This document shows positions 1-64,000 of a stretch of DNA of 64,000 bases, piece after piece (the stretch's first letter is position 1; the number at the start of each line of letters is the position of its first letter). The DNA lies in NCBI RefSeq assembly GCF_012396015.1, contig NZ_JAAXOQ010000021.1, positions 1 through 64,000 on the forward strand, in the 5' to 3' direction. The notes below the pieces were generated by a model that saw only the letters and a program-made list of their open reading frames with translations, did no database searches and had not been told where the DNA came from. The position numbers and the translations under genes were made by a program. Origin of the DNA: Tsukamurella spumae (GTDB lineage: Bacteria > Actinomycetota > Actinomycetes > Mycobacteriales > Mycobacteriaceae).

Positions 1-364
1 GCCCCGCGGAGCCGGCACCCCCATCCCCGGCGGCCTCGGCGGCCCGGCCATCGCGGGCGTCGGCGGCGTGCCCGTCGGCGCTCCCGGAGCGGGCATCGGC
101 GGCGTGATCGGCCGCCCCGGACATCCGCTCGCGGTCGGCGACAACGGCGGTATCGACGGCGTCGGCGTGCCCGGCACCAGCTCGGGCGTCTCGCCGCAGC
201 GGCCCGTCGTGCCCGCCACGGCGAACGTCCCGCAGCGACCGGCGAACCCGGGCGCCACCATCCCCGACGGTGTGCTCGGCGTCCCCGTGGTTCCCGGACA
301 CCTCGGTGTCCCCCTGTTCACTCCGCGCCCGTGCGACCCCACGAAGGTCACCACGTGCCCGTAG
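1..364 (+). CDS. C-terminal tail of a Gly/Pro-rich protein, probably RpfA-like (5' end outside window)
   Basis: The reading frame is open from the window edge (first full codon at base 2) to TAG at 362-364. It encodes about 120 residues of Gly/Pro/Val-rich low complexity with repeated GGVPVGAPG-type units and two Cys near the end (PCDPTKVTTCP). No catalytic domain lies in the visible part. In M. tuberculosis the resuscitation-promoting factor gene rpfA has a Pro-rich tail and is convergent with moaE2, exactly as here, so an RpfA tail is the best guess from synteny. The low-complexity tail alone cannot prove it. The internal ATG-like starts are not true starts. Confidence 0.6.
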   Translation, partial: PRGAGTPIPGGLGGPAIAGVGGVPVGAPGAGIGGVIGRPGHPLAVGDNGGIDGVGVPGTSSGVSPQRPVVPATANVPQRPANPGATIPDGVLGVPVVPGHLGVPLFTPRPCDPTKVTTCP

Positions 365-391
365 TTCCGGTCACCTCGTAACGGACCGGTG

Positions 392-422
392 GTGGGTCGG
401 CAGCTACGCGCTGCCGACCCAC
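392..422. terminator. Bidirectional hairpin between RpfA-like gene and moaE
   Basis: Perfect 12-bp inverted repeat GTGGGTCGGCAG / CTGCCGACCCAC with a 7-nt loop (404-410). It sits between two convergent genes and runs into the last codons of moaE. There is no clear U tract, as is common in high-GC actinobacteria. Confidence 0.65.
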
Positions 423-829
423 TCGTCTGTTCCGTCCAGGAACTGCTGGTGCTTCCAGACGGGGAGCGCCTCCTTGACCGCGTCGACCACGCGCGCGCAG
501 GTGGCGAACGCGGCGGCGCGGTGATCCGCCGACACGGCGACCACGAGCGCGGCGTCGCCGATCTCCAGCGCGCCCACCCGGTGCGACACGGCAACGGCGC
601 GCACGCCCGTCGCGGCGTCCGCCTCGGCCTGCACGACCTCCGCCAGGACCCGTCCCGCGGTGGGATGCGCCGAATACTCCAGCCGGGTGACCCCGCGGCC
701 CTCGTCGTGATCACGCACGGCGCCGACGAATCCCACGACCGCGCCGGCCTCGGCGCGCGCCACCGCCGCCTCGTGCGCGGGCAGGTCGATGGGGTCCTCG
801 GTGACCTGGGCGATGACGACCTCAGCCAT
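404..829 (-). CDS. moaE: Molybdopterin synthase large subunit MoaE
   Basis: 141 residues, normal for MoaE. The catalytic subunit of molybdopterin synthase converts precursor Z (cPMP) to molybdopterin with sulfur from thiocarboxylated MoaD. Visible family motifs are [11 protein letters not shown] in the N-terminal half, the [10 protein letters not shown] stretch, and PVWKHQ near the C-terminus with the conserved catalytic Lys. It is cytoplasmic. It lies last in a moaC-mogA-moaE run, and its start overlaps the end of mogA by 8 nt, suggesting translational coupling. No moaD or moaA is in the window. Confidence 0.93.
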
Positions 830-1322
830 GATCGCCGCCGCGGATCTGGTCCAGCGCGTGCAGCAGCACCCCGTCGAGCACGGCGAGCCCGTCGCGGACG
901 CCCCCGCTGGACCCCGGCAGGTTCACCACCAGCGAGGATCCGGCGACGCCCGCCAGACCCCGGCTGAGCACCGTGGTCGGGACGTCGGGCAGGCCGGCGG
1001 CCCGGATCGCGTTGGCGAGGCCGGGGATCTCGAAGGTGAGCACGCCACGCGTCTCCTCGGGCGTGCGGTCGGTCGGGGTGAGGCCGGTGCCGCCCGTCGT
1101 GAGCACGACGGCGTCGCCGCGCCGGACGGCGGAGCGGATGGCGGCGCCCACCTCCGCACCGTCGGGCACGACGACGGGGCCGTAAACCTCGAAGCCCCGC
1201 TCGCGCAGCCAGTCCGCGATCGCGGGGCCGGTGGTGTCCTCGCGCTCGCCGAGGGCGGCGCGGGTGGAGGCGACCACGACGGTGGCGCAGCGGTCGCGGG
1301 ACGGTCGGAGGGGTTCGGTCAT
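822..1322 (-). CDS. mog: Molybdopterin adenylyltransferase, MogA/MoaB family
   Basis: 166 residues when started at the second of two adjacent ATG codons. That ATG has GGGAG 5 nt upstream, whereas the first (1325) has only 2 nt of spacing. Family motifs are [17 protein letters not shown] and [15 protein letters not shown], the molybdopterin-binding loops of MogA/MoaB/Cnx1G. It adenylylates molybdopterin before metal insertion. It overlaps moaC at the stop/start (ATGATGA), so the two genes are coupled. A longer upstream extension of the frame is a shadow of moaC. Confidence 0.9.
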
Positions 1323-1816
1323 CATCTCTCCCAGTGGCCGGTCTTGCCGCCGTCCTTGGTGAGCACACGGATGTCCGTCATGACCGCGGCCGGGTCGAGG
1401 GCCTTGACCATGTCGTGCAGGGTCAGGCCGGCGACCGATACCGCGGTGAGCGCCTCCATCTCGACGCCCGTTCGGCCGGTGCAGCGCACGGTGGCGGTCA
1501 CGGTGATCTCCGCTCCCGAGGGCGCGAGGTCGACGGTGACGCCCGAGATCGGCAGCGGGTGGCACAGCGGGATCAGGTCGGCGGTGCGTTTGACCGCCAT
1601 GATCCCGGCGATGCGGGCGGTGGCCATCACGTCGCCCTTGGGGACCGCTCCGTCGGCAATGGCCGCGATGACGGTCTCGGTGGTCCGGAAGGTCCCGGCC
1701 GCGACGGCGGTGCGCGCGGTCACGTCCTTGGCGGACACGTCGACCATGCGGGCGGCGCCCGTTGGGTCGATGTGCGTGAGCCCCTGCTCGCGCACATCGC
1801 GTTCCCGGGCGTTCAC
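1322..1816 (-). CDS. moaC: Cyclic pyranopterin monophosphate synthase MoaC
   Basis: 164 residues, the usual MoaC length. MoaC closes the pyranopterin ring to give cPMP, following MoaA. Diagnostic sequence is LCHPLPI with the active-site His, and the C-terminal [22 protein letters not shown] helix region with conserved Glu and Lys. First gene of the moaC-mogA-moaE group. The M. tuberculosis counterparts moaC2-mog-moaE2 have the same order. Confidence 0.94.
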
Positions 1817-1851
1817 CGCGCCGTGGTCGCGGGAAGCGGAGTGAGGCTCGC

Positions 1852-2046
1852 TCAGCGGTTGATCTTCGTCGACGGGTGCACGTACGGGATGTGCTCCTGC
1901 GGGAACTCCATCTCGCCGAACGGCGACATCGCGCCGACCACGGGGGCGGCCAGCTCGTTCACGGCGTGGGCGGCATGGCCGTCGTTCGCCTGCGGCCAGC
2001 CGTTGTCGACGTAGCCGGGCTTCTTCGCATTCGAGGTCTCAGACAC
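1852..2046 (-). CDS. Small conserved protein of the moa locus (Rv0863 position)
   Basis: 64 residues starting at GTG ([17 protein letters not shown]) and ending HPSTKINR. Acidic, no membrane segment, and no recognised domain. The start is preferred because CAGAAT, 6 nt upstream, fits a -10 box of a leaderless transcript. It occupies the place of the small Rv0863 gene between the helicase-associated gene and moaC2. Function unknown. A longer frame through 2679 is antisense to the next gene. Confidence 0.6.
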
Positions 2047-2085
2047 GCCGCTATTCTGACATGCCGCGGTGTCTAGGCTGTATCG
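2047..2085. promoter_or_regulatory. Divergent leaderless promoters
   Basis: Only 39 nt separate the two divergent GTG starts. On the + strand TAGGCT (2074-2079) is followed by 6 nt and then GTG at 2086. On the - strand CAGAAT (2053-2058) is followed by 6 nt and then GTG at 2046. Both fit TANNNT-type -10 boxes placed to start transcription at the start codon. Inference from spacing only. Confidence 0.5.
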
Positions 2086-4269
2086 GTGAGCAGTATTGCG
2101 GCGTCGGCCGCCCCCGCGGCGCTCCTCGCGGACTGGTTGCGCGGCCGCGACGACGCGGAGATCACGGCCCTCCTCGACGCCCGCCGCGATGTGGCGTCGC
2201 CGATCCCCGCGGGTTTCCCGGTACTCGCGAGCCGGCTGCTCAGCCCCTCGTCGCTGGGCCGGGTGTCCGAGCGCCTCACCCTGCTCGACCTGGCCGTCCT
2301 GGAGCTCGTGCTCGCCGAATCCGGGATCGACGTCGAGACGCTGGCCCGCCGGCTCCGCGGCCGGGCGCTGAAGAAGCAGGTCGCAGAGTCGGTGCACAAG
2401 CTCGTCGGGCTCGCGCTGGTGCGGGGCGAGCAGGAGCTGCACACCGCGCCCGCCGTTCGGGAGGCCGTGCCGTGGCGGACCGCGCAGCTGATCGCCCCGC
2501 CGGACCTCGCGGACATCGACGCCGCTCTCGCGGCCGCGGGCGAGGACGAGCGGGCGCTGTTGGACCGCCTCGCGGAGGGCTCGCCGCTGGGCCGCACCGC
2601 CGCCGCGGGCCCCGGCACGTCGTCCGAGCATCCGGTGCAGCGAATGCTCGCCTCGGGGCTGCTGGCGCGCGTCGATCACCAGACCGTCGAGCTGCCGTGG
2701 GAGGTCCGCGCCCGACTACGGGGCGAACTGCCGCTGGGCACGTCCCTCAAGCCCCCCGTGCTCGACGGTCCGCCCGTCCCCGGCGTCGACGGTGCCGGCG
2801 CGGTCGCCGCGCTGGAGCTGCTGCGCCACGCCGACGACGTGCTGGGCGTGCTCGGCGCCGTTCCCGCGCAGCGGGTGAAGGCGGGCGGCATCGGGATCCG
2901 CGAGCTGCGCCGCGTGGCGAAGGCCGCGGGCCTGGCCGAGGACCGCGCCGCGCTCCTGCTGGAGTTGCTCGCGGCCGCGGCGCTGATCGCCGAGGGCGAG
3001 CTCGACGGCGAGGAGGATTCGGTGTTCGCGCCGACCGTCGCGGTCGACGAGTGGCAGCGGTCCGAGCCCGCGGACCGCTGGGCGCTGCTCGCCCGCACCT
3101 GGCTGGAGCTGCGGCGACAGCCCGCACTGATCGGCACCCGCGGCGAGGAGGGCATTGTCGGGCCGCTGCACCGGGCGGCGCGCAGCACCGTCGCCCCGCA
3201 GGACCGCGCGGCCGTGCTCGACGCCCTGGCGCTCGCCCCGGAGGGCACCGCCCCGGCGACGGCCGACGTGCACGCCGCGACCCGGTACGCGCACCCGTCC
3301 TGGTACCGCAGGCTGACGCTGGAGGCGATCGCGGACATCGTCGGGCAGGCGCAGGTGGTGGGCCTCGTCGCGGGCGGCGCGCTGACGGCCGCGGGCCGCG
3401 CGGGGGGTTCCGCGGAGGCGATGGCCGGGGCGCTGCCGAAGCCGATCGAGGAGTTCCTGCTCCAGGCGGATCTGACGCTGACGATTCCCGGACCGACGAC
3501 GCACGACTTCGCGGCGTCGGTGGCCCTGGTGGCCGACCTCGAGTCCGCGGGCGGCGCGGCCGTGTACCGCGTGACGGACGCGTCGGTGCGCCGGGCGCTC
3601 GATGCCGGGCGCACCTCCGCCGAGGTGCACGCCTTCTTCGCCGCGCACGCGGTGACGCCGGTGCCGCAGGGCCTGACCTATCTGGTCGACGATGTCGCGC
3701 GCCGGCACGGCGCCCTGCGCGCGGGCGTCGCGGGCTCGTTCCTCCGCTCCGACGATCCCGCACTCATCGCCGCGGTCCTCTCCTCCCCCTCCGCGGAGGC
3801 GCTGGCGCTGCGGGCCGTCGCCCCGACGGTGCTCATCGCCCAGGTCTCGCTGTCGGATCTGGTGGCGGGGCTGGCGGCCGCGGGGTTCAACGCGGCGGCC
3901 GAGGACTCGCGCGGCGTCGTCGTCGACCTGCGTCCGTCCGCCATCCGGCTGCCCCCGCCCCGGTTCCGGCCGCCCGCCGCGCGGCCGACGCTCGAGCAGC
4001 TGGCCGATGCCGCCGTGCAGATCCGCCGGCAGGACGCCCCGTCGGACGACGGTACCGGCGTCTCCGGCCCGGAGCTGATGGAGCTGCTGCAGTCCGCGGC
4101 GGGCGACGGCCGGTCCGTCCGGCTGGGCTATGTGGACGCGAACGGCGTGTTCACGCGACACGTCGTGGTGCCCGAGTCGGTGCGGCACGGGCAGCTCACG
4201 GCGGTCGACGGTGACGCTCCCCGCCGGTTCGCCCTGCACCGCGTGACCACCGCGGAGTACGTGGAGTAG
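2086..4269 (+). CDS. Helicase-associated (XPB/Ssl2-like helicase C-terminal) protein, Rv0862c-like
   Basis: 727 residues rich in Ala and Leu, with no Walker A or DEAD box, so not an active helicase by itself. The family (helicase-conserved C-terminal domain, XPB/Ssl2-like) sits next to the XPB-type helicase in Mycobacteriales and is thought to work with it. Here the two were neighbours, separated only by the DUF6069 gene, before the integrative element came between them. The GTG start is supported by the leaderless -10 box. Two very long open frames on the other strand and in frame +1 are GC-skew shadows. Confidence 0.82.
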   Translation: MSSIAASAAPAALLADWLRGRDDAEITALLDARRDVASPIPAGFPVLASRLLSPSSLGRVSERLTLLDLAVLELVLAESGIDVETLARRLRGRALKKQVAESVHKLVGLALVRGEQELHTAPAVREAVPWRTAQLIAPPDLADIDAALAAAGEDERALLDRLAEGSPLGRTAAAGPGTSSEHPVQRMLASGLLARVDHQTVELPWEVRARLRGELPLGTSLKPPVLDGPPVPGVDGAGAVAALELLRHADDVLGVLGAVPAQRVKAGGIGIRELRRVAKAAGLAEDRAALLLELLAAAALIAEGELDGEEDSVFAPTVAVDEWQRSEPADRWALLARTWLELRRQPALIGTRGEEGIVGPLHRAARSTVAPQDRAAVLDALALAPEGTAPATADVHAATRYAHPSWYRRLTLEAIADIVGQAQVVGLVAGGALTAAGRAGGSAEAMAGALPKPIEEFLLQADLTLTIPGPTTHDFAASVALVADLESAGGAAVYRVTDASVRRALDAGRTSAEVHAFFAAHAVTPVPQGLTYLVDDVARRHGALRAGVAGSFLRSDDPALIAAVLSSPSAEALALRAVAPTVLIAQVSLSDLVAGLAAAGFNAAAEDSRGVVVDLRPSAIRLPPPRFRPPAARPTLEQLADAAVQIRRQDAPSDDGTGVSGPELMELLQSAAGDGRSVRLGYVDANGVFTRHVVVPESVRHGQLTAVDGDAPRRFALHRVTTAEYVE

Positions 4270-4397
4270 GGAGCCGCTAGCGACGAGGCCCGGCCACCAG
4301 AATTCCTCGCAGCACCGATGTCGAAATCCGCCGACGCCGTTCGTGGAAGGGGTAGGACGCGCTCAGGCCGAGCGCCACCACTACCGAGGAGCACGCC

Positions 4398-4826
4398 ATG
4401 AGCACCATCGCCGCAACCACCGCCTCGCCCGCCCGCGCCGGCCGCCTGCCCCTGTGGCGGCACGGCCTCGCCGCCGCCGTCGGGGCGTCGATCGTCACCA
4501 CCGCGATCGCCGCGATCGCCTCCGGCGCGGGCGTCACCTTCGCCGGGCCCGACGGTGCCTCCATCCCCCTGCTGGGATTCGCGCAGCTCACACTGGTCTT
4601 CTCGCTGATCGCTCTGGGGATCGCCGCCGTGCTGGCGCGGCGTGCCCGGCGCCCGCGCGCGACCTTCGTCCGGGTCTGCGCGGGGCTGCTGGTCCTGTCC
4701 TTCGTCCCCGACCTCACCTTCGGCTTCGACGGTGCCTCCGCCGCGGTCCTGATCCTCACGCACATCGCGGCGGCGGCGATCGTGGTGCCCGTGCTCGCCC
4801 GCCGCCTCGCGCGGCACAATGGATAG
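4398..4826 (+). CDS. DUF6069-type four-helix membrane protein
   Basis: 142 residues with four hydrophobic segments (about residues 20-45, 55-75, 90-110, 115-135) separated by short basic loops such as ARRARRPR. This matches the DUF6069 family of small actinobacterial membrane proteins of unknown role. GAGGAGCACGCC precedes the ATG. The stop codon TAG directly abuts the displaced helicase ATG at 4827. Confidence 0.7.
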   Translation: MSTIAATTASPARAGRLPLWRHGLAAAVGASIVTTAIAAIASGAGVTFAGPDGASIPLLGFAQLTLVFSLIALGIAAVLARRARRPRATFVRVCAGLLVLSFVPDLTFGFDGASAAVLILTHIAAAAIVVPVLARRLARHNG

Positions 4827-4863
4827 ATGACCGACGGACCCCTCATCGTCCAGTCCGACAAGA
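4827..4863 (+). other. attL core repeat
   Basis: 37 nt that match 26991-27027 with a single difference (C at 4841, G at 27005). The longest perfect match is the 22 nt at 4842-4863 (CTCATCGTCC...GACAAGA), which most likely holds the crossover region. The site lies inside codons 5-12 of the helicase gene, not in a tRNA. Confidence 0.9.
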
Positions 4864-4868
4864 GATAG
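4827..4868 (+). pseudogene. Orphaned 5' end of the XPB helicase gene (13-codon stub at attL)
   Basis: The frame reads MTDGPLIVQSDK, identical to the start of the helicase at 26991, then runs into element DNA and stops (AGA TAG). The native leaderless promoter seems to remain: CACAAT (4815-4820), 6 nt, then ATG. So the original helicase promoter probably now drives a 13-residue peptide. Confidence 0.8.
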
Positions 4869-4949
4869 GACCGAAAACGCGCCTACCAGCCGTTTCTCCA
4901 GCGGAATGGGTCTAACCCTCCTCGTATTTTGTGAGGAGACGCTCCGTGC

Positions 4950-4970
4950 TGCGGGATTTTTGCGGGATCG
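4950..4970 (+). repeat. Left integrase arm-type repeat
   Basis: Tandem TGCGGGATT, 2 nt, TGCGGGATCG. The same 21-nt arrangement with two mismatches is at 26898-26918. The repeat starts 87 nt from the left core end (4863); the right copy ends 88 nt before the right core start (27006). Such symmetric paired repeats are typical of arm-binding sites of tyrosine integrases. Confidence 0.7.
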
Positions 4971-5028
4971 GACGCCGCCCGCGACCTGCAAAGATCATCG
5001 GACTTGATACTGCTTGCGGGCACTGTGG

Positions 5029-5787
5029 TCACCGCCGCTTCCCCTGCTCATACGCCTCGCCCAAGTCCGCGTACGCGGACTTGAACGCGGACACCCACGA
5101 GCCCAGCCAAGCCCCGAGCACCCCGACCGCCCCCGACCCGCTCGTGCTCGCGGACTGCACCCTGCCTTTGGGCTTGCCCTGCTTACCCCCTCCGATAACC
5201 CCTCGGACCTGCTGTTGTCGAGTCCCCGCGCCCTGCTCTCGCTGGCGCTGCTGTTCGTCACCGGGTAGCCGATTGGTGATCCCCGCCGCCTTCGCACTCA
5301 TCCCGTCCTCCCACGCCGCGAGTGCAGCCGCGAAGTGGGGGCGCACCCCGCGATCCCCGACGCTGCGCTTGCCAAGGTGGTGCTTCTCCCTCCCTCGGTG
5401 CGGCTCCCACACGCTGCGGAACTCGCCAGCGCTGGTGTGGCACAGCTCCCCGCTCACTGCGCTACAACGCGGGCACACGATCCCGTACACGCGTTGCCAC
5501 GGACCCAGAGTCGGAGCCTCCCCTGGGCGACGCCGACGGCGGGGACCGTTCTCGCCCTTGGGCTTCCCCTTCCCCTTGCCCTCCTCCGCGTCCACGCTCT
5601 CGGGCGCGGAGGGTGCCTCGCGCCCTCGATTCGGCTGAGGAGAGCCGTACAGAGCCGAGCGGCGTGCCTGCTCGGCTCGCAGGCGGCGGTTCGCCTCCGC
5701 GTTCTCGCGCGCGATCTTTGCGGCGAGCGGTGTCCCTGGGCGGTAGGCGGCGGGCACGTACGGGGCAGGTGCGGGTGTGCGGCTCAT
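5029..5787 (-). CDS. Basic protein with a phage-type zinc-binding motif
   Basis: 252 residues from ATG at 5787 (MSRTPAPAPYVPAAYRP), which has GGAGGA directly before it; a later start cannot be excluded. Residues 15-45 are an Ala/Arg-rich helix, 50-90 a Lys/Gly/Arg-rich linker. About 105-135 hold CPRC-SAVSGELC-HTSAGEFR-PHRGR. This C-x2-C-A-x2-G-x2-C ... H-x2-R pattern recurs in small zinc-binding modules of actinophages and mobile elements. The C-terminus is low complexity. It is the first gene inside the left end, transcribed towards attL. Role unknown, probably nucleic-acid binding. Confidence 0.6.
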   Translation of the reverse strand: MSRTPAPAPYVPAAYRPGTPLAAKIARENAEANRRLRAEQARRSALYGSPQPNRGREAPSAPESVDAEEGKGKGKPKGENGPRRRRRPGEAPTLGPWQRVYGIVCPRCSAVSGELCHTSAGEFRSVWEPHRGREKHHLGKRSVGDRGVRPHFAAALAAWEDGMSAKAAGITNRLPGDEQQRQREQGAGTRQQQVRGVIGGGKQGKPKGRVQSASTSGSGAVGVLGAWLGSWVSAFKSAYADLGEAYEQGKRR

Positions 5788-5939
5788 TCCTCCATTATCC
5801 GCTCGGAAATATGCCCTGACCAGGAACAACACCAAGAGGCGACCTCTCTTTTCCTGGCATCCCAGGACCAGCCCATCGCGCACGGGACATGACCCCGCGA
5901 ACCCCGTGGATGTCAGCGCCCACGACCAGGATCAGGAGC

Positions 5940-6341
5940 ATGTCCCCGTCCCGACTGCCCGCTGACGTGCAGTACCTCATGCGGCACCGCGTCGTCTTAG
6001 CGGGTGCGGTGGAGGACACGCACGCCGAGTACGCCGCGAGGGTGCAGGCGCAGGCGCGGGAACGGCGCCAGCGTGAGGACCGCGAACGGGAGCAGTGGGC
6101 GCGGTACCGTCGCCTTGCCGATGACGGCGCAGAGACCGTGGGTACACGGATCACGAGGGAGCGGGAGAGGCTGCACATGTCGGTGGACGATCTGGCGGAG
6201 GCGGCGGGCATGTACGAGGTGGAGGTGGAGATGGTCGAAGCCGGGGAGGCGACGGTGAGTGCGCAGCAGCTCGCCGACATCGCCGAGGCGCTGTTCACGT
6301 CGGTGGGAGTGCTCGACGGAACGGAGCCCGCCCGTGTGTGA
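5940..6341 (+). CDS. XRE-like helix-turn-helix protein
   Basis: 133 residues from ATG at 5940; upstream in-frame ATG codons at 5889 and 5910 are alternatives because the AGGAG here is very close to the start. Residues 20-60 are a charged helix (RERRQREDREREQ). Residues 70-120 form an XRE-type HTH (VGTRITRERERLHMSVDDLA ... ADIAEALF). It likely binds DNA as an element regulator. The stop overlaps the GTG start of the next gene (GTGTGTGA), indicating coupling. Confidence 0.6.
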   Translation: MSPSRLPADVQYLMRHRVVLAGAVEDTHAEYAARVQAQARERRQREDREREQWARYRRLADDGAETVGTRITRERERLHMSVDDLAEAAGMYEVEVEMVEAGEATVSAQQLADIAEALFTSVGVLDGTEPARV

Positions 6342-6678
6342 GGGGCAGCCCTACTGCCTCGCCCCCTACGTGTTCTTCCGAGACGGCGAGCCTGTGATCA
6401 ACACTCGGATTTCGCTCACGACCCGCAGCGGTGTCCGCAGCGTGGAGGGTCCGTTCATCGTCGCGGAGTGGCTGTGGGACGTAGGTGGGTGGAGCTGCTG
6501 GACCCCGTGCGATTTCCCCACCGCGCTAGAACAACTGGGGATTCCACTGTCCGTGAGCGAGTACGTCATGGAGGAGGTGACTGAGCGGCTAGTGGACTCC
6601 CCACAGGTGAGCATCCTGCTCGACGACGCGCAGTTCCTGGTCGAGCTACTGCCCGCGCCCGCTGTCAACCCACATTGA
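6334..6678 (+). CDS. Hypothetical protein coupled to the XRE-like gene
   Basis: 114 residues from GTG at 6334, which overlaps the preceding stop; GGAG lies about 9 nt upstream. Sequence begins MCEGQPYCLAPYVFF and contains two aromatic patches (AEWLWDVGGWSCWTP). Acidic C-terminal half. No family recognised and no signal peptide. Ends just before a strong hairpin. Confidence 0.55.
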   Translation: MCEGQPYCLAPYVFFRDGEPVINTRISLTTRSGVRSVEGPFIVAEWLWDVGGWSCWTPCDFPTALEQLGIPLSVSEYVMEEVTERLVDSPQVSILLDDAQFLVELLPAPAVNPH

Positions 6679-6708
6679 CAATCCCCTACAGAACAGCCCC
6701 ACAAAACA

Positions 6709-6746
6709 GCTCCGCCCCTGTCCGCGTACTCGGACAGGGGCGGAGC
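6709..6746. terminator. Bidirectional terminator
   Basis: Perfect 16-bp stem GCTCCGCCCCTGTCCG / CGGACAGGGGCGGAGC with a 6-nt loop (6725-6730). It lies between convergent genes ending at 6678 (+) and 6782 (-) and closes the five-gene cargo operon. Confidence 0.85.
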
Positions 6747-6781
6747 AACTTCCCTGCGGTCAGCCAACCAACCGCCGAGGA

Positions 6782-9178
6782 TCAGTTCCCGCTCGGGACC
6801 GCCGACGGGTCGAGCACGGTCTGGTCGTGCTGCACACCCGACCCCAGCGCGGTCGGCGGGCGGGTGCCCTCGTCGGGCTTACCCTGCTGCGGCAGTGACG
6901 GGTCACCCGACGTGGACGCGCCCGCCCCGTCGGGCTTACCGCCAGGCGCGCCAGGCTGCCCCGCGCCAGGCGCGGGCTTGGACCCGTCATCGGGCGTGGG
7001 CGAGTTCGACGGCTGCGGGATGCCTGCATTCGCCCCAATGCCCGCACCGCCAGGCTGCGCACCGCCCTGACCGCCTGCACCGTCGGCGGGAGCGGGTCCA
7101 ACCCCGGGTACACCTGCACCAGGAGCGCCAGCACCAGGTGCGCCAGGCTGACCGCCCTGCTGTGCGCCGCCCTGCTGTGGGGTCTGACCTGCATCACCTT
7201 GCGGAGGAACAGCACCCTGCGGGGCGTCACCTGCGGTGCCGTCGAGCTTGAAGAAGCCGTTGCCGGTGTCCCCGAACTGCAAGTCCTTGAAGTTGTGCGT
7301 CTTACCGTCCTCACCGATCACCTTGCCGTCACCGATGACCTGGTACATCTTCCCGTCCTTGTCCACGGCGGCGTCACCGACCTGCGCCTGCTGCGGGGAC
7401 ACGGGCTGACCGACCAGCTCACCCACAGGCGGCAGGTTGATCCCCGCCTGCGCGGCGGCGTTGGAGAAGCTGGCGGGGTGCTCGGGTGTACCACGGCTGA
7501 GCAGCTCACCGAGAGCGGCGGACTTACCGCTGGGGTAGGTCACGTCCTTGCCCGCGATCTTCACGGTGTTGTCGGGCTTGCTGTCCTGCGGCGCTGCGGG
7601 CACCCCAGGCTGACCCTGCGGAGGCTGCGGTGTACCAGGGGCGGCGGGCTTGTCCTTCTCGTCCCCAGGCTTGACCTCGGAGCCAGGAGGCGGTGTCACC
7701 TTGGGACCGCTGTCCTTTCCGTCCTTCTCCGCCTTCTCCTTCTCAGCCTTCTCCTTCGCCTTCTTCTCCTCTTCCTCCTTCTTTTTCTTCTCTTCCTCTT
7801 CCTTCTTCTTGGCTGCCTCTTCCTCAGCCCTCTTCTTGCGCTCTTCCTCCGCCTTCTTGATCGCGTCCTCGTCCTTCTTGTCGTCCGTCTTGCTCGGCTC
7901 GACCTTCTTCGGCTCGTCCCCACTCGGGGTGTTCGACGCGGGCTTGGCGGACTGCGGACCACCGCCGCTGTTGCTGCCACCGCCGAGACCTGGGATGTTC
8001 GCGCTGGGCGTGGTAGCCGCAGGCGTGGTGGTCTTCGGCGTCTGCTGCTCCATCATCTTCTTGATGTCATCCGTCGTGAGCGGCTTGGTGCCCTTGTTGT
8101 CCTTGTCGTCGTTCCCCTTGTTGTCCTCAGGCTTGGGCGTGCCCGGGGTCGGCGTGGACGGCTTCGGGGTGGGAGTGGGTGTGGGCGTCGGGGTGGGGGT
8201 GGTCGTCTTGGCGGGAGCGGTCACTACCTCTGATACTTCACCCGATTCGAGCGCGAGGTTCCAGCTCTTCGCCTTGCTCACCGCCGTGGTCAGCGTTGCG
8301 TTCGCGGACACGAGAACGTTCTTCGCCGCGTTCGTTACTTCTTCGGTCATCAGTTTTTCCCCGCGCAGCGGGTCGCCGCCGTTGACGAGCACATCGCGCG
8401 CCTTGTCCGCCTTCTTCGTCAGTGCGAGCCAGAGGGTGTTGATCGCGTCGCGCGCGGACGTGCCCGAGGTCGTGGTCTCGGCGGGCTTGTCCTTCCCGCC
8501 GAGGATGTTGATGGGCGACCCGCCGCCCGTGGACTTGCAGCCCGTTAGCGCGGAGCAGAGCGCGTCCACGGGGCTGCTACGCAACGCCTTCGCGGTGTTC
8601 TGCCGCCCACCCGTCCAGAGCTGCTGGACGTAGGTGTCCTCCTTGACCTTCCCGCTGTTGTACACCTGCGTGAGGCTGTTGTCGGACAGCTCATCGAGCT
8701 TGGACTTGAGCGCGTGGATCAACTGCGTTGTCTCGGTGAGCTGTGTGATGTCATCTGGACGACCCGAGCCCTTACGCCACACAGCCTTTTCCGCGTTCGG
8801 GTTGTTCCCGTCAGGGTCGGGGAACGCGAACATCTTCGCGACAGGGCGCAGGTTCGCGTCCACCGCTGCGAATGCGGCATTCGACGCGGCGATCTTCTTG
8901 AGCACGCGTGTCGCGACTTCCCGCGCCTGCGCCTCCTCGCGGCTCCCGAACGGATCGGTCACCGTGTCCTTGATAGCGGCGATGGGATACAGCGGGTTCC
9001 AGATGCTCATGCCCGAGCCCGGTCCCGACACCGCGCTCTCGGCGCGGCGAAGCACGTCCTCGGGATCGCGCGGGATCATCGGGAGCGCGCGGTTGTCGCC
9101 CTTGGGCACCGCGTTGTCGCCCTCGCGGCACTGCCCGCACACGTCGGCGTACACCTTGTCGATGAGGTTCTTACCCAT
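6782..9178 (-). CDS. Large low-complexity cargo protein with charged helix and C-terminal NlpC/P60-like module
   Basis: 798 residues from ATG at 9178 (MGKNLIDKVYADVCGQC) with AGGAGG 10 nt upstream. Residues 1-330 are helical with Cys pairs (CGQC; CSALTGC). About 345-400 is a TPTPTP-type linker, about 480-560 an uninterrupted Lys/Glu helix like a TolA single alpha-helix. About 600-680 contains a fold-like stretch (AAAQAGINLPPVGELVGQPV ... QAQVGDAAV ... YQVIGDGKVI) resembling the back half of NlpC/P60 domains but without a recognisable Cys/His pair. The tail is Gly/Pro/Gln-rich. No signal peptide or membrane helix. Last gene of the operon that begins at 12456. Possibly a surface or type VII-exported protein; unproven. 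Confidence 0.7.
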   Translation of the reverse strand: MGKNLIDKVYADVCGQCREGDNAVPKGDNRALPMIPRDPEDVLRRAESAVSGPGSGMSIWNPLYPIAAIKDTVTDPFGSREEAQAREVATRVLKKIAASNAAFAAVDANLRPVAKMFAFPDPDGNNPNAEKAVWRKGSGRPDDITQLTETTQLIHALKSKLDELSDNSLTQVYNSGKVKEDTYVQQLWTGGRQNTAKALRSSPVDALCSALTGCKSTGGGSPINILGGKDKPAETTTSGTSARDAINTLWLALTKKADKARDVLVNGGDPLRGEKLMTEEVTNAAKNVLVSANATLTTAVSKAKSWNLALESGEVSEVVTAPAKTTTPTPTPTPTPTPKPSTPTPGTPKPEDNKGNDDKDNKGTKPLTTDDIKKMMEQQTPKTTTPAATTPSANIPGLGGGSNSGGGPQSAKPASNTPSGDEPKKVEPSKTDDKKDEDAIKKAEEERKKRAEEEAAKKKEEEEKKKKEEEEKKAKEKAEKEKAEKDGKDSGPKVTPPPGSEVKPGDEKDKPAAPGTPQPPQGQPGVPAAPQDSKPDNTVKIAGKDVTYPSGKSAALGELLSRGTPEHPASFSNAAAQAGINLPPVGELVGQPVSPQQAQVGDAAVDKDGKMYQVIGDGKVIGEDGKTHNFKDLQFGDTGNGFFKLDGTAGDAPQGAVPPQGDAGQTPQQGGAQQGGQPGAPGAGAPGAGVPGVGPAPADGAGGQGGAQPGGAGIGANAGIPQPSNSPTPDDGSKPAPGAGQPGAPGGKPDGAGASTSGDPSLPQQGKPDEGTRPPTALGSGVQHDQTVLDPSAVPSGN

Positions 9179-9192
9179 GTCGATTCCGCCTC

Positions 9193-9591
9193 CTATTTCA
9201 CGCTCACGTTCGGGAGCTGCTCGACGGTCTGCTGCACCTGCTGTGCGGCGGTGTCCTGCGTTGCACGGGTGCTCTTCGAGAACGTCTCCAACGCGTTCGC
9301 GTCTGCGTTCATCGCGGCGGGGATTTCGCTGACCTTCTGCTTGATCGCATCCAACGCCTCGACCAACGCGGCGCGCGGTCCCTTCCACACGTCAGGCAGC
9401 GGGCACCCGGCTACCCCTTCTGTCACTTCACGGTCGAAGCTGGCAAGGATCGCGTCGCACTCGGCGCTGATGTCGAAATCGGAGCTGTGCGCACGGATCG
9501 ACTTCACGGCGGATGCGATCCGCTCGTGGTCGATGGTGCTCGACTTCTTGTTGGGGTTTGTCGGCGTCTGCCCGACCGGGGAATCGCTCAT
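9193..9591 (-). CDS. Small helical protein, WXG100-like
   Basis: 132 residues (MSDSPVGQTPTNPNKK...), almost all predicted helix. A VWKGPRAALVEALDAI segment in the middle recalls the W-x-G turn of WXG100 proteins, though it is W-K-G here. Two Cys (SAECDAI, AGCPLPDVW). No YxxxD/E export signal is visible. 14 nt upstream of the large cargo gene, so co-translated with it and a plausible partner. Confidence 0.6.
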   Translation of the reverse strand: MSDSPVGQTPTNPNKKSSTIDHERIASAVKSIRAHSSDFDISAECDAILASFDREVTEGVAGCPLPDVWKGPRAALVEALDAIKQKVSEIPAAMNADANALETFSKSTRATQDTAAQQVQQTVEQLPNVSVK

Positions 9592-9681
9592 GGGGAGAGC
9601 CTCCTATCTGTCCTTTATCCATTCGACCGCCGCGTGAATTGTTCGCGCCACTCACGACACGCACGGTCGGGTGCAGACACA

Positions 9682-9738
9682 CCACCGCCCCGTAGCGCCG
9701 AGGATCAGGACAGATAACGGCGCGCTACGGGGCGGTGG
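9682..9738. repeat. 17-bp inverted repeat inside the cargo operon
   Basis: Perfect arms at 9682-9698 and 9722-9738 (CCACCGCCCCGTAGCGC and its complement) separated by 23 nt. It lies in the 219-nt gap between the 127- and 132-residue proteins, the only long gap in the operon besides an 83-nt one. It could attenuate transcription, protect an mRNA end or bind a regulator. The spacer is long for a simple terminator. Confidence 0.6.
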
Positions 9739-9810
9739 GCAATGGCGGGGCTCTCCCCGTCTCTTCCAGTGTCGGCGCGTCAGCGGACGATGCGCGAGCG
9801 CCGACACGGC

Positions 9811-10194
9811 TTATACGTCAATCGTCCCGTCGGGATGCTGCACGCCGCCCGCCACGAACTTCGGAGCCGTCGCCTTCGGCGTGGGCATCGTCGGGATCAC
9901 CGCTTCCGTCTTCTTCACGCCACGCTCGGTCTGCTCCTGAATCTTGCGTGTCCCTTCAACGTACGAACGGATCGCGGCGGCTTGCTGATTGAAAAGCGGC
10001 GCAGTGTTGCTCGCAGCGTTCGCGGCGGCGGTCTGATACGACGTGCCCGCCGTCTTCGCGGTCGCGGTCGCGCGGGCGTCCGCCGCGCCCGACGGGGCGC
10101 TGGTCGGCATGTTCACCAGGTTTCCTGCCTCGGTTTCGAGGCTGCTCGCCAGCTTCTCCAACAGGTCGAGGTGTGCCTTGCTGACTGTTGCCAT
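9811..10194 (-). CDS. Small Ala/Thr-rich helical protein, ESAT-6/WXG100-like size
   Basis: 127 residues. Residues 1-90 look like two antiparallel helices (AHLDLLEKLASSLETEAGNL, then RATATAKTAGTSYQTAAANA to EGTRKIQEQTERGV) joined by a Pro/Gly turn, as in ESX-type small proteins, but there is no W-x-G and no YxxxD/E. The C-terminus is an extended Pro/Thr tail. GTAGGAGACCAC precedes the ATG. Third gene of the SOS-box operon. Confidence 0.6.
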   Translation of the reverse strand: MATVSKAHLDLLEKLASSLETEAGNLVNMPTSAPSGAADARATATAKTAGTSYQTAAANAASNTAPLFNQQAAAIRSYVEGTRKIQEQTERGVKKTEAVIPTMPTPKATAPKFVAGGVQHPDGTIDV

Positions 10195-10225
10195 GATCGT
10201 GGTCTCCTACGTGGTCTATGAGGGG

Positions 10226-11581
10226 TTACGGCTTCGGGGGAATCGGCGGAGGGACGGGTGCCTTCCCGTTCGACCCCGGCGGCGGAGGGGTGACGGGCTT
10301 GCCGTCATCGTCGTCGCGCACGATGCCGCCCAACGCTTGTTGCGCGATGTCCTCTGCGCTCATCTTCGGATCGGTGCTCTTCACTTCGCCCTTGGGGCGA
10401 GCGGTGCCGCCTGCGCCGTGTCCGGCTCCCGCGCCTCCCATCATTCCGCCCATCATCGGGCGTGCGCCCGTGCTGTTGGTGCCCGACGTAGTTCCGCCTC
10501 CTACTCCGCTGCCGATGCCGCCGCCCGCCTTGTTGGCTTGCTGTCCACCAGCGGGCGAAGCGGTCGAGCCGCCACCCGACCCGCTGCCGATCACGCCACC
10601 CTTACCAACAGGCGGGGTATTGCCCTGTGGCGACGAAGGCGGAGTAGAAGGACGCACGCCGCCGCCCTTGTTCCCCGAGTCGGTACGGATCGGCTGCACG
10701 GCAGGAACGGGAACCGCGCTGCTCGGCTTCGCGCCCTGTCCCCCTGCGGGTGCACCGCCAGCGGGAGCCGCCTGTCCACCTGCCTGGGGCGCACCCTGCT
10801 GTCCTTGCTGCGGGCTCTGCTGCGGAAGCTGCTGCGCCTGCTGGTTCGGGGGCTGCTGTCCCGTCGGCGTCTGCCCCTTGTCATCGACGCTGTTCTTGTT
10901 CGCCGCGTCGGGCGTCGTGTCAGTCGGCTTGCTCGGGGTGTTGCTCGACGGCTTCGCGTTCCCGCCCGTATTCACGCGCGGAGCGGGCGCGGAGGGAGCC
11001 GTCGGGGGCGCGACGTTGTTACCTGTCGGCTCGAATCCCGTTTGGAGAGTGAGCTGCCCCTGCGCCTTGCCGACGGATTCGGTCGCGTCACGCGCGTGTC
11101 CGGGGAGGCAGTCGAGATTCATCTGCGTGCCAGCGACCCCGTTGTCGAGCACCAGCTTCCGCCCAGCGCGGGCATTCGTCTCTGCGGCCTGCGCGCTAGC
11201 CATGTACGCAGGGCTGCCGCCCATTGAGGCAATGACTAGCGCCTGCTGCTTCGCGGCCACCGCCTTGGTCAACGATGCGGTCGCGAGCTTGTACTGCTCC
11301 TGGAACGTCTCTTCGTGCGAACCCTGCTTGATCGCGGCCTTGCCCGCCTCCGAGAGAGCCGCACCTTGGGTGGTGCACGCTTGAGCGAGCGCGTCCAAGC
11401 TCTTCCGCAGTGATGTTGGGAACGTGCCCTCACCCGCGATCTGCAACGCCAGCGTGCGATGCCCGATGGCGGTGACCTGATCACCACGCGACTTCCACGC
11501 GCGGCCCAACTCGCCAACGCCGCTCACGCCTACCTCAGCCTGCGACTCGGGCGGGTCAACGCCTTCTACTGGAATAGCCAT
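10226..11581 (-). CDS. EspB/PPE-like architecture: helical N-domain plus Gln/Pro/Gly-rich tail
   Basis: 451 residues from ATG at 11581 (MAIPVEGVDPPESQAE); the 13-residue upstream extension lacks a ribosome site. Residues 15-175 are amphipathic helices containing GELGRAWKSRGDQVTAIG and KSLDALAQACTTQGAALSEA, similar in layout to WXG/PPE-type helical bundles. From about residue 190 the chain is low complexity (Pro, Gln, Gly, Ala) up to MMGGMMGG and a short acidic DDDDGK near the end. No signal peptide. I infer relatedness to type VII substrates from architecture only; no family match can be shown here. Confidence 0.62.
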   Translation of the reverse strand: MAIPVEGVDPPESQAEVGVSGVGELGRAWKSRGDQVTAIGHRTLALQIAGEGTFPTSLRKSLDALAQACTTQGAALSEAGKAAIKQGSHEETFQEQYKLATASLTKAVAAKQQALVIASMGGSPAYMASAQAAETNARAGRKLVLDNGVAGTQMNLDCLPGHARDATESVGKAQGQLTLQTGFEPTGNNVAPPTAPSAPAPRVNTGGNAKPSSNTPSKPTDTTPDAANKNSVDDKGQTPTGQQPPNQQAQQLPQQSPQQGQQGAPQAGGQAAPAGGAPAGGQGAKPSSAVPVPAVQPIRTDSGNKGGGVRPSTPPSSPQGNTPPVGKGGVIGSGSGGGSTASPAGGQQANKAGGGIGSGVGGGTTSGTNSTGARPMMGGMMGGAGAGHGAGGTARPKGEVKSTDPKMSAEDIAQQALGGIVRDDDDGKPVTPPPPGSNGKAPVPPPIPPKP

Positions 11582-11664
11582 GTCGTCCTGTTCCTCCGTG
11601 TAGATGTTTCGCCTGCACATCTATTCCACGTGGAATCGGACTCTTCGCGCGACTTCCGACACGC

Positions 11665-12456
11665 TCACTTCGTGAGCAGGTGCGCCCCACCGCCGAGCTT
11701 CGAAAGCTGCGACGCGACACTGGGCCACGGAATCACCGAGCCGCTGGCGATGCTCACCATGCCCACCAACTGATCGCCAACTACTACGGGTCCGCCACCA
11801 TCACCCGGCTGCATCGTCGGCACAGGGAAGAAGCAAGTCTCCCCGCCGTGAATGAGGTCGCACTTTGTTGGCGTGGTCGTCACCGCTCCCGTGAACGTCG
11901 AGGAGGTGTGCTCGGCGGCGGGAGCCGTGGAAGCACCCGCCGACGTTGCGGTGGGATGCACATTGCTCGCCAGCTTCACAGCGACCACCTCGTACTCGGA
12001 CTCCCCGAACAGCAGGACGCTGGCAACGGTTCCGAGCGTTGTGCCGTCGGTGGCAATGGCCGCGCGCCCCTCGCGCGTGCGCGGGATTGCTGCACCCGCG
12101 AGCGCCCATGTGGTCGAGCCGTCAGTCACGAGTGCGCCGACAGAGACGATGGTCTGGTTACTGCCCGAGGCGATGGCTATCGCGTCGCCTGCTCGCAGGG
12201 AGACTGGCTTCGCTGCGCTCGCGGGGATCGATGTACGAGAGATGCATCCCGTGTCGCCAGGAGTGACGACGCGACACTGGACCTTCTCCATTCCCGAGAC
12301 ACGCTCAGCGGCGGCAGAAGAACCACCCGCAGCGGTGGAGGTAGCCCCCGCCGCGCCCGTGCTCGTGACAGGAGTGCCGTCGATCTTGTCCGCGCACCCC
12401 GACAGAGCACCCGCCGAAATCACGAGCGCCGCGATCATCGCTGCTGTCCTGCGCAT
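11665..12456 (-). CDS. Lipoprotein with a degenerate chymotrypsin-like (S1) domain
   Basis: 263 residues from ATG at 12456, chosen because AAGGAG is 6 nt upstream; the ATG two codons earlier would have no spacing. Residues 1-20 are a signal peptide ending in the lipobox ALSGC, followed by a Ser/Ala/Thr linker. The C-terminal part contains KCDLIHGGETCFFPVP and PGDGGGPVVVGDQLVGMVS, closely matching the active-site loop of S1 proteases (GDSGGP), but the nucleophilic Ser is Gly. No TAAHC-type His motif is seen either. It is probably a membrane-anchored pseudoprotease that binds rather than cuts. First gene of the five-gene operon, behind a LexA-like box. Confidence 0.75.
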   Translation of the reverse strand: MRRTAAMIAALVISAGALSGCADKIDGTPVTSTGAAGATSTAAGGSSAAAERVSGMEKVQCRVVTPGDTGCISRTSIPASAAKPVSLRAGDAIAIASGSNQTIVSVGALVTDGSTTWALAGAAIPRTREGRAAIATDGTTLGTVASVLLFGESEYEVVAVKLASNVHPTATSAGASTAPAAEHTSSTFTGAVTTTPTKCDLIHGGETCFFPVPTMQPGDGGGPVVVGDQLVGMVSIASGSVIPWPSVASQLSKLGGGAHLLTK

Positions 12457-12479
12457 GGTCATCTCCTTCGTCTGCCTAA

Positions 12480-12508
12480 ACGGTAACCCGAACATTTGTT
12501 CAGGTCTA
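12480..12508 (-). promoter_or_regulatory. Promoter with LexA-like SOS box for the cargo operon
   Basis: On the + strand CGAACATTTGTTCA (12489-12502) fits the actinobacterial LexA pattern CGAAC-N4-GTTCG except for the final base. On the - strand it lies exactly in the 17-nt spacer between a -35-like TAGACC (12503-12508) and a -10-like TACCGT (12480-12485). The predicted transcript start is about 15-20 nt before the lipoprotein ATG. This suggests DNA-damage induction of the cargo operon. Confidence 0.6.
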
Positions 12509-12764
12509 GTCATGACGCACGAACCCCCTGTGCGAAGCCTGTTTTCATGTCACGTCCCCCGCGATAGCCCTACCGCACGATCACGTGCACATTCCCATCT
12601 CCCTGCTCAACCCACACCGTCCAGATCATCGCGCGGGACAGTCCCGCATGTGCGGTGCTTTGCGGTCGCAGTATCCGTCAGCCCACCTGGCGTCCGCTTG
12701 GCAACGCCCAATCGAGCGCCCGAGGCCCGATCCGCCCTCTTCCGCGCCCGATCAGGCCCCAGCG

Positions 12765-13124
12765 CACGGATCATCGCACGGATGAGGGTTCGGATCATTG
12801 CGACCGCGAAGGCGGACCCGCCTCGGATAGCGGTTCGGATCACGGAATCGAGGTGCGCGCGGGCAGTGCGCGTGTTCATAAACGCAGCAGGTGGGAGTGC
12901 CTATTGGAGAGAAACACGACCTCGTTTTCGCCGTGCCCGCGTCCACGCGCCAGATCAGCCTCACGGATGGCTGTGTAGATCAGAAATCGTGGATCACGGA
13001 TCGCCCCGAGCCGTCCGATTCGGCGGGTCTGCGCGCATCACGGATGGAAGAACGGCCTGTTCGGCACCGCACAGGCGGTGTCCAGCGGTCTGATCCGCAC
13101 CGCTATCCGTGGGGTTGATCCGTG
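12765..13124. repeat. Cluster of CACGGAT heptamers in a gene-free region
   Basis: Seven exact copies: CACGGAT at 12765, 12777, 12962, 12995 and 13039, and its complement ATCCGTG at 13105 and 13118, plus near copies (TTCGGATCA at 12789 and 12834, CACGGAA at 12841). They fill most of the 12503-13237 gap, which otherwise shows no convincing gene; 12503-12764 and 13125-13237 show nothing further. Candidate protein-binding array, for example a transfer (clt/oriT-like), partition or replication site. Confidence 0.55.
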
Positions 13125-13237
13125 GGCACGATCCGAGCGGTGCACGTGGGCGTGGTCAGGGGCGGGGTCGCGAGGCTGTCGGATGGCCGATTCGGGATGT
13201 GCGCGCTTCCCGTGCACATCGTGATGTAGCCGGTAAC

Positions 13238-14191
13238 GTGCATCGCGTGCGCAGTCCGATTCCCTACTACGGCTCGAAAGCCCGCCTGGCCGACAACATC
13301 GTTTCGCTCATGCCCGAGCACAGGCGCTACGTCGAGCCGTACTGCGGTGGGCTGTCGGTGCTACTGGCGAAACCACAGTGCCGCAGCGAAGTCGTGAATG
13401 ACTTGGACCAGTCGATCATGACGTTCTGGCGCGTGCTGCGAGACCAGCCAGACGAGCTTGCTCGGGTCTGCGCGCTTACCCCGCACAGCCGCGAGGAGAG
13501 GAATCTCGCCAAGTCGATCCCCGCCGATCTGGACGACATCGAGGTTGCGCGGCGGGTCTGGTCAGCGCTCGTGCAGGGCAGGGCAGGCACTTTGATCAAC
13601 ACGGGGTGGAAGCACTCCACGGACTCGGGCCACTACCCGATTCCCCGCTCGATGAGCACGTCGGTCGAGCGCATGGCGGAGGTCAGTGAGCGATTGCGCG
13701 GGGTGTCCCTTGAGTGCAGGCCCGCTCTCGAAGTCATAGCGCGCTACGGCGGCGACATGGACACGCTGCTGTACGTGGACCCGCCGTATCTGGGGGAAAC
13801 GCGGAGGCGGAACTACCGCGTGGAGATGGCTGGGGCGAGGGCGCACCGCGAGTTGGCGACGGCTCTCAGGGAATGCAGGGCCACAGTCATCCTCAGCGGC
13901 TACGAGTCCGAGCTGTACGCCGAGCTGTTCGCGGACTGGCACCGAACTGAGTTCCTCGCACGGACGGAACAGTCTCCGATTGGGCGCGACGGCAGCCGCA
14001 CGGAAGTGGTCTGGAGCAACAGGGAGTTTCGTTACACAGGCGGCGAAACCGATGACGGATGTAACGAAACTCGACCCTCCTGCGGGCACTGCGGACGGGT
14101 GATCCCGAAGCGCTCCACGGGGCGTCCCGCGCGCTTCTGTTCGGGTGCGTGTCGGGTCGCTGCGCACCGCGCGCGGGCGTCGGCGGTGTAG
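13238..14191 (+). CDS. Dam-type DNA adenine methyltransferase with C-terminal zinc finger
   Basis: 317 residues from GTG at 13238 (MHRVRSPIPYYGSKARL); GTG at 13247 is an alternative. Motif I is PYYGSKARLADNI with VEPYCGGLSVLL. Motif IV, LYVDPPYLG, gives DPPY of N6-adenine methylases of the D12 (Dam) class. The last 45 residues, CNETRPSCGHCGRVIP ... RPARFCSGACRVAAHRAR, form a C-x2-C ... C-x3-C zinc-binding finger, an add-on seen in some actinobacterial and phage proteins. No restriction endonuclease is adjacent, so it is a solitary methylase. It may mark or protect the element's DNA, or affect its gene expression. Confidence 0.85.
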   Translation: MHRVRSPIPYYGSKARLADNIVSLMPEHRRYVEPYCGGLSVLLAKPQCRSEVVNDLDQSIMTFWRVLRDQPDELARVCALTPHSREERNLAKSIPADLDDIEVARRVWSALVQGRAGTLINTGWKHSTDSGHYPIPRSMSTSVERMAEVSERLRGVSLECRPALEVIARYGGDMDTLLYVDPPYLGETRRRNYRVEMAGARAHRELATALRECRATVILSGYESELYAELFADWHRTEFLARTEQSPIGRDGSRTEVVWSNREFRYTGGETDDGCNETRPSCGHCGRVIPKRSTGRPARFCSGACRVAAHRARASAV

Positions 14192-14767
14192 CTACTCCTC
14201 GTCGATGTACCGCCGTGGATTGAGACGCGCCACCCTGTCGATGGTGATTGGGAAGTTGAGCACCTCGGCGGTCTGTTTGACCTCCTTCTCGTCCGCGCGA
14301 GGATGGGCGAGTGCTCGCTGATGTGCGGCGGGGAGTGCTACTCGCAGCGCCGATAGTTCGTCGTACAGCACTCCGTACATGAAGTTGGTGTTCTGATCCT
14401 CCGCGACCTTCCGCCGCTCCCGAATCCGCTCGATGCTCTCCGTCAGGACGCGCGCGCACGACGGCGACACCACGTCGATAGCTATCGAGTGGCTCACCAG
14501 TCGCGCGTGTAGGTCCGCGAGATGTTTGCCGCCAGGCGCGAGCTTCTCGCCCAGGTCCGCCTCGTCGGCGCTGAGCATCGCCAGCTCATCGTTGGCGAGG
14601 GTGATCACAGCGGTGACGTGCTCAGTCACGAGAGTTCGGGCGAAGCTCCGCAGTTCCCTTCTGTTCTGATGACGAACAGTCCAGGTCGCGATTCCGACGG
14701 CGGTCAGGGACGACACGGCGCTAAAGATCGTCGTACCCCACGGCAGTAGCGATTGCACAACGCTCAT
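14192..14767 (-). CDS. Single-span membrane protein, unknown
   Basis: 191 residues from ATG at 14767; the longer frame upstream is shadow. One membrane helix near the N-terminus (SLLPWGTTIFSAVSSLTAVG), then a basic stretch (RHQNRRELRSF) and a soluble helical domain inside the cytoplasm (EHVTAVITLANDELAMLSAD ... ESIERIRERRKV). No enzyme motif. Its stop abuts the stop of the methylase gene, so the two are convergent, and it is divergent from the resolvase. Confidence 0.65.
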   Translation of the reverse strand: MSVVQSLLPWGTTIFSAVSSLTAVGIATWTVRHQNRRELRSFARTLVTEHVTAVITLANDELAMLSADEADLGEKLAPGGKHLADLHARLVSHSIAIDVVSPSCARVLTESIERIRERRKVAEDQNTNFMYGVLYDELSALRVALPAAHQRALAHPRADEKEVKQTAEVLNFPITIDRVARLNPRRYIDEE

Positions 14768-14866
14768 GCGGTGAGAGTAGATGTGCGCTCCGTCCAACCG
14801 CGCGGGACATGACATCTCCGTGTTCCCGCCCGCCGTCGATTCGACACACGATGGGCTCCGACAGGA

Positions 14867-15000
14867 TGTCGCGGAACCGACCGTCTGCGCGACAGCGCGC
14901 GGCGCGACGGTTCTCGCAGCTCGGGTTGTCGCAGATTCCTGTCGCAGAATCGAGGCGACGAAACTGTGTCGCACATCGGGTGTAGACCATCGTTGCGCGA
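14867..15000. promoter_or_regulatory. res-like cluster of TGTCGC motifs upstream of the resolvase
   Basis: TGTCGCG (14867-14873) faces CGCGACA (14888-14894), giving a 28-bp inverted site, the size of a resolvase subsite. Further copies are TGTCGCA at 14927, 14940 and 14967, with inverted GCGACG at 14955 and GCGCGACG at about 14995. The cluster ends about 20 nt before the resolvase start, where Tn3-type res sites usually lie. It may also act as the gene's operator. Confidence 0.55.
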
Positions 15001-15020
15001 CGATTCGGGAGGAGCAGGAC

Positions 15021-15629
15021 GTGAACGACAACATGGTCACGGTCGAGGGTGCGAGAGCCGTCGAGGGGCGCGTGCTCGGGTACGCGCGCGTTTCGACGGT
15101 CGAGCAGGACGAGGGCCTACAGCTCGATGCACTCGACCGCGCAGGGTGCTCGGCGGTGTGGACCGATCACGGTGTGAGCGGGTCCACGACGAGCCGCCCG
15201 CGACTCGATGCACTCCTCGCGGAGTTGTCCGGCGGGGACACGCTCGTGGTCTACAGCCTGTCGCGCCTGGGGAGGAACCTCAGCCACCTCGTCGTCCTCA
15301 CCGCCGAGCTGGCAGAGCGAGATATCGCCCTCGTGTCGATCACCGAGCAGATCGACACATCGTCCGCAAGCGGGCGCATGGTCATGCACATCTTCCTCGT
15401 GCTCGCCGAGTTCGAGCGGGCGCTGCTCAGCGAACGAACCCGCGCGGGACTTGCCGCTGCTCGGGCGCGGGGTGCGCGCCCTGGTCGTCGCCCTTCCCTC
15501 AGCGTCGAGCAGGTGCGCCATGCGCGGCTGCTGGTCGCGGGCGGGGAATCGGTCGGTCACGTGGCGGGGAGCATGGGCGTGCACCGCGCGACTCTGTACC
15601 GCGCGCTCGGGGCAGCGACGGCAGAGTAG
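15021..15629 (+). CDS. Serine recombinase of the resolvase/invertase type
   Basis: 202 residues from GTG at 15021, with GGGAGGAGCAGGAC just upstream; the earlier in-frame ATG gives a spurious 80-residue extension. Catalytic domain: LGYARVSTVEQDEGLQL with the nucleophilic Ser (S of RVST), YSLSRLGRNLSHL, FLVLAEFERALLSERT. C-terminal Hin/resolvase HTH: GRRPSLSVEQVRHARLL ... VGHVAGSMGVHRATLYRAL. Small resolvases of this size separate multimers or invert short segments, rather than integrate. In this element it may resolve dimers of the circular form at the motif cluster just upstream. Confidence 0.9.
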   Translation: MNDNMVTVEGARAVEGRVLGYARVSTVEQDEGLQLDALDRAGCSAVWTDHGVSGSTTSRPRLDALLAELSGGDTLVVYSLSRLGRNLSHLVVLTAELAERDIALVSITEQIDTSSASGRMVMHIFLVLAEFERALLSERTRAGLAAARARGARPGRRPSLSVEQVRHARLLVAGGESVGHVAGSMGVHRATLYRALGAATAE

Positions 15630-15698
15630 CTGCCACAAACAATCAGCCGCTGCGATACTGAGGTGCGACGGAGCGCAGGAGGGGGTGTCAGGGAAGCC

Positions 15699-16022
15699 TT
15701 GACAGAATACGACTGGTGGGCGGATGATGAAGAGGACGAGATTCCCCTCGCGATCATGGACAGCGCGCTCAAGCACTACTCCGCTGAGGACATAGAGCAC
15801 GCGCAGGAGCACGCGGTGAAGATCGTCAACAGGTACGAGTACAACGGCGAGTATCAGCAGTTGATCATCGGATGGAGCCGCAGTGGAGAGCTGTTGGAGG
15901 TGATCGCAGTCCCGTACGACACACCGAACCGCATTCGTCACTGCAACAAGCTTCAACGGAAGCTGTACAAGTACCTACCAGCAGACCTGAGAATCGCACT
16001 CGAAGGAGGACGTAGACCATGA
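15699..16022 (+). CDS. Toxin-like small protein (BrnT/DUF4258-like features)
   Basis: 107 residues from TTG at 15699, with AGGGA 5 nt upstream; a GTG at 15663 gives 12 more residues. The core, HYSAEDIEHAQEHAVKIVNR ... QQLIIGWSRSGELLEVIAVP ... NRIRHCNKLQRKLYKYL, resembles RelE/BrnT-fold toxins: a leading helix of the E-D-I-x-H-A type, then beta strands ending with a basic C-terminus. The stop overlaps the next ATG (ATGA), as in toxin-first modules such as BrnTA. Assignment is by pattern and context. Confidence 0.5.
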   Translation: MTEYDWWADDEEDEIPLAIMDSALKHYSAEDIEHAQEHAVKIVNRYEYNGEYQQLIIGWSRSGELLEVIAVPYDTPNRIRHCNKLQRKLYKYLPADLRIALEGGRRP

Positions 16023-16291
16023 CAACGGCAACGAACGCCCAGGAAATAATCAACGCCTTCGCTGATGGCGACTATGAGGCCCGTGACGGTCGCTACTACA
16101 GCGCGATCCGCGTTGCGGTACGCGAGAAGCGCGAGGCGATGCAGAAGGCGAACGCGAAGCTCGCCCACGCGGTCGCGGATGCCCGCGAAGCCGGAGATAG
16201 CTGGGACATGATCGCATCCGCTCTGGGGTGCAGCCGCCAAGCTGCACACGAGCGGTTTGGCCCCAAGGGCAAGTACGCCAACCTGACTTAA
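16019..16291 (+). CDS. HTH protein, possible antitoxin to the preceding gene
   Basis: 90 residues. Residues 25-55 are a charged helix (RVAVREKREAMQKANAKLAH). Residues 58-80 form a clear HTH (AGDSWDMIASALGCSRQAAHERFG), a type common in actinobacterial DNA-binding proteins. Translationally coupled to the toxin-like gene by ATGA. A DNA-binding antitoxin that autoregulates the pair is the likely role. Its stop overlaps that of the convergent HicA-like gene. Confidence 0.6.
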   Translation: MTTATNAQEIINAFADGDYEARDGRYYSAIRVAVREKREAMQKANAKLAHAVADAREAGDSWDMIASALGCSRQAAHERFGPKGKYANLT

Positions 16292-16500
16292 CCCCTCCCG
16301 CCACGGTGCGGGACAGGAACGCCGCAGCGACGCAGGTGCGCTGCGGCGTTCTTCGTGCTCCGCCAGTCGGAGGGCGTCCTCGGTATCCACACGGCGGGAT
16401 GTGGACTGCCCTGCGGCGGCACTAGGCGCAGGTGTCGGCGGCGTTGGTCTAGCTGCCACCCCTTCGCGCGGGCGAGGCGGATCAGCGAGCGTGTGTCCAT
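16288..16500 (-). CDS. HicA-like small protein
   Basis: 70 residues from ATG at 16500, with GGTCGGGGG just upstream; an upstream ATG at 16530 adds 10 residues. The pattern LARAKGWQLDQRRRHLRLVP ... TPSDWRSTKNAAAHLRRCG matches a recurrent actinobacterial family with a HicA/dsRBD-like layout (G-W ... H-x-R ... TPSD-x-R ... N-A-x-x-x-L-R-R). No HicB antitoxin is adjacent. The gene overlaps the stop of the convergent HTH gene by 4 nt and contains the hairpin at 16317-16351. Confidence 0.5.
   Translation of the reverse strand: MDTRSLIRLARAKGWQLDQRRRHLRLVPPQGSPHPAVWIPRTPSDWRSTKNAAAHLRRCGVPVPHRGGRG
16317..16351 (+). terminator. Hairpin downstream of the toxin-antitoxin-like pair
   Basis: Perfect 13-bp stem GAACGCCGCAGCG / CGCTGCGGCGTTC, 9-nt loop, followed by TTCGT. 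It lies 26 nt past the HTH stop, but inside the 3' part of the HicA-like frame on the other strand. Confidence 0.65.
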
Positions 16501-16574
16501 GCCCCCGACCTTGCCCGCGACCACCGACAAGTGCAGGGGCGGAACGTGTCACGTCCCGCGTGATCGGAAGAGGG

Positions 16575-17786
16575 TTACTTCGCTCCCTTGAGACGGAGGT
16601 ACGTCGCCGACGCTGATTGCTGCGCCTGCTCCGCCGTCCGTGAATAGGCGGTACCGACGTACCGACCAGAACGGACGACGCAGAACGTGGCGGTCTGTGC
16701 GGTATTCGCCAGGGGGACCGCCATGCAGCCTCCGAACTGTCCGGAGATGCCCGCGATGGGTTGCTTCACCCCGCTGTACATCTGGCTCATGTACTCCGCA
16801 GATGCCTTGTCGTCGGTGAAGCGCAGGACCACGTTCAGAGCAGCACGCCCGAACCGCTCCAAACCGTCGATAGTCTCGTGCGAGTTCAGTGTGTACGTAT
16901 GCGCGTCTCCCCAGCCGTCGAGGGGCGCGGTCTTCGATGACAGTCCCGATGCGCCCTGCGCTTCCGACGGTGGCGCGGTCAGGCCCATGATCCCGTCGTC
17001 GTCCATCGGCACGGCAGGGATCACCGACTGTCCCTGCGCGAGCGTGAACGGGGTCTGGCGATAGTCGCCGAGCTTCGCGACCTGCGCAGCCATCGCCTTG
17101 CCCACTACGTCGAATACCGTCGCTGCGGTGGGGCCGCCCGCTGCGGTCGGCACCATCATCCCCGACACCACCACGAGGTTCCCGCGCGCGACCATCGTGG
17201 TGAGCGAGGCAATCCCGACCGCGCTGTTCGCGCCGAGCATGGTCAGCGTCGCGTCGCGCACGGGGAAGTTTGCAGGCACGTTGTGTTGTTCGGAGGGGTT
17301 CTTGTCCGCGATCAGTGCGACCGCCCGCTTCGCCGATGCCTCGTCGGTGAAGCGGAGAATCCCGACCCGTAGTCGGGTCTTGTTCTTGTCGTCGCCGCAC
17401 GCGATGAACCCCGTCTGGTATCCGTTGCTGCCCGCGATGTTCGCCTGCTCGGTGGACATCGCGGCGGTGGCCTTGGTCAGCGTTGCTGCCGAAAAGGCGG
17501 GCGCGGCGGTGTCGTCGTTGTCGCTGCACGCTTTCGTCAGCGAGGGGTAGAACGCCCACGGCGTGACGACGGCAGAAGCGATCCGCCACCCTTCCTGCTG
17601 CCAGGCGTCGAGCGCGTTGCCCGCCTCCACCTTGCGCGGCGAGGTCGGGAATCCCCCTGTGTTGAGCTTGAACTTCGCTGCCACGCTCGGGTCTGGCACG
17701 GCGGTGCCCGTGACCGTCGAGCAGGCGCTGAGCGTCACGGCGACCGCAGCTATCGCAATGGTCAGTGGTGTCCTTCGTCTCCCCAT
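16575..17786 (-). CDS. DUF7373-type lipoprotein
   Basis: 403 residues. A short signal peptide ends at the lipobox TLSAC; the mature N-terminus STVTGTAVPDPS is typical of mycobacterial lipoproteins. The body has the layout of the DUF7373 family: TGGFPTSPR start, then two related halves (ACSDNDD ... FIACGDDKNKTRL; FGGCMAVPLANTAQTATFCV) with paired Cys likely in disulfides. Function of the family is unknown; it is outside the membrane. Divergent from the small secreted protein at 17928. Second lipoprotein of the element. Confidence 0.75.
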   Translation of the reverse strand: MGRRRTPLTIAIAAVAVTLSACSTVTGTAVPDPSVAAKFKLNTGGFPTSPRKVEAGNALDAWQQEGWRIASAVVTPWAFYPSLTKACSDNDDTAAPAFSAATLTKATAAMSTEQANIAGSNGYQTGFIACGDDKNKTRLRVGILRFTDEASAKRAVALIADKNPSEQHNVPANFPVRDATLTMLGANSAVGIASLTTMVARGNLVVVSGMMVPTAAGGPTAATVFDVVGKAMAAQVAKLGDYRQTPFTLAQGQSVIPAVPMDDDGIMGLTAPPSEAQGASGLSSKTAPLDGWGDAHTYTLNSHETIDGLERFGRAALNVVLRFTDDKASAEYMSQMYSGVKQPIAGISGQFGGCMAVPLANTAQTATFCVVRSGRYVGTAYSRTAEQAQQSASATYLRLKGAK

Positions 17787-17927
17787 GCACCAGGACGGTA
17801 CAGGGGGACCGTGCTGTTCGTGAGCACGTGCAAGTGTCCGCCAAGCGCCCGTTTGGCGCAGATCGAGAAGGTCGGTTCCGACGACGCGGGGACACCTCCG
17901 CGTTCACCGACTTGGAGGGGAACGAAG

Positions 17928-18197
17928 ATGTCGAAGACGAAGCGGACGATGGCGGGCGTGCTGATGGGCGCGGCGGTTCTCGGTGGAGCTGGGGCGGTCA
18001 GCACGCTCGCCGCACCCGCAGCGAGCGCCACGCCCTACGGCAACGTCGAGTGGGCGCAGCGCGGGCCGTTCAGCTCAGATTGGACCTGTGATCAGGCGCG
18101 CACGCAGATGAAGCGCGTCACCGTGGTCGGCGCGAGCTGCTACGGCACCCCCAGCGGCGGCTACTACTTCTCGTTCAAGCGCCAGGCGTCGCGATAG
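17928..18197 (+). CDS. Small secreted protein
   Basis: 89 residues from ATG at 17928, with GGAGGGGAACGAAG upstream; the frame also opens at 17811 but the signal peptide starts here. Residues 1-33 are a Sec signal (basic MSKTKRTMAG, hydrophobic GVLMGAAVLGGAGAV, cleavage near ASA). The mature part is about 55 residues with two Cys (DWTCDQAR, GASCYG), probably one disulfide. No known family. Followed by a strong terminator. Confidence 0.7.
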   Translation: MSKTKRTMAGVLMGAAVLGGAGAVSTLAAPAASATPYGNVEWAQRGPFSSDWTCDQARTQMKRVTVVGASCYGTPSGGYYFSFKRQASR

Positions 18198-18211
18198 ACA
18201 TCTCCGGACAC

Positions 18212-18253
18212 CAACAGAGCCCGCCCTCCATCATCGGAGGGCGGGCTCTGTTG
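18212..18253. terminator. Bidirectional terminator
   Basis: Perfect 18-bp stem (CAACAGAGCCCGCCCTCC and its complement) with loop ATCATC, between the convergent genes ending at 18197 and 18276. Among the strongest hairpins in the window. Confidence 0.9.
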
Positions 18254-18275
18254 CGCGCTGGGGCAGGTCGCGCGC

Positions 18276-19292
18276 TCACCCGACCAAGCGCATCGGAGTA
18301 GACGCGGAGTCGACGGTGGGCAGCTCCCCCATCTCCCGCGCGGCGCGGACAATCCGCTGCACCGCGCTGTAGCTGAGCCCGTCCACCTCCTCGGCAACGC
18401 GCCGTGACGATGCGCCCGAGACGGTGCGCATCAGCACGATGTGCACGGTCTCTGGGTCGGCAGTGGTGCGTCCCGCACGCACCAGCGCCTCAGCGAGCGA
18501 GGCAAGCGCATCGCCCTGGTGCGGCTCGGGTGCACCGTCGCGCACCACGTCGAAGTCAGTGGTGCGGGGCTCCGCATCAGGCGCATCGGACGGGTGCACC
18601 ACCTCGGGCGTGAGTGCATCGGCGAGCGCATCGCCCGAGGTCACGAGCTGGTGCGGACCTGGTGCGGACACTGACGCGCCCGTGTCAGGGTCCGAGGCCG
18701 GAGCGGTGCCGTCAATGGGCCGTGCATCGCCTGGTGCGGGGTCCGCACCATCGCCCGCACCCTCTGGTGCAAGGGCGTCAGCCTGGTGCGCATCGTCGGT
18801 GACGGTCGCCCCAGCGGTGCGCATCGCGGCGCGGTCAATCGACACGAGCACCGCCGTCGCGACGACTACTGGCACGTCCAAGAGCACGGGCAAGAGAAAG
18901 GCCCAGCCCTCGGGCCACCCGCCGTGGACAGAGCCCGCAGCCTGGTACGGCATCAGGGCGAGGGATTGCAGAGTCACGAACGAGACCACACCCGCACCTG
19001 CCGCGAGGACAGCGACCGCACCCGCCGCGCAGTTGTAGAGCGCGCCTCCGAGCTGCGCGGCGGCGAGGTGGGACAGGCCGTGGATGAGCAAGGCCAGCAG
19101 GATCGGCGGGATGATCGAGAGCACGACCTGCACGGGAAGGGACACCGCGATACTCGCGATGTTGTGCAGCGCGTTGCCGATGATGCTCAGGGCCAGCGAC
19201 AGCCAGATGAGACGGGCGAAATAGCGGCGCGCCCGCTGAACGGGAGTCGGCGTCGCCGTCGGGCGACGGCGGAACAGGGTAGGCAAGGTCAT
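18276..19292 (-). CDS. DUF2637 (SpdB-like) membrane protein with C-terminal HTH
   Basis: 338 residues. Four hydrophobic helices lie between about residues 28 and 160 (IWLSLALSIIGNALHNIASI; VVLSIIPPILLALLIHGLSH; AAGAVAVLAAGAGVVSFVTL; AFLLPVLLDVPVVVATAVLV), the DUF2637 pattern linked to spread/transfer genes of actinomycete plasmids and ICEs. Residues 165-270 are an acidic Ala/Asp/Pro linker. Residues 275-325 (SGASSRRVAEEVDGLSYSAV) look like a helix-turn-helix. Last gene of an operon from 21831; its start overlaps the previous stop (ATGA). Confidence 0.78.
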   Translation of the reverse strand: MTLPTLFRRRPTATPTPVQRARRYFARLIWLSLALSIIGNALHNIASIAVSLPVQVVLSIIPPILLALLIHGLSHLAAAQLGGALYNCAAGAVAVLAAGAGVVSFVTLQSLALMPYQAAGSVHGGWPEGWAFLLPVLLDVPVVVATAVLVSIDRAAMRTAGATVTDDAHQADALAPEGAGDGADPAPGDARPIDGTAPASDPDTGASVSAPGPHQLVTSGDALADALTPEVVHPSDAPDAEPRTTDFDVVRDGAPEPHQGDALASLAEALVRAGRTTADPETVHIVLMRTVSGASSRRVAEEVDGLSYSAVQRIVRAAREMGELPTVDSASTPMRLVG

Positions 19293-19723
19293 GGTCGCGG
19301 GGTCTCCTCATCGGTCTCGGGGTCGGCGTCGTTGGGCACGACGGGCAGAGCCGCCGCAGTGGCGACAGCGCGGGTGTACTCGTTATGCGCCCGCTGGGCG
19401 GCGGCTGCCGTGGCGTCCGCCTCCCGCTGGGCGTATTCCAGGGCGAGCGCCGCACGCGCTGCGGCCACGTCCGCTGCCATCGCAGCGGAGGCGGTTCGCG
19501 CGAGCACCTCGGCGGACGCCACGGCGGCAACACGCTGGCGCTCGTCGTAAACGAGGCGAGCCTGGGCGGCCTCCGCCGCGCGCCGCCGCCCCACCTCCGT
19601 CGCCCACGCGCGCTGGGTCTCCATGAACTTCCCCAGATCGAAGGGACGCGGCACGGTGCCGAAGGGCGCAGCCTCGGCGGTCTCAACCTCGGGGGTCTCG
19701 GTGGTCTCGGTGTTCTCGGACAT
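19289..19723 (-). CDS. Ala-rich coiled-coil protein
   Basis: 144 residues. After an acidic Thr/Glu-rich leader (MSENTETTETPEVETAEAAP), residues 30-125 form one long Ala/Arg/Glu helix (TEVGRRRAAEAAQARLVYDE ... ALALEYAQREADATAAAAQR), probably a coiled coil. It is coupled to the DUF2637 gene by a 4-nt overlap and starts 1 nt after the preceding stop. Structural or membrane-associated partner; no family recognised. Confidence 0.65.
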   Translation of the reverse strand: MSENTETTETPEVETAEAAPFGTVPRPFDLGKFMETQRAWATEVGRRRAAEAAQARLVYDERQRVAAVASAEVLARTASAAMAADVAAARAALALEYAQREADATAAAAQRAHNEYTRAVATAAALPVVPNDADPETDEETPRP

Positions 19724-19724
19724 G

Positions 19725-20534
19725 TCAGTCGTTCTCCTGGTTGTTGGGGTTGTCGATGGTTAGGGCGGGTTCTGCGGGGACATCGGTGATCAGCTCGGCG
19801 TAGGCGGGCAGGCGCAGCTCGGACTCGGTGAGCGTCGGAGCCTGGGAGGAAATGTGTTCCTCCCCGGCGAGCGCGCCAGCTTCGCGACGCAGGCGGGCGT
19901 AGACCCCCACGGCGTCGTCGAGGGCGCGGGCATCGCCCTCGGCGAGGCGGAGCAGCACTCCCTCCGCCTCCCCGCAGAGGGCGAGGAGGTGCGGCGTGAC
20001 CCCGCCCAAACGCGGGGGACGTGACGGGCGCAGGGCGCTCGCCATCGCCTCGACCCGCACGGTCTGGTCCAGTCCGAGGCCCATCCGCTCCAAGGCAGCT
20101 CGGGACTGAGAATCAGCCGCGAGAGTCAGCTCGCGGTCGGCCTGAATCCCTTCCCGCACGACGTGCACGAGCGGGAGCAACCAGGCCGCGCGGTACACGC
20201 GCTCGGAGATGGCGGTCACCTCGGAGTGCAGCTCGGGCAGCGGGGTCAGGTCAAACTCGACGCCGGACACGGATGGGGCCATGTGACAGTTCGGGCAGCG
20301 GGGATCACTGCACAGCCCGCTGTCGGGGTGCGGGGCGGCCTCGTCCAGCTCCCGCCGTGCGCGCTCGGCAGCGCGGGCAGCCGCCTCGTCCAGGGCCTCG
20401 CGCGTGGGGATCGGCGGGAGCGGGGCGTCGGGCGTGAAGAAGCGGATACGCGTTGCCTCCGCCAGCCAGCGCGCACGCTCGACGGGCGTGAGGTGGGCGA
20501 GCTGCGGATCGTCGCGGTCGATGGGTGAGGTCAT
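19725..20534 (-). CDS. Hypothetical element protein with zinc-ribbon-like Cys cluster
   Basis: 269 residues, mostly helical. HLTPVERARWLAEATRIRFF at the N-terminus, a long Ala/Glu/Arg helix (ALDEAAARAAERARRELDEA), then CSDPRCPNCH at about residues 74-83, which could bind a metal. The C-terminal half is helical (LGGVTPHLLALCGEAEGVLL). No homologue recognised. Tightly packed (1-nt gaps) between its neighbours in the operon. Confidence 0.6.
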   Translation of the reverse strand: MTSPIDRDDPQLAHLTPVERARWLAEATRIRFFTPDAPLPPIPTREALDEAAARAAERARRELDEAAPHPDSGLCSDPRCPNCHMAPSVSGVEFDLTPLPELHSEVTAISERVYRAAWLLPLVHVVREGIQADRELTLAADSQSRAALERMGLGLDQTVRVEAMASALRPSRPPRLGGVTPHLLALCGEAEGVLLRLAEGDARALDDAVGVYARLRREAGALAGEEHISSQAPTLTESELRLPAYAELITDVPAEPALTIDNPNNQEND

Positions 20535-20535
20535 G

Positions 20536-20853
20536 TCAGTTGTCCTCCTGGTCGGTCAGGCGCTGCCACTGCACGCGGGGACGTGCGGGGTGCTCGTGGT
20601 GGTCGTCGGCGGGCATGGTCTGCGGGATCGTGTGCACGTAGGCAGGGCGTCCCGCGTAGGGCGCGGCCTTGGGCTTGCTCGGCATCCCCCAGGGGCTTGG
20701 GGTGGTGGGGATGTCCCAGGGGAAGCCAGTCGGCGCGGCCTTGGGCTTACTCGGCGCGGGGGCCTCGGGCGTGCTGTCGGCCCCGTCGAGCGGCGGGACC
20801 AGGTAGAGGTGGCGTTCGCGGGCGTGGCGGCGGGAGCGGTGTGGAAGAGACAT
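20536..20853 (-). CDS. Short Pro-rich basic protein
   Basis: 105 residues with a basic N-terminus (MSLPHRSRRHARERHLYLVP) and a Pro/Lys-rich middle carrying two copies of SKPKAAP (residues 34-40 and 59-65). No domain recognised, probably disordered. Starts 18 nt after the preceding gene, with AGAAAGGAACCCGAC upstream. Confidence 0.55.
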   Translation of the reverse strand: MSLPHRSRRHARERHLYLVPPLDGADSTPEAPAPSKPKAAPTGFPWDIPTTPSPWGMPSKPKAAPYAGRPAYVHTIPQTMPADDHHEHPARPRVQWQRLTDQEDN

Positions 20854-20871
20854 GTCGGGTTCCTTTCTGGG

Positions 20872-21831
20872 TCAGGCAGGGGTGGCAGCGGGGCTGCCGA
20901 GTCCGAGGTGTTCACGGGCATAGTCAGCGGCAGATTCCAGCTCGCGGAGCTGGTCGGAACCGAGCCACACCACTCCTGCTGCGACGGCCTCATCCAGGAC
21001 TGCGCCCACTCCGAGCACGGCCTGCAAGGTGCCGACCCCGTAGAGCGCGTCCAGGGACACGTCGGGAGCCAGCGAGAAGGCGGCGGTCACCAGCTCGGCG
21101 AACAGGCGGTAGTTCACGTCGGGGCACTCCATGAACGCGGCGCACAGGGTGGAGAGCACGTCCTCGCGGTATCCCGCGCCCTCCGGGTACGGGTCGTCCA
21201 GGAGAGCGATGATGCGGCGGTCGATGTCGCGGTCAGTGCGGTCGCCCTCGACGGTGAACAAGTCCCAGTCCATGCGCAGCTTCGTCGCGGGGACGCGGGG
21301 TCCGTGAGCTTGTTCGCGGAGGTGGTCACGGAGGGCACTGTGGAGCGCCCGCAGACCGAGCTTCGGGATCGAGCCCGCGTAGGTGTTGATAGTCGCCCGC
21401 AGGACAGGCACCCCCAGTGCGCCGACACACACGGGGACCACAGTCGGTGCCGCCGTGATGATGCGACGATTCCAGGCGGTGACGTTGAGCAGCTCGACGC
21501 GGCACTGGTCCGCCGAGAACGAAAGCGGCACGATGCCCGCCTGCGTGATCCGCAGCCCCGACGGCATCTGCTGCGCCCAACGAGTGAGGCTGGACTCTGC
21601 TGCCTCGTCCGCCCCCGCTGCGTACAGCAGCCCGTTCCCCTCGCGGGAGTCGTAGTCGAGCACCTGCGCGCACGCCCGCACCAGAGCGGGGTGCACGGCG
21701 GGTTCAGGGCGCACCAGTGAGGTGAGGAGGTCGAGCGCATCGGAGGGGCTCAGGGGCGTGGTGATCATCCACGGACCCTCCGCCTCGAAATCGGACATCG
21801 GAGCGCCATCGTTGACGTAGAAGTTTGTCAT
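20872..21831 (-). CDS. Hypothetical protein, first gene of the DUF2637 operon
   Basis: 319 residues, with GGAG 7 nt before the ATG; MSDFEAEG at 21798 is an alternative start. The chain is mixed alpha/beta, with no Walker motif and no membrane helix. Notable stretches: MITTPLSPSDALDLLTSLV at the start, WDLFTVEGDRTDRDIDRRII in the middle, and a C-terminal helix (LRELESAADYAREHLGLG). No family recognised. Downstream of the iteron-like array, so its expression may depend on whatever binds there. Confidence 0.6.
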   Translation of the reverse strand: MTNFYVNDGAPMSDFEAEGPWMITTPLSPSDALDLLTSLVRPEPAVHPALVRACAQVLDYDSREGNGLLYAAGADEAAESSLTRWAQQMPSGLRITQAGIVPLSFSADQCRVELLNVTAWNRRIITAAPTVVPVCVGALGVPVLRATINTYAGSIPKLGLRALHSALRDHLREQAHGPRVPATKLRMDWDLFTVEGDRTDRDIDRRIIALLDDPYPEGAGYREDVLSTLCAAFMECPDVNYRLFAELVTAAFSLAPDVSLDALYGVGTLQAVLGVGAVLDEAVAAGVVWLGSDQLRELESAADYAREHLGLGSPAATPA

Positions 21832-21913
21832 AGTGCATCTCCGCTTGGCCTCGAAGGGAGGGAGAAATCGGCGGCGAGGAGCGATTCACGCGGGAGGAGG
21901 CCCGAAATCGCGC

Positions 21914-22215
21914 GGACCCTCCGCTCTGTGACCACGGACCCCCCACTGCGTCCTCCACAGAAAACCGCAGGTCGGCGCGGACCCTCCGTACCCTCCGTGC
22001 CCTCCACTGCGGGGGTCGGAGTCTGAGCACCCTCACGCGTCAGCCTCAGCTCGCCCCAAGAGCAGAGAGAATGCACTATATTAAACTTCTTCTGTTGCAG
22101 GGGGGTGAGCGCTGAGTCAGTCGGAACGGCACTCAGGCGGAGGGTACGGAGGGCACGGAGGGTCCGCCCTGACCAGGCGTTTTCCGTGGAGGACGCGGTG
22201 GAGGGTACGGAGGGT
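21914..22215. repeat. Iteron-like array with central AT-rich stretch, candidate replication origin
   Basis: Tandem 9-bp units of ACCCTCCGT type: 21981, 21990 and 21999 (last one variant) on the + strand; reversed units ACGGAGGGT/C at 22137, 22146, 22155, 22198 and 22207; a single GGACCCTCCG at 21914. Between the two opposed groups lies an AT-rich stretch, 22069-22098 (ATGCACTATATTAAACTTCT). It fills the 418-nt gap between the replication-type ATPase gene and the DUF2637 operon. Opposed iterons around an AT-rich segment beside a rep-like gene is how theta origins look; an operator array for the operon is the alternative. Confidence 0.6.
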
Positions 22216-22249
22216 CCGATACCCCGCCGCGAGGACGTGGAGTTGATCA

Positions 22250-24250
22250 TCATGCCGCCCCCGCCCCGATAGCCACCGTCGGCAGGAAGGTGGGCACCGC
22301 GTTCCCCTTGATGTCGAACCGAGAGTCGGGAATCAGCGTGAGCTTGCCCTCCTCGACCAGCGAATCGACGCAGGCTCGCACGTCCTCAGCGGTCGTCTTC
22401 GGGGTCGTGCCCTTGGGGTTCATGAAGCTGTTCAGACTCGTGCACATCTCGGTGATCGTCCAGCCCAACGGGTGCTTCACAGGCTTCGCCTTCACCCATT
22501 GCAGTGCACGGTCGAGCGTCTTCTTGCGGAGGAGGGCGAGACGCTCAGCCTTGAGCTCCTTGAGCTTCTCCGCCTCAGCGTCGCGACGCTCAGCGGAGGT
22601 TTCACCCTCCGCCCGCGCCTCGTTGCGCTTCGCCTTGGAAGCACCGTTGTAGGCGATGGTGCGCCCCGCATTCGAGGTCTGCATCACCAGTCCCGCGAGG
22701 TTCCACCACCGCACAGTCACGAGGTATCCGCCGTGCATCACTGTGAGTGCCACCGCCACCTTGAGCCGCGTCAGTGCGGCGTGGGTGTCACGGGCGTCGA
22801 ACTCGGCGTCCCAGCCACGCACACGCCGCATCTGCTTGATCAGGTCGCGGACCGCCTTATGCACCTTGATCAGGTGGAAGTCCTGCTCACCCGCGACGTA
22901 GCCCGCTGCGTTGTACCGTGTCGTGCCGAACAAGGGGTGCAAGTACACCGTGAACGGCTCGGAGACCCTCTCGAACTCGGGATCGTCGTACGCGCTGAGG
23001 TCGTCGTCATCGGGGTTCTCGTGGCCGTAGAGGTCGGCTTTGACCGCTGCCAGCTCCTCCTCAGTGGGCTCGTCCGAGATGAACTCGGCGGGCATGTAGA
23101 GGGTGCGCTGAACCTTGCCCGTGGCCGCGTTGATGTCTCCGGTTACAGACTGCCCCGCTTCGGGCTGGCAGTTGATCGCGAACCCTGAACGAGTCTCGTG
23201 GTCCTGCGTCCAACACGGGGAGTTCTTGACACGACTTCCGTGCCCCTCCGCCGAGTAGCTCTTGAGCAACTCAGCATCCATCGTGTCGCCCTTACGCGTC
23301 ACGATGTCGGCGAACTGAGTGATCTCGTTGTACCGCAGGATCGCTGACGCGTTGCGGATCAGCATCCGCTTCTCGCCCAGCTCTGTGGTCTCAGGTGAGG
23401 CGAACGCCTCCGGGACCGCCGCCCCTGATCCAGGCGTGTCGATCACGGGCGCACCAATAGGCTCCTCGGTCCCGCCCAGTCGGACCCGAATCTCAAACAC
23501 GGTGCCCTTGCCTCCACCTGGATGAGCGACGAACACGACCACCGTGTTCAGGCTCCCGAGCTTTCCACCGACGATCTGCGGGATAACCACATGCGGCCCT
23601 ACATGTCCGAGGATCGCTTCCATTGCCGCCGCGAACGCCGACCAGGGGTTGATGCTGTTCGCCCGCGCCCAGTTGCGGATCGCCCGAAGGAAGGGCGTCG
23701 CAGAGAAGAAGTCCCACTCGCGCTGAGGGTCGAGCGCGTCGGACCAGTCCGCGCGGTGAGGAGGAAGCGATGGGGTGGGGCCGACTTCTGGAATGGTCGG
23801 GACCACGGGCGGGAACACTTGCTGCATGAGCTGCTCGCGAGCCTTACCCGTGAGCGCCTGCATCGCCGCGACGTGCTTCTCACCCACCTCCGTGGTCTGA
23901 CACGGACGCAGGGGGCGCGTGAGGCTGCCCCAAGCCGAGTACGTCGGCGGAGCTGAAACCTGCGAGAACGGGTCGGGCTTGCCGTCCTTGTCGAGCAGCT
24001 TCTTGGACGGGTCGCCCCAGTCGCCCACGGGCGAAACACCACCCGCGACCAGCTTCCCTGGCAGCGAGGTGTCGATGCTGATCTTGCCCGTGGTCGGGTC
24101 CACGGCGGGCGCGGACGCAGCCGCTGCGGTGGTGGTGTCCTCGGGCTGGGTGCCGTTGGTCGCCTTCGGCGCGGACTTCTTGCGCGGCGCAGCCTTCTTC
24201 AGCGATCCGCTTGCGGACGCAGAGGGCGCGCTGTTAACCTGGGTTGACAA
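22250..24250 (-). CDS. Replication-type ATPase (primase/helicase-like, DUF3987-like)
   Basis: 666 residues from TTG at 24250, chosen because AAAGGAAT lies 7 nt upstream; the frame opens 63 codons earlier inside the previous gene. Residues 1-60 are a disordered Ala/Ser/Lys leader. Around 260-280, NTVVVFVAHPGGGKGTVFEI is a Walker A loop (GGGKGT). DSRFDIKG and a winged-helix-like segment (WTITEMCTSLNSFMNPKGTT) close the chain, and ERRDAEAEKLKELKAERLAL is a coiled coil. The layout fits element- or phage-encoded replication helicases that lack a canonical primase motif. The iteron-like array lies just past its 3' end. Confidence 0.65.
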   Translation of the reverse strand: MSTQVNSAPSASASGSLKKAAPRKKSAPKATNGTQPEDTTTAAAASAPAVDPTTGKISIDTSLPGKLVAGGVSPVGDWGDPSKKLLDKDGKPDPFSQVSAPPTYSAWGSLTRPLRPCQTTEVGEKHVAAMQALTGKAREQLMQQVFPPVVPTIPEVGPTPSLPPHRADWSDALDPQREWDFFSATPFLRAIRNWARANSINPWSAFAAAMEAILGHVGPHVVIPQIVGGKLGSLNTVVVFVAHPGGGKGTVFEIRVRLGGTEEPIGAPVIDTPGSGAAVPEAFASPETTELGEKRMLIRNASAILRYNEITQFADIVTRKGDTMDAELLKSYSAEGHGSRVKNSPCWTQDHETRSGFAINCQPEAGQSVTGDINAATGKVQRTLYMPAEFISDEPTEEELAAVKADLYGHENPDDDDLSAYDDPEFERVSEPFTVYLHPLFGTTRYNAAGYVAGEQDFHLIKVHKAVRDLIKQMRRVRGWDAEFDARDTHAALTRLKVAVALTVMHGGYLVTVRWWNLAGLVMQTSNAGRTIAYNGASKAKRNEARAEGETSAERRDAEAEKLKELKAERLALLRKKTLDRALQWVKAKPVKHPLGWTITEMCTSLNSFMNPKGTTPKTTAEDVRACVDSLVEEGKLTLIPDSRFDIKGNAVPTFLPTVAIGAGAA

Positions 24251-24308
24251 GTCGATATTCCTTTCGGGATTGCCGTCAGCCACCTCCGCCCGAGGTGGCT
24301 GACGTGTT

Positions 24309-24890
24309 TTATGGGTGAATCCGTTGCGGCACTGCGTGCCCGAGCGCACGAAGCACATCCACGGCGAGCACGGACCCGTCGCGACGACCGTGGTTCCCGA
24401 GCAGTCCCAGCTCGGCGAGCCGCAGCAGGGATGCCTCATCGACGCCGAGCAACCGCGCCACGTCCATCGAGCTGACGAACAGCGCGTAGCCGTCGTTCTC
24501 GTAGTGGGGTCCGCCGCTCGCGATGTACCCGGTAACCCCCAGCACCTCTAGTGCCTGCTGGATCGGCACCGACTTGATCCCCGCGACCGCCGCGAAGATG
24601 CCCAGGTACAAAGTCGTCACGGCGGCGAAAGCGTCGGGGAGACCGCCCTGCACCCAGCGCGGGTCCGCGCCGCCGAGAGCCCCGTCGTAGGCAATCGAGT
24701 GCGGACCATCTTCGAGCACACCGTCCGTGCAGCCCTCACGCATCGCTTCGCAGATGTCATGGGCGAGGTCCGACGCATAGCCAGCGGGCACCGTGATCGT
24801 GCATCCGAGGGTGTCGGTCATCGTGATCGTGCCCGACTCTGGGTTTGGGGTCACGGTCACGCCGCAGGCGGTGAATGTGCTGGTGGTCAT
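24309..24890 (-). CDS. Hypothetical protein with a C-terminal helix-turn-helix-like segment
   Basis: 193 residues. The N-terminal 45 residues are beta-rich (VTVTPNPESGTITMTDTLGC). The middle has a weakly hydrophobic helix (FAAVTTLYLGIFAAVAGIKS). The C-terminal MDVARLLGVDEASLLRLAEL resembles the HTH of MerR/excisionase-type proteins. No known family. Four nt separate its start from the stop of the excisionase-like gene, so the two are co-transcribed. Confidence 0.6.
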   Translation of the reverse strand: MTTSTFTACGVTVTPNPESGTITMTDTLGCTITVPAGYASDLAHDICEAMREGCTDGVLEDGPHSIAYDGALGGADPRWVQGGLPDAFAAVTTLYLGIFAAVAGIKSVPIQQALEVLGVTGYIASGGPHYENDGYALFVSSMDVARLLGVDEASLLRLAELGLLGNHGRRDGSVLAVDVLRALGHAVPQRIHP

Positions 24891-24894
24891 GGGC

Positions 24895-25122
24895 TTAGGC
24901 GACCTCCGTGGCGATGGGCTTCGCCTCGATCACCGCGCGGGTAGCAGCGGCACGCTCGGCGATCCACGCCTCGACGGCGCTCAGCTCGTAGCGCACACTG
25001 CCTTGCCGCCCCGGAGACAGCTTGAGGTACGCGGGTCCGATTCCGTCCTTGCGCCAGTCGGCGACAGTGGCGGGCGACTTGCTCACCAGCTTCGCCACTT
25101 CTCGGGTAGTCAGGAGCGTCAT
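24895..25122 (-). CDS. Excisionase-like helix-turn-helix protein (AlpA/MerR type)
   Basis: 75 residues from ATG at 25122, with AGGAGGGGAGC just upstream; a longer frame is not needed. MTLLTTREVAKLVSKSPATVADWRKDGIGPAYLKLS is the winged HTH of excisionases, followed by VRYELSAVEAWIAERAA. It bends DNA at att arms to promote excision in related elements. Placed divergently from the XRE gene and close to the integrase. Confidence 0.8.
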   Translation of the reverse strand: MTLLTTREVAKLVSKSPATVADWRKDGIGPAYLKLSPGRQGSVRYELSAVEAWIAERAAATRAVIEAKPIATEVA

Positions 25123-25200
25123 GCTCCCCTCCTGTCTGCAATGGGGGCGAAGCCCCGCCTGTTTTAGCATCGCCCAGTCTATATTGAGGGTTGAGGTATC

Positions 25201-25223
25201 ACAACCCCATTTCAGGGGGTTGT
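25201..25223. promoter_or_regulatory. Operator between excisionase and XRE regulator
   Basis: Inverted repeat ACAACCCC (25201-25208) / GGGGTTGT (25216-25223) with a 7-nt spacer. It lies in the 137-nt gap between the divergent excisionase-like and XRE genes, next to TATATT (25180-25185 region). It is a likely binding site for the XRE protein, controlling the excision/integration switch. Confidence 0.55.
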
Positions 25224-25259
25224 CGTCTGATATGGGGGATAGTCGGGTACGCTGACCAC

Positions 25260-25730
25260 GTGCTCACGGATGACAGCCTCGGCGCGGCGATCCGCCGACG
25301 ACGCGAACAGCTCCCGCTCAGTCAGGAGCTATTCGCGAAGCGTGTCCGTGAACAGAACGAAATACCTATGGCAGCAAGCGTTCTCGCGCGCATTGAAGCG
25401 GGTACGCGTCCTGCTCGCGTGCCCGAGCTGGTCGCCATAGCGGCGTCCCTGGGCACCACCCCGACGGTGCTCATCGCGGAGTCCGACGACGCCGACGATC
25501 CCGCCGCGCCCGCTCGTGCGGCTGCCCAGCAGGCGGAACAAGCGCTGCGCGCGTCCCTGGTCGCGTGGGCGCAGGCGGTCGGCGAGTGGATGACGCTTGC
25601 CCCCGACGCTGCCGACGACGCGGCACCTCGGAACCCCGAGGTGGTCGAGATTGCCGACAGCACGGCTGCGGCGCAGGTGCGCGACCTCGTGGAGCAGGTG
25701 CCGAACCTGCTCACGATCACCAGCAGGTAA
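25260..25730 (+). CDS. XRE-family transcriptional regulator
   Basis: 156 residues from GTG at 25260 (MLTDDSLGAAIRRRREQLPL). The HTH is residues 7-65: SLGAAIRRRREQLPLSQELF ... LARIEAGTRPARVPELVAIA. The C-terminal half is Ala-rich helix (AAQQAEQALRASLVAWAQAV), probably for dimerisation. Located directly before the integrase (3-nt gap) and divergent from the excisionase gene, it is placed like a phage repressor that controls integration and excision. Confidence 0.8.
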   Translation: MLTDDSLGAAIRRRREQLPLSQELFAKRVREQNEIPMAASVLARIEAGTRPARVPELVAIAASLGTTPTVLIAESDDADDPAAPARAAAQQAEQALRASLVAWAQAVGEWMTLAPDAADDAAPRNPEVVEIADSTAAAQVRDLVEQVPNLLTITSR

Positions 25731-25733
25731 CCC

Positions 25734-26987
25734 GTGGGCTACAGGGGTGTCCGTGGCGGGGTCGAGGACCGATGGGTCAAGCGGGTTCGCCAGAGCGATG
25801 GCTCATGGTCCGAGGTGCCGTCCGCCAAGCACGGCGTGGAGTCCCGCTGGCGGGCTCGGTACGTAACGGACGACTCCACCGAGGTCGAGAAGGTCTTCAA
25901 GGTCAAGCGCGAGGCTGAGACGTGGCTCCGCGCGCGGCTCGCCGAGGTGGACAGCGGCAAGCATGTCCCCCGCTCCAAGGGGAAGGTCACCATCGGCGAC
26001 ATCCACCGCGAGTGGAGCACCGGACAAGGGCACATCGCCAAGAGCACCGCGATCCAGCGTGCCAGCACGTGGAAGGTCCACGTCGCGCCGAAGTGGGAGA
26101 AGAAGCCCGTCGGCGAGGTCAAGCCCAGCACCGTGCGGACGTGGATCGCAGAGATGGTCTCCGAAGGCACAGGAGTGCCGTCCATCGAAAACGCCCACGG
26201 TCTGTTGAAAATGATTCTCGATGCAGCGGTGGAGGATAAGCGGATCGCCCAGAACCCCGCAGCAGGAGTACGGCTCCCGAAACGGGATCATCCCGACCGT
26301 GGCTACCTCACTCACCTGCAACTTCGCGAGCTTGCCGCACAGTGCGAGGATGATGAACTGGTGGTGCTAACGCTGGGGTACACGGGGCTGCGCTGGTCGG
26401 AGATGGCGGCGTTGCGCGTCCAAGACATCGACTTCACACGACGACGGATCAATGTCTCGCGCGCTGTAGTGGAGGCGAGCAAGCTCGTATGGAAGACGCC
26501 TAAGTCAACCGAGCGGCGTTCGGTCCCGTTCCCCTCTGCTCTCGCCGCCTCTCTCGCCGAGCAGGTGAAGGGCAAGGCGCGAGGCGACCTGGTGTTCACG
26601 AACACACAGGGGAATGTGCTCCGCGTCGGGACGTGGCGGAATAGAGTGTTCCGTCCCGCTGTGGCGCGTTGTCAGAGTTCCGACTCGATGTTCCCTACAG
26701 TCACCCCTCACGACCTACGCCACACTGCGGCGTCCCTCGCGGTGTCCGAAGGCGCGAACGTCCTTGCTCTCAGGAGGATGCTCGGACACTCGAAACCGAG
26801 CATGACCTTGGACGTGTACAGCGACTTGTTCGACTCCGACCTCGATGAGGTCGCCGCGAACCTGGACGCCGCCATCGAAGCCCTCGCCAAGAACTCCTGC
26901 GGGATTGCTGCGGGATCGAAGCCTGATCACGAACCGTTCACATGGGACGCTGGACCTGCTACCAGCACAAATAAGGACAGGAACTGA
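25734..26987 (+). CDS. int: Tyrosine integrase
   Basis: 417 residues from GTG at 25734. N-terminal arm-binding and SAM-like core-binding domains (about 30-190), then the catalytic domain with the full set of residues: Arg in GYTGLRWSE, Lys in PKSTERR, HDLRH, GHSKPS and the nucleophile Tyr in LDVYSDLF. It recombines attP with the 5' end of the helicase gene. The right arm repeat lies inside its last codons (SCGIAAGSK region). It ends 3 nt before the helicase ATG, so integrase and host helicase may share a transcript. Confidence 0.95.
   Translation: MGYRGVRGGVEDRWVKRVRQSDGSWSEVPSAKHGVESRWRARYVTDDSTEVEKVFKVKREAETWLRARLAEVDSGKHVPRSKGKVTIGDIHREWSTGQGHIAKSTAIQRASTWKVHVAPKWEKKPVGEVKPSTVRTWIAEMVSEGTGVPSIENAHGLLKMILDAAVEDKRIAQNPAAGVRLPKRDHPDRGYLTHLQLRELAAQCEDDELVVLTLGYTGLRWSEMAALRVQDIDFTRRRINVSRAVVEASKLVWKTPKSTERRSVPFPSALAASLAEQVKGKARGDLVFTNTQGNVLRVGTWRNRVFRPAVARCQSSDSMFPTVTPHDLRHTAASLAVSEGANVLALRRMLGHSKPSMTLDVYSDLFDSDLDEVAANLDAAIEALAKNSCGIAAGSKPDHEPFTWDAGPATSTNKDRN
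26898..26918 (+). repeat. Right integrase arm-type repeat
   Basis: TGCGGGATT, 2 nt, TGCGGGATCG, within the 3' end of the integrase gene. Same orientation, same internal spacing and 19 of 21 bases identical to 4950-4970 at the other end. Confidence 0.7.
26937..26965 (+). promoter_or_regulatory. Element-borne promoter candidate for the helicase
   Basis: TTCACA (26937-26942), 17-nt spacer, TACCAG (26960-26965). The start would fall near 26972, leaving a short leader with AGGACAGGAA before the ATG at 26991. The native leaderless promoter stayed at the left end, so this or integrase read-through must drive the helicase. Weak -10 match; inference. Confidence 0.35.
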
Positions 26988-26990
26988 CTC

Positions 26991-27027
26991 ATGACCGACG
27001 GACCGCTCATCGTCCAGTCCGACAAGA
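26991..27027 (+). other. attR core repeat
   Basis: Matches 4827-4863 with one difference at 27005. If the crossover is in the 22-bp perfect stretch (27006-27027), the bases 26991-27005, including the ATG and the first codons, come from the element. The substitution (CCC to CCG) is silent, so the element carries a functional replacement of the host gene's start. Confidence 0.9.
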
Positions 27028-28658
27028 CCCTGCTCCTCGAGGTCGACCACGAGCTCGCGAACGCCGCCCGCGCGGCGATCGCCCCCTTCGCCGAGCTGGA
27101 GCGTGCGCCCGAGCACGTGCACACGTACCGGGTGACGCCGTTGGCGCTGTGGAACGCGCGCGCCGCGGGCCACGACGCGGAGCAGGTCGTCGACGCGCTC
27201 GTCAGCTTCTCGCGGTACCCGGTGCCGCAACCGCTGCTGGTGGACGTGGTCGACACCATGAGCCGCTACGGCCGCCTCCAGCTGGTCAAGCATCCGGCGC
27301 ACGGGCTCACGCTGGTCTCGCTGGATCGGGCAGTCCTCGAGGAGATCCTCCGACACAAGAAGATCGCCCCGATGGTGGGCGCCCGCATCGACGACGACAC
27401 CGTGGTGGTGCATCCCTCGGAGCGCGGTCACCTCAAGCAGCTGCTGCTCAAGGTCGGGTGGCCCGCGGAGGACCTCGCCGGCTACGTCGACGGCGAATCG
27501 CATCCGATCACGCTGGACACGGACTCGAACCCGTGGGAGCTGCGGGACTACCAGAAGACCGCGGCCGATTCGTTCTGGCTGGGCGGTTCCGGTGTCGTGG
27601 TGCTCCCCTGCGGCGCGGGCAAGACGATGGTCGGCGCGGCGGCGATGGCCCGGGCGCAGGCCACGACGCTGATCCTGGTGACGAACACCGTCGCGGGGCG
27701 CCAGTGGAAGCGTGAGCTCCTGGCCCGGACCTCGCTCACGGAGGAGGAGATCGGCGAGTACTCGGGCGAGAAGAAGGAGATCCGCCCGGTCACCATCGCC
27801 ACGTACCAGGTGCTCACGCGGAAGTCGAAGGGCGAGTACCGCAACCTCGACCTGTTCGACTCCCGCGACTGGGGCCTGATGATCTACGACGAGGTGCATC
27901 TGCTCCCCGCACCCGTGTTCCGGATGACGGCGGACCTGCAGTCCCGCAGGCGGTTGGGGCTCACCGCCACGCTCGTGCGCGAGGACGGCCGCGAGGGCGA
28001 CGTCTTCTCGTTGATCGGCCCGAAGCGCTACGACGCCCCGTGGAAGGACATCGAGGCGCAGGGCTGGATCGCTCCCGCCGACTGCGTCGAGGTGCGGGTG
28101 ACGCTCACCGAGAACCAGCGGATGCAGTACGCGACCGCGGAGGCCGACGAGCGCTACCAGATGTGCTCCACCGCCCACACGAAGATCGCCGTGGTGAAGT
28201 CGATCCTGGAGCGGCACAAGGGCGCTCCGACGCTCGTGATCGGCGCCTACCTCGATCAGCTGGAGGAACTGGGGCGCGAGCTCGATGCGCCCGTGATCAC
28301 CGGGTCGGTGAAGAACAAGGAACGCGAGGCCCTGTTCGACAGGTTCCGATCGGGCGAGATCTCGACACTCGTGGTGAGCAAGGTCGCGAACTTCTCGATC
28401 GACCTCCCGGAAGCCTCGGTGGCCGTGCAGGTCTCGGGCACCTTCGGGTCGCGGCAGGAGGAGGCCCAGCGTCTCGGTCGGCTCCTGCGCCCGAAGCACG
28501 ACGGCGGCACCGCGCACTTCTACTCCGTCGTCTCCCGCGACACCCTCGACGCCGACTACGCCGCACACCGCCAGCGCTTCCTCGCGGAGCAGGGCTACGC
28601 CTACCGCATCGTCGATGCCGACGACATCCTCGGCCCCGCCATCGGCGAGGCGAACTGA
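26991..28658 (+). CDS. XPB/Ssl2-type 3'-5' DNA repair helicase, rebuilt at attR
   Basis: 555 residues, full length for the bacterial XPB family (M. tuberculosis Rv0861c/ercc3). Walker A LPCGAGKT at about residue 208, DEVH box YDEVHLLPA at about 300, LTATLVRED (motif III) and QRLGRLLRPKHD (motif VI). It unwinds DNA 3'-5' with ATP and is linked to repair. The first 5 or so codons and the ribosome site are supplied by the inserted element. The helicase-associated protein at 2086 was its neighbour before insertion. Confidence 0.93.
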   Translation: MTDGPLIVQSDKTLLLEVDHELANAARAAIAPFAELERAPEHVHTYRVTPLALWNARAAGHDAEQVVDALVSFSRYPVPQPLLVDVVDTMSRYGRLQLVKHPAHGLTLVSLDRAVLEEILRHKKIAPMVGARIDDDTVVVHPSERGHLKQLLLKVGWPAEDLAGYVDGESHPITLDTDSNPWELRDYQKTAADSFWLGGSGVVVLPCGAGKTMVGAAAMARAQATTLILVTNTVAGRQWKRELLARTSLTEEEIGEYSGEKKEIRPVTIATYQVLTRKSKGEYRNLDLFDSRDWGLMIYDEVHLLPAPVFRMTADLQSRRRLGLTATLVREDGREGDVFSLIGPKRYDAPWKDIEAQGWIAPADCVEVRVTLTENQRMQYATAEADERYQMCSTAHTKIAVVKSILERHKGAPTLVIGAYLDQLEELGRELDAPVITGSVKNKEREALFDRFRSGEISTLVVSKVANFSIDLPEASVAVQVSGTFGSRQEEAQRLGRLLRPKHDGGTAHFYSVVSRDTLDADYAAHRQRFLAEQGYAYRIVDADDILGPAIGEAN

Positions 28659-28668
28659 ATCTCTCCCC

Positions 28669-29901
28669 TCAGGCCGCCTGTTCCGGGGCCGTGGATCGGT
28701 GGACATGCCCTGTCGGGGTTCGGGTTTCGACGGTGTGCCTCCCGGACGGGTCGTCAACGGTTGCGCTGCGCCAGCCGGGGGCTTCCTTGGCGTAGTTGCA
28801 TGCCGCGCACAGGCCCTGCCCGTTGCTGTAGCTCGTCGCTCCGCCGGCGGCGTGTGGGGTGATGTGGTCGGTGTGCGCGATCGGCGCGTCGCAGTAGGGG
28901 GTGCGGCAGTACCGATCCCGCACCCGGATGACCTCCGCCAGTCCGTCGGGGAAGAGGCGTTGCCGGGAGTCCATCGCCACCACCGCACCCGTCTCCGGCG
29001 TCACGAAGAGCCGCTTGACCCAGGCGACGCCGGCGGCGGTGGCTTTCCCGATGAGGTTGCGGGCGATCTCCGCCGGCAGGGGGCCGCCGCCGTCAAGATG
29101 CGCGGTACCGGGCCGGTCACCGAGGAGCACCGTCGCGGGAACGGTGAGGTGCACGGTGACGGGTTGCCCGTCGGCGGTGTCGCGGCCGGTCAGACGCGTG
29201 AACGCGGTGTCGGCCATCAGCTGCGGCCGGGTCCGCAGTTCCTGATCGCGCCCCACATGGGTGTCGGCGTGGGTGCGCAGCGCCGCGTAGGCGCCGACGG
29301 CCTGCGCCATCGGCAGCAGCACCGACAGCCGGGCCATGCCCTCCGGCAGCGGCCGGAGGGTCACCGACCGGTCCTTCTCCGCCGCCGCATTCCGATCCAC
29401 CGTGGCGCGGGCGTCCAACCGGTAGGCGACCTGCTCGACCTTCCCCGCCAACTGCTTGAGCCCCAACCCCGCCAGGGTCGCGGGGTCGGCGCACAGCTCC
29501 GTGTCGGCCTGCTGACGGCGGGCGAGGTCCAAATGGGACAGGCCGGCCAGCAGGGTGGGGATCGCCTCCGGGGAGAGGTCACCGTCGTAGAGGCGGGCGC
29601 GGGTGTGCGGCATGTACTTCTCCAACTGCACCGCGCGGGCGAGGAACCGGGCGGCGGTGTTCGGGGAGATGTGCAGGGCGAGCGCGACCTCGGCGGCGAC
29701 GCCCTGCTGCCACCGGTCCTGCGGCACCCCCGCCGCGGCGCGTTCGCAGACCCGTTGCCGGAGCAGGTCCGCCGCGAGTGCGTACTGCTCGACCGCCAAT
29801 CGGCAGCGTCGGAGTTCACTCGAACGTAACCGGTCCACCACATCCACACCCACCGCCCCATCAGGAGGCGGGTCATCCTCTACCGCAAGCTTTTCGTCCA
29901 T
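28669..29901 (-). CDS. HNH endonuclease, DUF222/13E12 family
   Basis: 410 residues. The N-terminal DUF222 helical region runs to about residue 290; the C-terminal HNH nuclease is RDRYCRTPYCDAPIAHTDHI ... LCAACNYAKEAPGW, with two Cys pairs binding zinc and the DH/N catalytic residues. This family is present in many copies in Mycobacteriales and is often linked to REP13E12-type repeats. Its role is unclear. Convergent with the helicase, 10 nt between stops. Confidence 0.88.
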   Translation of the reverse strand: MDEKLAVEDDPPPDGAVGVDVVDRLRSSELRRCRLAVEQYALAADLLRQRVCERAAAGVPQDRWQQGVAAEVALALHISPNTAARFLARAVQLEKYMPHTRARLYDGDLSPEAIPTLLAGLSHLDLARRQQADTELCADPATLAGLGLKQLAGKVEQVAYRLDARATVDRNAAAEKDRSVTLRPLPEGMARLSVLLPMAQAVGAYAALRTHADTHVGRDQELRTRPQLMADTAFTRLTGRDTADGQPVTVHLTVPATVLLGDRPGTAHLDGGGPLPAEIARNLIGKATAAGVAWVKRLFVTPETGAVVAMDSRQRLFPDGLAEVIRVRDRYCRTPYCDAPIAHTDHITPHAAGGATSYSNGQGLCAACNYAKEAPGWRSATVDDPSGRHTVETRTPTGHVHRSTAPEQAA

Positions 29902-29948
29902 ACCAGGACGCTACCCGGACCCACCGACAAGTTTTCGAGATGAGGCGA

Positions 29949-31325
29949 CTAGGTAGAACGCATGCCCGGCACGCGGCTCCCTCGCCCCGCCACCAGCACC
30001 GCGACGGCCGCCATCGCTGGCACCGCCGACCAGAGCGCAACGGCGACGTACCCGCCCTGCGCGGGAAGGAGCGCACCGTCGGGCGTGGCACGGGCGAGGA
30101 GGAATCCCGCGAGCGCGCTACCGACCGCGAATCCGACGGCCCTGGCGATCTGATTGACCGCCATGGCACTGGCGGTCTCGGACTGCGGCGTCCCGTCGAG
30201 CACGAGACGCGGCATCACCGCGGACGCCCCGCCGACGCCGAGACCCAGCGCCGCGAACGCGAGCAGCACCGCCGGGAGGTGGTCCCGTCCGGCGACGAAC
30301 ACCCCGGCAGCGAGGACCACGAGAGACGAAGCCGCGGCGAAGGTCCCGCGCGGGCCGAGCCGGTCCGATGCCCGCGGCACGAGCCTGCCCGCGACGAAGC
30401 CGAGTACCGAGAACGGGATCAGCGCGGCGCCGGCCAGCACACCGGGGAGGGCGAAGCCGTACGCCGCACCCGATGGCACCTGGACGTACCGCGTGAGATC
30501 GCTGAACAGCAGGTACATCCCGATCCCGGCCACCAGCATCGCCAGGTTCGCGGCGGCCACGACCGGACGCGCGGCGAGCCTCAGGTCCACGAGGGGCGCG
30601 TCGGTCCGGAGCTCGACGGCGGCCCACGCCACGAGCACGGCGACGGTACCGGCGAGCACGCCCAGTGCCGCCCCCGGCCGACTCCAGAGCGCGGGCTCCG
30701 CGACGAGCAGCAGCACACCGAGGGTGCCCACACCGAGCAGGAGCGCGCCGGGCACGTCGATCCGCGGGCGCACCCCGGGTTCGTCGACGGGGACCACCCG
30801 CCACGCGACGGCGAGGGCGACCAGGGTGATCGCGAGCCCGGTTCCGTAGGCCGCGCGCAGGCCGAGCAACTGATCGACGAGGCTGATCAACGGGTACCCC
30901 ACGCCGATGCCCACCGTCGACGCGACCGACAGCGACGCGATCGTCCTCGCCGCCCGCTCGGTCCCGAGGGCACTGCGGGCCACACTGATCAGCAGTGGCA
31001 CCAGCGCCGTGCCCACGCCCTGCAGCGCGCGACCCAGCAGGAGCACGCCGAACGGTAGGGGCAGCACCGTCAGGACACCGCCGAGAGCCACCGGGCCGAG
31101 CGTGCCGAGGATCGTGCGTCGGCGGAGCGGTCCGGCGCCGAGCCGGCCGAGCACGGGCCCCGCGATCGCGCCCGCGAACAGCGTGATCGTCAGGGTCCAC
31201 TGGGCGGCGCCCAGCGACACGTCCTCGGACCAAGCCACGGCGGTGATGAGCGGCGCCCCGACGCTCCCGATCACCGCCGCGCAGAGGGCGACGGTGACCA
31301 GCGCACCGGGGAGCCGCCCGGTCAC
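29949..31325 (-). CDS. MFS drug-type transporter
   Basis: 458 residues from GTG at 31325, which overlaps the TetR stop (GTGA); the longer frame extends into TetR and is not real. About 14 hydrophobic segments, with GRLGAGPLRRRTILG (motif A region) and DLTRYVQVPSGAAYGFALPG. Probably a proton-driven exporter of the DHA2 type. The adjacent coupled TetR suggests substrate-induced efflux; the substrate is unknown. Confidence 0.82.
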   Translation of the reverse strand: MTGRLPGALVTVALCAAVIGSVGAPLITAVAWSEDVSLGAAQWTLTITLFAGAIAGPVLGRLGAGPLRRRTILGTLGPVALGGVLTVLPLPFGVLLLGRALQGVGTALVPLLISVARSALGTERAARTIASLSVASTVGIGVGYPLISLVDQLLGLRAAYGTGLAITLVALAVAWRVVPVDEPGVRPRIDVPGALLLGVGTLGVLLLVAEPALWSRPGAALGVLAGTVAVLVAWAAVELRTDAPLVDLRLAARPVVAAANLAMLVAGIGMYLLFSDLTRYVQVPSGAAYGFALPGVLAGAALIPFSVLGFVAGRLVPRASDRLGPRGTFAAASSLVVLAAGVFVAGRDHLPAVLLAFAALGLGVGGASAVMPRLVLDGTPQSETASAMAVNQIARAVGFAVGSALAGFLLARATPDGALLPAQGGYVAVALWSAVPAMAAVAVLVAGRGSRVPGMRST

Positions 31326-31903
31326 GAGGCCGGCCGGTTGGTCTCGGCGCGCACGTGCTCGAACAGCCCGGGCCGGATCAGGGTCCGCACGCCGTCGGCC
31401 CAGGGCGCGTCGACCTCGCCGACGCCGAGCGCGGCGCCCGCGTTGAGCAGCATGCCGAAGGCCAGGAAGGTCTTGACGGTGACGGGATCGAGCCCCGTGC
31501 CGCCCGCAGTGGTGTCCCACAGGCTCGCGAAGCAGTCGCGGACCACGTCGCGGACCTCGGGATCCCCGCACGCGGCGAAGCCCTGGAGCTGCAGCCGGAG
31601 GGCCGTGTCGTCGGCGAGGTTGTCGTAGTACTCGGCGCCCATCCGCGAGAGCGCCTCGATCCCGACGGTGCCCTGGCCCGCCCTCGCCATCGCGTCGACC
31701 AGTCCGCCGAACGCCTCGGTGACCAATTGCAGGAACAGCGCCTTCTTCGTGCCGAACATCCGGAACACGTACGCCTGCGTGATCCCCGCCTCCGCAGCGA
31801 CGGTGTCGATCGACGCTCCGTGCAGGCCGTGCGCGCCGAACTCACGCGCGGCGATCCCCAATACCTGCGCTCTGCGTTCGGATCCGCTCATTCGGGTGGC
31901 CAC
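31322..31903 (-). CDS. TetR-family regulator of the MFS pump
   Basis: 193 residues from GTG at 31903 (MATRMSGSERRAQVLG); ATG at 31891 is an alternative. The HTH is residues 8-55: GAHGLHGASIDTVAAEAGIT with QAYVFRMFGTKKALFLQLV. The rest is the ligand-binding helical domain. It is translated together with the MFS gene and faces an operator with TTAGTA/TACTAA arms, so autoregulation is likely. Confidence 0.88.
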   Translation of the reverse strand: MATRMSGSERRAQVLGIAAREFGAHGLHGASIDTVAAEAGITQAYVFRMFGTKKALFLQLVTEAFGGLVDAMARAGQGTVGIEALSRMGAEYYDNLADDTALRLQLQGFAACGDPEVRDVVRDCFASLWDTTAGGTGLDPVTVKTFLAFGMLLNAGAALGVGEVDAPWADGVRTLIRPGLFEHVRAETNRPAS

Positions 31904-31911
31904 CCGAATAG

Positions 31912-31934
31912 ATTAGTAGTTACTAATTACTAAT
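31912..31934. promoter_or_regulatory. TetR operator and promoter
   Basis: ATTAGTA (31912-31918), 2 nt, TACTAAT (31921-31927), followed directly by a third half-site TACTAAT (31928-31934). The strongest AT-rich palindrome in this GC-rich region. Its - strand copy TAATCT sits 6-7 nt before the GTG of the TetR gene, so binding would block a leaderless promoter. Confidence 0.65.
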
Positions 31935-32180
31935 CACAACCCCGCGCCCCTCGGCGACCACGTCCAACGGACGGCACGGGCACCACCCTCCGCGCGTCAC
32001 CGGAGGCCTCGCCCGCCCGACGGCGATCGATCCGTGCAGGGTCCTGTCCGACCCCCAGTGCAGAATCTCGTGCGTCCACGGCTCGAGCAGGATCTGACGC
32101 CGCTCGTACAGCTCGACGTGGGTGCGGCGGAGCTCGCCGAAGCGTGCCCACAGGTCCGCGAGATGGTCGTGGAATCGCAT
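31923..32180 (-). CDS. Small hypothetical protein
   Basis: 85 residues, MRFHDHLADLWARFGELRRT ... EPWTHEILHWGSDRTLHGSI. The Trp/Arg-rich helix and LHWG-DRTLHG ending look like a conserved small actinobacterial protein. AAGGCGGGTGACCA precedes the ATG. The 3' end runs into the TetR operator, which lowers confidence. Function unknown. Confidence 0.4.
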   Translation of the reverse strand: MRFHDHLADLWARFGELRRTHVELYERRQILLEPWTHEILHWGSDRTLHGSIAVGRARPPVTRGGWCPCRPLDVVAEGRGVVISN

Positions 32181-32314
32181 TGGTCACCCGCCTTTTCGTC
32201 GGATCGTGCATCACTTGCCACGATCCTGCGGGACCCGCGGGGCCGGGTCCAGCGAGTATTTCTACCGCCATTCGGTGGCGATACTGAACGGTCGCCCCGG
32301 GGCGCCGCGGGCGT

Positions 32315-33217
32315 TCACCCCAGGGCGGGTGTGAGGAAGATCCGGTAGAAGTAGTCGTGCAGCGCGACCATGGCCGGCGTGAACTCCCGGCCGCGGTCCC
32401 AGGTGAGCCCGATCCGCATGTCCGGCACCGGATCCGCCAACAGCGTCGTGTCGATCCTGCGCCCCTCGAGCGACCACGGACGGTAGACCATGTCCGACAG
32501 GATCGTCACGGCGTTGCCGTTCGCGACCACGCTGCGGATCGCCTCGATCGACGAGGTCTTGATGAGGACGTTCATCGGTCGCTCCTGCCAGTAGGAACGG
32601 GTGGTGACGGCCGCCTCGTCGACGGTGAGCAGGGCGTACGGGTACTGCTCGACATCGGCGAGGCGCACGCCCTCCCGGCCCGCGAGCGGATGCGTCGGCG
32701 CCATCCACAGTCGCCGCCGTGAGTGCACGAAGGTCTCGTACTGGAGCTGCGAGTCGTCGGCCAGGTTCGAGGTGAGGAGCAGACCGAAGTCCAGGTCACC
32801 CGCCACGACTCTGTCCTCGATGGGCTGCCGGTCCATCTCGGACCACTCGACCTTGAGCCCGGGGTACAGCACCGCCAATTGCTGCACGTGATGCGGCAGG
32901 AAGTACCCCATCACGGTGTACGACACCCCGACGCGCAGGGTCCCCGACACCGTCAGGTCCGCCGGCGTCACGCCCTCCGCCTCCTCGAGGAGTTGCAGGA
33001 TCTGCCGCGCCTTGGGCAGCAGCGCACGGCCCGTCGGCGTGAGCGCGACGCCGCGGGCGCTGCGGTGGAAGACCGGGGCCTTGAGCCGCTGCTCGATCTG
33101 CTGAACGGCAGCGGTGACCGACGACTGCGAGACGAAGAGCTCGCGCGCCGCCCCGCTGACCTGCCCCGACTCCGCGACGGCCACGAAATAGCGCAGTTGC
33201 CGCACCGAGAAGCTCAT
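32315..33217 (-). CDS. LysR-family regulator of the 5-oxoprolinase-type operon
   Basis: 300 residues. N-terminal winged HTH MSFSVRQLRYFVAVAESGQV ... RELFVSQSSVTAAVQQIEQR, and a periplasmic-binding-like effector domain from about residue 90. It is divergent from pxpA, with an ATC-N9-GAT box in the 104-nt gap. Probably activates the biotin-dependent operon in response to a pathway metabolite. Confidence 0.9.
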   Translation of the reverse strand: MSFSVRQLRYFVAVAESGQVSGAARELFVSQSSVTAAVQQIEQRLKAPVFHRSARGVALTPTGRALLPKARQILQLLEEAEGVTPADLTVSGTLRVGVSYTVMGYFLPHHVQQLAVLYPGLKVEWSEMDRQPIEDRVVAGDLDFGLLLTSNLADDSQLQYETFVHSRRRLWMAPTHPLAGREGVRLADVEQYPYALLTVDEAAVTTRSYWQERPMNVLIKTSSIEAIRSVVANGNAVTILSDMVYRPWSLEGRRIDTTLLADPVPDMRIGLTWDRGREFTPAMVALHDYFYRIFLTPALG

Positions 33218-33227
33218 GGGGCCAGGC

Positions 33228-33244
33228 TATCGGTTCTGCCGATA
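33228..33244. promoter_or_regulatory. LysR box (ATC-N9-GAT)
   Basis: TATCGG (33228-33233), 5 nt, CCGATA (33239-33244), containing ATC-N9-GAT, a T-N11-A type site. It lies 10 nt before the LysR start codon and about 77 nt before pxpA, suited to autorepression and activation of the divergent operon. Confidence 0.7.
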
Positions 33245-33321
33245 TTGAAGGATCAGATATTTGTTCTTCCCAATACCCGGGCGCTTTCGTAGGTTATGCC
33301 TCAGATCACAGAAGGAGACCC

Positions 33322-34101
33322 GTGACCACCACGATCGATATCAATTGCGACATGAGCGAGGGCTTCGGCGCATGGTCCTTCGGCGACGACGTCGACGCGC
33401 AGATGATGCCCCTGGTCAGCTCGATCAATGTCGCCGCCGGCTTCCACGCCGGTGATCCGAGGATCATCGCCCGCACCGTCGCTCTGGCACGCGAGCACGG
33501 CGTCGGCGTCGGCGTGCACCCCGGTTTCCGCGACCTCGCCGGATTCGGCCGCCGGCACATCGACGCGCGCCCCGAGGAACTGGTGGACGACTGCGTCTAC
33601 CAGTTGGGCGCGGTGCGGGAGTTCGTGGCCCTGAACGGCCTGCGCCTGCAGCACTTCAAGCTGCACGGCGCCCTCTACATGCACGCCTCGCGCGACGCCG
33701 CCTTCGCCGAATCGCTGATCGGCACGCTGCACCGGATCGACCCGGAGCTCCCGGTCCTCGTCATGGCCGGCTCCGTCATCGAGGGCGTGGCCCGCGAGCG
33801 CGCACACCCGGTGATCCGGGAGTTCTACGCCGACCGGCACTACGGCCCCGACGGGCAGATCGTCTTCACCCGCGATGTCGGGGCACTCTCCCCGGACGAG
33901 GTGGCGGCCAAGGTGATCCGCGCCTGCCGCGACGGTGTCGTCACCGCCGTCGACGGCACCACCGTCCGGGTGCCCTTCGAATCCATCTGCATCCACAGCG
34001 ATACCCGCGGCGCGATCGACCTGATGACCAGCACCCGGTCCGCGCTCGACGGTGCCGGGATCACCGTCCGCTCCTTCGCGCCGCCCGTCCCCCTGTCCTG
34101 A
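33322..34101 (+). CDS. pxpA: LamB/YcsF family protein, 5-oxoprolinase subunit A
   Basis: 259 residues from GTG, with GAAGGAG upstream. Family motifs INCDMSEGFGAWSFGDD at the start and LQHFKLHGALYMHASRD at about residue 115. PxpA works with PxpB and PxpC to open 5-oxoproline to glutamate using ATP. Here it leads an operon that also encodes a biotin carrier and a biotin carboxylase. Such sets are widespread, but their substrate is not settled, so another lactam or amide is possible. Confidence 0.88.
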   Translation: MTTTIDINCDMSEGFGAWSFGDDVDAQMMPLVSSINVAAGFHAGDPRIIARTVALAREHGVGVGVHPGFRDLAGFGRRHIDARPEELVDDCVYQLGAVREFVALNGLRLQHFKLHGALYMHASRDAAFAESLIGTLHRIDPELPVLVMAGSVIEGVARERAHPVIREFYADRHYGPDGQIVFTRDVGALSPDEVAAKVIRACRDGVVTAVDGTTVRVPFESICIHSDTRGAIDLMTSTRSALDGAGITVRSFAPPVPLS

Positions 34102-34158
34102 CGCTCCGACCAGCACCGCGCACAGCACCCCGAACGACACCGAAAGAGAGGACCCGCC

Positions 34159-34407
34159 ATGAGTATCCATGAGGTTCCCGCACCCCTTCCCGGCACCTTC
34201 TACCAGCAGGAGTCCCCCACCAGCCCGCCGTTCGTGACCGTGGGATCGGTGGTCGCCGTCGGCGACCAGATCGGCCTCATCGAGGTGATGAAGATGTTCA
34301 ACCCGATCACCGCCGACGTGGCCGGCACGGTCGTGGAGATCCTCGTCGCATCGGAGGATCCGGTCGACGTGGGCCAGACGCTGCTGCGCATCGAAGTGGC
34401 CGACTGA
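34159..34407 (+). CDS. Biotin carboxyl carrier protein
   Basis: 82 residues, essentially only a biotinyl domain. The acceptor Lys is in LIEVMKMFNPI at about residue 41. The mature fold spans the whole chain, so it lacks the Pro-rich leader of AccB. It is coupled to the biotin carboxylase by TGATG overlap and supplies carboxybiotin to the PxpB/PxpC partner. Confidence 0.88.
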   Translation: MSIHEVPAPLPGTFYQQESPTSPPFVTVGSVVAVGDQIGLIEVMKMFNPITADVAGTVVEILVASEDPVDVGQTLLRIEVAD

Positions 34408-35759
34408 TGGCCCGGATCGAACGACTCCTCGTCGCCAACCGTGGCGAGATCGCAGTGCGGGTGATCCGCGCGGCGCAGGAGATGGGCATCGTCGCGATCG
34501 CCGCGTACAGCGACGCCGATGAGTCCTCCCTCGCGGTGCTTCTCGCCGACGAGGCGATCAACATCGGCGGCGCACACGCCAAGAAGAGCTACCTCAACCC
34601 GGAGGCACTGCTCGCCGCAGCGCGCACGGTGAACGCCGACGCGGTGCACCCGGGCTACGGATTCCTGTCCGAGAACGCCGATTTCGCCCGGGCCGTCACC
34701 GACGCCGGAATGGTCTGGATCGGGCCCGCCGCGGCGACCATCTCGCGGATGGGCCACAAGGCGGAGGCCATCGCCACCGCACGGTCCGCGGGCGTACCCG
34801 TGGTCCCGGGCAGCGACGGCCTGCTGACCGACGCCGACGATGCGGTGGCATGTGCCCGGCGGATCGGCTATCCGGTACTGCTCAAGGCCGCAGCCGGGGG
34901 CGGTGGGCGCGGGATCCGCATCGCCGGCAGCGACGACGAGGTCGCGCAGGCCTTCGCGGAGGCTCGGCAAGAGGCCGAGGCGGCCTTCGGCGACGCCGGC
35001 ATCTACCTGGAGAAGTTCATCGCGCGCGCTCGGCACATCGAGGTGCAGGTCCTCGGCGACGGCACGGACGCGGTGCACTTCTTCGAGCGCGACTGCTCAC
35101 TGCAGCGGCGCCGGCAGAAGGTCTGGGAGGAGGCGCCCGCCGCGATCCTCGACGAGGCCACCCGCACCGCGCTGTGCACCTCGGCGGTCGCTCTCACCCG
35201 CTCCGTCGGGTACGTGGGCGCCGGCACCATCGAGTACCTCTACGACCCGGACACCGGCGAGTACTACTTCATCGAGATGAACACCCGCATCCAGGTGGAG
35301 CACCCGATCACCGAGGAGATCTGCGGCGTGGACCTGATCCGCGCCATGATCACCGTGTGCCAGGGTGACCCGCTGCCGTACCGCCAGGACCGGATCCACC
35401 GGCGGGGGCACGCGATCGAGGTGCGGATCAACGCGGAGGATCCGGCCGCCGGTTTCCGCCCCTCCCCCGGCACGATCGACAACGTCGACTGGGCCCAGGG
35501 GCCCGGGGTGCGCGTGGATTCGCTGGTCTACTCCGGATACCGGATCCCGCCGTTCTACGACTCCATGATCGGCAAGCTGATCGTGTGGGCGGAGACCCGC
35601 GAACAGGCACTGGCCCGGCTCGCGCGTGCGCTGCGCGAGACCGAGCTGGTCGGCCCGGCGACGACGCTGCCCTTCTTCGAGGAGCTCCTCGCCGAGGACG
35701 ATGTCCGCAACAACGAGCTGCACACCACGTGGATCGAACAACGAACGGAGACCCGGTGA
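34407..35759 (+). CDS. Biotin carboxylase (AccC-like)
   Basis: 450 residues, standard length. ATP-grasp loop LKAAAGGGGRGIRIAGS at about residue 155 and FIEMNTRIQVEHPITEE at about 290. It carboxylates the carrier protein with bicarbonate and ATP. The start overlaps the carrier stop; the stop overlaps the pxpB start (GTGA). No carboxyltransferase of the acetyl-CoA type is near, so this carboxylase serves the PxpB/PxpC pair. Confidence 0.94.
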   Translation: MARIERLLVANRGEIAVRVIRAAQEMGIVAIAAYSDADESSLAVLLADEAINIGGAHAKKSYLNPEALLAAARTVNADAVHPGYGFLSENADFARAVTDAGMVWIGPAAATISRMGHKAEAIATARSAGVPVVPGSDGLLTDADDAVACARRIGYPVLLKAAAGGGGRGIRIAGSDDEVAQAFAEARQEAEAAFGDAGIYLEKFIARARHIEVQVLGDGTDAVHFFERDCSLQRRRQKVWEEAPAAILDEATRTALCTSAVALTRSVGYVGAGTIEYLYDPDTGEYYFIEMNTRIQVEHPITEEICGVDLIRAMITVCQGDPLPYRQDRIHRRGHAIEVRINAEDPAAGFRPSPGTIDNVDWAQGPGVRVDSLVYSGYRIPPFYDSMIGKLIVWAETREQALARLARALRETELVGPATTLPFFEELLAEDDVRNNELHTTWIEQRTETR

Positions 35760-36625
35760 GCACCCGCTACACCCCGGGCGGCGACGAGCACCTGTTCGTC
35801 GAGCTGTCCGAATCGATGTCCCTGGACGCCTTCTTCCGCGGCATCCTGATCACCCGCGAGCTCGCCGCACGCAACCTGCCGGGTGTCACGGAGATCTGCC
35901 CGGCCAACGCCTCCTACCAGGTGCGCTTCGACCCCGACGTGCTGAGCGTGCAGACACTGCGCGCCGAGCTCGAGGCGATCGAAGCCGGGCTCGGCACGAC
36001 GGAGGCCGTGCTCGACACCCGGATCGTCGAGATCCCGGTGCTGTACAACGATCCGTGGACGCACGAGACACTCATGCGATTCCGCGACCGGCACCAGGCC
36101 CCCGAGGCCACGGACCTCGAGTACGCCGCCCGCATCAACGGCTACACCGATGCCGAGCGATTCATCGAAGCGCACTCGGCCACACCGTGGTTCGTGTCCA
36201 TGGTCGGCTTCGTCGCCGGCCTGCCGTTCATGTACCAGATGGTCGAACGGGACCGCCAGATCCAGGTGCCCAAGTACCTGCGGCCCCGCACCGACACGCC
36301 GAAGGGCACACTCGGCTACGGCGGGGCGTTCAGCTGCATCTACTCCGTCCGCGGCGCCGGCGGGTACCAGATGTTCGGCATCACACCGGTTCCCATCTAC
36401 GACCCGGAGCAGCGCGCCCCGCACCTGCGGGAGTTCATGATCTTCTTCCGCCCCGGAGACATCGTGAAGTTCCGTCCCATCGACCGCGCCGAGTACGACG
36501 CGATCGAGGCCGAGGCGCAGGCCGGGCGGTACGCCCCGCGCACGGCCCCGGTCCGGTTCGACCTCGCCGAGTTCACCGCCGACCCCACCGGCTACCCCGC
36601 GACACTCCTGGAGGCACTCCCGTGA
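35756..36625 (+). CDS. pxpB: 5-oxoprolinase subunit B / KipI family
   Basis: 289 residues from GTG at 35756, overlapping the carboxylase stop. KipI-type core: VTEICPANASYQVRFDP near residue 45 and FVSMVGFVAGLPFMYQMVER near 145. It is the carboxyltransferase-like subunit that pairs with PxpC. KipI homologues also regulate sporulation kinases in Bacillus, but the operon setting favours the enzyme role. Confidence 0.88.
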   Translation: MSTRYTPGGDEHLFVELSESMSLDAFFRGILITRELAARNLPGVTEICPANASYQVRFDPDVLSVQTLRAELEAIEAGLGTTEAVLDTRIVEIPVLYNDPWTHETLMRFRDRHQAPEATDLEYAARINGYTDAERFIEAHSATPWFVSMVGFVAGLPFMYQMVERDRQIQVPKYLRPRTDTPKGTLGYGGAFSCIYSVRGAGGYQMFGITPVPIYDPEQRAPHLREFMIFFRPGDIVKFRPIDRAEYDAIEAEAQAGRYAPRTAPVRFDLAEFTADPTGYPATLLEALP

Positions 36626-37599
36626 CGATCGAGGTCATCAAGCCCGGCCTGCTCAGCTCGGTGCAGGATCAGGGGCGAGCAGGCTACTACCACCTAGGCA
36701 TCCCACCGTCCGGCGCGATGGATCAGCGGTCCTTCCGCGCCGCGAACCTCTTGGTCGGCAACGAGGAGACCGCCGCCGTCCTCGAGTGCGCGCTCCTCGG
36801 TCCCGAGCTCCGGTTCACCGCCGACACGTCCATCGCCGTGACGGGCGCGGCGATGGCGCCCAAGATCGACGGTGTCGAGCAACCGACCGATACGGTGCTC
36901 GCGGTCCGAGCGGGACAGGTCCTCTCGTTCGGCTTCGCCACCGCCGGCGCCCGCGCCTACCTCGCGGTGGCCGGCGGGTTGGACGTGCCCGAGCGCCTCG
37001 GCAGCCGCTCCACCTACGCGCTCGGCTCCCTCGGAGGGCTGAACGGCCGCAAGCTCGAGGCCGGCGATGTGCTGCCGACCGGCCCCCGGAGTGCGGCGAA
37101 CGCCGCCCGCGCCGCGGGGCGCACATTGCCACCCGAGCTGCGCACCCCGCTCGCGAAGGAGCACGTCCTGCGCATGGTCCCGGGGCTCTACGACCACCGG
37201 GTCCAGCCCGCGTCGATGGCGACCTTCCTCGCCGAGACCTGGACCGTGGGCTCCGAGGCGGACCGGATCGGCTACCGCCTCAAGGGCGGCACTCCGCTCG
37301 CCTTCGTCGATCGTGAGCCGCCCTTCGGCGCCGGCGACGACCCGTCGAACATCGTGGACGCGTGCTACCCGATCGGCTCGATCCAGGTGCCGTCCGGGCA
37401 GGAGCCGATCATCCTGCACCGGGACGCCGTCTCTGGCGGCGGATACCTGATGATCGGAACCGTCATCAGCGCGGACATGGACCTCATCGGCCAGATGCCG
37501 CCGAACACGAGAGTGCGGTTCGAGGCGGTCAGCCTCGACCAGGCGCTCACCGCCAGGGCTCGGCGTGCTCGCGAGCTCGACGCGATCCGTGCCCTGTAG
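36622..37599 (+). CDS. pxpC: 5-oxoprolinase subunit C / KipA family, biotin-dependent carboxyltransferase type
   Basis: 325 residues from GTG at 36622, overlapping the pxpB stop by 4 nt. VIKPGLLSSVQDQGRAGYYH at the start and IPPSGAMDQRSFRAANLLVG are family hallmarks. Last gene of the operon that begins at 33322. The upstream continuation of its reading frame is a shadow of pxpB. Confidence 0.88.
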   Translation: MTIEVIKPGLLSSVQDQGRAGYYHLGIPPSGAMDQRSFRAANLLVGNEETAAVLECALLGPELRFTADTSIAVTGAAMAPKIDGVEQPTDTVLAVRAGQVLSFGFATAGARAYLAVAGGLDVPERLGSRSTYALGSLGGLNGRKLEAGDVLPTGPRSAANAARAAGRTLPPELRTPLAKEHVLRMVPGLYDHRVQPASMATFLAETWTVGSEADRIGYRLKGGTPLAFVDREPPFGAGDDPSNIVDACYPIGSIQVPSGQEPIILHRDAVSGGGYLMIGTVISADMDLIGQMPPNTRVRFEAVSLDQALTARARRARELDAIRAL

Positions 37600-37623
37600 C
37601 GGTGGCGACCGCGCGGTAGCCGA

Positions 37624-38934
37624 CTACAGCGCCCGCAGTGCCGCCTTCGCCGCGTGCCACCCGACCATGCCGTGCACGCCCGGCCCGGGGGCCGCGGCGG
37701 CCGAGCACAGGTACACCCGATCGGTGAGCCGGTAGGGATCGACCAGCTTCGGTCGGCGGACCAACTGCGCCGGAATCGCCGCGCCGGCGGCGATGTCGCC
37801 GCCGACGAGGTTGGCATTGCCCGCCTCCAGGCCGGCCGGCCCCACGGACCGGAGTTCGACGATGCGCTCCCGTACGCCCGGCGCGTGCCGCTCCACCTCG
37901 GCGACCACGGACTCGGTCAGATCGCCGGGGAATCCGTTGGGGCAGTGCACGTACATCGACACGGGCACGAGATCGCCGGCGGAGCGCGACGGGTCCGCCA
38001 GGTACTGCTGGGAGAGGATCATCACGGGGCGCTCGGGCATCCGACCCTTGTTGACCATGAGTTCCTTGGCGGCGATCTCCCGCGCCGTGCCGCCCAGATG
38101 GACGAAGGCGGACCGTCGGAGATCCTCCTGCGCCCAGGGGATCCCGCCGTCGATCACCAGGTCCACCTTGAACGCGGCAGCACCGAACCGCCACCGCCGG
38201 GTCCGGCGACGCAGCCACGCGGGAGCGTTGCGCCCCAACAACTCCCGCGCCGCGGGTACGCCCGTATCGAGGAGGACGAGGTCGGCATCGGGTAGTGCGG
38301 TCACCCGCTCGCCCGTGCGGATCGTCCCGCCGTGCTCCTGCACCAGCGCGGCCAGCCCGTCCGAGATCCGCTGCGAGCCGCCCAGCGGCACCGGCCAGGG
38401 CCGCACGCCCGCCAGGAGGTATCCGAGCGAACTCGTGAGCGGCAGGTGCTGGGGCACGATGCCGTGCGCGGCGACTCCGGCGAAGACGGCGCCGCCGACG
38501 CGGCCCAGCGCGGCGGCCGTGACGGCGGCCGGGAGCGCGAAGCGCGGGCCCCACCGGGTGGCGAGGACGGGGTGCCGCGGCACCTCGGTCATCGGCGCGA
38601 AGAAGGCAGCCATTACGTCGGGGCCGCAGTCCGGGACGTCCGCGAGTGTGCCCACGACAGCGCGTGCGTCCGCGGACAGCGGGTGCGCCACGTCGATCTC
38701 CGCCGTGCCCCAGGCGATGTCGAGACCCACGTCCCGGAGCGCGGGCGAGGCGTAGGCGAGCGGATGCCCCGTCGAGAACCGATCGACGACGGTGCCGGAC
38801 ATCTCGTCCGACCGGCAGGCTCCGCCGATCGTCGTCTCGGCCTCGAGCACCGTCACCTCGAGCCCTGCGCGGGCCAGGTACGCGGCAGCGGTGAGCCCGT
38901 TGGGGCCGGATCCGACGACGACGGCTGAGGTCAT
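37624..38934 (-). CDS. FAD-dependent oxidoreductase, phytoene desaturase/carotenoid type
   Basis: 436 residues. The N-terminal Rossmann motif VVGSGPNGLTAAAYLARAGL and a C-terminal GPGVHGMVGWHAAKAAL, where the FAD-binding family closes. Similar proteins desaturate polyisoprenoids or oxidise amines; no crt neighbours exist, so the substrate is open. Divergent from the aminotransferase gene by 38 nt. Confidence 0.82.
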   Translation of the reverse strand: MTSAVVVGSGPNGLTAAAYLARAGLEVTVLEAETTIGGACRSDEMSGTVVDRFSTGHPLAYASPALRDVGLDIAWGTAEIDVAHPLSADARAVVGTLADVPDCGPDVMAAFFAPMTEVPRHPVLATRWGPRFALPAAVTAAALGRVGGAVFAGVAAHGIVPQHLPLTSSLGYLLAGVRPWPVPLGGSQRISDGLAALVQEHGGTIRTGERVTALPDADLVLLDTGVPAARELLGRNAPAWLRRRTRRWRFGAAAFKVDLVIDGGIPWAQEDLRRSAFVHLGGTAREIAAKELMVNKGRMPERPVMILSQQYLADPSRSAGDLVPVSMYVHCPNGFPGDLTESVVAEVERHAPGVRERIVELRSVGPAGLEAGNANLVGGDIAAGAAIPAQLVRRPKLVDPYRLTDRVYLCSAAAAPGPGVHGMVGWHAAKAALRAL

Positions 38935-38972
38935 TGCTCCACACTAGCCAGCGCCGTCAGTAGGCTGCCGGT

Positions 38973-40175
38973 ATGCGCACGGTGCGACGACTGCAACCCT
39001 TCACGTCGACGATCTTCGCGGAGATCTCGGCGCTCGCCGCCGATACCGGCGCCGTCAACCTGGGGCAGGGGTTCCCGGACACGGACGGCCCGGCCGGGAT
39101 GCTCGCGGCCGCGAAGGCCGCGATCGACGGCGGGATGAACCAGTACCCGCCGGGCGACGGTCTGCCCGAGCTCCGTCGGGCCGTCTCCGCGCAGGTCGAG
39201 CGCGAGTACGGCCTGCACTACGACCCGGACGGCGAGGTGCTGATCACCGTCGGCGCCTCCGAGGGGATCGCCGCGGCGGTCCTCGGCCTCGTCGAGCCCG
39301 GCCAGGAGGTGATCCTGATCGAGCCCTACTACGACTCCTACGCCGCGACGGTGGCGATGGCCGGCGCGGTACGCGTCGTGGTGCCGCTGGTCGAGGACGG
39401 CGGCCGCTACCGCCTCGATCCGGCAATGCTCCGGGGCGCGGTCACGGACCGGACCGCGGCGATCATCGTGAACTCCCCGCACAACCCCACGGGCACCGTG
39501 CTCTCCGACGAGGACCTGCGGCTCGTGGCCGACCTGTGCATCGAGCGGGACCTGCTCTGCTTCACCGACGAGGTCTACGAGTACCTGCTCTTCGACGGCC
39601 GGGTGCACCGCCCACTCGCCGCCTTCGAGGGCATGCGGGAGCGAACGGTCCGGATCTCGGGCGCCGCCAAGACCTTCAACGTGACGGGCTGGAAAATCGG
39701 CTGGATCACGGCCCCGCGCGAGCTCGCCGACGCGTGCCGCTCCGCCAAGCAGTGGCTCACCTTCACGGGCGCCACGCCGCTGCAGCACGCGGTCGCGCAC
39801 GCCCTCGACCACGAGTCCTCGTGGCTCGAGAAGCTCTCCCCCACACTGCAGGACAGTCGCGACCTGCTCACCGCCTCGCTCGTCGAGGCGGGATTCACGG
39901 TGCACCCGTCGGAGGGCACGTACTTCGTCGTGGCCGACGGGCGGGCGCTCGGGTTCGACGACGCCGCCGCCCTCGCCCGGGAACTGCCGGGACGCATCGG
40001 TGTGGCCGCGGTGCCCGTGAGCGCGCTCGCCGACGACCATGCGCGGTGGGGACACCTCCTGCGGTTCGCGTTCGCCAAGCGCGAGGAGGTACTCACCGAG
40101 GGGGCGCGCCGCCTCGGTCAGCTGAAGGCGGGGATCACCTCGCGCTCGAAGAGCTCGAGTCCCGAAGTGTCGTAG
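38973..40175 (+). CDS. dapC: PLP aminotransferase, DapC-like
   Basis: 400 residues, fold type I. NSPHNPTG at about residue 168 and the PLP-binding Lys in SGAAKTFNVTGWKIGW at about 233. The best M. tuberculosis match by position is Rv0858c (DapC, N-succinyldiaminopimelate aminotransferase), and the gene lies in the syntenic region. Methionine or kynurenine aminotransferases of the same subfamily look similar, so the specificity is not certain. Confidence 0.8.
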   Translation: MRTVRRLQPFTSTIFAEISALAADTGAVNLGQGFPDTDGPAGMLAAAKAAIDGGMNQYPPGDGLPELRRAVSAQVEREYGLHYDPDGEVLITVGASEGIAAAVLGLVEPGQEVILIEPYYDSYAATVAMAGAVRVVVPLVEDGGRYRLDPAMLRGAVTDRTAAIIVNSPHNPTGTVLSDEDLRLVADLCIERDLLCFTDEVYEYLLFDGRVHRPLAAFEGMRERTVRISGAAKTFNVTGWKIGWITAPRELADACRSAKQWLTFTGATPLQHAVAHALDHESSWLEKLSPTLQDSRDLLTASLVEAGFTVHPSEGTYFVVADGRALGFDDAAALARELPGRIGVAAVPVSALADDHARWGHLLRFAFAKREEVLTEGARRLGQLKAGITSRSKSSSPEVS

Positions 40176-41104
40176 GCGATCTCGGGGAAGTAGCAGATGG
40201 CATAGGTCATCCCCTCGGCCTCGAGGCGCTGGAGGTTCGCGACGATCTCGGCGGGCGTGCCCACTCCGGGCATGCCGAGGAAGCTGCCCATGGTGGCGTC
40301 GACCGCCGCCTCGGGCGCGTGCTCGAGCAGCCGGTTGCGCGTCTCGTCGAGCCGGGTCTGCACGTCGCGGGCGGCCTCGCCGATCGCGATGTTGTAGTTG
40401 GCCGACCGGGTGATGGCGTCGAAGTCGCGGCCGAGGTCGGCGCAGTGCTGCCGCAGCACCTGCGACTTGTGCGCGAAACCGTCGAAGGTGCCGTCGAAGT
40501 TCGTGTACTGCGCGTATTGCGCGGCGATCCGCAGCGTCTTCTTCTCGCCGCCGCCGGCGACCCACAGCGGGATGCCCCCGTCCTGCAGGGGGCGGGGCTC
40601 GCAGATGGCACCGTCGACCTGGTAGTACTTCCCGTCCAGGGTGGCCGTTCCCTCGGTCCAGGCCTGCCGCATGATCCGCACGCCCTCGTCGAGCCGGCCC
40701 AGCCGCTCGCCGGCCGACGGGAAGCCGTACCCGTAGGCCCGCCACTCGTGCTCGTACCAGCCGCCGCCGATCCCCATCTGCGTGCGGCCGCCGGAGATCA
40801 GGTCGACGGTGGCCGCCACCTTCGCCAGGTAGGCGGGGTTGCGATAGCCCATGGCCGTGCACATCTGGCCCAGCTTGACGCGGTCGGTGGTGGCGGCGAG
40901 GGCCGCCATGAGGGACCACGCCTCGTGGGTGGCCTCCCGGCTGGGCACCGGTGTGGTGTGGAAATGGTCGTAGACCCACACCGAGTCCCAGGGCCCGCCG
41001 TCGGCGCGCTGGGCGAGGCCGTTCATGACGGACCAGTGGTCCGCCGGGTCGATGCCGACGAGGTCGAAGCGCCAGCCTTGCGGGAGGAAGAGTCCGAATC
41101 GCAC
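40118..41104 (-). CDS. LLM-class F420-dependent oxidoreductase
   Basis: 328 residues. MRFGLFLPQGWRFDLVGIDP start and GGRTQMGIGGGWYEHEWRAY in the middle are luciferase-like monooxygenase signatures; the mycobacterial subgroup uses F420. The TIM-barrel length is normal. Its 3' end overlaps that of the convergent aminotransferase gene by 58 nt. Substrate unknown. Confidence 0.85.
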   Translation of the reverse strand: MRFGLFLPQGWRFDLVGIDPADHWSVMNGLAQRADGGPWDSVWVYDHFHTTPVPSREATHEAWSLMAALAATTDRVKLGQMCTAMGYRNPAYLAKVAATVDLISGGRTQMGIGGGWYEHEWRAYGYGFPSAGERLGRLDEGVRIMRQAWTEGTATLDGKYYQVDGAICEPRPLQDGGIPLWVAGGGEKKTLRIAAQYAQYTNFDGTFDGFAHKSQVLRQHCADLGRDFDAITRSANYNIAIGEAARDVQTRLDETRNRLLEHAPEAAVDATMGSFLGMPGVGTPAEIVANLQRLEAEGMTYAICYFPEIAYDTSGLELFEREVIPAFS

Positions 41105-41164
41105 CCCCCAACCCTACGGACGCCGGCCCGAACATGTCGGTGGGTCGTCGTATCGTCGTGGGCG

Positions 41165-41758
41165 ATGCAGGACTCGCTGTTCGACGACGCCGTACCGCTG
41201 GCCCCGCACCGTCGGGACCTGGCCCACGGTGCGTGGCTCGACGTGCGCACGGCGTGGCAGCCGGAGGCCGACGAGTTGTTCGAGGCCCTGGGCCGCGATG
41301 TGCCGTGGGTCGAGGAGCGGCGCCGCATGTACGAGCGCACGCTGCCCGTCCCCAGACTGCTGCGCTACTACGACACGGGGGCCGCACTCCCGCACCCCGA
41401 GCTGGCCCGCACGCGGGAGCGGCTCACCGAGCTGTACTGGGACGATCTGCGCGAGCCCTTCACGTCCGTCGGTTTGTGCCTGTACCGCGACGGGGCGGAT
41501 TCCGTGGCCTGGCACGGCGACACGATCGGCCGCGGTGCCACGCACGACACGATCGTCGCCATCGTCTCCCTGGGCGCCACGCGCCCCTTCCTGATGCGGC
41601 CGCGGGGCGGCGGTGCCAGCACGAAGCTGTCGATCGGCCACGGCGACCTCCTGGCGATGGGCGGCTCCGCGCAGCGCACCTGGGAGCACGCGGTGCCGAA
41701 GGTCCCGCACGCCGGGCCGCGCATCAGCGTGCAGTTCCGGGTCGCCGGGGTCCGCTGA
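41165..41758 (+). CDS. alkB: 2-oxoglutarate/Fe(II) dioxygenase AlkB, DNA alkylation repair
   Basis: 197 residues from ATG at 41165 (MQDSLFDDAVPLAPHRRDLA). Iron ligands: H and D of SVAWHGDTIG, H of TWEHAVPKV. The 2-oxoglutarate Arg is in PRISVQFR. It oxidatively removes methyl groups from adenine and cytosine bases. The very long upstream open frame is antisense to the LLM gene. Divergent from that gene by 60 nt. Confidence 0.88.
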   Translation: MQDSLFDDAVPLAPHRRDLAHGAWLDVRTAWQPEADELFEALGRDVPWVEERRRMYERTLPVPRLLRYYDTGAALPHPELARTRERLTELYWDDLREPFTSVGLCLYRDGADSVAWHGDTIGRGATHDTIVAIVSLGATRPFLMRPRGGGASTKLSIGHGDLLAMGGSAQRTWEHAVPKVPHAGPRISVQFRVAGVR

Positions 41759-41764
41759 TCCACT

Positions 41765-41774
41765 GGTCATGACC
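41765..41774. promoter_or_regulatory. Palindromic operator of the GntR/UTRA gene
   Basis: GGTCATGACC perfect 10-bp palindrome, 20 nt before the GntR start codon, within TGGTCATGACCTGGTGTGAC. Likely autoregulatory; short, so moderate confidence. Confidence 0.45.
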
Positions 41775-41794
41775 TGGTGTGACAAGATGCTGGC

Positions 41795-42520
41795 ATGATC
41801 TCGGACGGCCCGATTCCGAAGCACGAGCAGCTCCGCTCGCTCCTCGAGCAGCGCTGCGCAGACGGTCTCGCGCCCGGCTCGGCGCTCCCCAGCGAACGGC
41901 AGCTGTGCGAGGAGTACGGCGTCTCCCGCATCACGGTGCGCGAGGCGCTGCGGCAACTCGTCGCCGAGGGCACGCTCGTGCGGATCCGCGGCAAGGGCAC
42001 CTTCGTCGCGGACCGTCCCGCCCGCTCCCAGCTGCACCTCGCGTCGTTCCACGACGACATGCGGCGCCTGGGCCGCTCACCGTCGACGGTGGTGCTGCAG
42101 ACCGAGCTGCGGATCCCGCCCCCGTCGACGACGGCGGCGCTGCAGATCCGCGCCGCGGACCCGGCGTTCCGCATCAAGCGGCTGCGGCTGGCCGACGGGG
42201 TGCCGATCTCGATCGACGACGCCTGGTACCCCCAGTCCGTCGCGCCCGGGATGGACACGCACGATCTCACGCAGTCGATCTACGAGCTGCTGCGCACCGA
42301 GTACGGACACCACATCGACCGCGCCGAGCAGTCGATCGGGGCGATCTCCGCCGATGGCGAGCTGGCGCGCCTGCTCGGGGTGCCCGCGGGCGCCCCGATC
42401 CTGGCCTTCGATCGCGTCGCGTTCTCGGGCACCACGCGGGTCGAACACAGCTACTCCTGGTACCGCTCCGACCGTTACCAGGTGCAGATGACGGTCACCG
42501 AGTCCGGCGGGGCCCGCTGA
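41795..42520 (+). CDS. GntR regulator of the HutC/UTRA subfamily
   Basis: 241 residues. Winged HTH GSALPSERQLCEEYGVSRIT at residues 28-47; UTRA ligand domain from about 90 (SAEQSIGAISADGELARLLG region). UTRA domains bind small sugars or aromatic/histidine-type metabolites. No obvious target operon in the same orientation; the deazaflavin nitroreductase downstream is convergent. Confidence 0.86.
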   Translation: MISDGPIPKHEQLRSLLEQRCADGLAPGSALPSERQLCEEYGVSRITVREALRQLVAEGTLVRIRGKGTFVADRPARSQLHLASFHDDMRRLGRSPSTVVLQTELRIPPPSTTAALQIRAADPAFRIKRLRLADGVPISIDDAWYPQSVAPGMDTHDLTQSIYELLRTEYGHHIDRAEQSIGAISADGELARLLGVPAGAPILAFDRVAFSGTTRVEHSYSWYRSDRYQVQMTVTESGGAR

Positions 42521-42535
42521 CCGCGTGGGGCCGCG

Positions 42536-42970
42536 TCAGGCGGTGATCTCGAAAACCGGGATCACGCGCTCGGTCAGTCGCTGGTACTGCGCGAAGCCGG
42601 GCGCCTTCGCGGAAACGACGGCGAAGATCTCGTCCCGCTTGGCGCGATCGAGCTCCACCGCGGTGGCCTGGTAGGTCCTGTGGTGCAGTTCCACCTTCAC
42701 CGAGGGGTTCTTGCGGATGTTGTGCACCCACGCCGGGTCGGCGTCCCGGCCGGCGGCCGAGCCCACCACGTAGATGCCGCCGTCGATCTCGAAGGCCGCC
42801 ATCGGGGAGGTCCGTTCCTCGCCCGACTTCGCACCGATCGAGGTCAGGAGAAGCAGCGGCATGCCGGCGAACGGTCCGCCGACCTTGCCCGCGTTCTCGC
42901 GGAACTCCTTGATGTTCTGCTGGTTGAATCGCAGTTCCTGCTCCTTGGGGAGCTTCCTCATGTCCGACAT
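42536..42970 (-). CDS. Deazaflavin-dependent nitroreductase (Ddn family)
   Basis: 144 residues. LTSIGAKSGEERTSPMAAFE and AGRDADPAWVHNIRKNPSVK are the family's F420-binding loops. Ddn-type enzymes reduce nitro compounds or quinones with F420H2. Upstream of it, on the same strand, are two luciferase-like genes, a small F420 neighbourhood. Confidence 0.85.
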   Translation of the reverse strand: MSDMRKLPKEQELRFNQQNIKEFRENAGKVGGPFAGMPLLLLTSIGAKSGEERTSPMAAFEIDGGIYVVGSAAGRDADPAWVHNIRKNPSVKVELHHRTYQATAVELDRAKRDEIFAVVSAKAPGFAQYQRLTERVIPVFEITA

Positions 42971-43009
42971 CGTCGTCGATCCTTTCGTTGTTCTACTCAG
43001 TGCGGGCGC

Positions 43010-43906
43010 TCAGGCCCGCGCCCGTCGAATCGCTTCTCGCGCCGCGGGAATGACCTCGGCACCGATCACGTCCAGGGTGTAGCGGTCGTCCCCGCCGATG
43101 ATGAAACCGCTCATGCCGTAGTCGATCGCGAGCTCCACCAGATCGTCGACCCACGCCTCGGACGGCCCGGTCAACCGGCCCTCGCGCGGGGATCCCGGTC
43201 GACCGCTGTGGTTGAACAGCCGGCGGATGTCCGCGGGTTCGCGCCCAGCGGCCAGGGCGGCCTCGTCGATCACCGCGTTCATCCGGGCCACGTCCTCGAG
43301 TCCACCCTCCAGGCGGCTCAGCGAGGGCAGCCAGCCATCGGCCTTGCCACCGATCAGCCCCAGCATCCGCGGCTTGTAGCCGCCCACCCAGATCCCGACC
43401 TCGTGCGCGGGTGCGGGACCGCGCTTCGCGCCGTCGACCGTGTAGATCTCGCCCCGGTAGTGCACGCCCCCCGGCTTACTCGTGTCCCACATCTCGTGCA
43501 TGATGTCGATCGCCTCGGACAGGCCCACCAGGGACTCGCCGGGTGTGCGCCGGGGACCGCCCATCGCGACGATCGGGTCCCAGAAGCCGCCCGCGCCGAT
43601 GCCCACCTCGATCCTGCCGCCGGAGAGCTGATCAAGCGTGGCCACGGACTTGGCCAGCATCGCCGGCGGACGCAGCGGGAGATTGAAGACATTCGCGGTG
43701 ATGGAGATCCGGCTGGTGCGCGCGGCGATGTAGCTCATCAGGGTCCACGTGTCGTGGAACCGCGGCTGATAGGGATGGTCCTGGATGCTGACCAGGTCGA
43801 AGCCTGCGTTCTCGGCCGCGATCGCGGATTCCACCGCGGCGAAGGTGGGCTCGTTGACGGGGGTCGCGAACGAACCGAAGATCGGCTCGTGTCCGTAGTC
43901 GGGCAT
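43010..43906 (-). CDS. LLM-class F420-dependent oxidoreductase
   Basis: 298 residues. ISITANVFNLPLRPPAMLAK and LSGGRIEVGIGAGGFWDPIV are typical F420-dependent luciferase-like TIM-barrel motifs. It follows the fusion protein by 10 nt and is probably co-transcribed with it. Confidence 0.86.
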   Translation of the reverse strand: MPDYGHEPIFGSFATPVNEPTFAAVESAIAAENAGFDLVSIQDHPYQPRFHDTWTLMSYIAARTSRISITANVFNLPLRPPAMLAKSVATLDQLSGGRIEVGIGAGGFWDPIVAMGGPRRTPGESLVGLSEAIDIMHEMWDTSKPGGVHYRGEIYTVDGAKRGPAPAHEVGIWVGGYKPRMLGLIGGKADGWLPSLSRLEGGLEDVARMNAVIDEAALAAGREPADIRRLFNHSGRPGSPREGRLTGPSEAWVDDLVELAIDYGMSGFIIGGDDRYTLDVIGAEVIPAAREAIRRARA

Positions 43907-43916
43907 GTTCGTCTCC

Positions 43917-46175
43917 TTACTCGGGACGGCGCGTGCGCGGCAGCGCCACGTCGAAGTTGTCGTGGAAGAGATTGCGCGGATCGTAGGTCTTCTTGATCTC
44001 GCGCAGCTTGGCCAGCGTCAGGTCCGGGTACGCGGCGTTGATCCGCTCGGGCCGCTCGTCGGAGTCGAAGCCGATGTAGGTGCCGACCGCCGACTGCGAG
44101 AGCTGGTCCCACGCCCCGTCGACCTGCGCGAGACGCGCTCCGCGGGCGAAGATCTGGAATCCCGCGTCGCGGTGGGCGAATGCCGTGTCGCCGACGGGCA
44201 CGTCGCTGATCGCGCCGCCCATCGCACGGATCGCCACCACCCACACCACGCGGCGCTCGAGCATCGTCGCCAGGCTCGTCACGACGCCCGCGTCCAGTTC
44301 GGGCACCAGCGCGGAACGCGAGACCAGTTCGCCCCCGCCCTGCTGTCCGCCGCCGTCCTCGTCGTCGGGCAGCGAGCCCATGATCGCCGCATAGGGGGCG
44401 ATCACGGCCTGCACGTCGTACACCGGCGCGAGCTCGGTGAAGGGCACCAGGCGCTGACGCACCTGATCGGGGTCCGACGATGCCACCATCACGGAGATCT
44501 GGGCCACCCGTGGCTGATTCGGCGCCGACGGACCGACGTGGAAGAAGGCCGTGGTGTCCCGCGGCGCCGCCTGGGCGACCCGCCCGTACCCGGCGATCAG
44601 GCCCGGAAGGTCGGAGGCGTCCACCACCAGTTGCGCCCACCCCACGTCCGTCCGGTGGGCGGCCTCGAACTCGAACTCCGCGACCAGCCCCATGTTCGCT
44701 CCGGCACCGCGGAGCGCCCAGAACAGATCGGGATTCTCCTCCGCGCTGGCGCGGAGCACGGAACCGTCCGCCGTGACGACGGTGGCCGCACGCATCCGGT
44801 CGATCGTCAGGCCGTCCTCCCGGCCCAGGAAGCCGATCCCGCCGCCCAGGGCCAGACCGCCCACCCCGACGCCGGGGCTGTCGCCCGAGGTCAGAGCGAG
44901 GCCGTACGGAGCCAGAGCGACGGCGACCTGGCCCCATTTCGCACCCGCGCCCACGCGGACGAGTCCGGCCCCGGCATCGAGCACCTCGACGGTGTTCATC
45001 CGAGCGAGATCGATCACGATGCCGCCGTCGTTGGTCGAGCGGCCGCCGATCCCGTGTCCGCCGCTGCGCACGGCGATCTCCAGGCCCGTGCCCGCGGCGA
45101 ACCGCACCGCACTGCCGGCCTCGTCGACGGTGCGCGGCCTGAGCACGAGGGCGGGGGTCCCGGTCACGAACAGCGTCGAACGCACCCGCGCGTAGTCGAA
45201 ATCGCCCGGCTCGACGGCGATCTCGGCGAGTTCCTCCGGGATCGCGTCGTAGTCCAGTCCCGGCGCCCGCCGGCTGCGGGCCTGCGCGGTGCGCGGCCAT
45301 CGGGTGGGCAGTTCCACCCCCAGGTCGGCGTTCACCCGCTCGCGGAGGGCGGGGACGACCTCGGCCGCGAAGCGCTCGATCGCGGCTTCGTCGGCCAGGG
45401 TCACGAGGAAGGTCGAGACGCCGTCGCGCACGGCGAGCGGCGCCAGATCCTTGACCCAGCGCGCGGGTTCGCCGTGGCAGAATCCGTCGGCCGCGCCGGC
45501 GGCGTCGAAACCGCCGCGCACCCGGACGATGCGGGCGATGTCGCCCGCGTCGCGGGAGGCGAAGTGCGCGGCGAGGTCGATCGCGGAGTTGCCCGACCGC
45601 AGATCCTCCAGTGCACGCTCATCGCCGGTGCCCAGATCTGCCAACCACCCGTCGGCGGAACGGCCCACCAGGGACAGCAGCTTCGCTCCCGAGCCGCTCA
45701 GCCACAGCGGAATGCGGTGCTTCGCCGCCGGTCCCGCGTCGACGTGCGCCTGGAAGTGATCGCCCCGGTAGTCCAACCCACCCGCGCCAGGGGTCAACAC
45801 TCCGCGCACGATGTCCACCGCCTCCGCGAGCTGCGCGACGGACTCCTGCTGCGTGTCGTGCCCGGTGGTGAGGGCGAGGCTCACCCGTCCGTCCGACAGT
45901 CGATCGAGGCTCAGTGCCGCACGCGCCGTCACGGCCGGCGGCTGCTCCGCCGGATCGAGCGATACCGGCAGCAACCCGATCGTCGTCGTTCGGCCCGCCA
46001 CCCAACTCAGCGTGGTCCACGGGTCGAACCCCTCGGACGTCGCGTCGCCCTCCACGGCCACCAGGTCCAAACCCACCGACTCGGCGACGGCCGCGAGTCG
46101 AGCCGCCCGCGCGGGATCCCCCGCGGCGGCCTCGATGACCACGCCGAACCTGAGCGGATGCCCGAAGGAACCCAT
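43917..46175 (-). CDS. Fusion of a luciferase-like oxidoreductase and a BBE-type FAD oxidase
   Basis: 752 residues from ATG at 46175, with GGGAGGGTAGTG upstream. Residues 1-300 are a luciferase-like barrel (SLDRLSDGRVSLALTTGHDT). From about 345 a PCMH FAD domain: RSGGHGIGGRSTNDGGIVID, with the His of SGGHG positioned for covalent FAD, and GVGGLALGGGIGFLGREDGL. The C-terminus TLAKLREIKKTYDPRNLFHD is the berberine-bridge element. One polypeptide can thus hold an F420- and an FAD-type active site; similar fusions are uncommon. Probably hydride transfer plus oxidation of a secondary metabolite or xenobiotic. Confidence 0.85.
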   Translation of the reverse strand: MGSFGHPLRFGVVIEAAAGDPARAARLAAVAESVGLDLVAVEGDATSEGFDPWTTLSWVAGRTTTIGLLPVSLDPAEQPPAVTARAALSLDRLSDGRVSLALTTGHDTQQESVAQLAEAVDIVRGVLTPGAGGLDYRGDHFQAHVDAGPAAKHRIPLWLSGSGAKLLSLVGRSADGWLADLGTGDERALEDLRSGNSAIDLAAHFASRDAGDIARIVRVRGGFDAAGAADGFCHGEPARWVKDLAPLAVRDGVSTFLVTLADEAAIERFAAEVVPALRERVNADLGVELPTRWPRTAQARSRRAPGLDYDAIPEELAEIAVEPGDFDYARVRSTLFVTGTPALVLRPRTVDEAGSAVRFAAGTGLEIAVRSGGHGIGGRSTNDGGIVIDLARMNTVEVLDAGAGLVRVGAGAKWGQVAVALAPYGLALTSGDSPGVGVGGLALGGGIGFLGREDGLTIDRMRAATVVTADGSVLRASAEENPDLFWALRGAGANMGLVAEFEFEAAHRTDVGWAQLVVDASDLPGLIAGYGRVAQAAPRDTTAFFHVGPSAPNQPRVAQISVMVASSDPDQVRQRLVPFTELAPVYDVQAVIAPYAAIMGSLPDDEDGGGQQGGGELVSRSALVPELDAGVVTSLATMLERRVVWVVAIRAMGGAISDVPVGDTAFAHRDAGFQIFARGARLAQVDGAWDQLSQSAVGTYIGFDSDERPERINAAYPDLTLAKLREIKKTYDPRNLFHDNFDVALPRTRRPE

Positions 46176-46332
46176 CACTACCCTCCCGATCGCCGCACCC
46201 ACGGGGCGCGTCGGCATGAGCGCGACGGCCGGTCCACGGTGCGATTTCGATTGACTCTGTGCCCCGTGCAACGCACCCCTGGCCGACTTATTCCACAGGC
46301 GATGAAATCGCTGGCCGAAGGTCCGCGCGCCA

Positions 46333-48381
46333 CTACTGGATCCTCGGCGGCCATTCGACGCCCGATCCCGCAGGCGGCACGGTGGCCCGTGCCGTGAGAT
46401 CGGGTGCGGTGAGGGCCGCGATCTCCTCCGGCAGGTCGTCGGGCTCCGGGCACTTGTCGGCGCGCCGCGCCGGGAGCGGCGGCTCGTCCTTCGGGCCGGC
46501 GCCGTCGATGCGCGCGGCGGCCACCTGCTGCTCGGCGAGTTCGGCGTAGAGGCCGCCGACCGCCATCAGCTCGGCGTGCGTCCCGGATTCGACGATCCTT
46601 CCCGCGTTCACCACGTGAATCATATCGGAATCGACGATGGTCGAAAGTCGGTGCGCCACAGTGATGGTGGTGCGCCCATCGGCGACGGCGTCGAGGGCCT
46701 CCTGCACCACCCGCTCGGAGACGGTGTCGAGCGCCGATGTCGCCTCGTCGAGCAGCAGGATCGGCGGGTCCTTGAGCAACACCCGGGCGATGGCGATCCG
46801 CTGCTTCTCGCCGCCGGAGAGCCGGTAGCCGCGCTCGCCCACCATGGTGTCGTACCCGTTCTCGAAGCTCATGATGATGTGGTGCACGTTGGCCGCGGTG
46901 CAGGCCCGTACCAGTTCCTCGTCGGTGGCGTCGGGCTTGGCGTAGCGCAGGTTCTCCGCGATCGTGGCGTGGAACAGGTAGGTCTCCTGCGAGACGATCC
47001 CGACCTCATCGATGATCGAGGCCCCGGTCAGCGTGCGGACGTCCGCACCGTCGAGCCCGACCACGCCCTCGGTGGCGTCGTACAGGCGGGGAATCAGGTA
47101 CAGGATCGTCGACTTGCCCGAACCGGACGGCCCGACCAGCGCGACGTGCTGGCCCGGCGCGACCGTCAGACTGACGTGATCGAGCGTCGGGCGGCTCTCG
47201 GGCGAGGCGTCCGGGAACCGGAAGAGCACCCCGTCGAGGGCGACGCTTCCGCGCGGGCCCGGCGCCCGGGAGGCGTCGATGGCGTCGGGTGCGTCCACGA
47301 TCTGCGGGACCAGGTCGAGGTACTCGAAGATCCGCGCGAACAGGGCCCGCGAGGTCTGCACGTCGAGAGCCACTCGCATCAGGGAGACCAGCGGCTGCAG
47401 CAGTCGCGCCTGCACGGTGGTGAACGCGACGATGGCTCCCGCTGTGATCGACGATCCCGATCCGTCGGTGAGCAGGACACCCGCCAGCAGGTAGATCACC
47501 GCCGGCACCGAGGACATCAGTACCTGGACCACCGCGAAGAAGGTCTGCCCGCTCATGGCCTGTTTGACCTGCAGGCGGATCTGATTGGCGTTCTCCGCCT
47601 GGTATCGGCCCGATTCGGTGCGCTGCCGATTGAAGGACTTCGACAGCAGGATTCCCGAGATGCTCAGCGTCTCCTGGGTGATCGCGGTCAATTCGGACAG
47701 CGATTCCTGGGTCTGTCCCGCGATCCGCGCGCGCACCTTGCCCACGCGGCGCTGCACCAGCATGAGGATCGGCATGACCGCCACGGAGGCCAGGGTCAGC
47801 CTCCAGTCGATGAGCACCATGGCCACGATCGAGGCGACCACCGTGACCACGTTGCCCAGGATCGAGGTCACCGTCGAGGTGAGCACCCCGGAGACGCCGC
47901 CCACGTCGTTCTGCAGGCGCGACTGGATCACGCCCGTCTTGGTGCGGGTGAAGAAGCCCAACTCCATCGACTGCAGGTGCTCGAAGAGTCGCACGCGCAG
48001 GTCGCCGGTGATGCGGTTGCCGATCGTGGAGGTGAGCCAGGTCTGCGCCACGTTGAGCGCGGCGGAGAGCAGGTACAGCCCGATCATGGCCAGCACCAGC
48101 CGGACCAGCAGCGACAACGACGAATGCCCGGACGCGGGGAACAGGGCGTCGTCGAACACTTTCTCCACCAGTAGCGGTGGGACGACGCCGAGCGCGGCCG
48201 CGCCCATCACGATCACGCAGGTGGCCGCGATCTGCCACCGGTACGGCGCGAACAGCACCGCGACCCGGCGGCCGAGATCGGCCACCGCGGGCGCCTCGGC
48301 GTTGCGCCGCCGAACCGCATCCTCGTCCATGGCCGGCCGGCCCATACCCGGCCCTGGACCGAACCCGCCCGGTCTGCCCAT
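46333..48381 (-). CDS. ABC exporter, fused permease and ATPase
   Basis: 682 residues. Residues 1-50 are a Gly/Pro leader (GRPGGFGPGPGMGRPAMDED). Six membrane helices to about 340, then the NBD: Walker A GPSGSGKST, signature LSGGEKQRIA, Walker B ILLLDEATSA. It is a half-transporter that works as a dimer. A homologue of multidrug/lipid exporters; substrate unknown. Confidence 0.9.
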   Translation of the reverse strand: MGRPGGFGPGPGMGRPAMDEDAVRRRNAEAPAVADLGRRVAVLFAPYRWQIAATCVIVMGAAALGVVPPLLVEKVFDDALFPASGHSSLSLLVRLVLAMIGLYLLSAALNVAQTWLTSTIGNRITGDLRVRLFEHLQSMELGFFTRTKTGVIQSRLQNDVGGVSGVLTSTVTSILGNVVTVVASIVAMVLIDWRLTLASVAVMPILMLVQRRVGKVRARIAGQTQESLSELTAITQETLSISGILLSKSFNRQRTESGRYQAENANQIRLQVKQAMSGQTFFAVVQVLMSSVPAVIYLLAGVLLTDGSGSSITAGAIVAFTTVQARLLQPLVSLMRVALDVQTSRALFARIFEYLDLVPQIVDAPDAIDASRAPGPRGSVALDGVLFRFPDASPESRPTLDHVSLTVAPGQHVALVGPSGSGKSTILYLIPRLYDATEGVVGLDGADVRTLTGASIIDEVGIVSQETYLFHATIAENLRYAKPDATDEELVRACTAANVHHIIMSFENGYDTMVGERGYRLSGGEKQRIAIARVLLKDPPILLLDEATSALDTVSERVVQEALDAVADGRTTITVAHRLSTIVDSDMIHVVNAGRIVESGTHAELMAVGGLYAELAEQQVAAARIDGAGPKDEPPLPARRADKCPEPDDLPEEIAALTAPDLTARATVPPAGSGVEWPPRIQ

Positions 48382-48388
48382 GGGACGG

Positions 48389-48898
48389 TCAGTCGAGGTA
48401 GTCGGCGGGGTAGGTCACCTGCTGGAACTCGTCGTTGACGGAGTTCAGCAGGGCGATCCGCTCTGCGGTCATGTCGGGCACGGGCTTGAACTCGCCGATG
48501 GCCGCGGCCTCACCGATCTTGGCGAACATGCGCTCCATCCCGGTCGGCAGCGTCACGCACAGAACGCGGGCGACCGAATCCGACTCGTTCTTGAAGCAGT
48601 GGATGTCGCCGCCGAAGGGGATGTGCACCAGGCCCCCCTTGCCGACCACGGCGTGGCCGGCCTCCGTCTTGTAGGTCAGTTCGCCCTCGATGACGAAGAA
48701 GAACTCCATGAAGTTGGGGTGCGAATGGGGCGTGGGGCCGCCCCCGGGCGGCACGATCATGTCGAACGCCGAGTACATCCCGTTGCTCTGATCGCCGGAG
48801 ATCACCACGCGATAGTTGTCGCCCGCGACCGCGTACACCTCGCCGTCGGTCGCCGGGACGATCTTGATGTTGGACTTGCCCTGCGCCACGGAAAGCAC
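48389..48898 (-). CDS. Cupin-domain dioxygenase-like protein
   Basis: 169 residues from GTG at 48898 (MLSVAQGKSNIKIVPATDGE). One cupin barrel: motif 1 PTPHSHPNFMEFFFVIEGEL (His-His-Glu) and motif 2 GDIHCFKNES (His). The metal site looks complete. Quercetinase- or catechol-metabolism-like cupins share this layout. Last in the minus-strand group of the catabolic cluster. A TATGCATA palindrome (48934-48941) precedes it. Confidence 0.75.
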   Translation of the reverse strand: MLSVAQGKSNIKIVPATDGEVYAVAGDNYRVVISGDQSNGMYSAFDMIVPPGGGPTPHSHPNFMEFFFVIEGELTYKTEAGHAVVGKGGLVHIPFGGDIHCFKNESDSVARVLCVTLPTGMERMFAKIGEAAAIGEFKPVPDMTAERIALLNSVNDEFQQVTYPADYLD

Positions 48899-49001
48899 CT
48901 CTCAGGAGTTCTGATACTTGTACCTTCGCATCCTATGCATAACTGGGGATGGCTTCGGGCATCCCCCGAAACCGCGGAGGGGCGCCGAGGGGCGCCGGCC
49001 G

Positions 49002-50441
49002 CTACTGCTCGATCTGCATCACCACGGCCTTGGGCTCGGTGAAGAACTCCCGGCTGAAGTCGCCGCCCTCCCGGCCGATGCCGGAATCGCCGGCTCCACC
49101 GAACGGAGCCCGCAGATCGCGGATGAAGAAGCAGTTCACCCACACGCTGCCGGCCTTGAGCCGCGCCGCCATACGGTGTGCGCGAGAAAGATTCTCGGTG
49201 AAGAGCATCGCGTTGAGGCCGTACCTGCTGTCGTTCGCCAGGGCCAGCGCCTCCTCCTCCGTGTCGAACGGGATCGCCACGACCAGCGGGCCGAAGATCT
49301 CCTCCCGGGCGTGCCGGGAATCCTGTCCCAGACCGGTCACCACCGTGGGCGCGACGCGCCAGCCGTCGACGAAGCCGCCGGTCTCGATGGTTCCGCCCGA
49401 GGACTCGACGGTGCTCACGTACTCGGACACCTTGCCGAAGTGCTCCTGCGAGGCGAGCGGACCGATCTCGGTCCGCTCGTCCTGCGGATCACCGATCACC
49501 ATCGCGGATGCGACCTCGGTGAACCGCTTCATGAACGTGTCGAAGATGCCGCGCTGCACGTACAGCCTGGAGCCGGCGACGCACACCTGACCGGTGTTGG
49601 TGAAGATCGCGCGGATCGACCAGCTGACCGCGTTCTCCAATTCTGCGTCGTCGAAGACGATGTTCGCCCCCTTGCCGCCGAGCTCGAGACTGACCGGCAC
49701 GAGGTTGCGCGCACCCGCCGCGGCGATGATCCGGCCCGTACCCGACTCGCCCGTGAAGGTGATCCGGTCCACGTGGGGATTCTCGGTGAGCGCGGCTCCG
49801 GCCGAATCCGGCCCGTAGCCGTGCACCACGTTGAACACGCCGGGGGGAATCCCCGCCTCCAGCGCGAGGCGCGCCATGATCGTGGCCGAGGTCGGAGTGT
49901 CCTCCGCAGGCTTGAGGACGACGGTGTTGCCCCACCCCAGGGCGGGCGCGACCTTCCACGACTCCAGCATCATCGGGAAGTTCCACGGCGCCACCGCGGC
50001 CACGACGCCCGCCGGGTCGAACCGGGTGTAGGCGTGGTGGCCGGTATCCATCGGGAGGGTCTCACCCGTGGCGAGCCGCGCGTGGTCGGCGAAGAAGCGG
50101 AAGTTCATCGCGGTGCGGGGCACGTCGCTGTCCCGGGACTGCGTGATGGGCTTGCCCATGTCGTGCGTATCGGCCCGCCCCAGTTCCTCGGCGTGCTCCT
50201 CGATGAGATCCGCGAACCGGTGGATCAGGCGGCCGCGCTCGGTGAAACCCATCCTGGGCCAGGGGCCCTCGTCGAAGGCGCGGCGTGCCGCCGCGACCGC
50301 GCGATCGGCCTCGGCCGCACCGCCCAGCGCGATCTCGGCCCAGGGCTCCTGCGTGTACGGATCGATGGATGTGAAGGTCTCGCCGGAAGCCGACGGCACC
50401 TCCTCGCCGTCGATGACATGACCGAAGAACGGAAGACTCAT
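49002..50441 (-). CDS. 2-hydroxymuconic semialdehyde dehydrogenase-like ALDH
   Basis: 479 residues, NAD-dependent aldehyde dehydrogenase. Glu in VSLELGGKGANIVF, catalytic Cys in GQVCVAGSRLYV, FTGESGTGRII. Context (tautomerase, decarboxylase, hydratase) assigns the 2-hydroxymuconate semialdehyde step of catechol meta-cleavage. The start overlaps the tautomerase stop by 4 nt. Confidence 0.88.
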   Translation of the reverse strand: MSLPFFGHVIDGEEVPSASGETFTSIDPYTQEPWAEIALGGAAEADRAVAAARRAFDEGPWPRMGFTERGRLIHRFADLIEEHAEELGRADTHDMGKPITQSRDSDVPRTAMNFRFFADHARLATGETLPMDTGHHAYTRFDPAGVVAAVAPWNFPMMLESWKVAPALGWGNTVVLKPAEDTPTSATIMARLALEAGIPPGVFNVVHGYGPDSAGAALTENPHVDRITFTGESGTGRIIAAAGARNLVPVSLELGGKGANIVFDDAELENAVSWSIRAIFTNTGQVCVAGSRLYVQRGIFDTFMKRFTEVASAMVIGDPQDERTEIGPLASQEHFGKVSEYVSTVESSGGTIETGGFVDGWRVAPTVVTGLGQDSRHAREEIFGPLVVAIPFDTEEEALALANDSRYGLNAMLFTENLSRAHRMAARLKAGSVWVNCFFIRDLRAPFGGAGDSGIGREGGDFSREFFTEPKAVVMQIEQ

Positions 50442-50635
50442 GCCCGCTCCTCCCGTTCGGCCAGCGTGACGCCGCCGGCGGACCAGTGCGTGGACGGCAC
50501 CTCCCGCACCACCACACGAATCTTCTCGTCCGGAACGCTCAGCGCCGCCTTGACCGCGTCATGGACGGACCGGAGCAGTTCTCGGATCACCTCCGGCTCT
50601 CGCTTCTGGGCGAGAGTGATCTCCACCAATGGCAT
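50438..50635 (-). CDS. 4-oxalocrotonate tautomerase family protein
   Basis: 65 residues from ATG at 50635; cleavage of Met exposes the catalytic Pro1 (MPLVEITLAQKREPEV). Arg11-region and VREVPSTHWSAGG complete the family pattern. It converts 2-hydroxymuconate to 2-oxo-3-hexenedioate. The frame continues upstream but lacks a start with Pro2. Confidence 0.88.
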   Translation of the reverse strand: MPLVEITLAQKREPEVIRELLRSVHDAVKAALSVPDEKIRVVVREVPSTHWSAGGVTLAEREERA

Positions 50636-50667
50636 TTCAGGTCCTCTCTGTTGTGCGTTCGAGCGAG

Positions 50668-51456
50668 TCAGCGGCACGCAATGCACACGCTGCCGAGATC
50701 CGCGAAATGGGCGGCCACCTGATGGCCCGGTTCGGCGTAGACCGCGTCCGTCATGCCTCCGGTGAGCACGATCCAGCCGGCCTCGAGCGCGATCCCGCGC
50801 CGTCCGAGTTCATTGGCGGCCAGCGCCAGCGCCTCCCCCGGGTGCCCTTGCACGGCGGCCCCGGTGGCGGAATCGACGACGTCCCCGTCGACCTCCAGCA
50901 GGCAGCCCTGCAGCGCGAGATCCAGCCCGACCGGCGAGACGCCGGTGGGATTGACCACGAACTTCGCGGACGAGGCGTTGTCGAGGATGGTGTCGGTGAT
51001 CCGGAACCGGAAGTCCTTGTACCGGCTGTCGATCACTTCGGCCCCGGCGTGCACCGAGGCGACGGCGCCCATGGCGCGCGCGGCGGTGATCCCGGGGCCC
51101 ATCAGGCGCTCGCCGAGCACGAAGACGATCTCGGGCTCGATCCGCGGGTGGATGAGCTCGTCCACCTGCAGCGGGATCTCCACGCCCAGCACCATCTCGT
51201 CCGTCAGCCAGCCGGTGACCGGCGAGTCGACGCCCATGCGCTGCTGTTTGGCGCGCGAGGTCAGCCCGAGCTTGACGCCGACCATCGTCTCCCCCGCCTC
51301 CAACCGGCGGTTGATCACCAGGTCCTGCACTCGGTACGCGGTGGCGACGTCCAGCTCGGGCCATTCGTCGGAGATCGGCGTCCGGTCGGTACGACTGACC
51401 TCGGCATGACGGATCTCATCAGCGGCCCGCTCGACGGTCCACTCGGATGCACTCAT
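50668..51456 (-). CDS. 2-oxo-3-hexenedioate (4-oxalocrotonate) decarboxylase
   Basis: 262 residues of the FAH/hydratase-decarboxylase fold. LGLTSRAKQQRMGVDSPVTG and RIEPEIVFVLGERLMGPGIT hold the metal-binding Glu residues. It overlaps the hydratase start by 4 nt; the two enzymes of this branch usually form a complex. Confidence 0.86.
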   Translation of the reverse strand: MSASEWTVERAADEIRHAEVSRTDRTPISDEWPELDVATAYRVQDLVINRRLEAGETMVGVKLGLTSRAKQQRMGVDSPVTGWLTDEMVLGVEIPLQVDELIHPRIEPEIVFVLGERLMGPGITAARAMGAVASVHAGAEVIDSRYKDFRFRITDTILDNASSAKFVVNPTGVSPVGLDLALQGCLLEVDGDVVDSATGAAVQGHPGEALALAANELGRRGIALEAGWIVLTGGMTDAVYAEPGHQVAAHFADLGSVCIACR

Positions 51457-52250
51457 TCGCTCTCCTCACCTACGAATCGAACTGTGGCCGAGCCGATCCG
51501 GTCGAAGGTCGCCACGGCCACATCACCCGGTCCCACCGCGTGCGCCGCGGTGACGGAGCCCGGGAGGATCACCTCCCCGGCGCGCAGCGTCACCCCGTGC
51601 TCGCCCATCACGTTCGCCAGCCACACCAGGGCGTTGACCGGCGATCCGAGGACCGCGCCGCCGGCGCCGGTGTCCACGAGAGCGCCGCCCACCCGTAGTG
51701 TTCCGCCGATTCCCCGCAGATCGACCTGCTCGACGGGGACGCGCTGCGAGCCCAGGACCACGCCGCCGGACGAGGCGTTGTCCGCCACCGTGTCGACGAT
51801 CCCGATCCGCCAGTCGGCGATGCGTGAGTCGATGAGCTCCAGTGCGGGGGTCACCCAGGCGATCGCGCCGAGCGCCTCCGCGGGGGTGATTCCGGGTCCG
51901 CTCAGGTCACTCCCCAGGATCAGGGCGATCTCCGCCTCCACCCGCGGGGCGATGAAGGTGCCCGCGGGCACCCGGCCTCCGTCCGGATAGAACATCGTGT
52001 TCAGCAGGTGACCGAAATCGGGCCGGTCCACGCCGAGTTGGCGCTGCATCGCCCGCGAACTGAGGCCCACCTTGTGGCCGCGGACGGCGGCACCGTCGTC
52101 GATCCAGGACTGGACCTGCAGCTGCTGGATCCGGTACGCGTCGTCGATCGTCAGCTCCGGGAACCGCTCGGCGATCGGCGTGATCGCCCGGCGCGTGCGA
52201 TACGCCTCGGCGAGCTCCGCCGCACAGTCGGAGATGATCTGCGTGGTCAT
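51453..52250 (-). CDS. 2-oxopent-4-enoate hydratase
   Basis: 265 residues from ATG at 52250 with GGAGGG upstream. VGLSSRAMQQRLGVDRPDFG and RVEAEIALILGSDLSGPGIT are the hydratase motifs parallel to those of the decarboxylase. It gives 4-hydroxy-2-oxovalerate. The aldolase and acylating acetaldehyde dehydrogenase that normally follow are not in the window. Confidence 0.87.
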   Translation of the reverse strand: MTTQIISDCAAELAEAYRTRRAITPIAERFPELTIDDAYRIQQLQVQSWIDDGAAVRGHKVGLSSRAMQRQLGVDRPDFGHLLNTMFYPDGGRVPAGTFIAPRVEAEIALILGSDLSGPGITPAEALGAIAWVTPALELIDSRIADWRIGIVDTVADNASSGGVVLGSQRVPVEQVDLRGIGGTLRVGGALVDTGAGGAVLGSPVNALVWLANVMGEHGVTLRAGEVILPGSVTAAHAVGPGDVAVATFDRIGSATVRFVGEESE

Positions 52251-52298
52251 TACCGCACCCTCCTCGGTCGACATCAGGGAGATCGACCCGTCCCCAAA

Positions 52299-52358
52299 AG
52301 TGTGTACAGTTTTGTCGGTCAAGTCAAGCGTTGACATCCGGGCGAAACTGTATGCACT
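52299..52358. promoter_or_regulatory. Two opposed 13-bp operators between the divergent catabolic operons
   Basis: AGTGTGTACAGTT (52299-52311) and AACTGTATGCACT (52346-52358); the second is the exact complement of a site at 56211-56223. TTGACA at 52331-52336 with CACTAT 18 nt later is a + strand promoter whose -10 overlaps the right site. The layout suits repression of both operons by the FCD/GntR protein at 55390. Confidence 0.7.
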
Positions 52359-52427
52359 ATGAAGCGAGGGGATGCACGGCATCCCTGTCAGTGCCCGACG
52401 AACAATCAGCCGACCCGGAGGAACGCC

Positions 52428-53327
52428 ATGTGGACCCTAGTGACGTACCAGGCCGAATCCACGCCGCCCGGCTCGCCGGCCACGAGCGTCGCCTTCGCCG
52501 ATGACGACGGCACGTACTGGAGCACCCCCGAGCTGTCCGGCTACGCCGATGTCGGCGCGGTCGCCCGGGACTGGCCGACACTCGGTCCCGTCCTGCGCGG
52601 GGTCGATCCGCGCTCCGGAACCAGGGTCGCAGCGGGCCGGATCGTGGCCCCGTTCCCCGCGCCTGGCAAGCTGATCTGCGCCGGCGCCAACTACACCGAT
52701 CACCTCCGTGAGATGGGGATCGACTCGGTGCCGCCCACCATGGAACCGTTCTTCTTCCTCCTGCCGAGCACGTCGATCAGTGCGCCGGACGACACCGTCG
52801 ACATCCCCTCCGATCCCGCCGCGCGAGTGGACTGGGAGGCCGAGCTCGGAGTGGTGATCGGCGCCCGCGCCAAGGAGGTCACGGTCGAGGAGGCCCTGGA
52901 CCGGGTGGCCGGGTACACCGTGGTCAACGACATATCCTCGCGCGGCAGGCACCGCCGCCCGGATCCGCTGGCCCCGCCCTTCGCCTTCGACTGGCTCGCC
53001 TCCAAGGGCGCCGACGGATTCACTCCCATCGGCCCGGGACTGCGGCCGGCGTGGTTCATCGAGGACCCGCGGAATCTGTCGATCAAGCTGTGGCGCAACG
53101 ATGTCAACGAGCAGGACGGAAACACCTCCGACATGATCTTCGATGTCGCGCAGCTCATCAGCGCCGCCAGCCACCGCATGACACTCGAGCCGGGGGACGT
53201 GATCGCCACCGGCACGCCCGCGGGGGTGGGCGCGGGCAAGGAGAGCTTCCTGGCCGACGGCGATGTCCTGCGGATCGAGATCGCCGGCGTCGGTTCGCTC
53301 CGGAACACCATGGCGGGAAAGGCGTGA
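52428..53327 (+). CDS. Fumarylacetoacetate hydrolase family protein
   Basis: 299 residues from ATG at 52428 with GGAGGAACGCC. RVDWEAELGVVIG carries the metal-binding Glu and Asp residues; the C-terminus has IATGTPAGVGAGK. Such FAH enzymes cleave or hydrate ring-fission products. Opens a + strand operon whose genes are all coupled (GTGA overlap with the next). Confidence 0.85.
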   Translation: MWTLVTYQAESTPPGSPATSVAFADDDGTYWSTPELSGYADVGAVARDWPTLGPVLRGVDPRSGTRVAAGRIVAPFPAPGKLICAGANYTDHLREMGIDSVPPTMEPFFFLLPSTSISAPDDTVDIPSDPAARVDWEAELGVVIGARAKEVTVEEALDRVAGYTVVNDISSRGRHRRPDPLAPPFAFDWLASKGADGFTPIGPGLRPAWFIEDPRNLSIKLWRNDVNEQDGNTSDMIFDVAQLISAASHRMTLEPGDVIATGTPAGVGAGKESFLADGDVLRIEIAGVGSLRNTMAGKA

Positions 53328-54496
53328 CCAGCATGAGCTCCGCGATCGAGACCCTGTTCGAACCGCTGCCCCTGGGTCGGGCCACCGCCCGCAACCGCCT
53401 GTCCATGGCGCCGATGTCCGTGGGATACGGCACTCCGGACGGGTTCATCTCGCCGAAGCAGGTCGAGCACTACGCGCGTCGCGCGGCCGGCGGCGTCGGC
53501 ACCGTGTTCACCGAGAACTTCGCGGTGAGCCTCGGCGGCAGGCAGATGCCGCTGCAGCCGATCGTCTCCGGACCCGAGCACCTCCCCGGACTCACGGCGC
53601 TCGCGGATGCGGTGCACCGGCACGGCGCCCTCGCCATGGTGCAGCTCGTGCACTCGGGTCGCTACGGCGGTCCCTGGGAGGAGTACGAGGCACGACGCCG
53701 GCTCTCGCCGTCGGCGGTCGCCTTCGAACTGCTCCCCGGACGCGAGGTCATGCCCGACGAGATCACCCGGGCCGAGATCGATGAAACGATCGCCGAATTC
53801 GTCAACTCCGCCAGGCTCTGCGAGCAGGCCGGGCTCGACGGTGTCGACATCCACGCCGCGCAGGGATTCCTGCTGTCCGGCTTCCTGTCGCCCCGGCACA
53901 ACCTCCGCACCGACGAGTACGGCGGCGACTTCGACGGTCGCACCCGGCTGGTCCGCGAGGTGGTCCGGGCCGTCCGCGAGGCCACCTCGAAGGACTTCGT
54001 GGTCGGCGTGCACCTGATGTCGGACGAGCTGATCGACGGTGGCTGGTCGATCGCCGAGGCGGCGCGACTGGCACCGCTGCTCGCCGATGACGGTGCCGAG
54101 TTCCTGTTCGCGATCCCGTCGACCTTCGAGACCTTGCGTCTGCCCGAGAACCTCGGACTACTGGGGCGCCCCGGGTACTCGCTCGGCGACACCGCGGCGC
54201 TGAGTGCGGCCACCGACATCCCGGTGATCGCGAACGGCGCCCTCTCCGATCCCGACCTGGCCGCACGCACCGTCACCGAGGGAAAGGCAGCCGGAATCGC
54301 CCTCGCACGAGCGCTCTTCGTCGATCCGGACTGGCCGAACAAGATGGAGCAGGATCGACGCGCGAGCGTCCGCAGCTGCCCCTGTCATCCGCCGTTGTGC
54401 CTGCAGACACAGCTGACCGGGGCCCAGTGCGATCACTGGCCCCCCGAGGCCCGCGAACGCGGTTACCTCGGATTCGAGCAAGGAGTTCCATCATGA
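53324..54496 (+). CDS. NADH:flavin oxidoreductase, old yellow enzyme family
   Basis: 390 residues from GTG at 53324 (ATG at 53333 also possible). FMN barrel with DIHAAQGFLLSGFLSPRHN and GGDFDGRTRLVREVV. The C-terminal SCPCHPPLCLQTQLTGAQC contains four Cys, but not the CxxCNxxC spacing of 4Fe-4S OYE relatives, and the second reductase half is absent. It could reduce an enone or a ring in the pathway's first step. Confidence 0.84.
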   Translation: MTSMSSAIETLFEPLPLGRATARNRLSMAPMSVGYGTPDGFISPKQVEHYARRAAGGVGTVFTENFAVSLGGRQMPLQPIVSGPEHLPGLTALADAVHRHGALAMVQLVHSGRYGGPWEEYEARRRLSPSAVAFELLPGREVMPDEITRAEIDETIAEFVNSARLCEQAGLDGVDIHAAQGFLLSGFLSPRHNLRTDEYGGDFDGRTRLVREVVRAVREATSKDFVVGVHLMSDELIDGGWSIAEAARLAPLLADDGAEFLFAIPSTFETLRLPENLGLLGRPGYSLGDTAALSAATDIPVIANGALSDPDLAARTVTEGKAAGIALARALFVDPDWPNKMEQDRRASVRSCPCHPPLCLQTQLTGAQCDHWPPEARERGYLGFEQGVPS

Positions 54497-55365
54497 TCAC
54501 CATCCCCGACATCGCCTATGTCCGCTCCGGCGTCGAAGACCTCGACGGGGCAGTGGATTTCGCCACCCGCATCGTGGGCCTGACGCAGGTCCCCACCGAT
54601 GAACCCGGCGTCGCGCACCTGCGCGCCGACGATCGCGTCCACTGCCTGACCTTCGTGCAGGGTCCCTCCGGGGCGATCGCGACCGGCCTGCGCGTGGGTG
54701 GCCTCGACGAGCTCGCGGACGCCGAGACGCAGCTGGAGAAGCTGGGGATCACCGTGACCCGTGGCGACGAGGCCGGTGCCGCGTCGCGCGGATGCGGCGC
54801 CTTCATCGGCTTCGACGATCCGTGGGGCAACCGGGTCGAACTGGTCGCGCGCCAGTTCGTGACGGCCGATCTGCTCTCGCCGGGCCGCAACGCCGGGATC
54901 ACCGAGTTCGGGCACTCGTGCTTCGACGCCCCGGACGTGATCGCCGCCGGGAAGTTCTGGACCACCGTGTTCAGCGCCAAGGTCTCGGACTGGGTGGGCG
55001 ACAAGGCCTGCCTGCTGCGCGTGGATCCCATGCACCACAAGCTCGCCGTGTTCTACGGCGAGCGGCCGGCCCTGTGCCACGTGAACTTCCAGGTGGCCAG
55101 CCACGACGACCTGTTCCGGAACTGGCACTTCCTGGTGGACAACGGCGTGGAGATCATCCAGGGTCCCGGCCGGCACCCCACGTCCGGATCGGCGTTCGTC
55201 TACTTCCGCGGACCCGAGAACCTGACCTACGAGTACGCGGTGGGCACTCGCCTGATCCACGACGACGACGCCTGGACCCCGCGCGTCTTCGACGCCTCCC
55301 TGGAATCGTCGATCGACATGTGGCGCGGACCGATCGCACCCACTGTGCGCCAGATGCAGCTCTGA
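54493..55365 (+). CDS. Extradiol ring-cleavage dioxygenase (VOC superfamily), first copy
   Basis: 290 residues from ATG at 54493 with AAGGAG. Two VOC repeats; iron ligands His in FGHSCFDAPD (about 142), His in LCHVNFQV (about 196), Glu in LTYEYAVG (about 246). It cleaves an ortho-diol next to the hydroxyls. Only a distant match to the second copy at 57835, so substrate ranges probably differ. Confidence 0.86.
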   Translation: MITIPDIAYVRSGVEDLDGAVDFATRIVGLTQVPTDEPGVAHLRADDRVHCLTFVQGPSGAIATGLRVGGLDELADAETQLEKLGITVTRGDEAGAASRGCGAFIGFDDPWGNRVELVARQFVTADLLSPGRNAGITEFGHSCFDAPDVIAAGKFWTTVFSAKVSDWVGDKACLLRVDPMHHKLAVFYGERPALCHVNFQVASHDDLFRNWHFLVDNGVEIIQGPGRHPTSGSAFVYFRGPENLTYEYAVGTRLIHDDDAWTPRVFDASLESSIDMWRGPIAPTVRQMQL

Positions 55366-55389
55366 CCTCGGGGCGTCCTCGGGGCGTCC

Positions 55390-56151
55390 CTAGGCCTCCA
55401 CGACCGGGTGCGGCGCGACCACGATGCTGAGGGCCTTGCGTACGCGCAGCGGATCGAAGTCCACGGCACAGTGGGAAAGCACCTGCAGCGCAGTGCGCTC
55501 GAGGTGGTGCGCCATCAGGGACACCGCCTCGGCGCCGTCGTGCCCGGCGACGGCCTCCAGGATCGCCAGATGCTCGAGGTCGCCCGCCTCGGCCCACACC
55601 CGCGGGTCGAACTCCTGCGCGAGGCGGATGTAGCGCGTACTGCGGTCGGCGAGGGAGCGGAGCTCACCGTCGAGGGGCTCGCCCACGGCGTGGCCCAGGA
55701 TCTGATGGAACTGCGCGTGCGCGACGAACCACGATTCGGTGTCGTTCTTCTTCGCCGCACTGCGCATCTCGGACAGCTTCACCTTCGCGCGGCGGGAATC
55801 GGCGGCGGTGAACACCTCCGCCGTCACCGACACCGCCAGGCACTCGAGCATGATCCGCGAGCCGTAGATCGAGTCCAGTACCTCCGGATCGAAGCCGACC
55901 ACGCGCATGCGCTGGTTCGGCTCGAACTCGACGAGGCCCTCCTCCTGCAGCATCCGCAGCGCCTCGCGCACGGGTGTCCTGCTCACGCCGAGCTGTTCGC
56001 CGAGCCCCACCTGGGAGAGCTTGGTTCCGGGCGGCAGCGTGCCATCCATGATGCATTCGCGCAGGTACGCGTGGATGGGCCCGATCGACTGGCGTTGCCC
56101 GGCGATCTGCAAGCGCTCCAACCCATCCACGCGCGAGGTCCGTGTTCCCAT
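55390..56151 (-). CDS. GntR regulator with FCD domain, repressor of the catabolic cluster
   Basis: 253 residues from ATG at 56151. Winged HTH GTKLSQVGLGEQLGVSRTPV; FCD effector domain from about 110, with acidic/His metal-site residues (ESWFVAHAQFHQILGHAV). FCD proteins usually respond to a pathway acid. It stands between the two operon groups and faces operators on its own promoter. Confidence 0.88.
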   Translation of the reverse strand: MGTRTSRVDGLERLQIAGQRQSIGPIHAYLRECIMDGTLPPGTKLSQVGLGEQLGVSRTPVREALRMLQEEGLVEFEPNQRMRVVGFDPEVLDSIYGSRIMLECLAVSVTAEVFTAADSRRAKVKLSEMRSAAKKNDTESWFVAHAQFHQILGHAVGEPLDGELRSLADRSTRYIRLAQEFDPRVWAEAGDLEHLAILEAVAGHDGAEAVSLMAHHLERTALQVLSHCAVDFDPLRVRKALSIVVAPHPVVEA

Positions 56152-56181
56152 GCGCACATTGTGCAACAGACTGCGAGCAAA

Positions 56182-56223
56182 CCTGTATACAGGCTTGACG
56201 AACTCCGAAAAGTGCATACAGTT
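56182..56223. promoter_or_regulatory. GntR operators and promoter of the second catabolic operon
   Basis: CCTGTATACAGG (56182-56193) is a perfect 12-bp palindrome. AGTGCATACAGTT (56211-56223) repeats the 13-mer of 52346-52358 exactly. TTGACG (56195-56200), 16 nt, TACAGT (56217-56222) forms a promoter whose -10 is inside the second site. Confidence 0.7.
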
Positions 56224-56252
56224 AGAGGCCAGAGAGTGAGGAGCACCACACG

Positions 56253-56717
56253 ATGATCTTCGTCAGCCACGCAATCCCGGTGAACGAGCCCGGATCGATC
56301 CGTCTCAGCCGCGAGGACGTCTGGGCCGGCCTCGTACGGAAGGCCAACAACGCCCTGCCCTTCGTGCCCGCCATGAGCGACTGCACCGTGACGGGCCGGC
56401 TCAGCGAGACGGTCTTCGACCGCGACATCGTGATCCGCGGTGACGCCTACACCGAGCGGATCACCCTCGAGGAGCCACACCGTGTGGTGTTCACCCGCAC
56501 GTCGGGCCCGATCCTGGGCGTGATCGCCAACGAGATCATCGGCGACGGGGACACCATGGAGCTGCGGTTCAGCTTCGCGCTGGTGATCAGCGGCGTCGAA
56601 GGCGGCTCGCCCCGGGAGAAGGAGTTCGCGGACGGGATGACCGTGGACTACCTCAGCGCGGTGAAGGCCACGCTCACCGCCATTCGCAAAGTCGCCTCCG
56701 GCGAAACCCCTTCGTAA
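56253..56717 (+). CDS. SRPBCC family protein, AtaL/DUF1857-like
   Basis: 154 residues. Start-like fold with FVSHAIPVNEPGSIRLSRED and GPILGVIANEIIGDGDTMEL. AtaL-type proteins sit in biosynthetic or catabolic clusters and bind hydrophobic intermediates. First gene of the + operon after the GntR operators. Confidence 0.72.
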   Translation: MIFVSHAIPVNEPGSIRLSREDVWAGLVRKANNALPFVPAMSDCTVTGRLSETVFDRDIVIRGDAYTERITLEEPHRVVFTRTSGPILGVIANEIIGDGDTMELRFSFALVISGVEGGSPREKEFADGMTVDYLSAVKATLTAIRKVASGETPS

Positions 56718-56750
56718 ACAAGTAATCACACAGGATCGCGAGGACCCGAA

Positions 56751-57140
56751 ATGACCGCACCCGATTGGGTCACCACGACCTACGGCATCGTCGACGCCGA
56801 GGACATGGAGAACCTGCTGCCGCTCTTCACCCCCGGTGCCGAGTTGCGCTTCGGCAACAATCCGGCCGCCATCGGGCACGACGCGATCCGCGGCATGCTC
56901 GGCGAGTTCTGGAGCTCGATCGGCGGCCTGCGCCACGAGTTCGTCAACGTCGTCGGGGACGGCCCGACCTCCATCGAGGCGATCTGCCACTACACCACGC
57001 GGGCCGGGACACCGGTGCCGCTGCCGGTGGTGACTCAGATCGACCGGGACGGCGCCGGACTGATCACCTCGATGCGGGTCTACATCGATTCTGCGCCCCT
57101 GTTCGCGCAGATCGCGTCCGAGGCCGACGCCTCGTCATGA
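56751..57140 (+). CDS. NTF2/SnoaL-like protein, first copy
   Basis: 129 residues. TTYGIVDAEDMENLLPLFTP and GHDAIRGMLGEFWSSIGGLR are the cone-fold signature. Such proteins are isomerases, hydratases or small subunits. The stop overlaps the aldolase start (ATGA). Confidence 0.75.
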   Translation: MTAPDWVTTTYGIVDAEDMENLLPLFTPGAELRFGNNPAAIGHDAIRGMLGEFWSSIGGLRHEFVNVVGDGPTSIEAICHYTTRAGTPVPLPVVTQIDRDGAGLITSMRVYIDSAPLFAQIASEADASS

Positions 57141-57838
57141 CTCCAGCCGACCTCGTCGCCGAGACGGTGGCCGCCGCGCGGGTCGTCGCGGCGCTGGGCA
57201 TCGTCGGCCCCTTCGGGCACGTGTCCGCGCGGATCGACGAGAAGCGGATCATCATCACCCCGGCGGCGCCACTCGCCTCCGCCACCCCGGACGAGCTGGT
57301 CACCGTCGAACTCGATGCCTCCGAGCTCCCGCCCCGCGCCCCGGGGGAGGCGTGGATCCACCTGGGCGTGTATCACTCCCGCGCGGACGTCGGCGGCATC
57401 TGCCGGGCGATTCCGGAGTCCTCCTTCGCCGCCGGCGCGGTGTACGACGCCCTGCGACCCGTCCACGGCCAGGCCGCGCTGCTCGGCCCGACGGTGCCCG
57501 TCCATCCGACCGCGCGCCTGGTGCGCGACCGGGAGGCGGGCGTCGCCGTCGCCGGCACGCTCGATCAGTCCGACGCGGTGGTGCTGCGCGGCAACGGCGC
57601 CGTCACCGTCGGCGCCTCGCCCGGGCTCGCCGTTGCCCGGATGCACCTGCTGGACACCGCGTGCCGAGTCCGACTCGCTGCCGGGAGGGACGCGCACGAG
57701 CTGGACGCGGACGAGATAGCCGCCTGGCGCGCCGCCGGACCGCCGCTGCTGCAGCGGCTGTGGAACTACCTCAACGAATACTCCGCCGCGCCCGCGGCGA
57801 TCGATCGAGCACACCAACCCGAGAGGACCCCGCAATGA
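57137..57838 (+). CDS. Class II aldolase/adducin family protein
   Basis: 233 residues from ATG at 57137. GIVGPFGHVSARIDEKRIII start and EAWIHLGVYHSRADVGGICR with conserved His/Asp residues; the usual H-x-H zinc pair is only partly evident. These proteins are aldolases, decarboxylases or adducin-like. Could substitute for the missing 4-hydroxy-2-oxovalerate aldolase, although that enzyme is of a different fold. Confidence 0.72.
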   Translation: MTPADLVAETVAAARVVAALGIVGPFGHVSARIDEKRIIITPAAPLASATPDELVTVELDASELPPRAPGEAWIHLGVYHSRADVGGICRAIPESSFAAGAVYDALRPVHGQAALLGPTVPVHPTARLVRDREAGVAVAGTLDQSDAVVLRGNGAVTVGASPGLAVARMHLLDTACRVRLAAGRDAHELDADEIAAWRAAGPPLLQRLWNYLNEYSAAPAAIDRAHQPERTPQ

Positions 57839-58743
57839 GCACCCCCCGTACCGATCCCGCCGCGACCGTGACCAAGCTCGGCTACGTCGGCTTCGAGACC
57901 CCCGACATCGACGCGATGGTCGACTACTACACCAAGAACCTGGATTTCGTGGTCGTGGACGCGGGGGCCGAGTACGCCTACCTCACCACGGGATCCGAGC
58001 ACCACAACGTGGTGCTGCAGAAGACCAGCGCGCCGCGCGGGCGGACCTTCGTCGGATGGCAGATCGAGGAGTCGCTCGACGACGCCGAGCGCCGCATGCG
58101 TGAGCGGGGCTACGAGACCGAGCGGCGGCGCGACATCGGCCCCGGCTCGCCCGACACCCTGATCCTCACCGAGCCCGGGACGCAGACGCCGCTGCACCTG
58201 TTCTCGGAGATCGATGCGGTGGAGGTGCCGCGCAGTTGGCTGCGGCCCACCAAGCTGGGTCACGTGGCGTCCTTCGTGCCGGACCTCGACAAGGCCCAGA
58301 GCTTCTACGAGGATCTGCTCGGCTTCCGCTGGTCGGACACCATCGGCGACTTCTTCGTGTTCATGCGCTGCGGACGCGATCACCACACGGCGAACTTCCT
58401 CAAGAGCTCATCGTTCAAGGACCTGCACCACATCGCCTACGAGGCCCGCGATCTCAATCACCTGCAGATGATGCTGGACTCACTGGCCTCGAACGAGTTC
58501 CGGCTCGAGTGGGGTCCCGGCCGGCACGGCGCCGGCCACAACGTCTTCACCTACCACAAGGACCCCGACGGCAACATGGTGGAGCTGTTCACGCAGCTCG
58601 ACCAGATCGCGGACGAGGACAAGGGCTACTTCGAGCCCCGGCCGTGGCACGAGGATTCGCCCCAGTACCCCAAGACCTGGGAGGTGGACGTCGCGGCCGC
58701 CAACAACTGGGGCCCGATCAACCCCGCGCTCATGGAGCACTGA
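57835..58743 (+). CDS. Extradiol ring-cleavage dioxygenase (VOC superfamily), second copy
   Basis: 302 residues from ATG at 57835, overlapping the aldolase stop. Iron ligands His in KLGHVASFVPDL (about 142), His in KDLHHIAYEARD (about 203), Glu in GNMVELFTQLDQ (about 251). A catechol 2,3-dioxygenase-like enzyme (VEVPRSWLRPTKLGHVASFV). Translated in series with the aldolase. Confidence 0.88.
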   Translation: MSTPRTDPAATVTKLGYVGFETPDIDAMVDYYTKNLDFVVVDAGAEYAYLTTGSEHHNVVLQKTSAPRGRTFVGWQIEESLDDAERRMRERGYETERRRDIGPGSPDTLILTEPGTQTPLHLFSEIDAVEVPRSWLRPTKLGHVASFVPDLDKAQSFYEDLLGFRWSDTIGDFFVFMRCGRDHHTANFLKSSSFKDLHHIAYEARDLNHLQMMLDSLASNEFRLEWGPGRHGAGHNVFTYHKDPDGNMVELFTQLDQIADEDKGYFEPRPWHEDSPQYPKTWEVDVAAANNWGPINPALMEH

Positions 58744-58773
58744 CCAACCCCCTTCCTCCGATCGGAGACCGAC

Positions 58774-59313
58774 ATGACCGACACCGCCTATCCCCCCTTG
58801 GAATCGATGGTGCGCGAGCTGTGGGACCGCCAGCAGATCGCCGATGTGATGCTCTCCTTCGGGCGGGCACTCGACACCCACGACTGGTCCCGGTACGCGA
58901 CCACTCTGACCGATCCGTTCGATGTCGACTTCTACGACCTCACCGGACTGCCCGCGGGCCGGACGACGCCCGAGCTGTGGGCCCGGTTCGCGGAGAACGC
59001 CCTCGGACCGCTGGTGGTGCTGCACCGGTACACCAACTTCCACATCGACCTGGCGCCCGATGGCGACCCCGACCACGCGCACGCCATCGTCTACCACGTC
59101 TCACGCCACCGGAAGCCGAACAAGTCCGGCGACGACCACTACACGCAGTACGGCTGGTACGACAACGACCTCGTCCGGACGCCCGAGGGCTGGCGGATCA
59201 ACCGCCTCAAGCACCAGTTCCAGTGGGCGGACGGAAATCCCAACCTGATCGACGGGAGCGACCCGGACTTCCAGAAGATGGCGGGAGAGATCTTCGGCAC
59301 GGACCCGCAATGA
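58774..59313 (+). CDS. NTF2/SnoaL-like protein, second copy
   Basis: 179 residues. LWDRQQIADVMLSFGRALDT at the N-terminus and DHYTQYGWYDNDLVRTPEGW near the end mark a SnoaL-like family member resembling the small subunit of ring-hydroxylating enzymes. GATCGGAGACCGAC upstream. Its stop overlaps the hydrolase start (ATGA). Confidence 0.75.
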   Translation: MTDTAYPPLESMVRELWDRQQIADVMLSFGRALDTHDWSRYATTLTDPFDVDFYDLTGLPAGRTTPELWARFAENALGPLVVLHRYTNFHIDLAPDGDPDHAHAIVYHVSRHRKPNKSGDDHYTQYGWYDNDLVRTPEGWRINRLKHQFQWADGNPNLIDGSDPDFQKMAGEIFGTDPQ

Positions 59314-60176
59314 GCGGGGACGCGTCCGCGCGCACCCACCACACCACCGTGGTGAACGGGATCCGCCTGCACTACGCCATGGCCGGCGCCGGCGAACCGG
59401 TCGTGCTCCTGCACGGGTGGCCGCAGAGCAGCAGGGAGTGGCACCGCGTGATGGCGGATCTGTCCGACACCTACCTGCTGATCGCACCGGACATGCGCGG
59501 CATGGGCTACTCGGGCAAGAACGCCACCGCCTACGACACCGACGCGGTGGCCTCCGACGTGCACGAGCTGATCACGGGCATGGGGATCGAATCGGTCAGG
59601 ATCGCCGGACACGACTGGGGTGGCGCTGTCGCCTACAGCTACGCCGCGAACTACCGCGACGAGGTGAGCGCGCTGGCGGTACTGGAGATGGCGCCGCCCG
59701 GGTTCGGCATCATGGAGGCCGCGATGACTCCCCAGCCGGGCGGGAATTTCCTCTGGCACATGGCCTTCCAGAGCGTCCCGGCGATCCCCGATCTGCTGCT
59801 CGCCGGCCACGAGGAGGAGTACCTGCGCTTCTTCTACAAGGAGTACGCGTACGCGCCCGACTCGGTGCCCGAGGAGCACATCGAGGCCTACGTGCGCGAT
59901 ATGACCGCTCCCGGCGCCCTGCACGCCGGGCTCGGCTACTACCGCGACTTCTTCACCAGCGCCGAGCAGAACATCGCGCACGCGCGCACGCCGCTGACGA
60001 TCCCGGTGACGGCGTGGGGCGGCTCGCACTGCCTGCGCGACGCGCCGAAGGCCTGCATGGATCAAGCCGCGGTATCCGTCACGGGCGGCATCATCGACGA
60101 CTGCGGGCACTGGGTGTGCGACGAGGCCCCGCACACCGTCGCGAAGATCCTCCGGGAGTTCTTCGCGACGGTGTAG
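59310..60176 (+). CDS. Alpha/beta hydrolase with Asp nucleophile (epoxide hydrolase/dehalogenase type)
   Basis: 288 residues from ATG at 59310. Oxyanion HGWPQSSREWH; nucleophile elbow AGHDWGGAVAYS has Asp in place of Ser; C-terminal His in DDCGHWVCDEAP. The Asp suggests an epoxide hydrolase or haloacid-type dehalogenase instead of a Ser-type meta-fission hydrolase. Confidence 0.82.
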   Translation: MSGDASARTHHTTVVNGIRLHYAMAGAGEPVVLLHGWPQSSREWHRVMADLSDTYLLIAPDMRGMGYSGKNATAYDTDAVASDVHELITGMGIESVRIAGHDWGGAVAYSYAANYRDEVSALAVLEMAPPGFGIMEAAMTPQPGGNFLWHMAFQSVPAIPDLLLAGHEEEYLRFFYKEYAYAPDSVPEEHIEAYVRDMTAPGALHAGLGYYRDFFTSAEQNIAHARTPLTIPVTAWGGSHCLRDAPKACMDQAAVSVTGGIIDDCGHWVCDEAPHTVAKILREFFATV

Positions 60177-60207
60177 CCGGGTCCGGCAGCGGGAGCGGCG
60201 TTCCCGC

Positions 60208-60660
60208 CTACCTGTGGATGGTCTTGCGCGGCTTGAGGGAGTGCGCGGGGCCGGTGGAATCCGGGGTGAGGTTCACGCTCCACGAGACGTCCGGGGTGAT
60301 GCGCATGTTCAGCGTCCCCGACCCGGCGGGCGCCTCGACCAGCTCGACGGTGCCGTAGATGCGGATGTAGCGCGGCGTCCAGCCGCCCTGCGTGATCAGA
60401 TCGTCGAAGAGCAGTGCCACCTTGTTGTTTCCACTCTGGATGTTGCGGGTGCGGCGGGTCCGCGTGGGGTCGAATCCGCCGATCCAGAAGTCCCGGCCGT
60501 CGAACTCGTACCCGGTGACCACCAGGTCCGGCTGGCCGTCCGAATCGACCGTGGCGACGCGCACCAGCGGTTGGGTGCGCATGTAGTCCAGTTCTTCAGG
60601 GGCGAACGATGCCACGATGTGACCTCCGGCGAGTCGGGATGGAAGATTCTGCGATTCCAC
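60208..60660 (-). CDS. PPOX-class F420/FMN-binding oxidoreductase
   Basis: 150 residues, split-barrel fold. EELDYMRTQPLVRVATVDSD start and FDPTRTRRTRNIQSGNNKVA, with the RTRNI/K binding loop of F420-type members. It probably reduces or oxidises a pathway intermediate. Convergent with the hydrolase gene. Confidence 0.82.
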   Translation of the reverse strand: MESQNLPSRLAGGHIVASFAPEELDYMRTQPLVRVATVDSDGQPDLVVTGYEFDGRDFWIGGFDPTRTRRTRNIQSGNNKVALLFDDLITQGGWTPRYIRIYGTVELVEAPAGSGTLNMRITPDVSWSVNLTPDSTGPAHSLKPRKTIHR

Positions 60661-60687
60661 AGGATAGTCGGCGCGGGCGCGACGCGA

Positions 60688-61455
60688 TCACAATTGCCCA
60701 CCGTCCACGCGCAGGGTGCTGCCGGTGACGTACGAGGCGTCGGGCGAGACCAGGAAGGCCACGGCGGCGGCGATCTCGTCGACCGACGCCATGCGGCCCA
60801 GAGCCGCGAAGGAGCGCATGAACTCCTCCGTACCGATCTTGCCGCGGAGCGCGGGATGCACGTACTCCGCCCCCACCTCGGCGGCCATGTCCGTCGACGT
60901 GCCACCCGGGGCGATCGCATTGATGCGGATCCCCAGATCCGCGAACTCGAGCGCGAGGTGCTGCACGATGGCCTCGACCGCGGCCTTACTGGCCGCGTAC
61001 AGGGTGTGCTGATAGACGGGGGTACGCGCGCTGGTCGACGAGGTCAGCACGATCGCCCCGCCGCGCGAGAGCTGCGTGCCCGCCGCTTGGGCCACGAGGA
61101 ACTGGGCGCGGGCGTTCGTGCGGAAGACCGCGTCGAAGTCGTCCGCGGTCACCTCGTGGAACGGACCGAAGTGCTCGATACCGGCGTTGCTGCACACGAT
61201 GTCGAGGTCCGCGACCTCGCGAGCCTCCGCGAACAGCCGCGTGATCTCCTCGGGTCGGCTGACGTCCGCCTGGATGACGAAGGCCTTGCGGCCCAGGCGC
61301 TCCACCTCCTGCGCGACGCTCTCCGCCGCCTCTCGGCCGCTGCGGTAGTTGACGATCACATCCGCTCCGTCGGCCGCGAGCCGCAGGGCGATCGCCCTCC
61401 CGATTCCGCGCCCGCCGCCGGTCACCAGTGCAGTCTTGCCATCCACGCTCATCAT
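60688..61455 (-). CDS. Short-chain dehydrogenase/reductase
   Basis: 255 residues. VTGGGRGIGRAIALRL (NAD binding), NAG in CSNAGIEHFG, Ser in VLTSSTSARTP, YxxxK in LYAASKAAVEA. An SDR of the cis-diol or 3-oxoacyl reductase type. Together with the MFS importer downstream in the minus group. Confidence 0.9.
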   Translation of the reverse strand: MMSVDGKTALVTGGGRGIGRAIALRLAADGADVIVNYRSGREAAESVAQEVERLGRKAFVIQADVSRPEEITRLFAEAREVADLDIVCSNAGIEHFGPFHEVTADDFDAVFRTNARAQFLVAQAAGTQLSRGGAIVLTSSTSARTPVYQHTLYAASKAAVEAIVQHLALEFADLGIRINAIAPGGTSTDMAAEVGAEYVHPALRGKIGTEEFMRSFAALGRMASVDEIAAAVAFLVSPDASYVTGSTLRVDGGQL

Positions 61456-61518
61456 TCGTCCTTCGTCCGAGTCAGATTCTCTTCGCCGACTACAACGCTC
61501 GTTCGCGCAACTAATTCC

Positions 61519-62778
61519 CTATGCCGCGATGGCCACCGGCGCCGAGCTCCGGGCGTTGCGCAGGATGACGAGCAACAGTGCGGCGGCGACCAGGGCGCTG
61601 GTTCCGAAGAAGATGAAGTTGCCGCTGGCACCGGCCCCGCCGGAGAGCAACCATCCGCCCATCTGCGGCGCCATCACGGCGCCGATCCGTCCGATGCCCA
61701 GCGTCCAGCCGAGTGCGGTCCCGCGCAGGGCCTCCGGGTACCGCGAGGCCACGGCCGCGATCACCAGGCACTGCGTGCCGTGCGTGCCGATGCCCGCGAT
61801 CACGATGATGAGGTAGATGACGCCGGTCGGCGGCTCGGTCAGTAGCAGGAGCAGTCCGATCCCGGCGAGGCCGGCGGTGACCACCCCGGTCCGGATCGGC
61901 CCGAACCGCACACCCGCCCATGCGGTCAGGAAGGAGCCTGCCACCGCGCCGAGATTCAGTGCGAGGGCGAAGGTCAACGCGCTCCCGAGATCGGCACCAC
62001 CGTCCTGCATCAGCTTGGGCAGCCAGGTGCCCAAGCCGTACCAGGCCAGGAGGGTCGCAACGGTGACGAGGGCGAACAGGATCGACGCCGTGCGGTACCG
62101 GGGACTGAGAACGGCGCGGAAGCCCTCCCCCACCTCGGATCCGGCCCCCGCGCGAGAACCGCGGACGGCGCGCTCGTCCTTGGGCAGGAAGCGCAGGCCC
62201 AGGGGCAGGAGCACGACGAGCGCCACCAGCGCGAACCAGAACATCGGCCGCCAGCCCCACGCCGGGATCACCTGCCGGCCCAGCAGGGCCGCCACGACGC
62301 CGCCGATGGGCGCTCCGGACATCATCAGCGTCGCGACGGCGGCCCGGACGCGGTCCGGAACCAGCTCCGCGGCGAGGGTGTTCGCCGTCGGAACGAGGCC
62401 GCCGAGGCCGAGCCCGGCGATCAGCCGCGTGATGCCGAACATGACCGGGCCGGTGGCCAGCGCGCAGAACACGGTGGCCACGGAGAACAGCGCTACGCAG
62501 CCGAGCACGGCACGCCGGCGGCCGATGGCGTCCGCGAGGCGTCCGGCGACCAGGGCGCCGAACATCATGCCCACGATGCACAGGCTGCCGAGCGTGCCGG
62601 CCGTGGACGAGCTGATCCCCCATTCGTCCTGCAGGCTGGAGATCACGTTGCCGTAGATGACGATGTCGTAGCCGTCGAAGACGACCATGAGCCAGCACAC
62701 GGACAGTGCGATGGCGGTAACCGGTGTGAGCCACCGGAATCCTGTGTCGGTGGCGGCGCTGAGGCGAGTATCGATCAT
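61519..62778 (-). CDS. MFS transporter, aromatic acid:H+ symporter (AAHS) type
   Basis: 419 residues, 12 membrane helices. FDGYDIVIYGNVISSLQDEW and ALVAGRLADAIGRRRAVLGC (loop 2-3 motif) are typical of AAHS members (PcaK/BenK type). It most likely imports the aromatic acid processed by the cluster. Confidence 0.87.
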   Translation of the reverse strand: MIDTRLSAATDTGFRWLTPVTAIALSVCWLMVVFDGYDIVIYGNVISSLQDEWGISSSTAGTLGSLCIVGMMFGALVAGRLADAIGRRRAVLGCVALFSVATVFCALATGPVMFGITRLIAGLGLGGLVPTANTLAAELVPDRVRAAVATLMMSGAPIGGVVAALLGRQVIPAWGWRPMFWFALVALVVLLPLGLRFLPKDERAVRGSRAGAGSEVGEGFRAVLSPRYRTASILFALVTVATLLAWYGLGTWLPKLMQDGGADLGSALTFALALNLGAVAGSFLTAWAGVRFGPIRTGVVTAGLAGIGLLLLLTEPPTGVIYLIIVIAGIGTHGTQCLVIAAVASRYPEALRGTALGWTLGIGRIGAVMAPQMGGWLLSGGAGASGNFIFFGTSALVAAALLLVILRNARSSAPVAIAA

Positions 62779-62849
62779 TCATCGACTGTGGGCGCCGTCA
62801 CAGGACCGCGGCAATGACCTTCCGCTGTGCAGAAAGACCGGTGACCGAG

Positions 62850-63671
62850 TCAGTGGGACGCGGAGAAGCCGTCCCGCGACGCCGAGGGGGTGAAGCAGGT
62901 CGCGTAGAAGTCCCGGCCGAACGGGGTGATCTCGATCCGGCGGCGCACCGTCTTGGCGTACCTGCCCGCCGCGCTGACCGCCTCGATGATCTGCGGCTGA
63001 ACCTGGAGCAGCTCGTACCGCCGCACCTCGACCTGCTCCTTCGAGAACCAGATCAGGCCCAGGCGGTGCAGGTTGCCGAGATACGCGGCGATGCGCTCGG
63101 GGTGCCTGCAGCCCGCAATCTCGGGGATCATCGACAGACCGGCGGCCACCGTCTCCGCGCCGACCCCGAACGGCCGGTTGGTGCGCACGTCGATGGCGGG
63201 CTGCGCACCGTCGTCGAACAGCAGCCGAAGGATCCGGGCCTCGTCGGGGCAGAGCTCCTGCAGGATGTGCGCGAACGCCGGATGGGGAGCCTGCGCCCCG
63301 GCCGGCTCGGCGGACTGGGCGAGCAGTCGATCGCCCGTGCGGCGCAGCTGCTCGGCGGTGGTGACGGGCTCGTCCTCACGCTCGTCGAGCTCGTCGACGA
63401 CCTCACCGTGGACGACGACGCGCGGCGCCACCTCGGTGGTCAGCGCGACGTCCACGAGATGGCCGGCCTCGCTGACGAACTGCTGCGTCAGCCGCTGCGC
63501 CGAGCCGCCGATCTCGCGGGTCACGTTGAACGCCGAGTTCGACACGCGCCCGAGCCGCCCGAGGAGGCCACCGCCGGACTCCCCCTCGCCGCGCACCGCC
63601 AGCTCGCGCACCTCGGCATCATCGGCGTTCCGCGCTGCGGTGGAACCGAACTCGTCACTCACGTCTGTCAC
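62850..63671 (-). CDS. DUF4393 (Abi-alpha-like) protein
   Basis: 273 residues from GTG at 63671, which overlaps the stop of the DUF445 gene; the ATG farther upstream is in the other gene. PDEARILRLLFDDGAQPAID and HPERIAAYLGNLHRLGLIWF are features of the DUF4393/Abi-alpha family. Cytoplasmic. An abortive-infection role is only suggested by the name. Confidence 0.72.
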   Translation of the reverse strand: MTDVSDEFGSTAARNADDAEVRELAVRGEGESGGGLLGRLGRVSNSAFNVTREIGGSAQRLTQQFVSEAGHLVDVALTTEVAPRVVVHGEVVDELDEREDEPVTTAEQLRRTGDRLLAQSAEPAGAQAPHPAFAHILQELCPDEARILRLLFDDGAQPAIDVRTNRPFGVGAETVAAGLSMIPEIAGCRHPERIAAYLGNLHRLGLIWFSKEQVEVRRYELLQVQPQIIEAVSAAGRYAKTVRRRIEITPFGRDFYATCFTPSASRDGFSASH

Positions 63672-64000
63672 ACCCCGAAGATCGCTAGATGAAGGAACCC
63701 GGCGAACGAGCCGAGCACCGCTCCGTGCAGGAACAATAGCCACTCGTCCTGCTTGATCGCCGACCGGAGCAGCTCACTGAGATCGTCCGGGCCGAGCTTG
63801 CTCATGCGCTCGATGACGAACTCGCGGACCTTGGTCTGCTGCTCGGCCACGAACTGCGGTTGGCTGACCGTCGCCTCGGCAACCTTGAGCGCCTCGGCAC
63901 CGACCAACTGCGGCACGCGGTCGTAGGTCTCACTCCCCACCGACAGTTTGACGAAGCCGCGCGCCCAGCCCGCGGCATTGTCGATCGACTCGCGCAGCAC
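63668..64000 (-). CDS. DUF445 family membrane protein, C-terminal part
   Basis: Visible 110 residues at the 3' end; the frame stays open at the window edge. LKVAEATVSQPQFVAEQQTK and a C-terminal hydrophobic segment (WLLFLHGAVLGSFAGFLHLA) match the DUF445 tail. It ends by overlapping the DUF4393 start. Confidence 0.75.
   Translation of the reverse strand: MLRESIDNAAGWARGFVKLSVGSETYDRVPQLVGAEALKVAEATVSQPQFVAEQQTKVREFVIERMSKLGPDDLSELLRSAIKQDEWLLFLHGAVLGSFAGFLHLAIFGV

Follow-up and report, generated by a model that had tools for sequence, protein, structure and literature searches.

Five minus-strand genes (P1 to P5) on a ~22-kb integrative element of Tsukamurella spumae are best read as a cassette like those found close to the secretion core on ESX-bearing plasmids and elements of Mycobacteriales. 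The element lies at about 4864-26990 of the 64,000-nucleotide stretch of DNA that was analysed (the window) and is bounded by a 37-bp direct repeat. We put the chance at somewhat better than even (about 0.57) that the set is a cassette of type VII (ESX) substrates and cell-envelope proteins which relies on a resident ESX machine, its own element having no core. ESX machines are protein exporters and partners in plasmid transfer, and we know of no established role for many of the extra proteins encoded near plasmid-borne ESX cores. Such a core-less element, of which T. tyrosinosolvens offers another example within the genus, provides a minimal natural cassette for testing function and dependence on a host ESX machine. 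The features are listed in Table 1. The gene downstream of attR is, presumably, an XPB-type helicase gene, judging by its position. A Pfam scan of 20 element ORFs gave no ESX protein, and no Rfam family was found in the element.

Table 1. Features of the integrative element and the five-gene set (window positions)
Feature	Position	Strand	Basis or remarks
attL, left 37-bp end repeat	4827..4863	.	Direct repeat
Terminator-like hairpin after P5	6709..6746	-	16-bp stem, T-rich tail
P5, 798 aa	6782..9178	-	N-terminal part, Thr/Pro linkers, charged stretch, degenerate NlpC/P60, Gly/Pro-rich tail
Degenerate NlpC/P60 domain of P5	7139-7546	-	Profile relation
P4, small helical hairpin, 132 aa, W-K-G near turn	9193..9591	-	ORF; WXG100/PE-like by predicted fold
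Structured stretch between P3 and P4	9592..9810	-	17-bp hairpin, 10-bp hairpin, two perfect 10-bp pairings
P3, small alanine-rich protein, 127 aa	9811..10194	-	ORF; no family match reaching cut-off
P2, Gln/Pro/Gly-rich, Met-rich tail, 451 aa	10226..11581	-	ORF; tail resembles that of EspB/PPE-like ESX-locus proteins
P1, S1-trypsin-like lipoprotein, 263 aa, lipobox LSGC	11665..12456	-	ORF, iterative profile, alignment
LexA-like box CGAACATTTGTTCA	12489..12502	.	~40 bp before P1 start
Tyrosine integrase of element	25734..26987	+	Phage_integrase 1.8e-22; phrog_1 3.9e-67
attR, right 37-bp end repeat	26991..27027	.	Direct repeat, 5' end of downstream gene

The five genes claimed in the preliminary description are real: all are intact minus-strand ORFs uninterrupted by stops, and each shows coding-like third positions and has both an ATG and a purine-rich ribosome site. 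The terminator claimed at the end of the set was likewise recovered, as the hairpin at 6746-6709, which has the longest stem among 5 terminator-like sites (4.0 expected). A consensus scan of 6650-12700 gave no sigma-70-type promoter, so that the promoter claimed before P1 was not borne out. Transcription of the proposed operon as a single unit is doubtful because 219 nt of strongly structured sequence part P3 from P4. No second occurrence of the exact five-gene set was found elsewhere, and a literature search, judged by titles and abstract openings, found no description of this cassette.

Evidence for a type VII connection comes from the company that relatives of P5 keep. P5-type domains are rare, with 22 places in 17 of 401 family genomes (E<=1e-15). 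EccB lies within 35 kb at 9 of these places, where 1.06 would be expected and 1,000,000 random draws never gave as many as 9; this count takes the places as independent (G005 accounts for four of them, G305 and G338 for two apiece), and both the cut-off and the distance were our choice, the distance being set after the list was seen. Within 60 kb, EccB is present at 10 places and absent at 12, seven of the latter being on contigs of other draft assemblies. For an eleventh place, a T. tyrosinosolvens record carrying the same ORFs (L031) shows EccD, mycosin and an EccE-like protein at a distance of 10-16 kb. S1-like ORFs were detected in 9 of the 18 P5-type loci scanned, corresponding to 7 of 16 distinct regions (L031/L034, L032/L036, L033, L037, L079, L125 and L127), and none was detected in the other nine loci. 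Loci L031 and L033 also encode a C40 peptidase, a transglycosylase or look-alike, and EspB-like proteins.

A similar module, comprising S1-like, EspB-like, small helical and P5-like proteins, is found in the T. tyrosinosolvens record in which EccD, mycosin and an EccE-like protein occur without EccB, and another is found on a Rhodococcus plasmid with EccB. Gene sets near ESX in NZ_CP023721 (with EccB) and NZ_LR134450 (with EccD, mycosin and EccE-like, no EccB in the record) share with the window P5-like, S1-like, Met-rich-tailed EspB-like and small helical proteins, mostly annotated as hypothetical. In contrast to these sets, the window element has no core gene, shows no wall hydrolase, and its S1-like protein has lost the triad. 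A T. tyrosinosolvens element (L032/L036) encodes P5-like, DUF7373-related, S1-like and L031a-like proteins, and no EccB was found up to 500 kb away. The window cassette is also unlinked to any ESX core gene: its contig carries no EccB, and the genome's two EccB matches sit on other contigs. Host ESX genes are nonetheless spread over three contigs (C19 with EccB, EccC and an EccA-like gene; C25 with EccB, EccD and mycosin; C22 with EccC). Taken together, the clustering of P5-type domains with EccB, the similar modules, the P4 model and P2 tail described below and the host ESX genes support the earlier proposal of a type VII substrate module without an ESX core in the element.

Since the five genes resemble those for type VII cargo and cell-wall helpers and include no part of the machine, their products probably exit through the host's own machine. 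P2 to P5 have no hydrophobic N-terminus and hence no Sec signal, and they would be exported by the ESX machine of the host or of a co-resident plasmid, while P1 would be anchored outside the membrane. A C-terminal YxxxD/E in one partner is the type VII substrate motif. It is absent from P1 to P5, and likewise from six small proteins of the L031, L032, L033 and L037 loci. This absence fits an envelope or conjugation-exclusion module without type VII export, in which P1 and a DUF7373 lipoprotein act at the surface and P2 to P5 work inside the cell or leave by another route; the recurrence of lipoprotein-like proteins in the window element and in the T. tyrosinosolvens element (L032/L036) points the same way. 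We regard such a module as quite unlikely, given that the linkage of P5-type domains to EccB is far above chance, that P4 has an Esx-like predicted fold and that P2 to P5 lack a Sec signal.

The small proteins and P2 were compared with ESX substrates individually. The AlphaFold2 model of P4 (pLDDT 81) has helices at residues 22-38, 42-59, 67-88 and 90-124, with the WxG at residue 69. In Foldseek, ranks 1-37 were all Esx, PE or WXG100 chains, none with E<=0.001. VIA-align does not single out Esx, because ESCRT-III, F1-ATPase and other long-helix proteins scored at equal or higher Z. P4 is predicted to be a WXG100-like, Esx/PE-like hairpin. By this model it would resemble the WXG100/PE small secreted proteins in a hairpin with WxG near the turn; it differs from them in having an N-terminal extension and neither a Pfam match nor YxxxD/E. 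Of the two WXG100-like proteins claimed earlier, P4 is tentatively so by predicted fold and P3 has no sequence support; the WXG100 model (PF06013) matched neither at E<=1, while matching four other places in the genome. No relatives of P3 or P4 were found in 150 other genomes, and P3 had no match in viral contigs or, by tblastn, in plasmids. A profile built from the six small proteins of the L031, L032, L033 and L037 loci gave P3 7.1 bits, reached by 3 of 200 shuffles, and gave P4 a score matched by 23 of 200. Because this profile did not pick out P3 or P4, we do not claim homology to those proteins.

P2 has the Met-rich Gly tail that is present in 6 of the 7 ESX-locus proteins compared. The tail motif occurs in 13 of 398 distinct ORFs of at least 200 aa (loci of at least 7 kb plus the window), and the other 12 are all in ESX or P5-type loci; the motif was derived from ESX-locus proteins, and most loci in the count were fetched for ESX or P5. 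The tail supports the EspB/PPE-like label. For the N-terminal bundle of such proteins, the structure model of residues 1-194 (plus one preceding residue) had a mean pLDDT of 44.9, too poor for a fold search. P2 had no relatives by tblastn in plasmids or in the genome-contig search.

P1 and P5 both contain enzyme-like domains. An iterative profile found 12 S1-like ORFs among the fetched loci, and P1 is related in sequence to the S1 proteases; Pfam Trypsin reached only E 0.073, and tblastn in plasmids gave no match. In a 13-row alignment, 11 rows keep H-D-S, P1 has Ala, Glu and Gly in place of the catalytic His, Asp and Ser, and the homologue in G015 reads S-S-A. The lipobox, the relation to S1 proteases and the replacement of all three triad residues agree with the earlier description of P1 as an S1-like pseudoprotease lipoprotein. 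The charged stretch and NlpC/P60-like stretch attributed to P5 are also both present, the latter degenerate: the catalytic-Cys block is absent and the His is not kept. A first profile (A1) matched NlpC/P60 chains in the PDB (best E 2.3e-12), which shows the family of the alignment, whose first row is P5 and which includes four intact NlpC/P60 members. Owing to those four rows, A1 matched 301 of 301 genomes, and it was replaced as a P5-domain profile by the seven-row A2. P5 resembles the RipD-type inactive NlpC/P60 proteins (NCBIfam NlpC_inact_RipD) in its NlpC/P60 relation and lost catalysis, and differs in lacking the catalytic-Cys block and in placing the domain within an 800-residue low-complexity protein. 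The N-terminal part of P5 had no relatives among the fetched ORFs, and P5 had no match in phages. Its tail ends in VLDPSAVPSGN. LD[PS][SA] occurs near the C-terminus in 5 of 18 P5-like proteins (mean 0.04, maximum 2 in 2000 shuffles); these tails are not independent, since L079 and L124 have a recent tail in common and L033 is nearly identical to L074.

The loss of catalytic residues in both enzyme-like domains, the missing core and the absence from view of C40 and transglycosylase partners would be explained if the genes were the decaying, now functionless remains of an ESX plasmid cassette. This is unlikely in our judgement: none of the five frames is interrupted, all have ribosome sites and coding-like third positions, the terminator and the C-terminal motif are retained, the structured stretch has perfect pairing, and the P5-type relatives that went into A2, among them plasmid members, share a degenerate NlpC domain. 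Under the preferred reading, as an ESX substrate and envelope cassette, the catalytically dead P1 and P5 would bind wall or protein partners instead of cutting them.

The term 'undescribed system' in the preliminary description was too strong, as orphan type VII substrates on prophages are already in print as toxin-immunity cassettes, according to PMC8092301. That paper places such cassettes in M. abscessus prophages near attachment sites, with export by host ESX expected and several immunity proteins predicted to be lipoproteins. The window likewise combines ESX-type substrates, an integrated element without a core, a nearby attachment site and a lipoprotein, and in a polymorphic toxin-immunity cassette of the prophage type a long protein would act as toxin, targeted to ESX by the small helical proteins as its partners, with P1 as the immunity lipoprotein. 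The closest P1 homologue found, in G015, adjoins small W-x-G ORFs (seen by eye) as well as a protein of 473 aa and an ORF of 169 aa, whose genes resemble those for toxin and immunity proteins. Unlike the cassettes described in PMC8092301, the window has no toxin domain or recognisable immunity pair, and its P5 and P1 are of the plasmid-cassette type. Pfam, NCBIfam, PHROGs and PADLOC gave no toxin family, or C-terminal toxin domain with immunity gene, for P2 or P5; the PspA match in P5 (1.7e-5) is far below cut-off and spans the Pro/Thr-rich middle. The end of P5 is low-complexity sequence with a tail motif common to relatives, and the P5 relatives on L031 and L033 accompany wall hydrolases. 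A toxin-immunity cassette is accordingly improbable.

Two elements may control the cassette. GAACN4GTTC occurs in the window only at the box before P1 (0.61 expected by shuffling). CGAACN4GTTCR has 10 distinct sites in the genome, eight inside called ORFs and two before genes, namely P1 and recA (recognised by eye). The LexA box is given as tCGAAC-N4-GNNCGa in PMC9380542. The LexA-like box reported earlier is present as CCGAACATTTGTTCAG, with a perfect core palindrome; 3 of the 4 outer positions depart from TCGAAC-N4-GTTCGA, compared with two positions in lexA's own boxes and one in recA's in the same genome. No LexA-like box precedes the cassette in the relatives scanned. From its sequence, SOS control of the P1 cassette via this candidate box is plausible.

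The 219-nt gap between P3 and P4 has a minimum free energy of -122 kcal/mol (z -6.3) and contains four perfect inverted repeats that are 10 nt or longer, where 0 of 1000 shuffles have three or more. Two perfect 10-bp pairings are predicted to cover the P4 ribosome-binding site, one of them pairing with a hairpin loop as a pseudoknot, and could hide that site. The plus strand folds as well as the minus strand, so the folding score cannot tell RNA from DNA function. No relatives of the gap DNA were found in plasmids or phages. LexA would probably repress expression at the P1 promoter, and for P4 and P5 a folded mRNA leader hiding the ribosome-binding site would probably do so too. This possible ribosome-site lock and the C-terminal LDPSAV-type motif are two concrete handles on the cassette.

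Judging by the company of its relatives, the likeliest purpose of the cassette may be to remodel or mark the envelope and so let the element, or its host, join in DNA transfer. This role is a guess, because Pfam found no relaxase, FtsK/TraB-type or type IV gene among the 20 element ORFs scanned. Both the cassette reading and the transfer-parasite reading given next are weakened by the conservative nature of the Asp to Glu change in P1 and by the three deposited plasmids with P5-type domains, two of which may be chromosomal, being typed non-mobilizable. More speculatively, and rather unlikely, the element could be a transfer parasite that encodes integration and replication and no transfer machine, and that on DNA damage uses RNA-gated ESX substrates and dead wall enzymes to turn the ESX of the host or of a resident plasmid into a mating aid. 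If true, this would make it an ESX analogue of satellites that borrow a helper's machine.

Elsewhere in the window, the 14 GATC sites clustered within 727 bases before the methyltransferase gene are unexceptional, as other 700-base stretches of the window reach 16. In a tile scan, two places of the window besides the P3-P4 gap, near 18543 and 21974, each have three perfect 10-nt inverted repeats; one of these places is the origin-like repeat.

We searched 401 genomes of the family with A2, a seven-row profile of the degenerate NlpC/P60 domain of P5, and obtained 22 matches in 17 genomes (E ≤ 1e-15), here called P5-type places. EccB was encoded within 35 kb of nine of them, compared with ~1.06 expected, and none of 1,000,000 random draws reached nine. 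At one further place, in the genome of congener G005, EccB was 55 kb away. Another G005 place corresponds, by its ORFs, to record L031, where EccD, mycosin and an EccE-like protein (98.6 bits vs a cut-off of 108) are encoded 10-16 kb from the P5-like gene; EccB was absent from the 302-kb L031 record. For the place in genome G334, a Rhodococcus plasmid carries a near-identical counterpart located 41 kb from EccB. The ten unlinked places were two in G005, that of the window, one in genome G283 and six on EccB-less contigs of other draft assemblies. That P5 belongs to an ESX-associated cassette without the core genes is well supported.

Coordinates of the P1-P5 cassette, the surrounding element and related loci (window positions unless a locus, genome or contig is named)
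Feature	Location	Start	Description
P1	11665-12456	12456	minus strand
P2	10226-11581	11581	minus strand
P3	9811-10194	10194	minus strand
P4	9193-9591	9591	minus strand
P5	6782-9178	9178	minus strand
P3-P4 gap	9592-9810		219 nt
Left end repeat	4827-4863		37 bp
Right end repeat	26991-27027		37 bp
Methyltransferase and resolvase genes	13241-15629		D12-class (Dam-like); serine resolvase
DUF7373 lipoprotein gene	16575-17786		2.6e-21
Repeat region	21912-22218		between primase/polymerase gene and next ORF
P1 homologue locus, G015	L011:10318-13973
P5-like gene, G435	L124:7201-9735
LexA-like box near HTH gene	L031:34187
P5-type places with EccB within 35 kb	G008 C16, G305 C35, G338 C5 (x2), G394 C2, G232 C1, G259, G312 C79, G356 C2

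The five reading frames proposed in the preliminary description were all recovered, and none of P2 to P5 has a hydrophobic N-terminus. P1 has a lipobox and is a member of the S1-like secreted protein family; an iterative search retrieved 12 ORFs of this family from the loci fetched. His, Asp and Ser are kept in 11 of 13 alignment rows and are replaced by Ala, Glu and Gly in P1, which bears out its description as a pseudoprotease lipoprotein, and by Ser, Ser and Ala in the homologue from congener G015. S1-like ORFs were found in nine of 18 P5-type loci scanned (7/16 distinct regions), and there is good support for P1 as a member of the core-less cassette. The G015 homologue follows a 169-aa ORF and a 473-aa protein, behind W-x-G small ORFs, in what by eye looks like a type VII toxin-immunity locus. 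No S1-like ORF was found in 19 kb at L124, a locus with a P5-like gene on an EccB-less contig of genome G435 and perhaps a second kind of core-less carrier; this P5-like gene ends in SALDPSAVR and lies near a 1085-aa ORF.

P5 residues 545-680 fall in an alignment, which includes four intact members, that finds NlpC/P60 structures. The catalytic-Cys block is absent from P5 and its nearest relatives. The C-terminal end of P5 is VLDPSAVPSGN, and LD[PS][SA] occurs within the last 15 residues of 5/18 P5-like proteins (shuffled tails: mean 0.04, maximum 2). P2, P3 and P4 had no convincing match among family models. The resemblance of P4 to WXG100 proteins was upheld in part: modelled alone, it forms a hairpin (mean pLDDT 81) with W-K-G near the turn, and Foldseek rows 1-37 were exclusively Esx, PE or WXG100 chains, but none was significant (best E 0.54), and in a second aligner other long-helix proteins reached equal or higher Z scores. 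Likewise, P2 was thought to be EspB/PPE-like, and its tail carries a Met-rich Gly motif that some proteins of ESX and P5-type loci share, but its N-terminal part gave no usable model. Of the 398 distinct ORFs of 200 aa or longer in the window and in loci of at least 7 kb, P2 and 12 others have this motif, and each of those 12 belongs to an ESX or P5-type locus. As such proteins served to define the motif, and most loci had been fetched on that account, the count is no more than supporting evidence. Membership of P4 and P2 in the cassette has fair support; P3 is a candidate member.

Gene sets similar to the cassette, a co-occurrence to which the preliminary description had given weight, were seen on L031, L033 and L032/L036. 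L031 (NZ_LR134450) and L032 (NZ_LR134447) are T. tyrosinosolvens NCTC 13231 records with the same ORFs as G005. Both were deposited as plasmids; since these ORFs lie in a 4.95-Mb G005 contig, the records may be chromosomal pieces. On L031, an S1-like lipoprotein is followed by a protein whose tail is EspB-like, two small proteins, a C40 peptidase and a Met-rich-tail protein of 724 aa; farther along come another S1-like protein, an annotated PPE-domain protein, a P5-like protein and an annotated transglycosylase. L033 has three S1-like proteins, a small protein, a C40 peptidase, a 434-aa Met-rich-tail protein, a P5-like protein and a protein that by eye resembles the L031 transglycosylase. An annotated type IV coupling-type gene is the basis for supposing that L031 might be conjugative; all three plasmid records that have P5-type domains were typed non-mobilizable. 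The nearest parallel to the window element is the T. tyrosinosolvens element L032/L036. Alongside its P5-like protein it encodes DUF7373-related proteins, an S1-like protein whose triad is intact, a 282-aa ORF, a related integrase (E 6e-74) and a small protein similar to one from L031 (E 1e-7, set of eight sequences). No EccB lies within 500 kb of this element in G005, nor anywhere in the 250-kb record. From the company of these relatives, our guess is that the cassette might serve transfer or a change of the envelope.

As described previously, no ESX core accompanies the cassette: its contig, C14, has no EccB. Host EccB is on contigs C25, with EccD and mycosin, and C19, with EccC and an EccA-like protein below its cut-off; WXG100 proteins are encoded on C25 and also on C22, the site of another EccC gene. 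The host could therefore serve a cassette that lacks a core, and we infer that the products of this one are exported by host ESX. According to a passage in PMC8092301, toxin-immunity cassettes of M. abscessus prophages are likewise proposed to rely on a host machine, ESX-3 or ESX-4.

LexA control of the cassette had also been suggested. The box, CGAACATTTGTTCA, is the sole GAACN4GTTC in the window (0.61 expected), but 42/100 shuffles have at least one, so its presence alone is not significant; the argument for this putative site is its placement ~40 bp upstream of P1. Genome-wide, CGAACN4GTTCR gave 14 matches at 10 distinct sites, and the reversed pattern three. Eight sites are within called ORFs, some of doubtful frame; the other two precede P1 and recA. 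The suggestion is plausible: the core before P1 is perfect, but the box departs from TCGAAC-N4-GTTCGA at three positions (recA, one; lexA's two boxes, two each), and none preceded the cassette in ten other loci scanned, where the sole box lies on L031. A passage in PMC9380542 gives the Streptomyces LexA consensus as tCGAAC-N4-GNNCGa.

The P3-P4 gap has a predicted fold of -122 kcal/mol (z -6.3). Six other stretches of the window had z between -1.3 and 1.5, and seven gaps from relatives had z between -2.9 and 2.0. It contains four perfect inverted repeats of 10, 10, 17 and 10 nt (1000 shuffles: mean 0.04, never three); two other window places also have three. The opposite strand folds equally well, so this score does not distinguish a role as RNA from one as DNA, and the gap may instead be an origin or transfer site. 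In the transcript, the predicted fold pairs positions 53-62 with 210-219, which lie just 5' of the P4 start. A pseudoknot, a type of structure beyond what the folding program can predict, could also form between 197-206, directly 5' of the GGAGG (207-211), and loop positions 95-104 of the 17-bp hairpin. Together, these two 10-bp pairings would hide the P4 ribosome site. This putative lock is proposed from anatomy; no DNA relative of the gap for a covariation comparison was found in plasmids or phages.

C14 comprises 85,287 bases, with the window at its start, of a 4.46-Mb genome in 79 contigs. The end repeats are 97% identical and bound the ~22-kb element. The gene that it adjoins at the 5' end starts at 26991 and, from its position, is presumably an XPB-type helicase gene. 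All 15 congeners searched had a match ending at window base 4863; in four looked at more closely it extends into the gene downstream, resembling a right end that is unoccupied, and G006 shows an unbroken match from the upstream gene onwards. Congener G015 (L110) has a far smaller insertion, ~3.8 kb, with a related left end at the same site. Besides a tyrosine integrase and HTH proteins, the element encodes a D12-class methyltransferase, a serine resolvase, a DUF2637-like protein, a DUF7373 lipoprotein, and a primase/polymerase with relatives in Gordonia and Mycobacterium phages. A Pfam scan of 20 element ORFs revealed no transfer gene. As proteins related to the DUF7373 lipoprotein are present in the T. 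tyrosinosolvens element too (E 3e-9), lipoproteins of this kind may move together with the cassette. Beyond the primase/polymerase gene, GGAGGGTACGGAGGGTCCG-type units, inverted and repeated, flank an AT-rich stretch, an arrangement that looks like an iteron-type replication origin.
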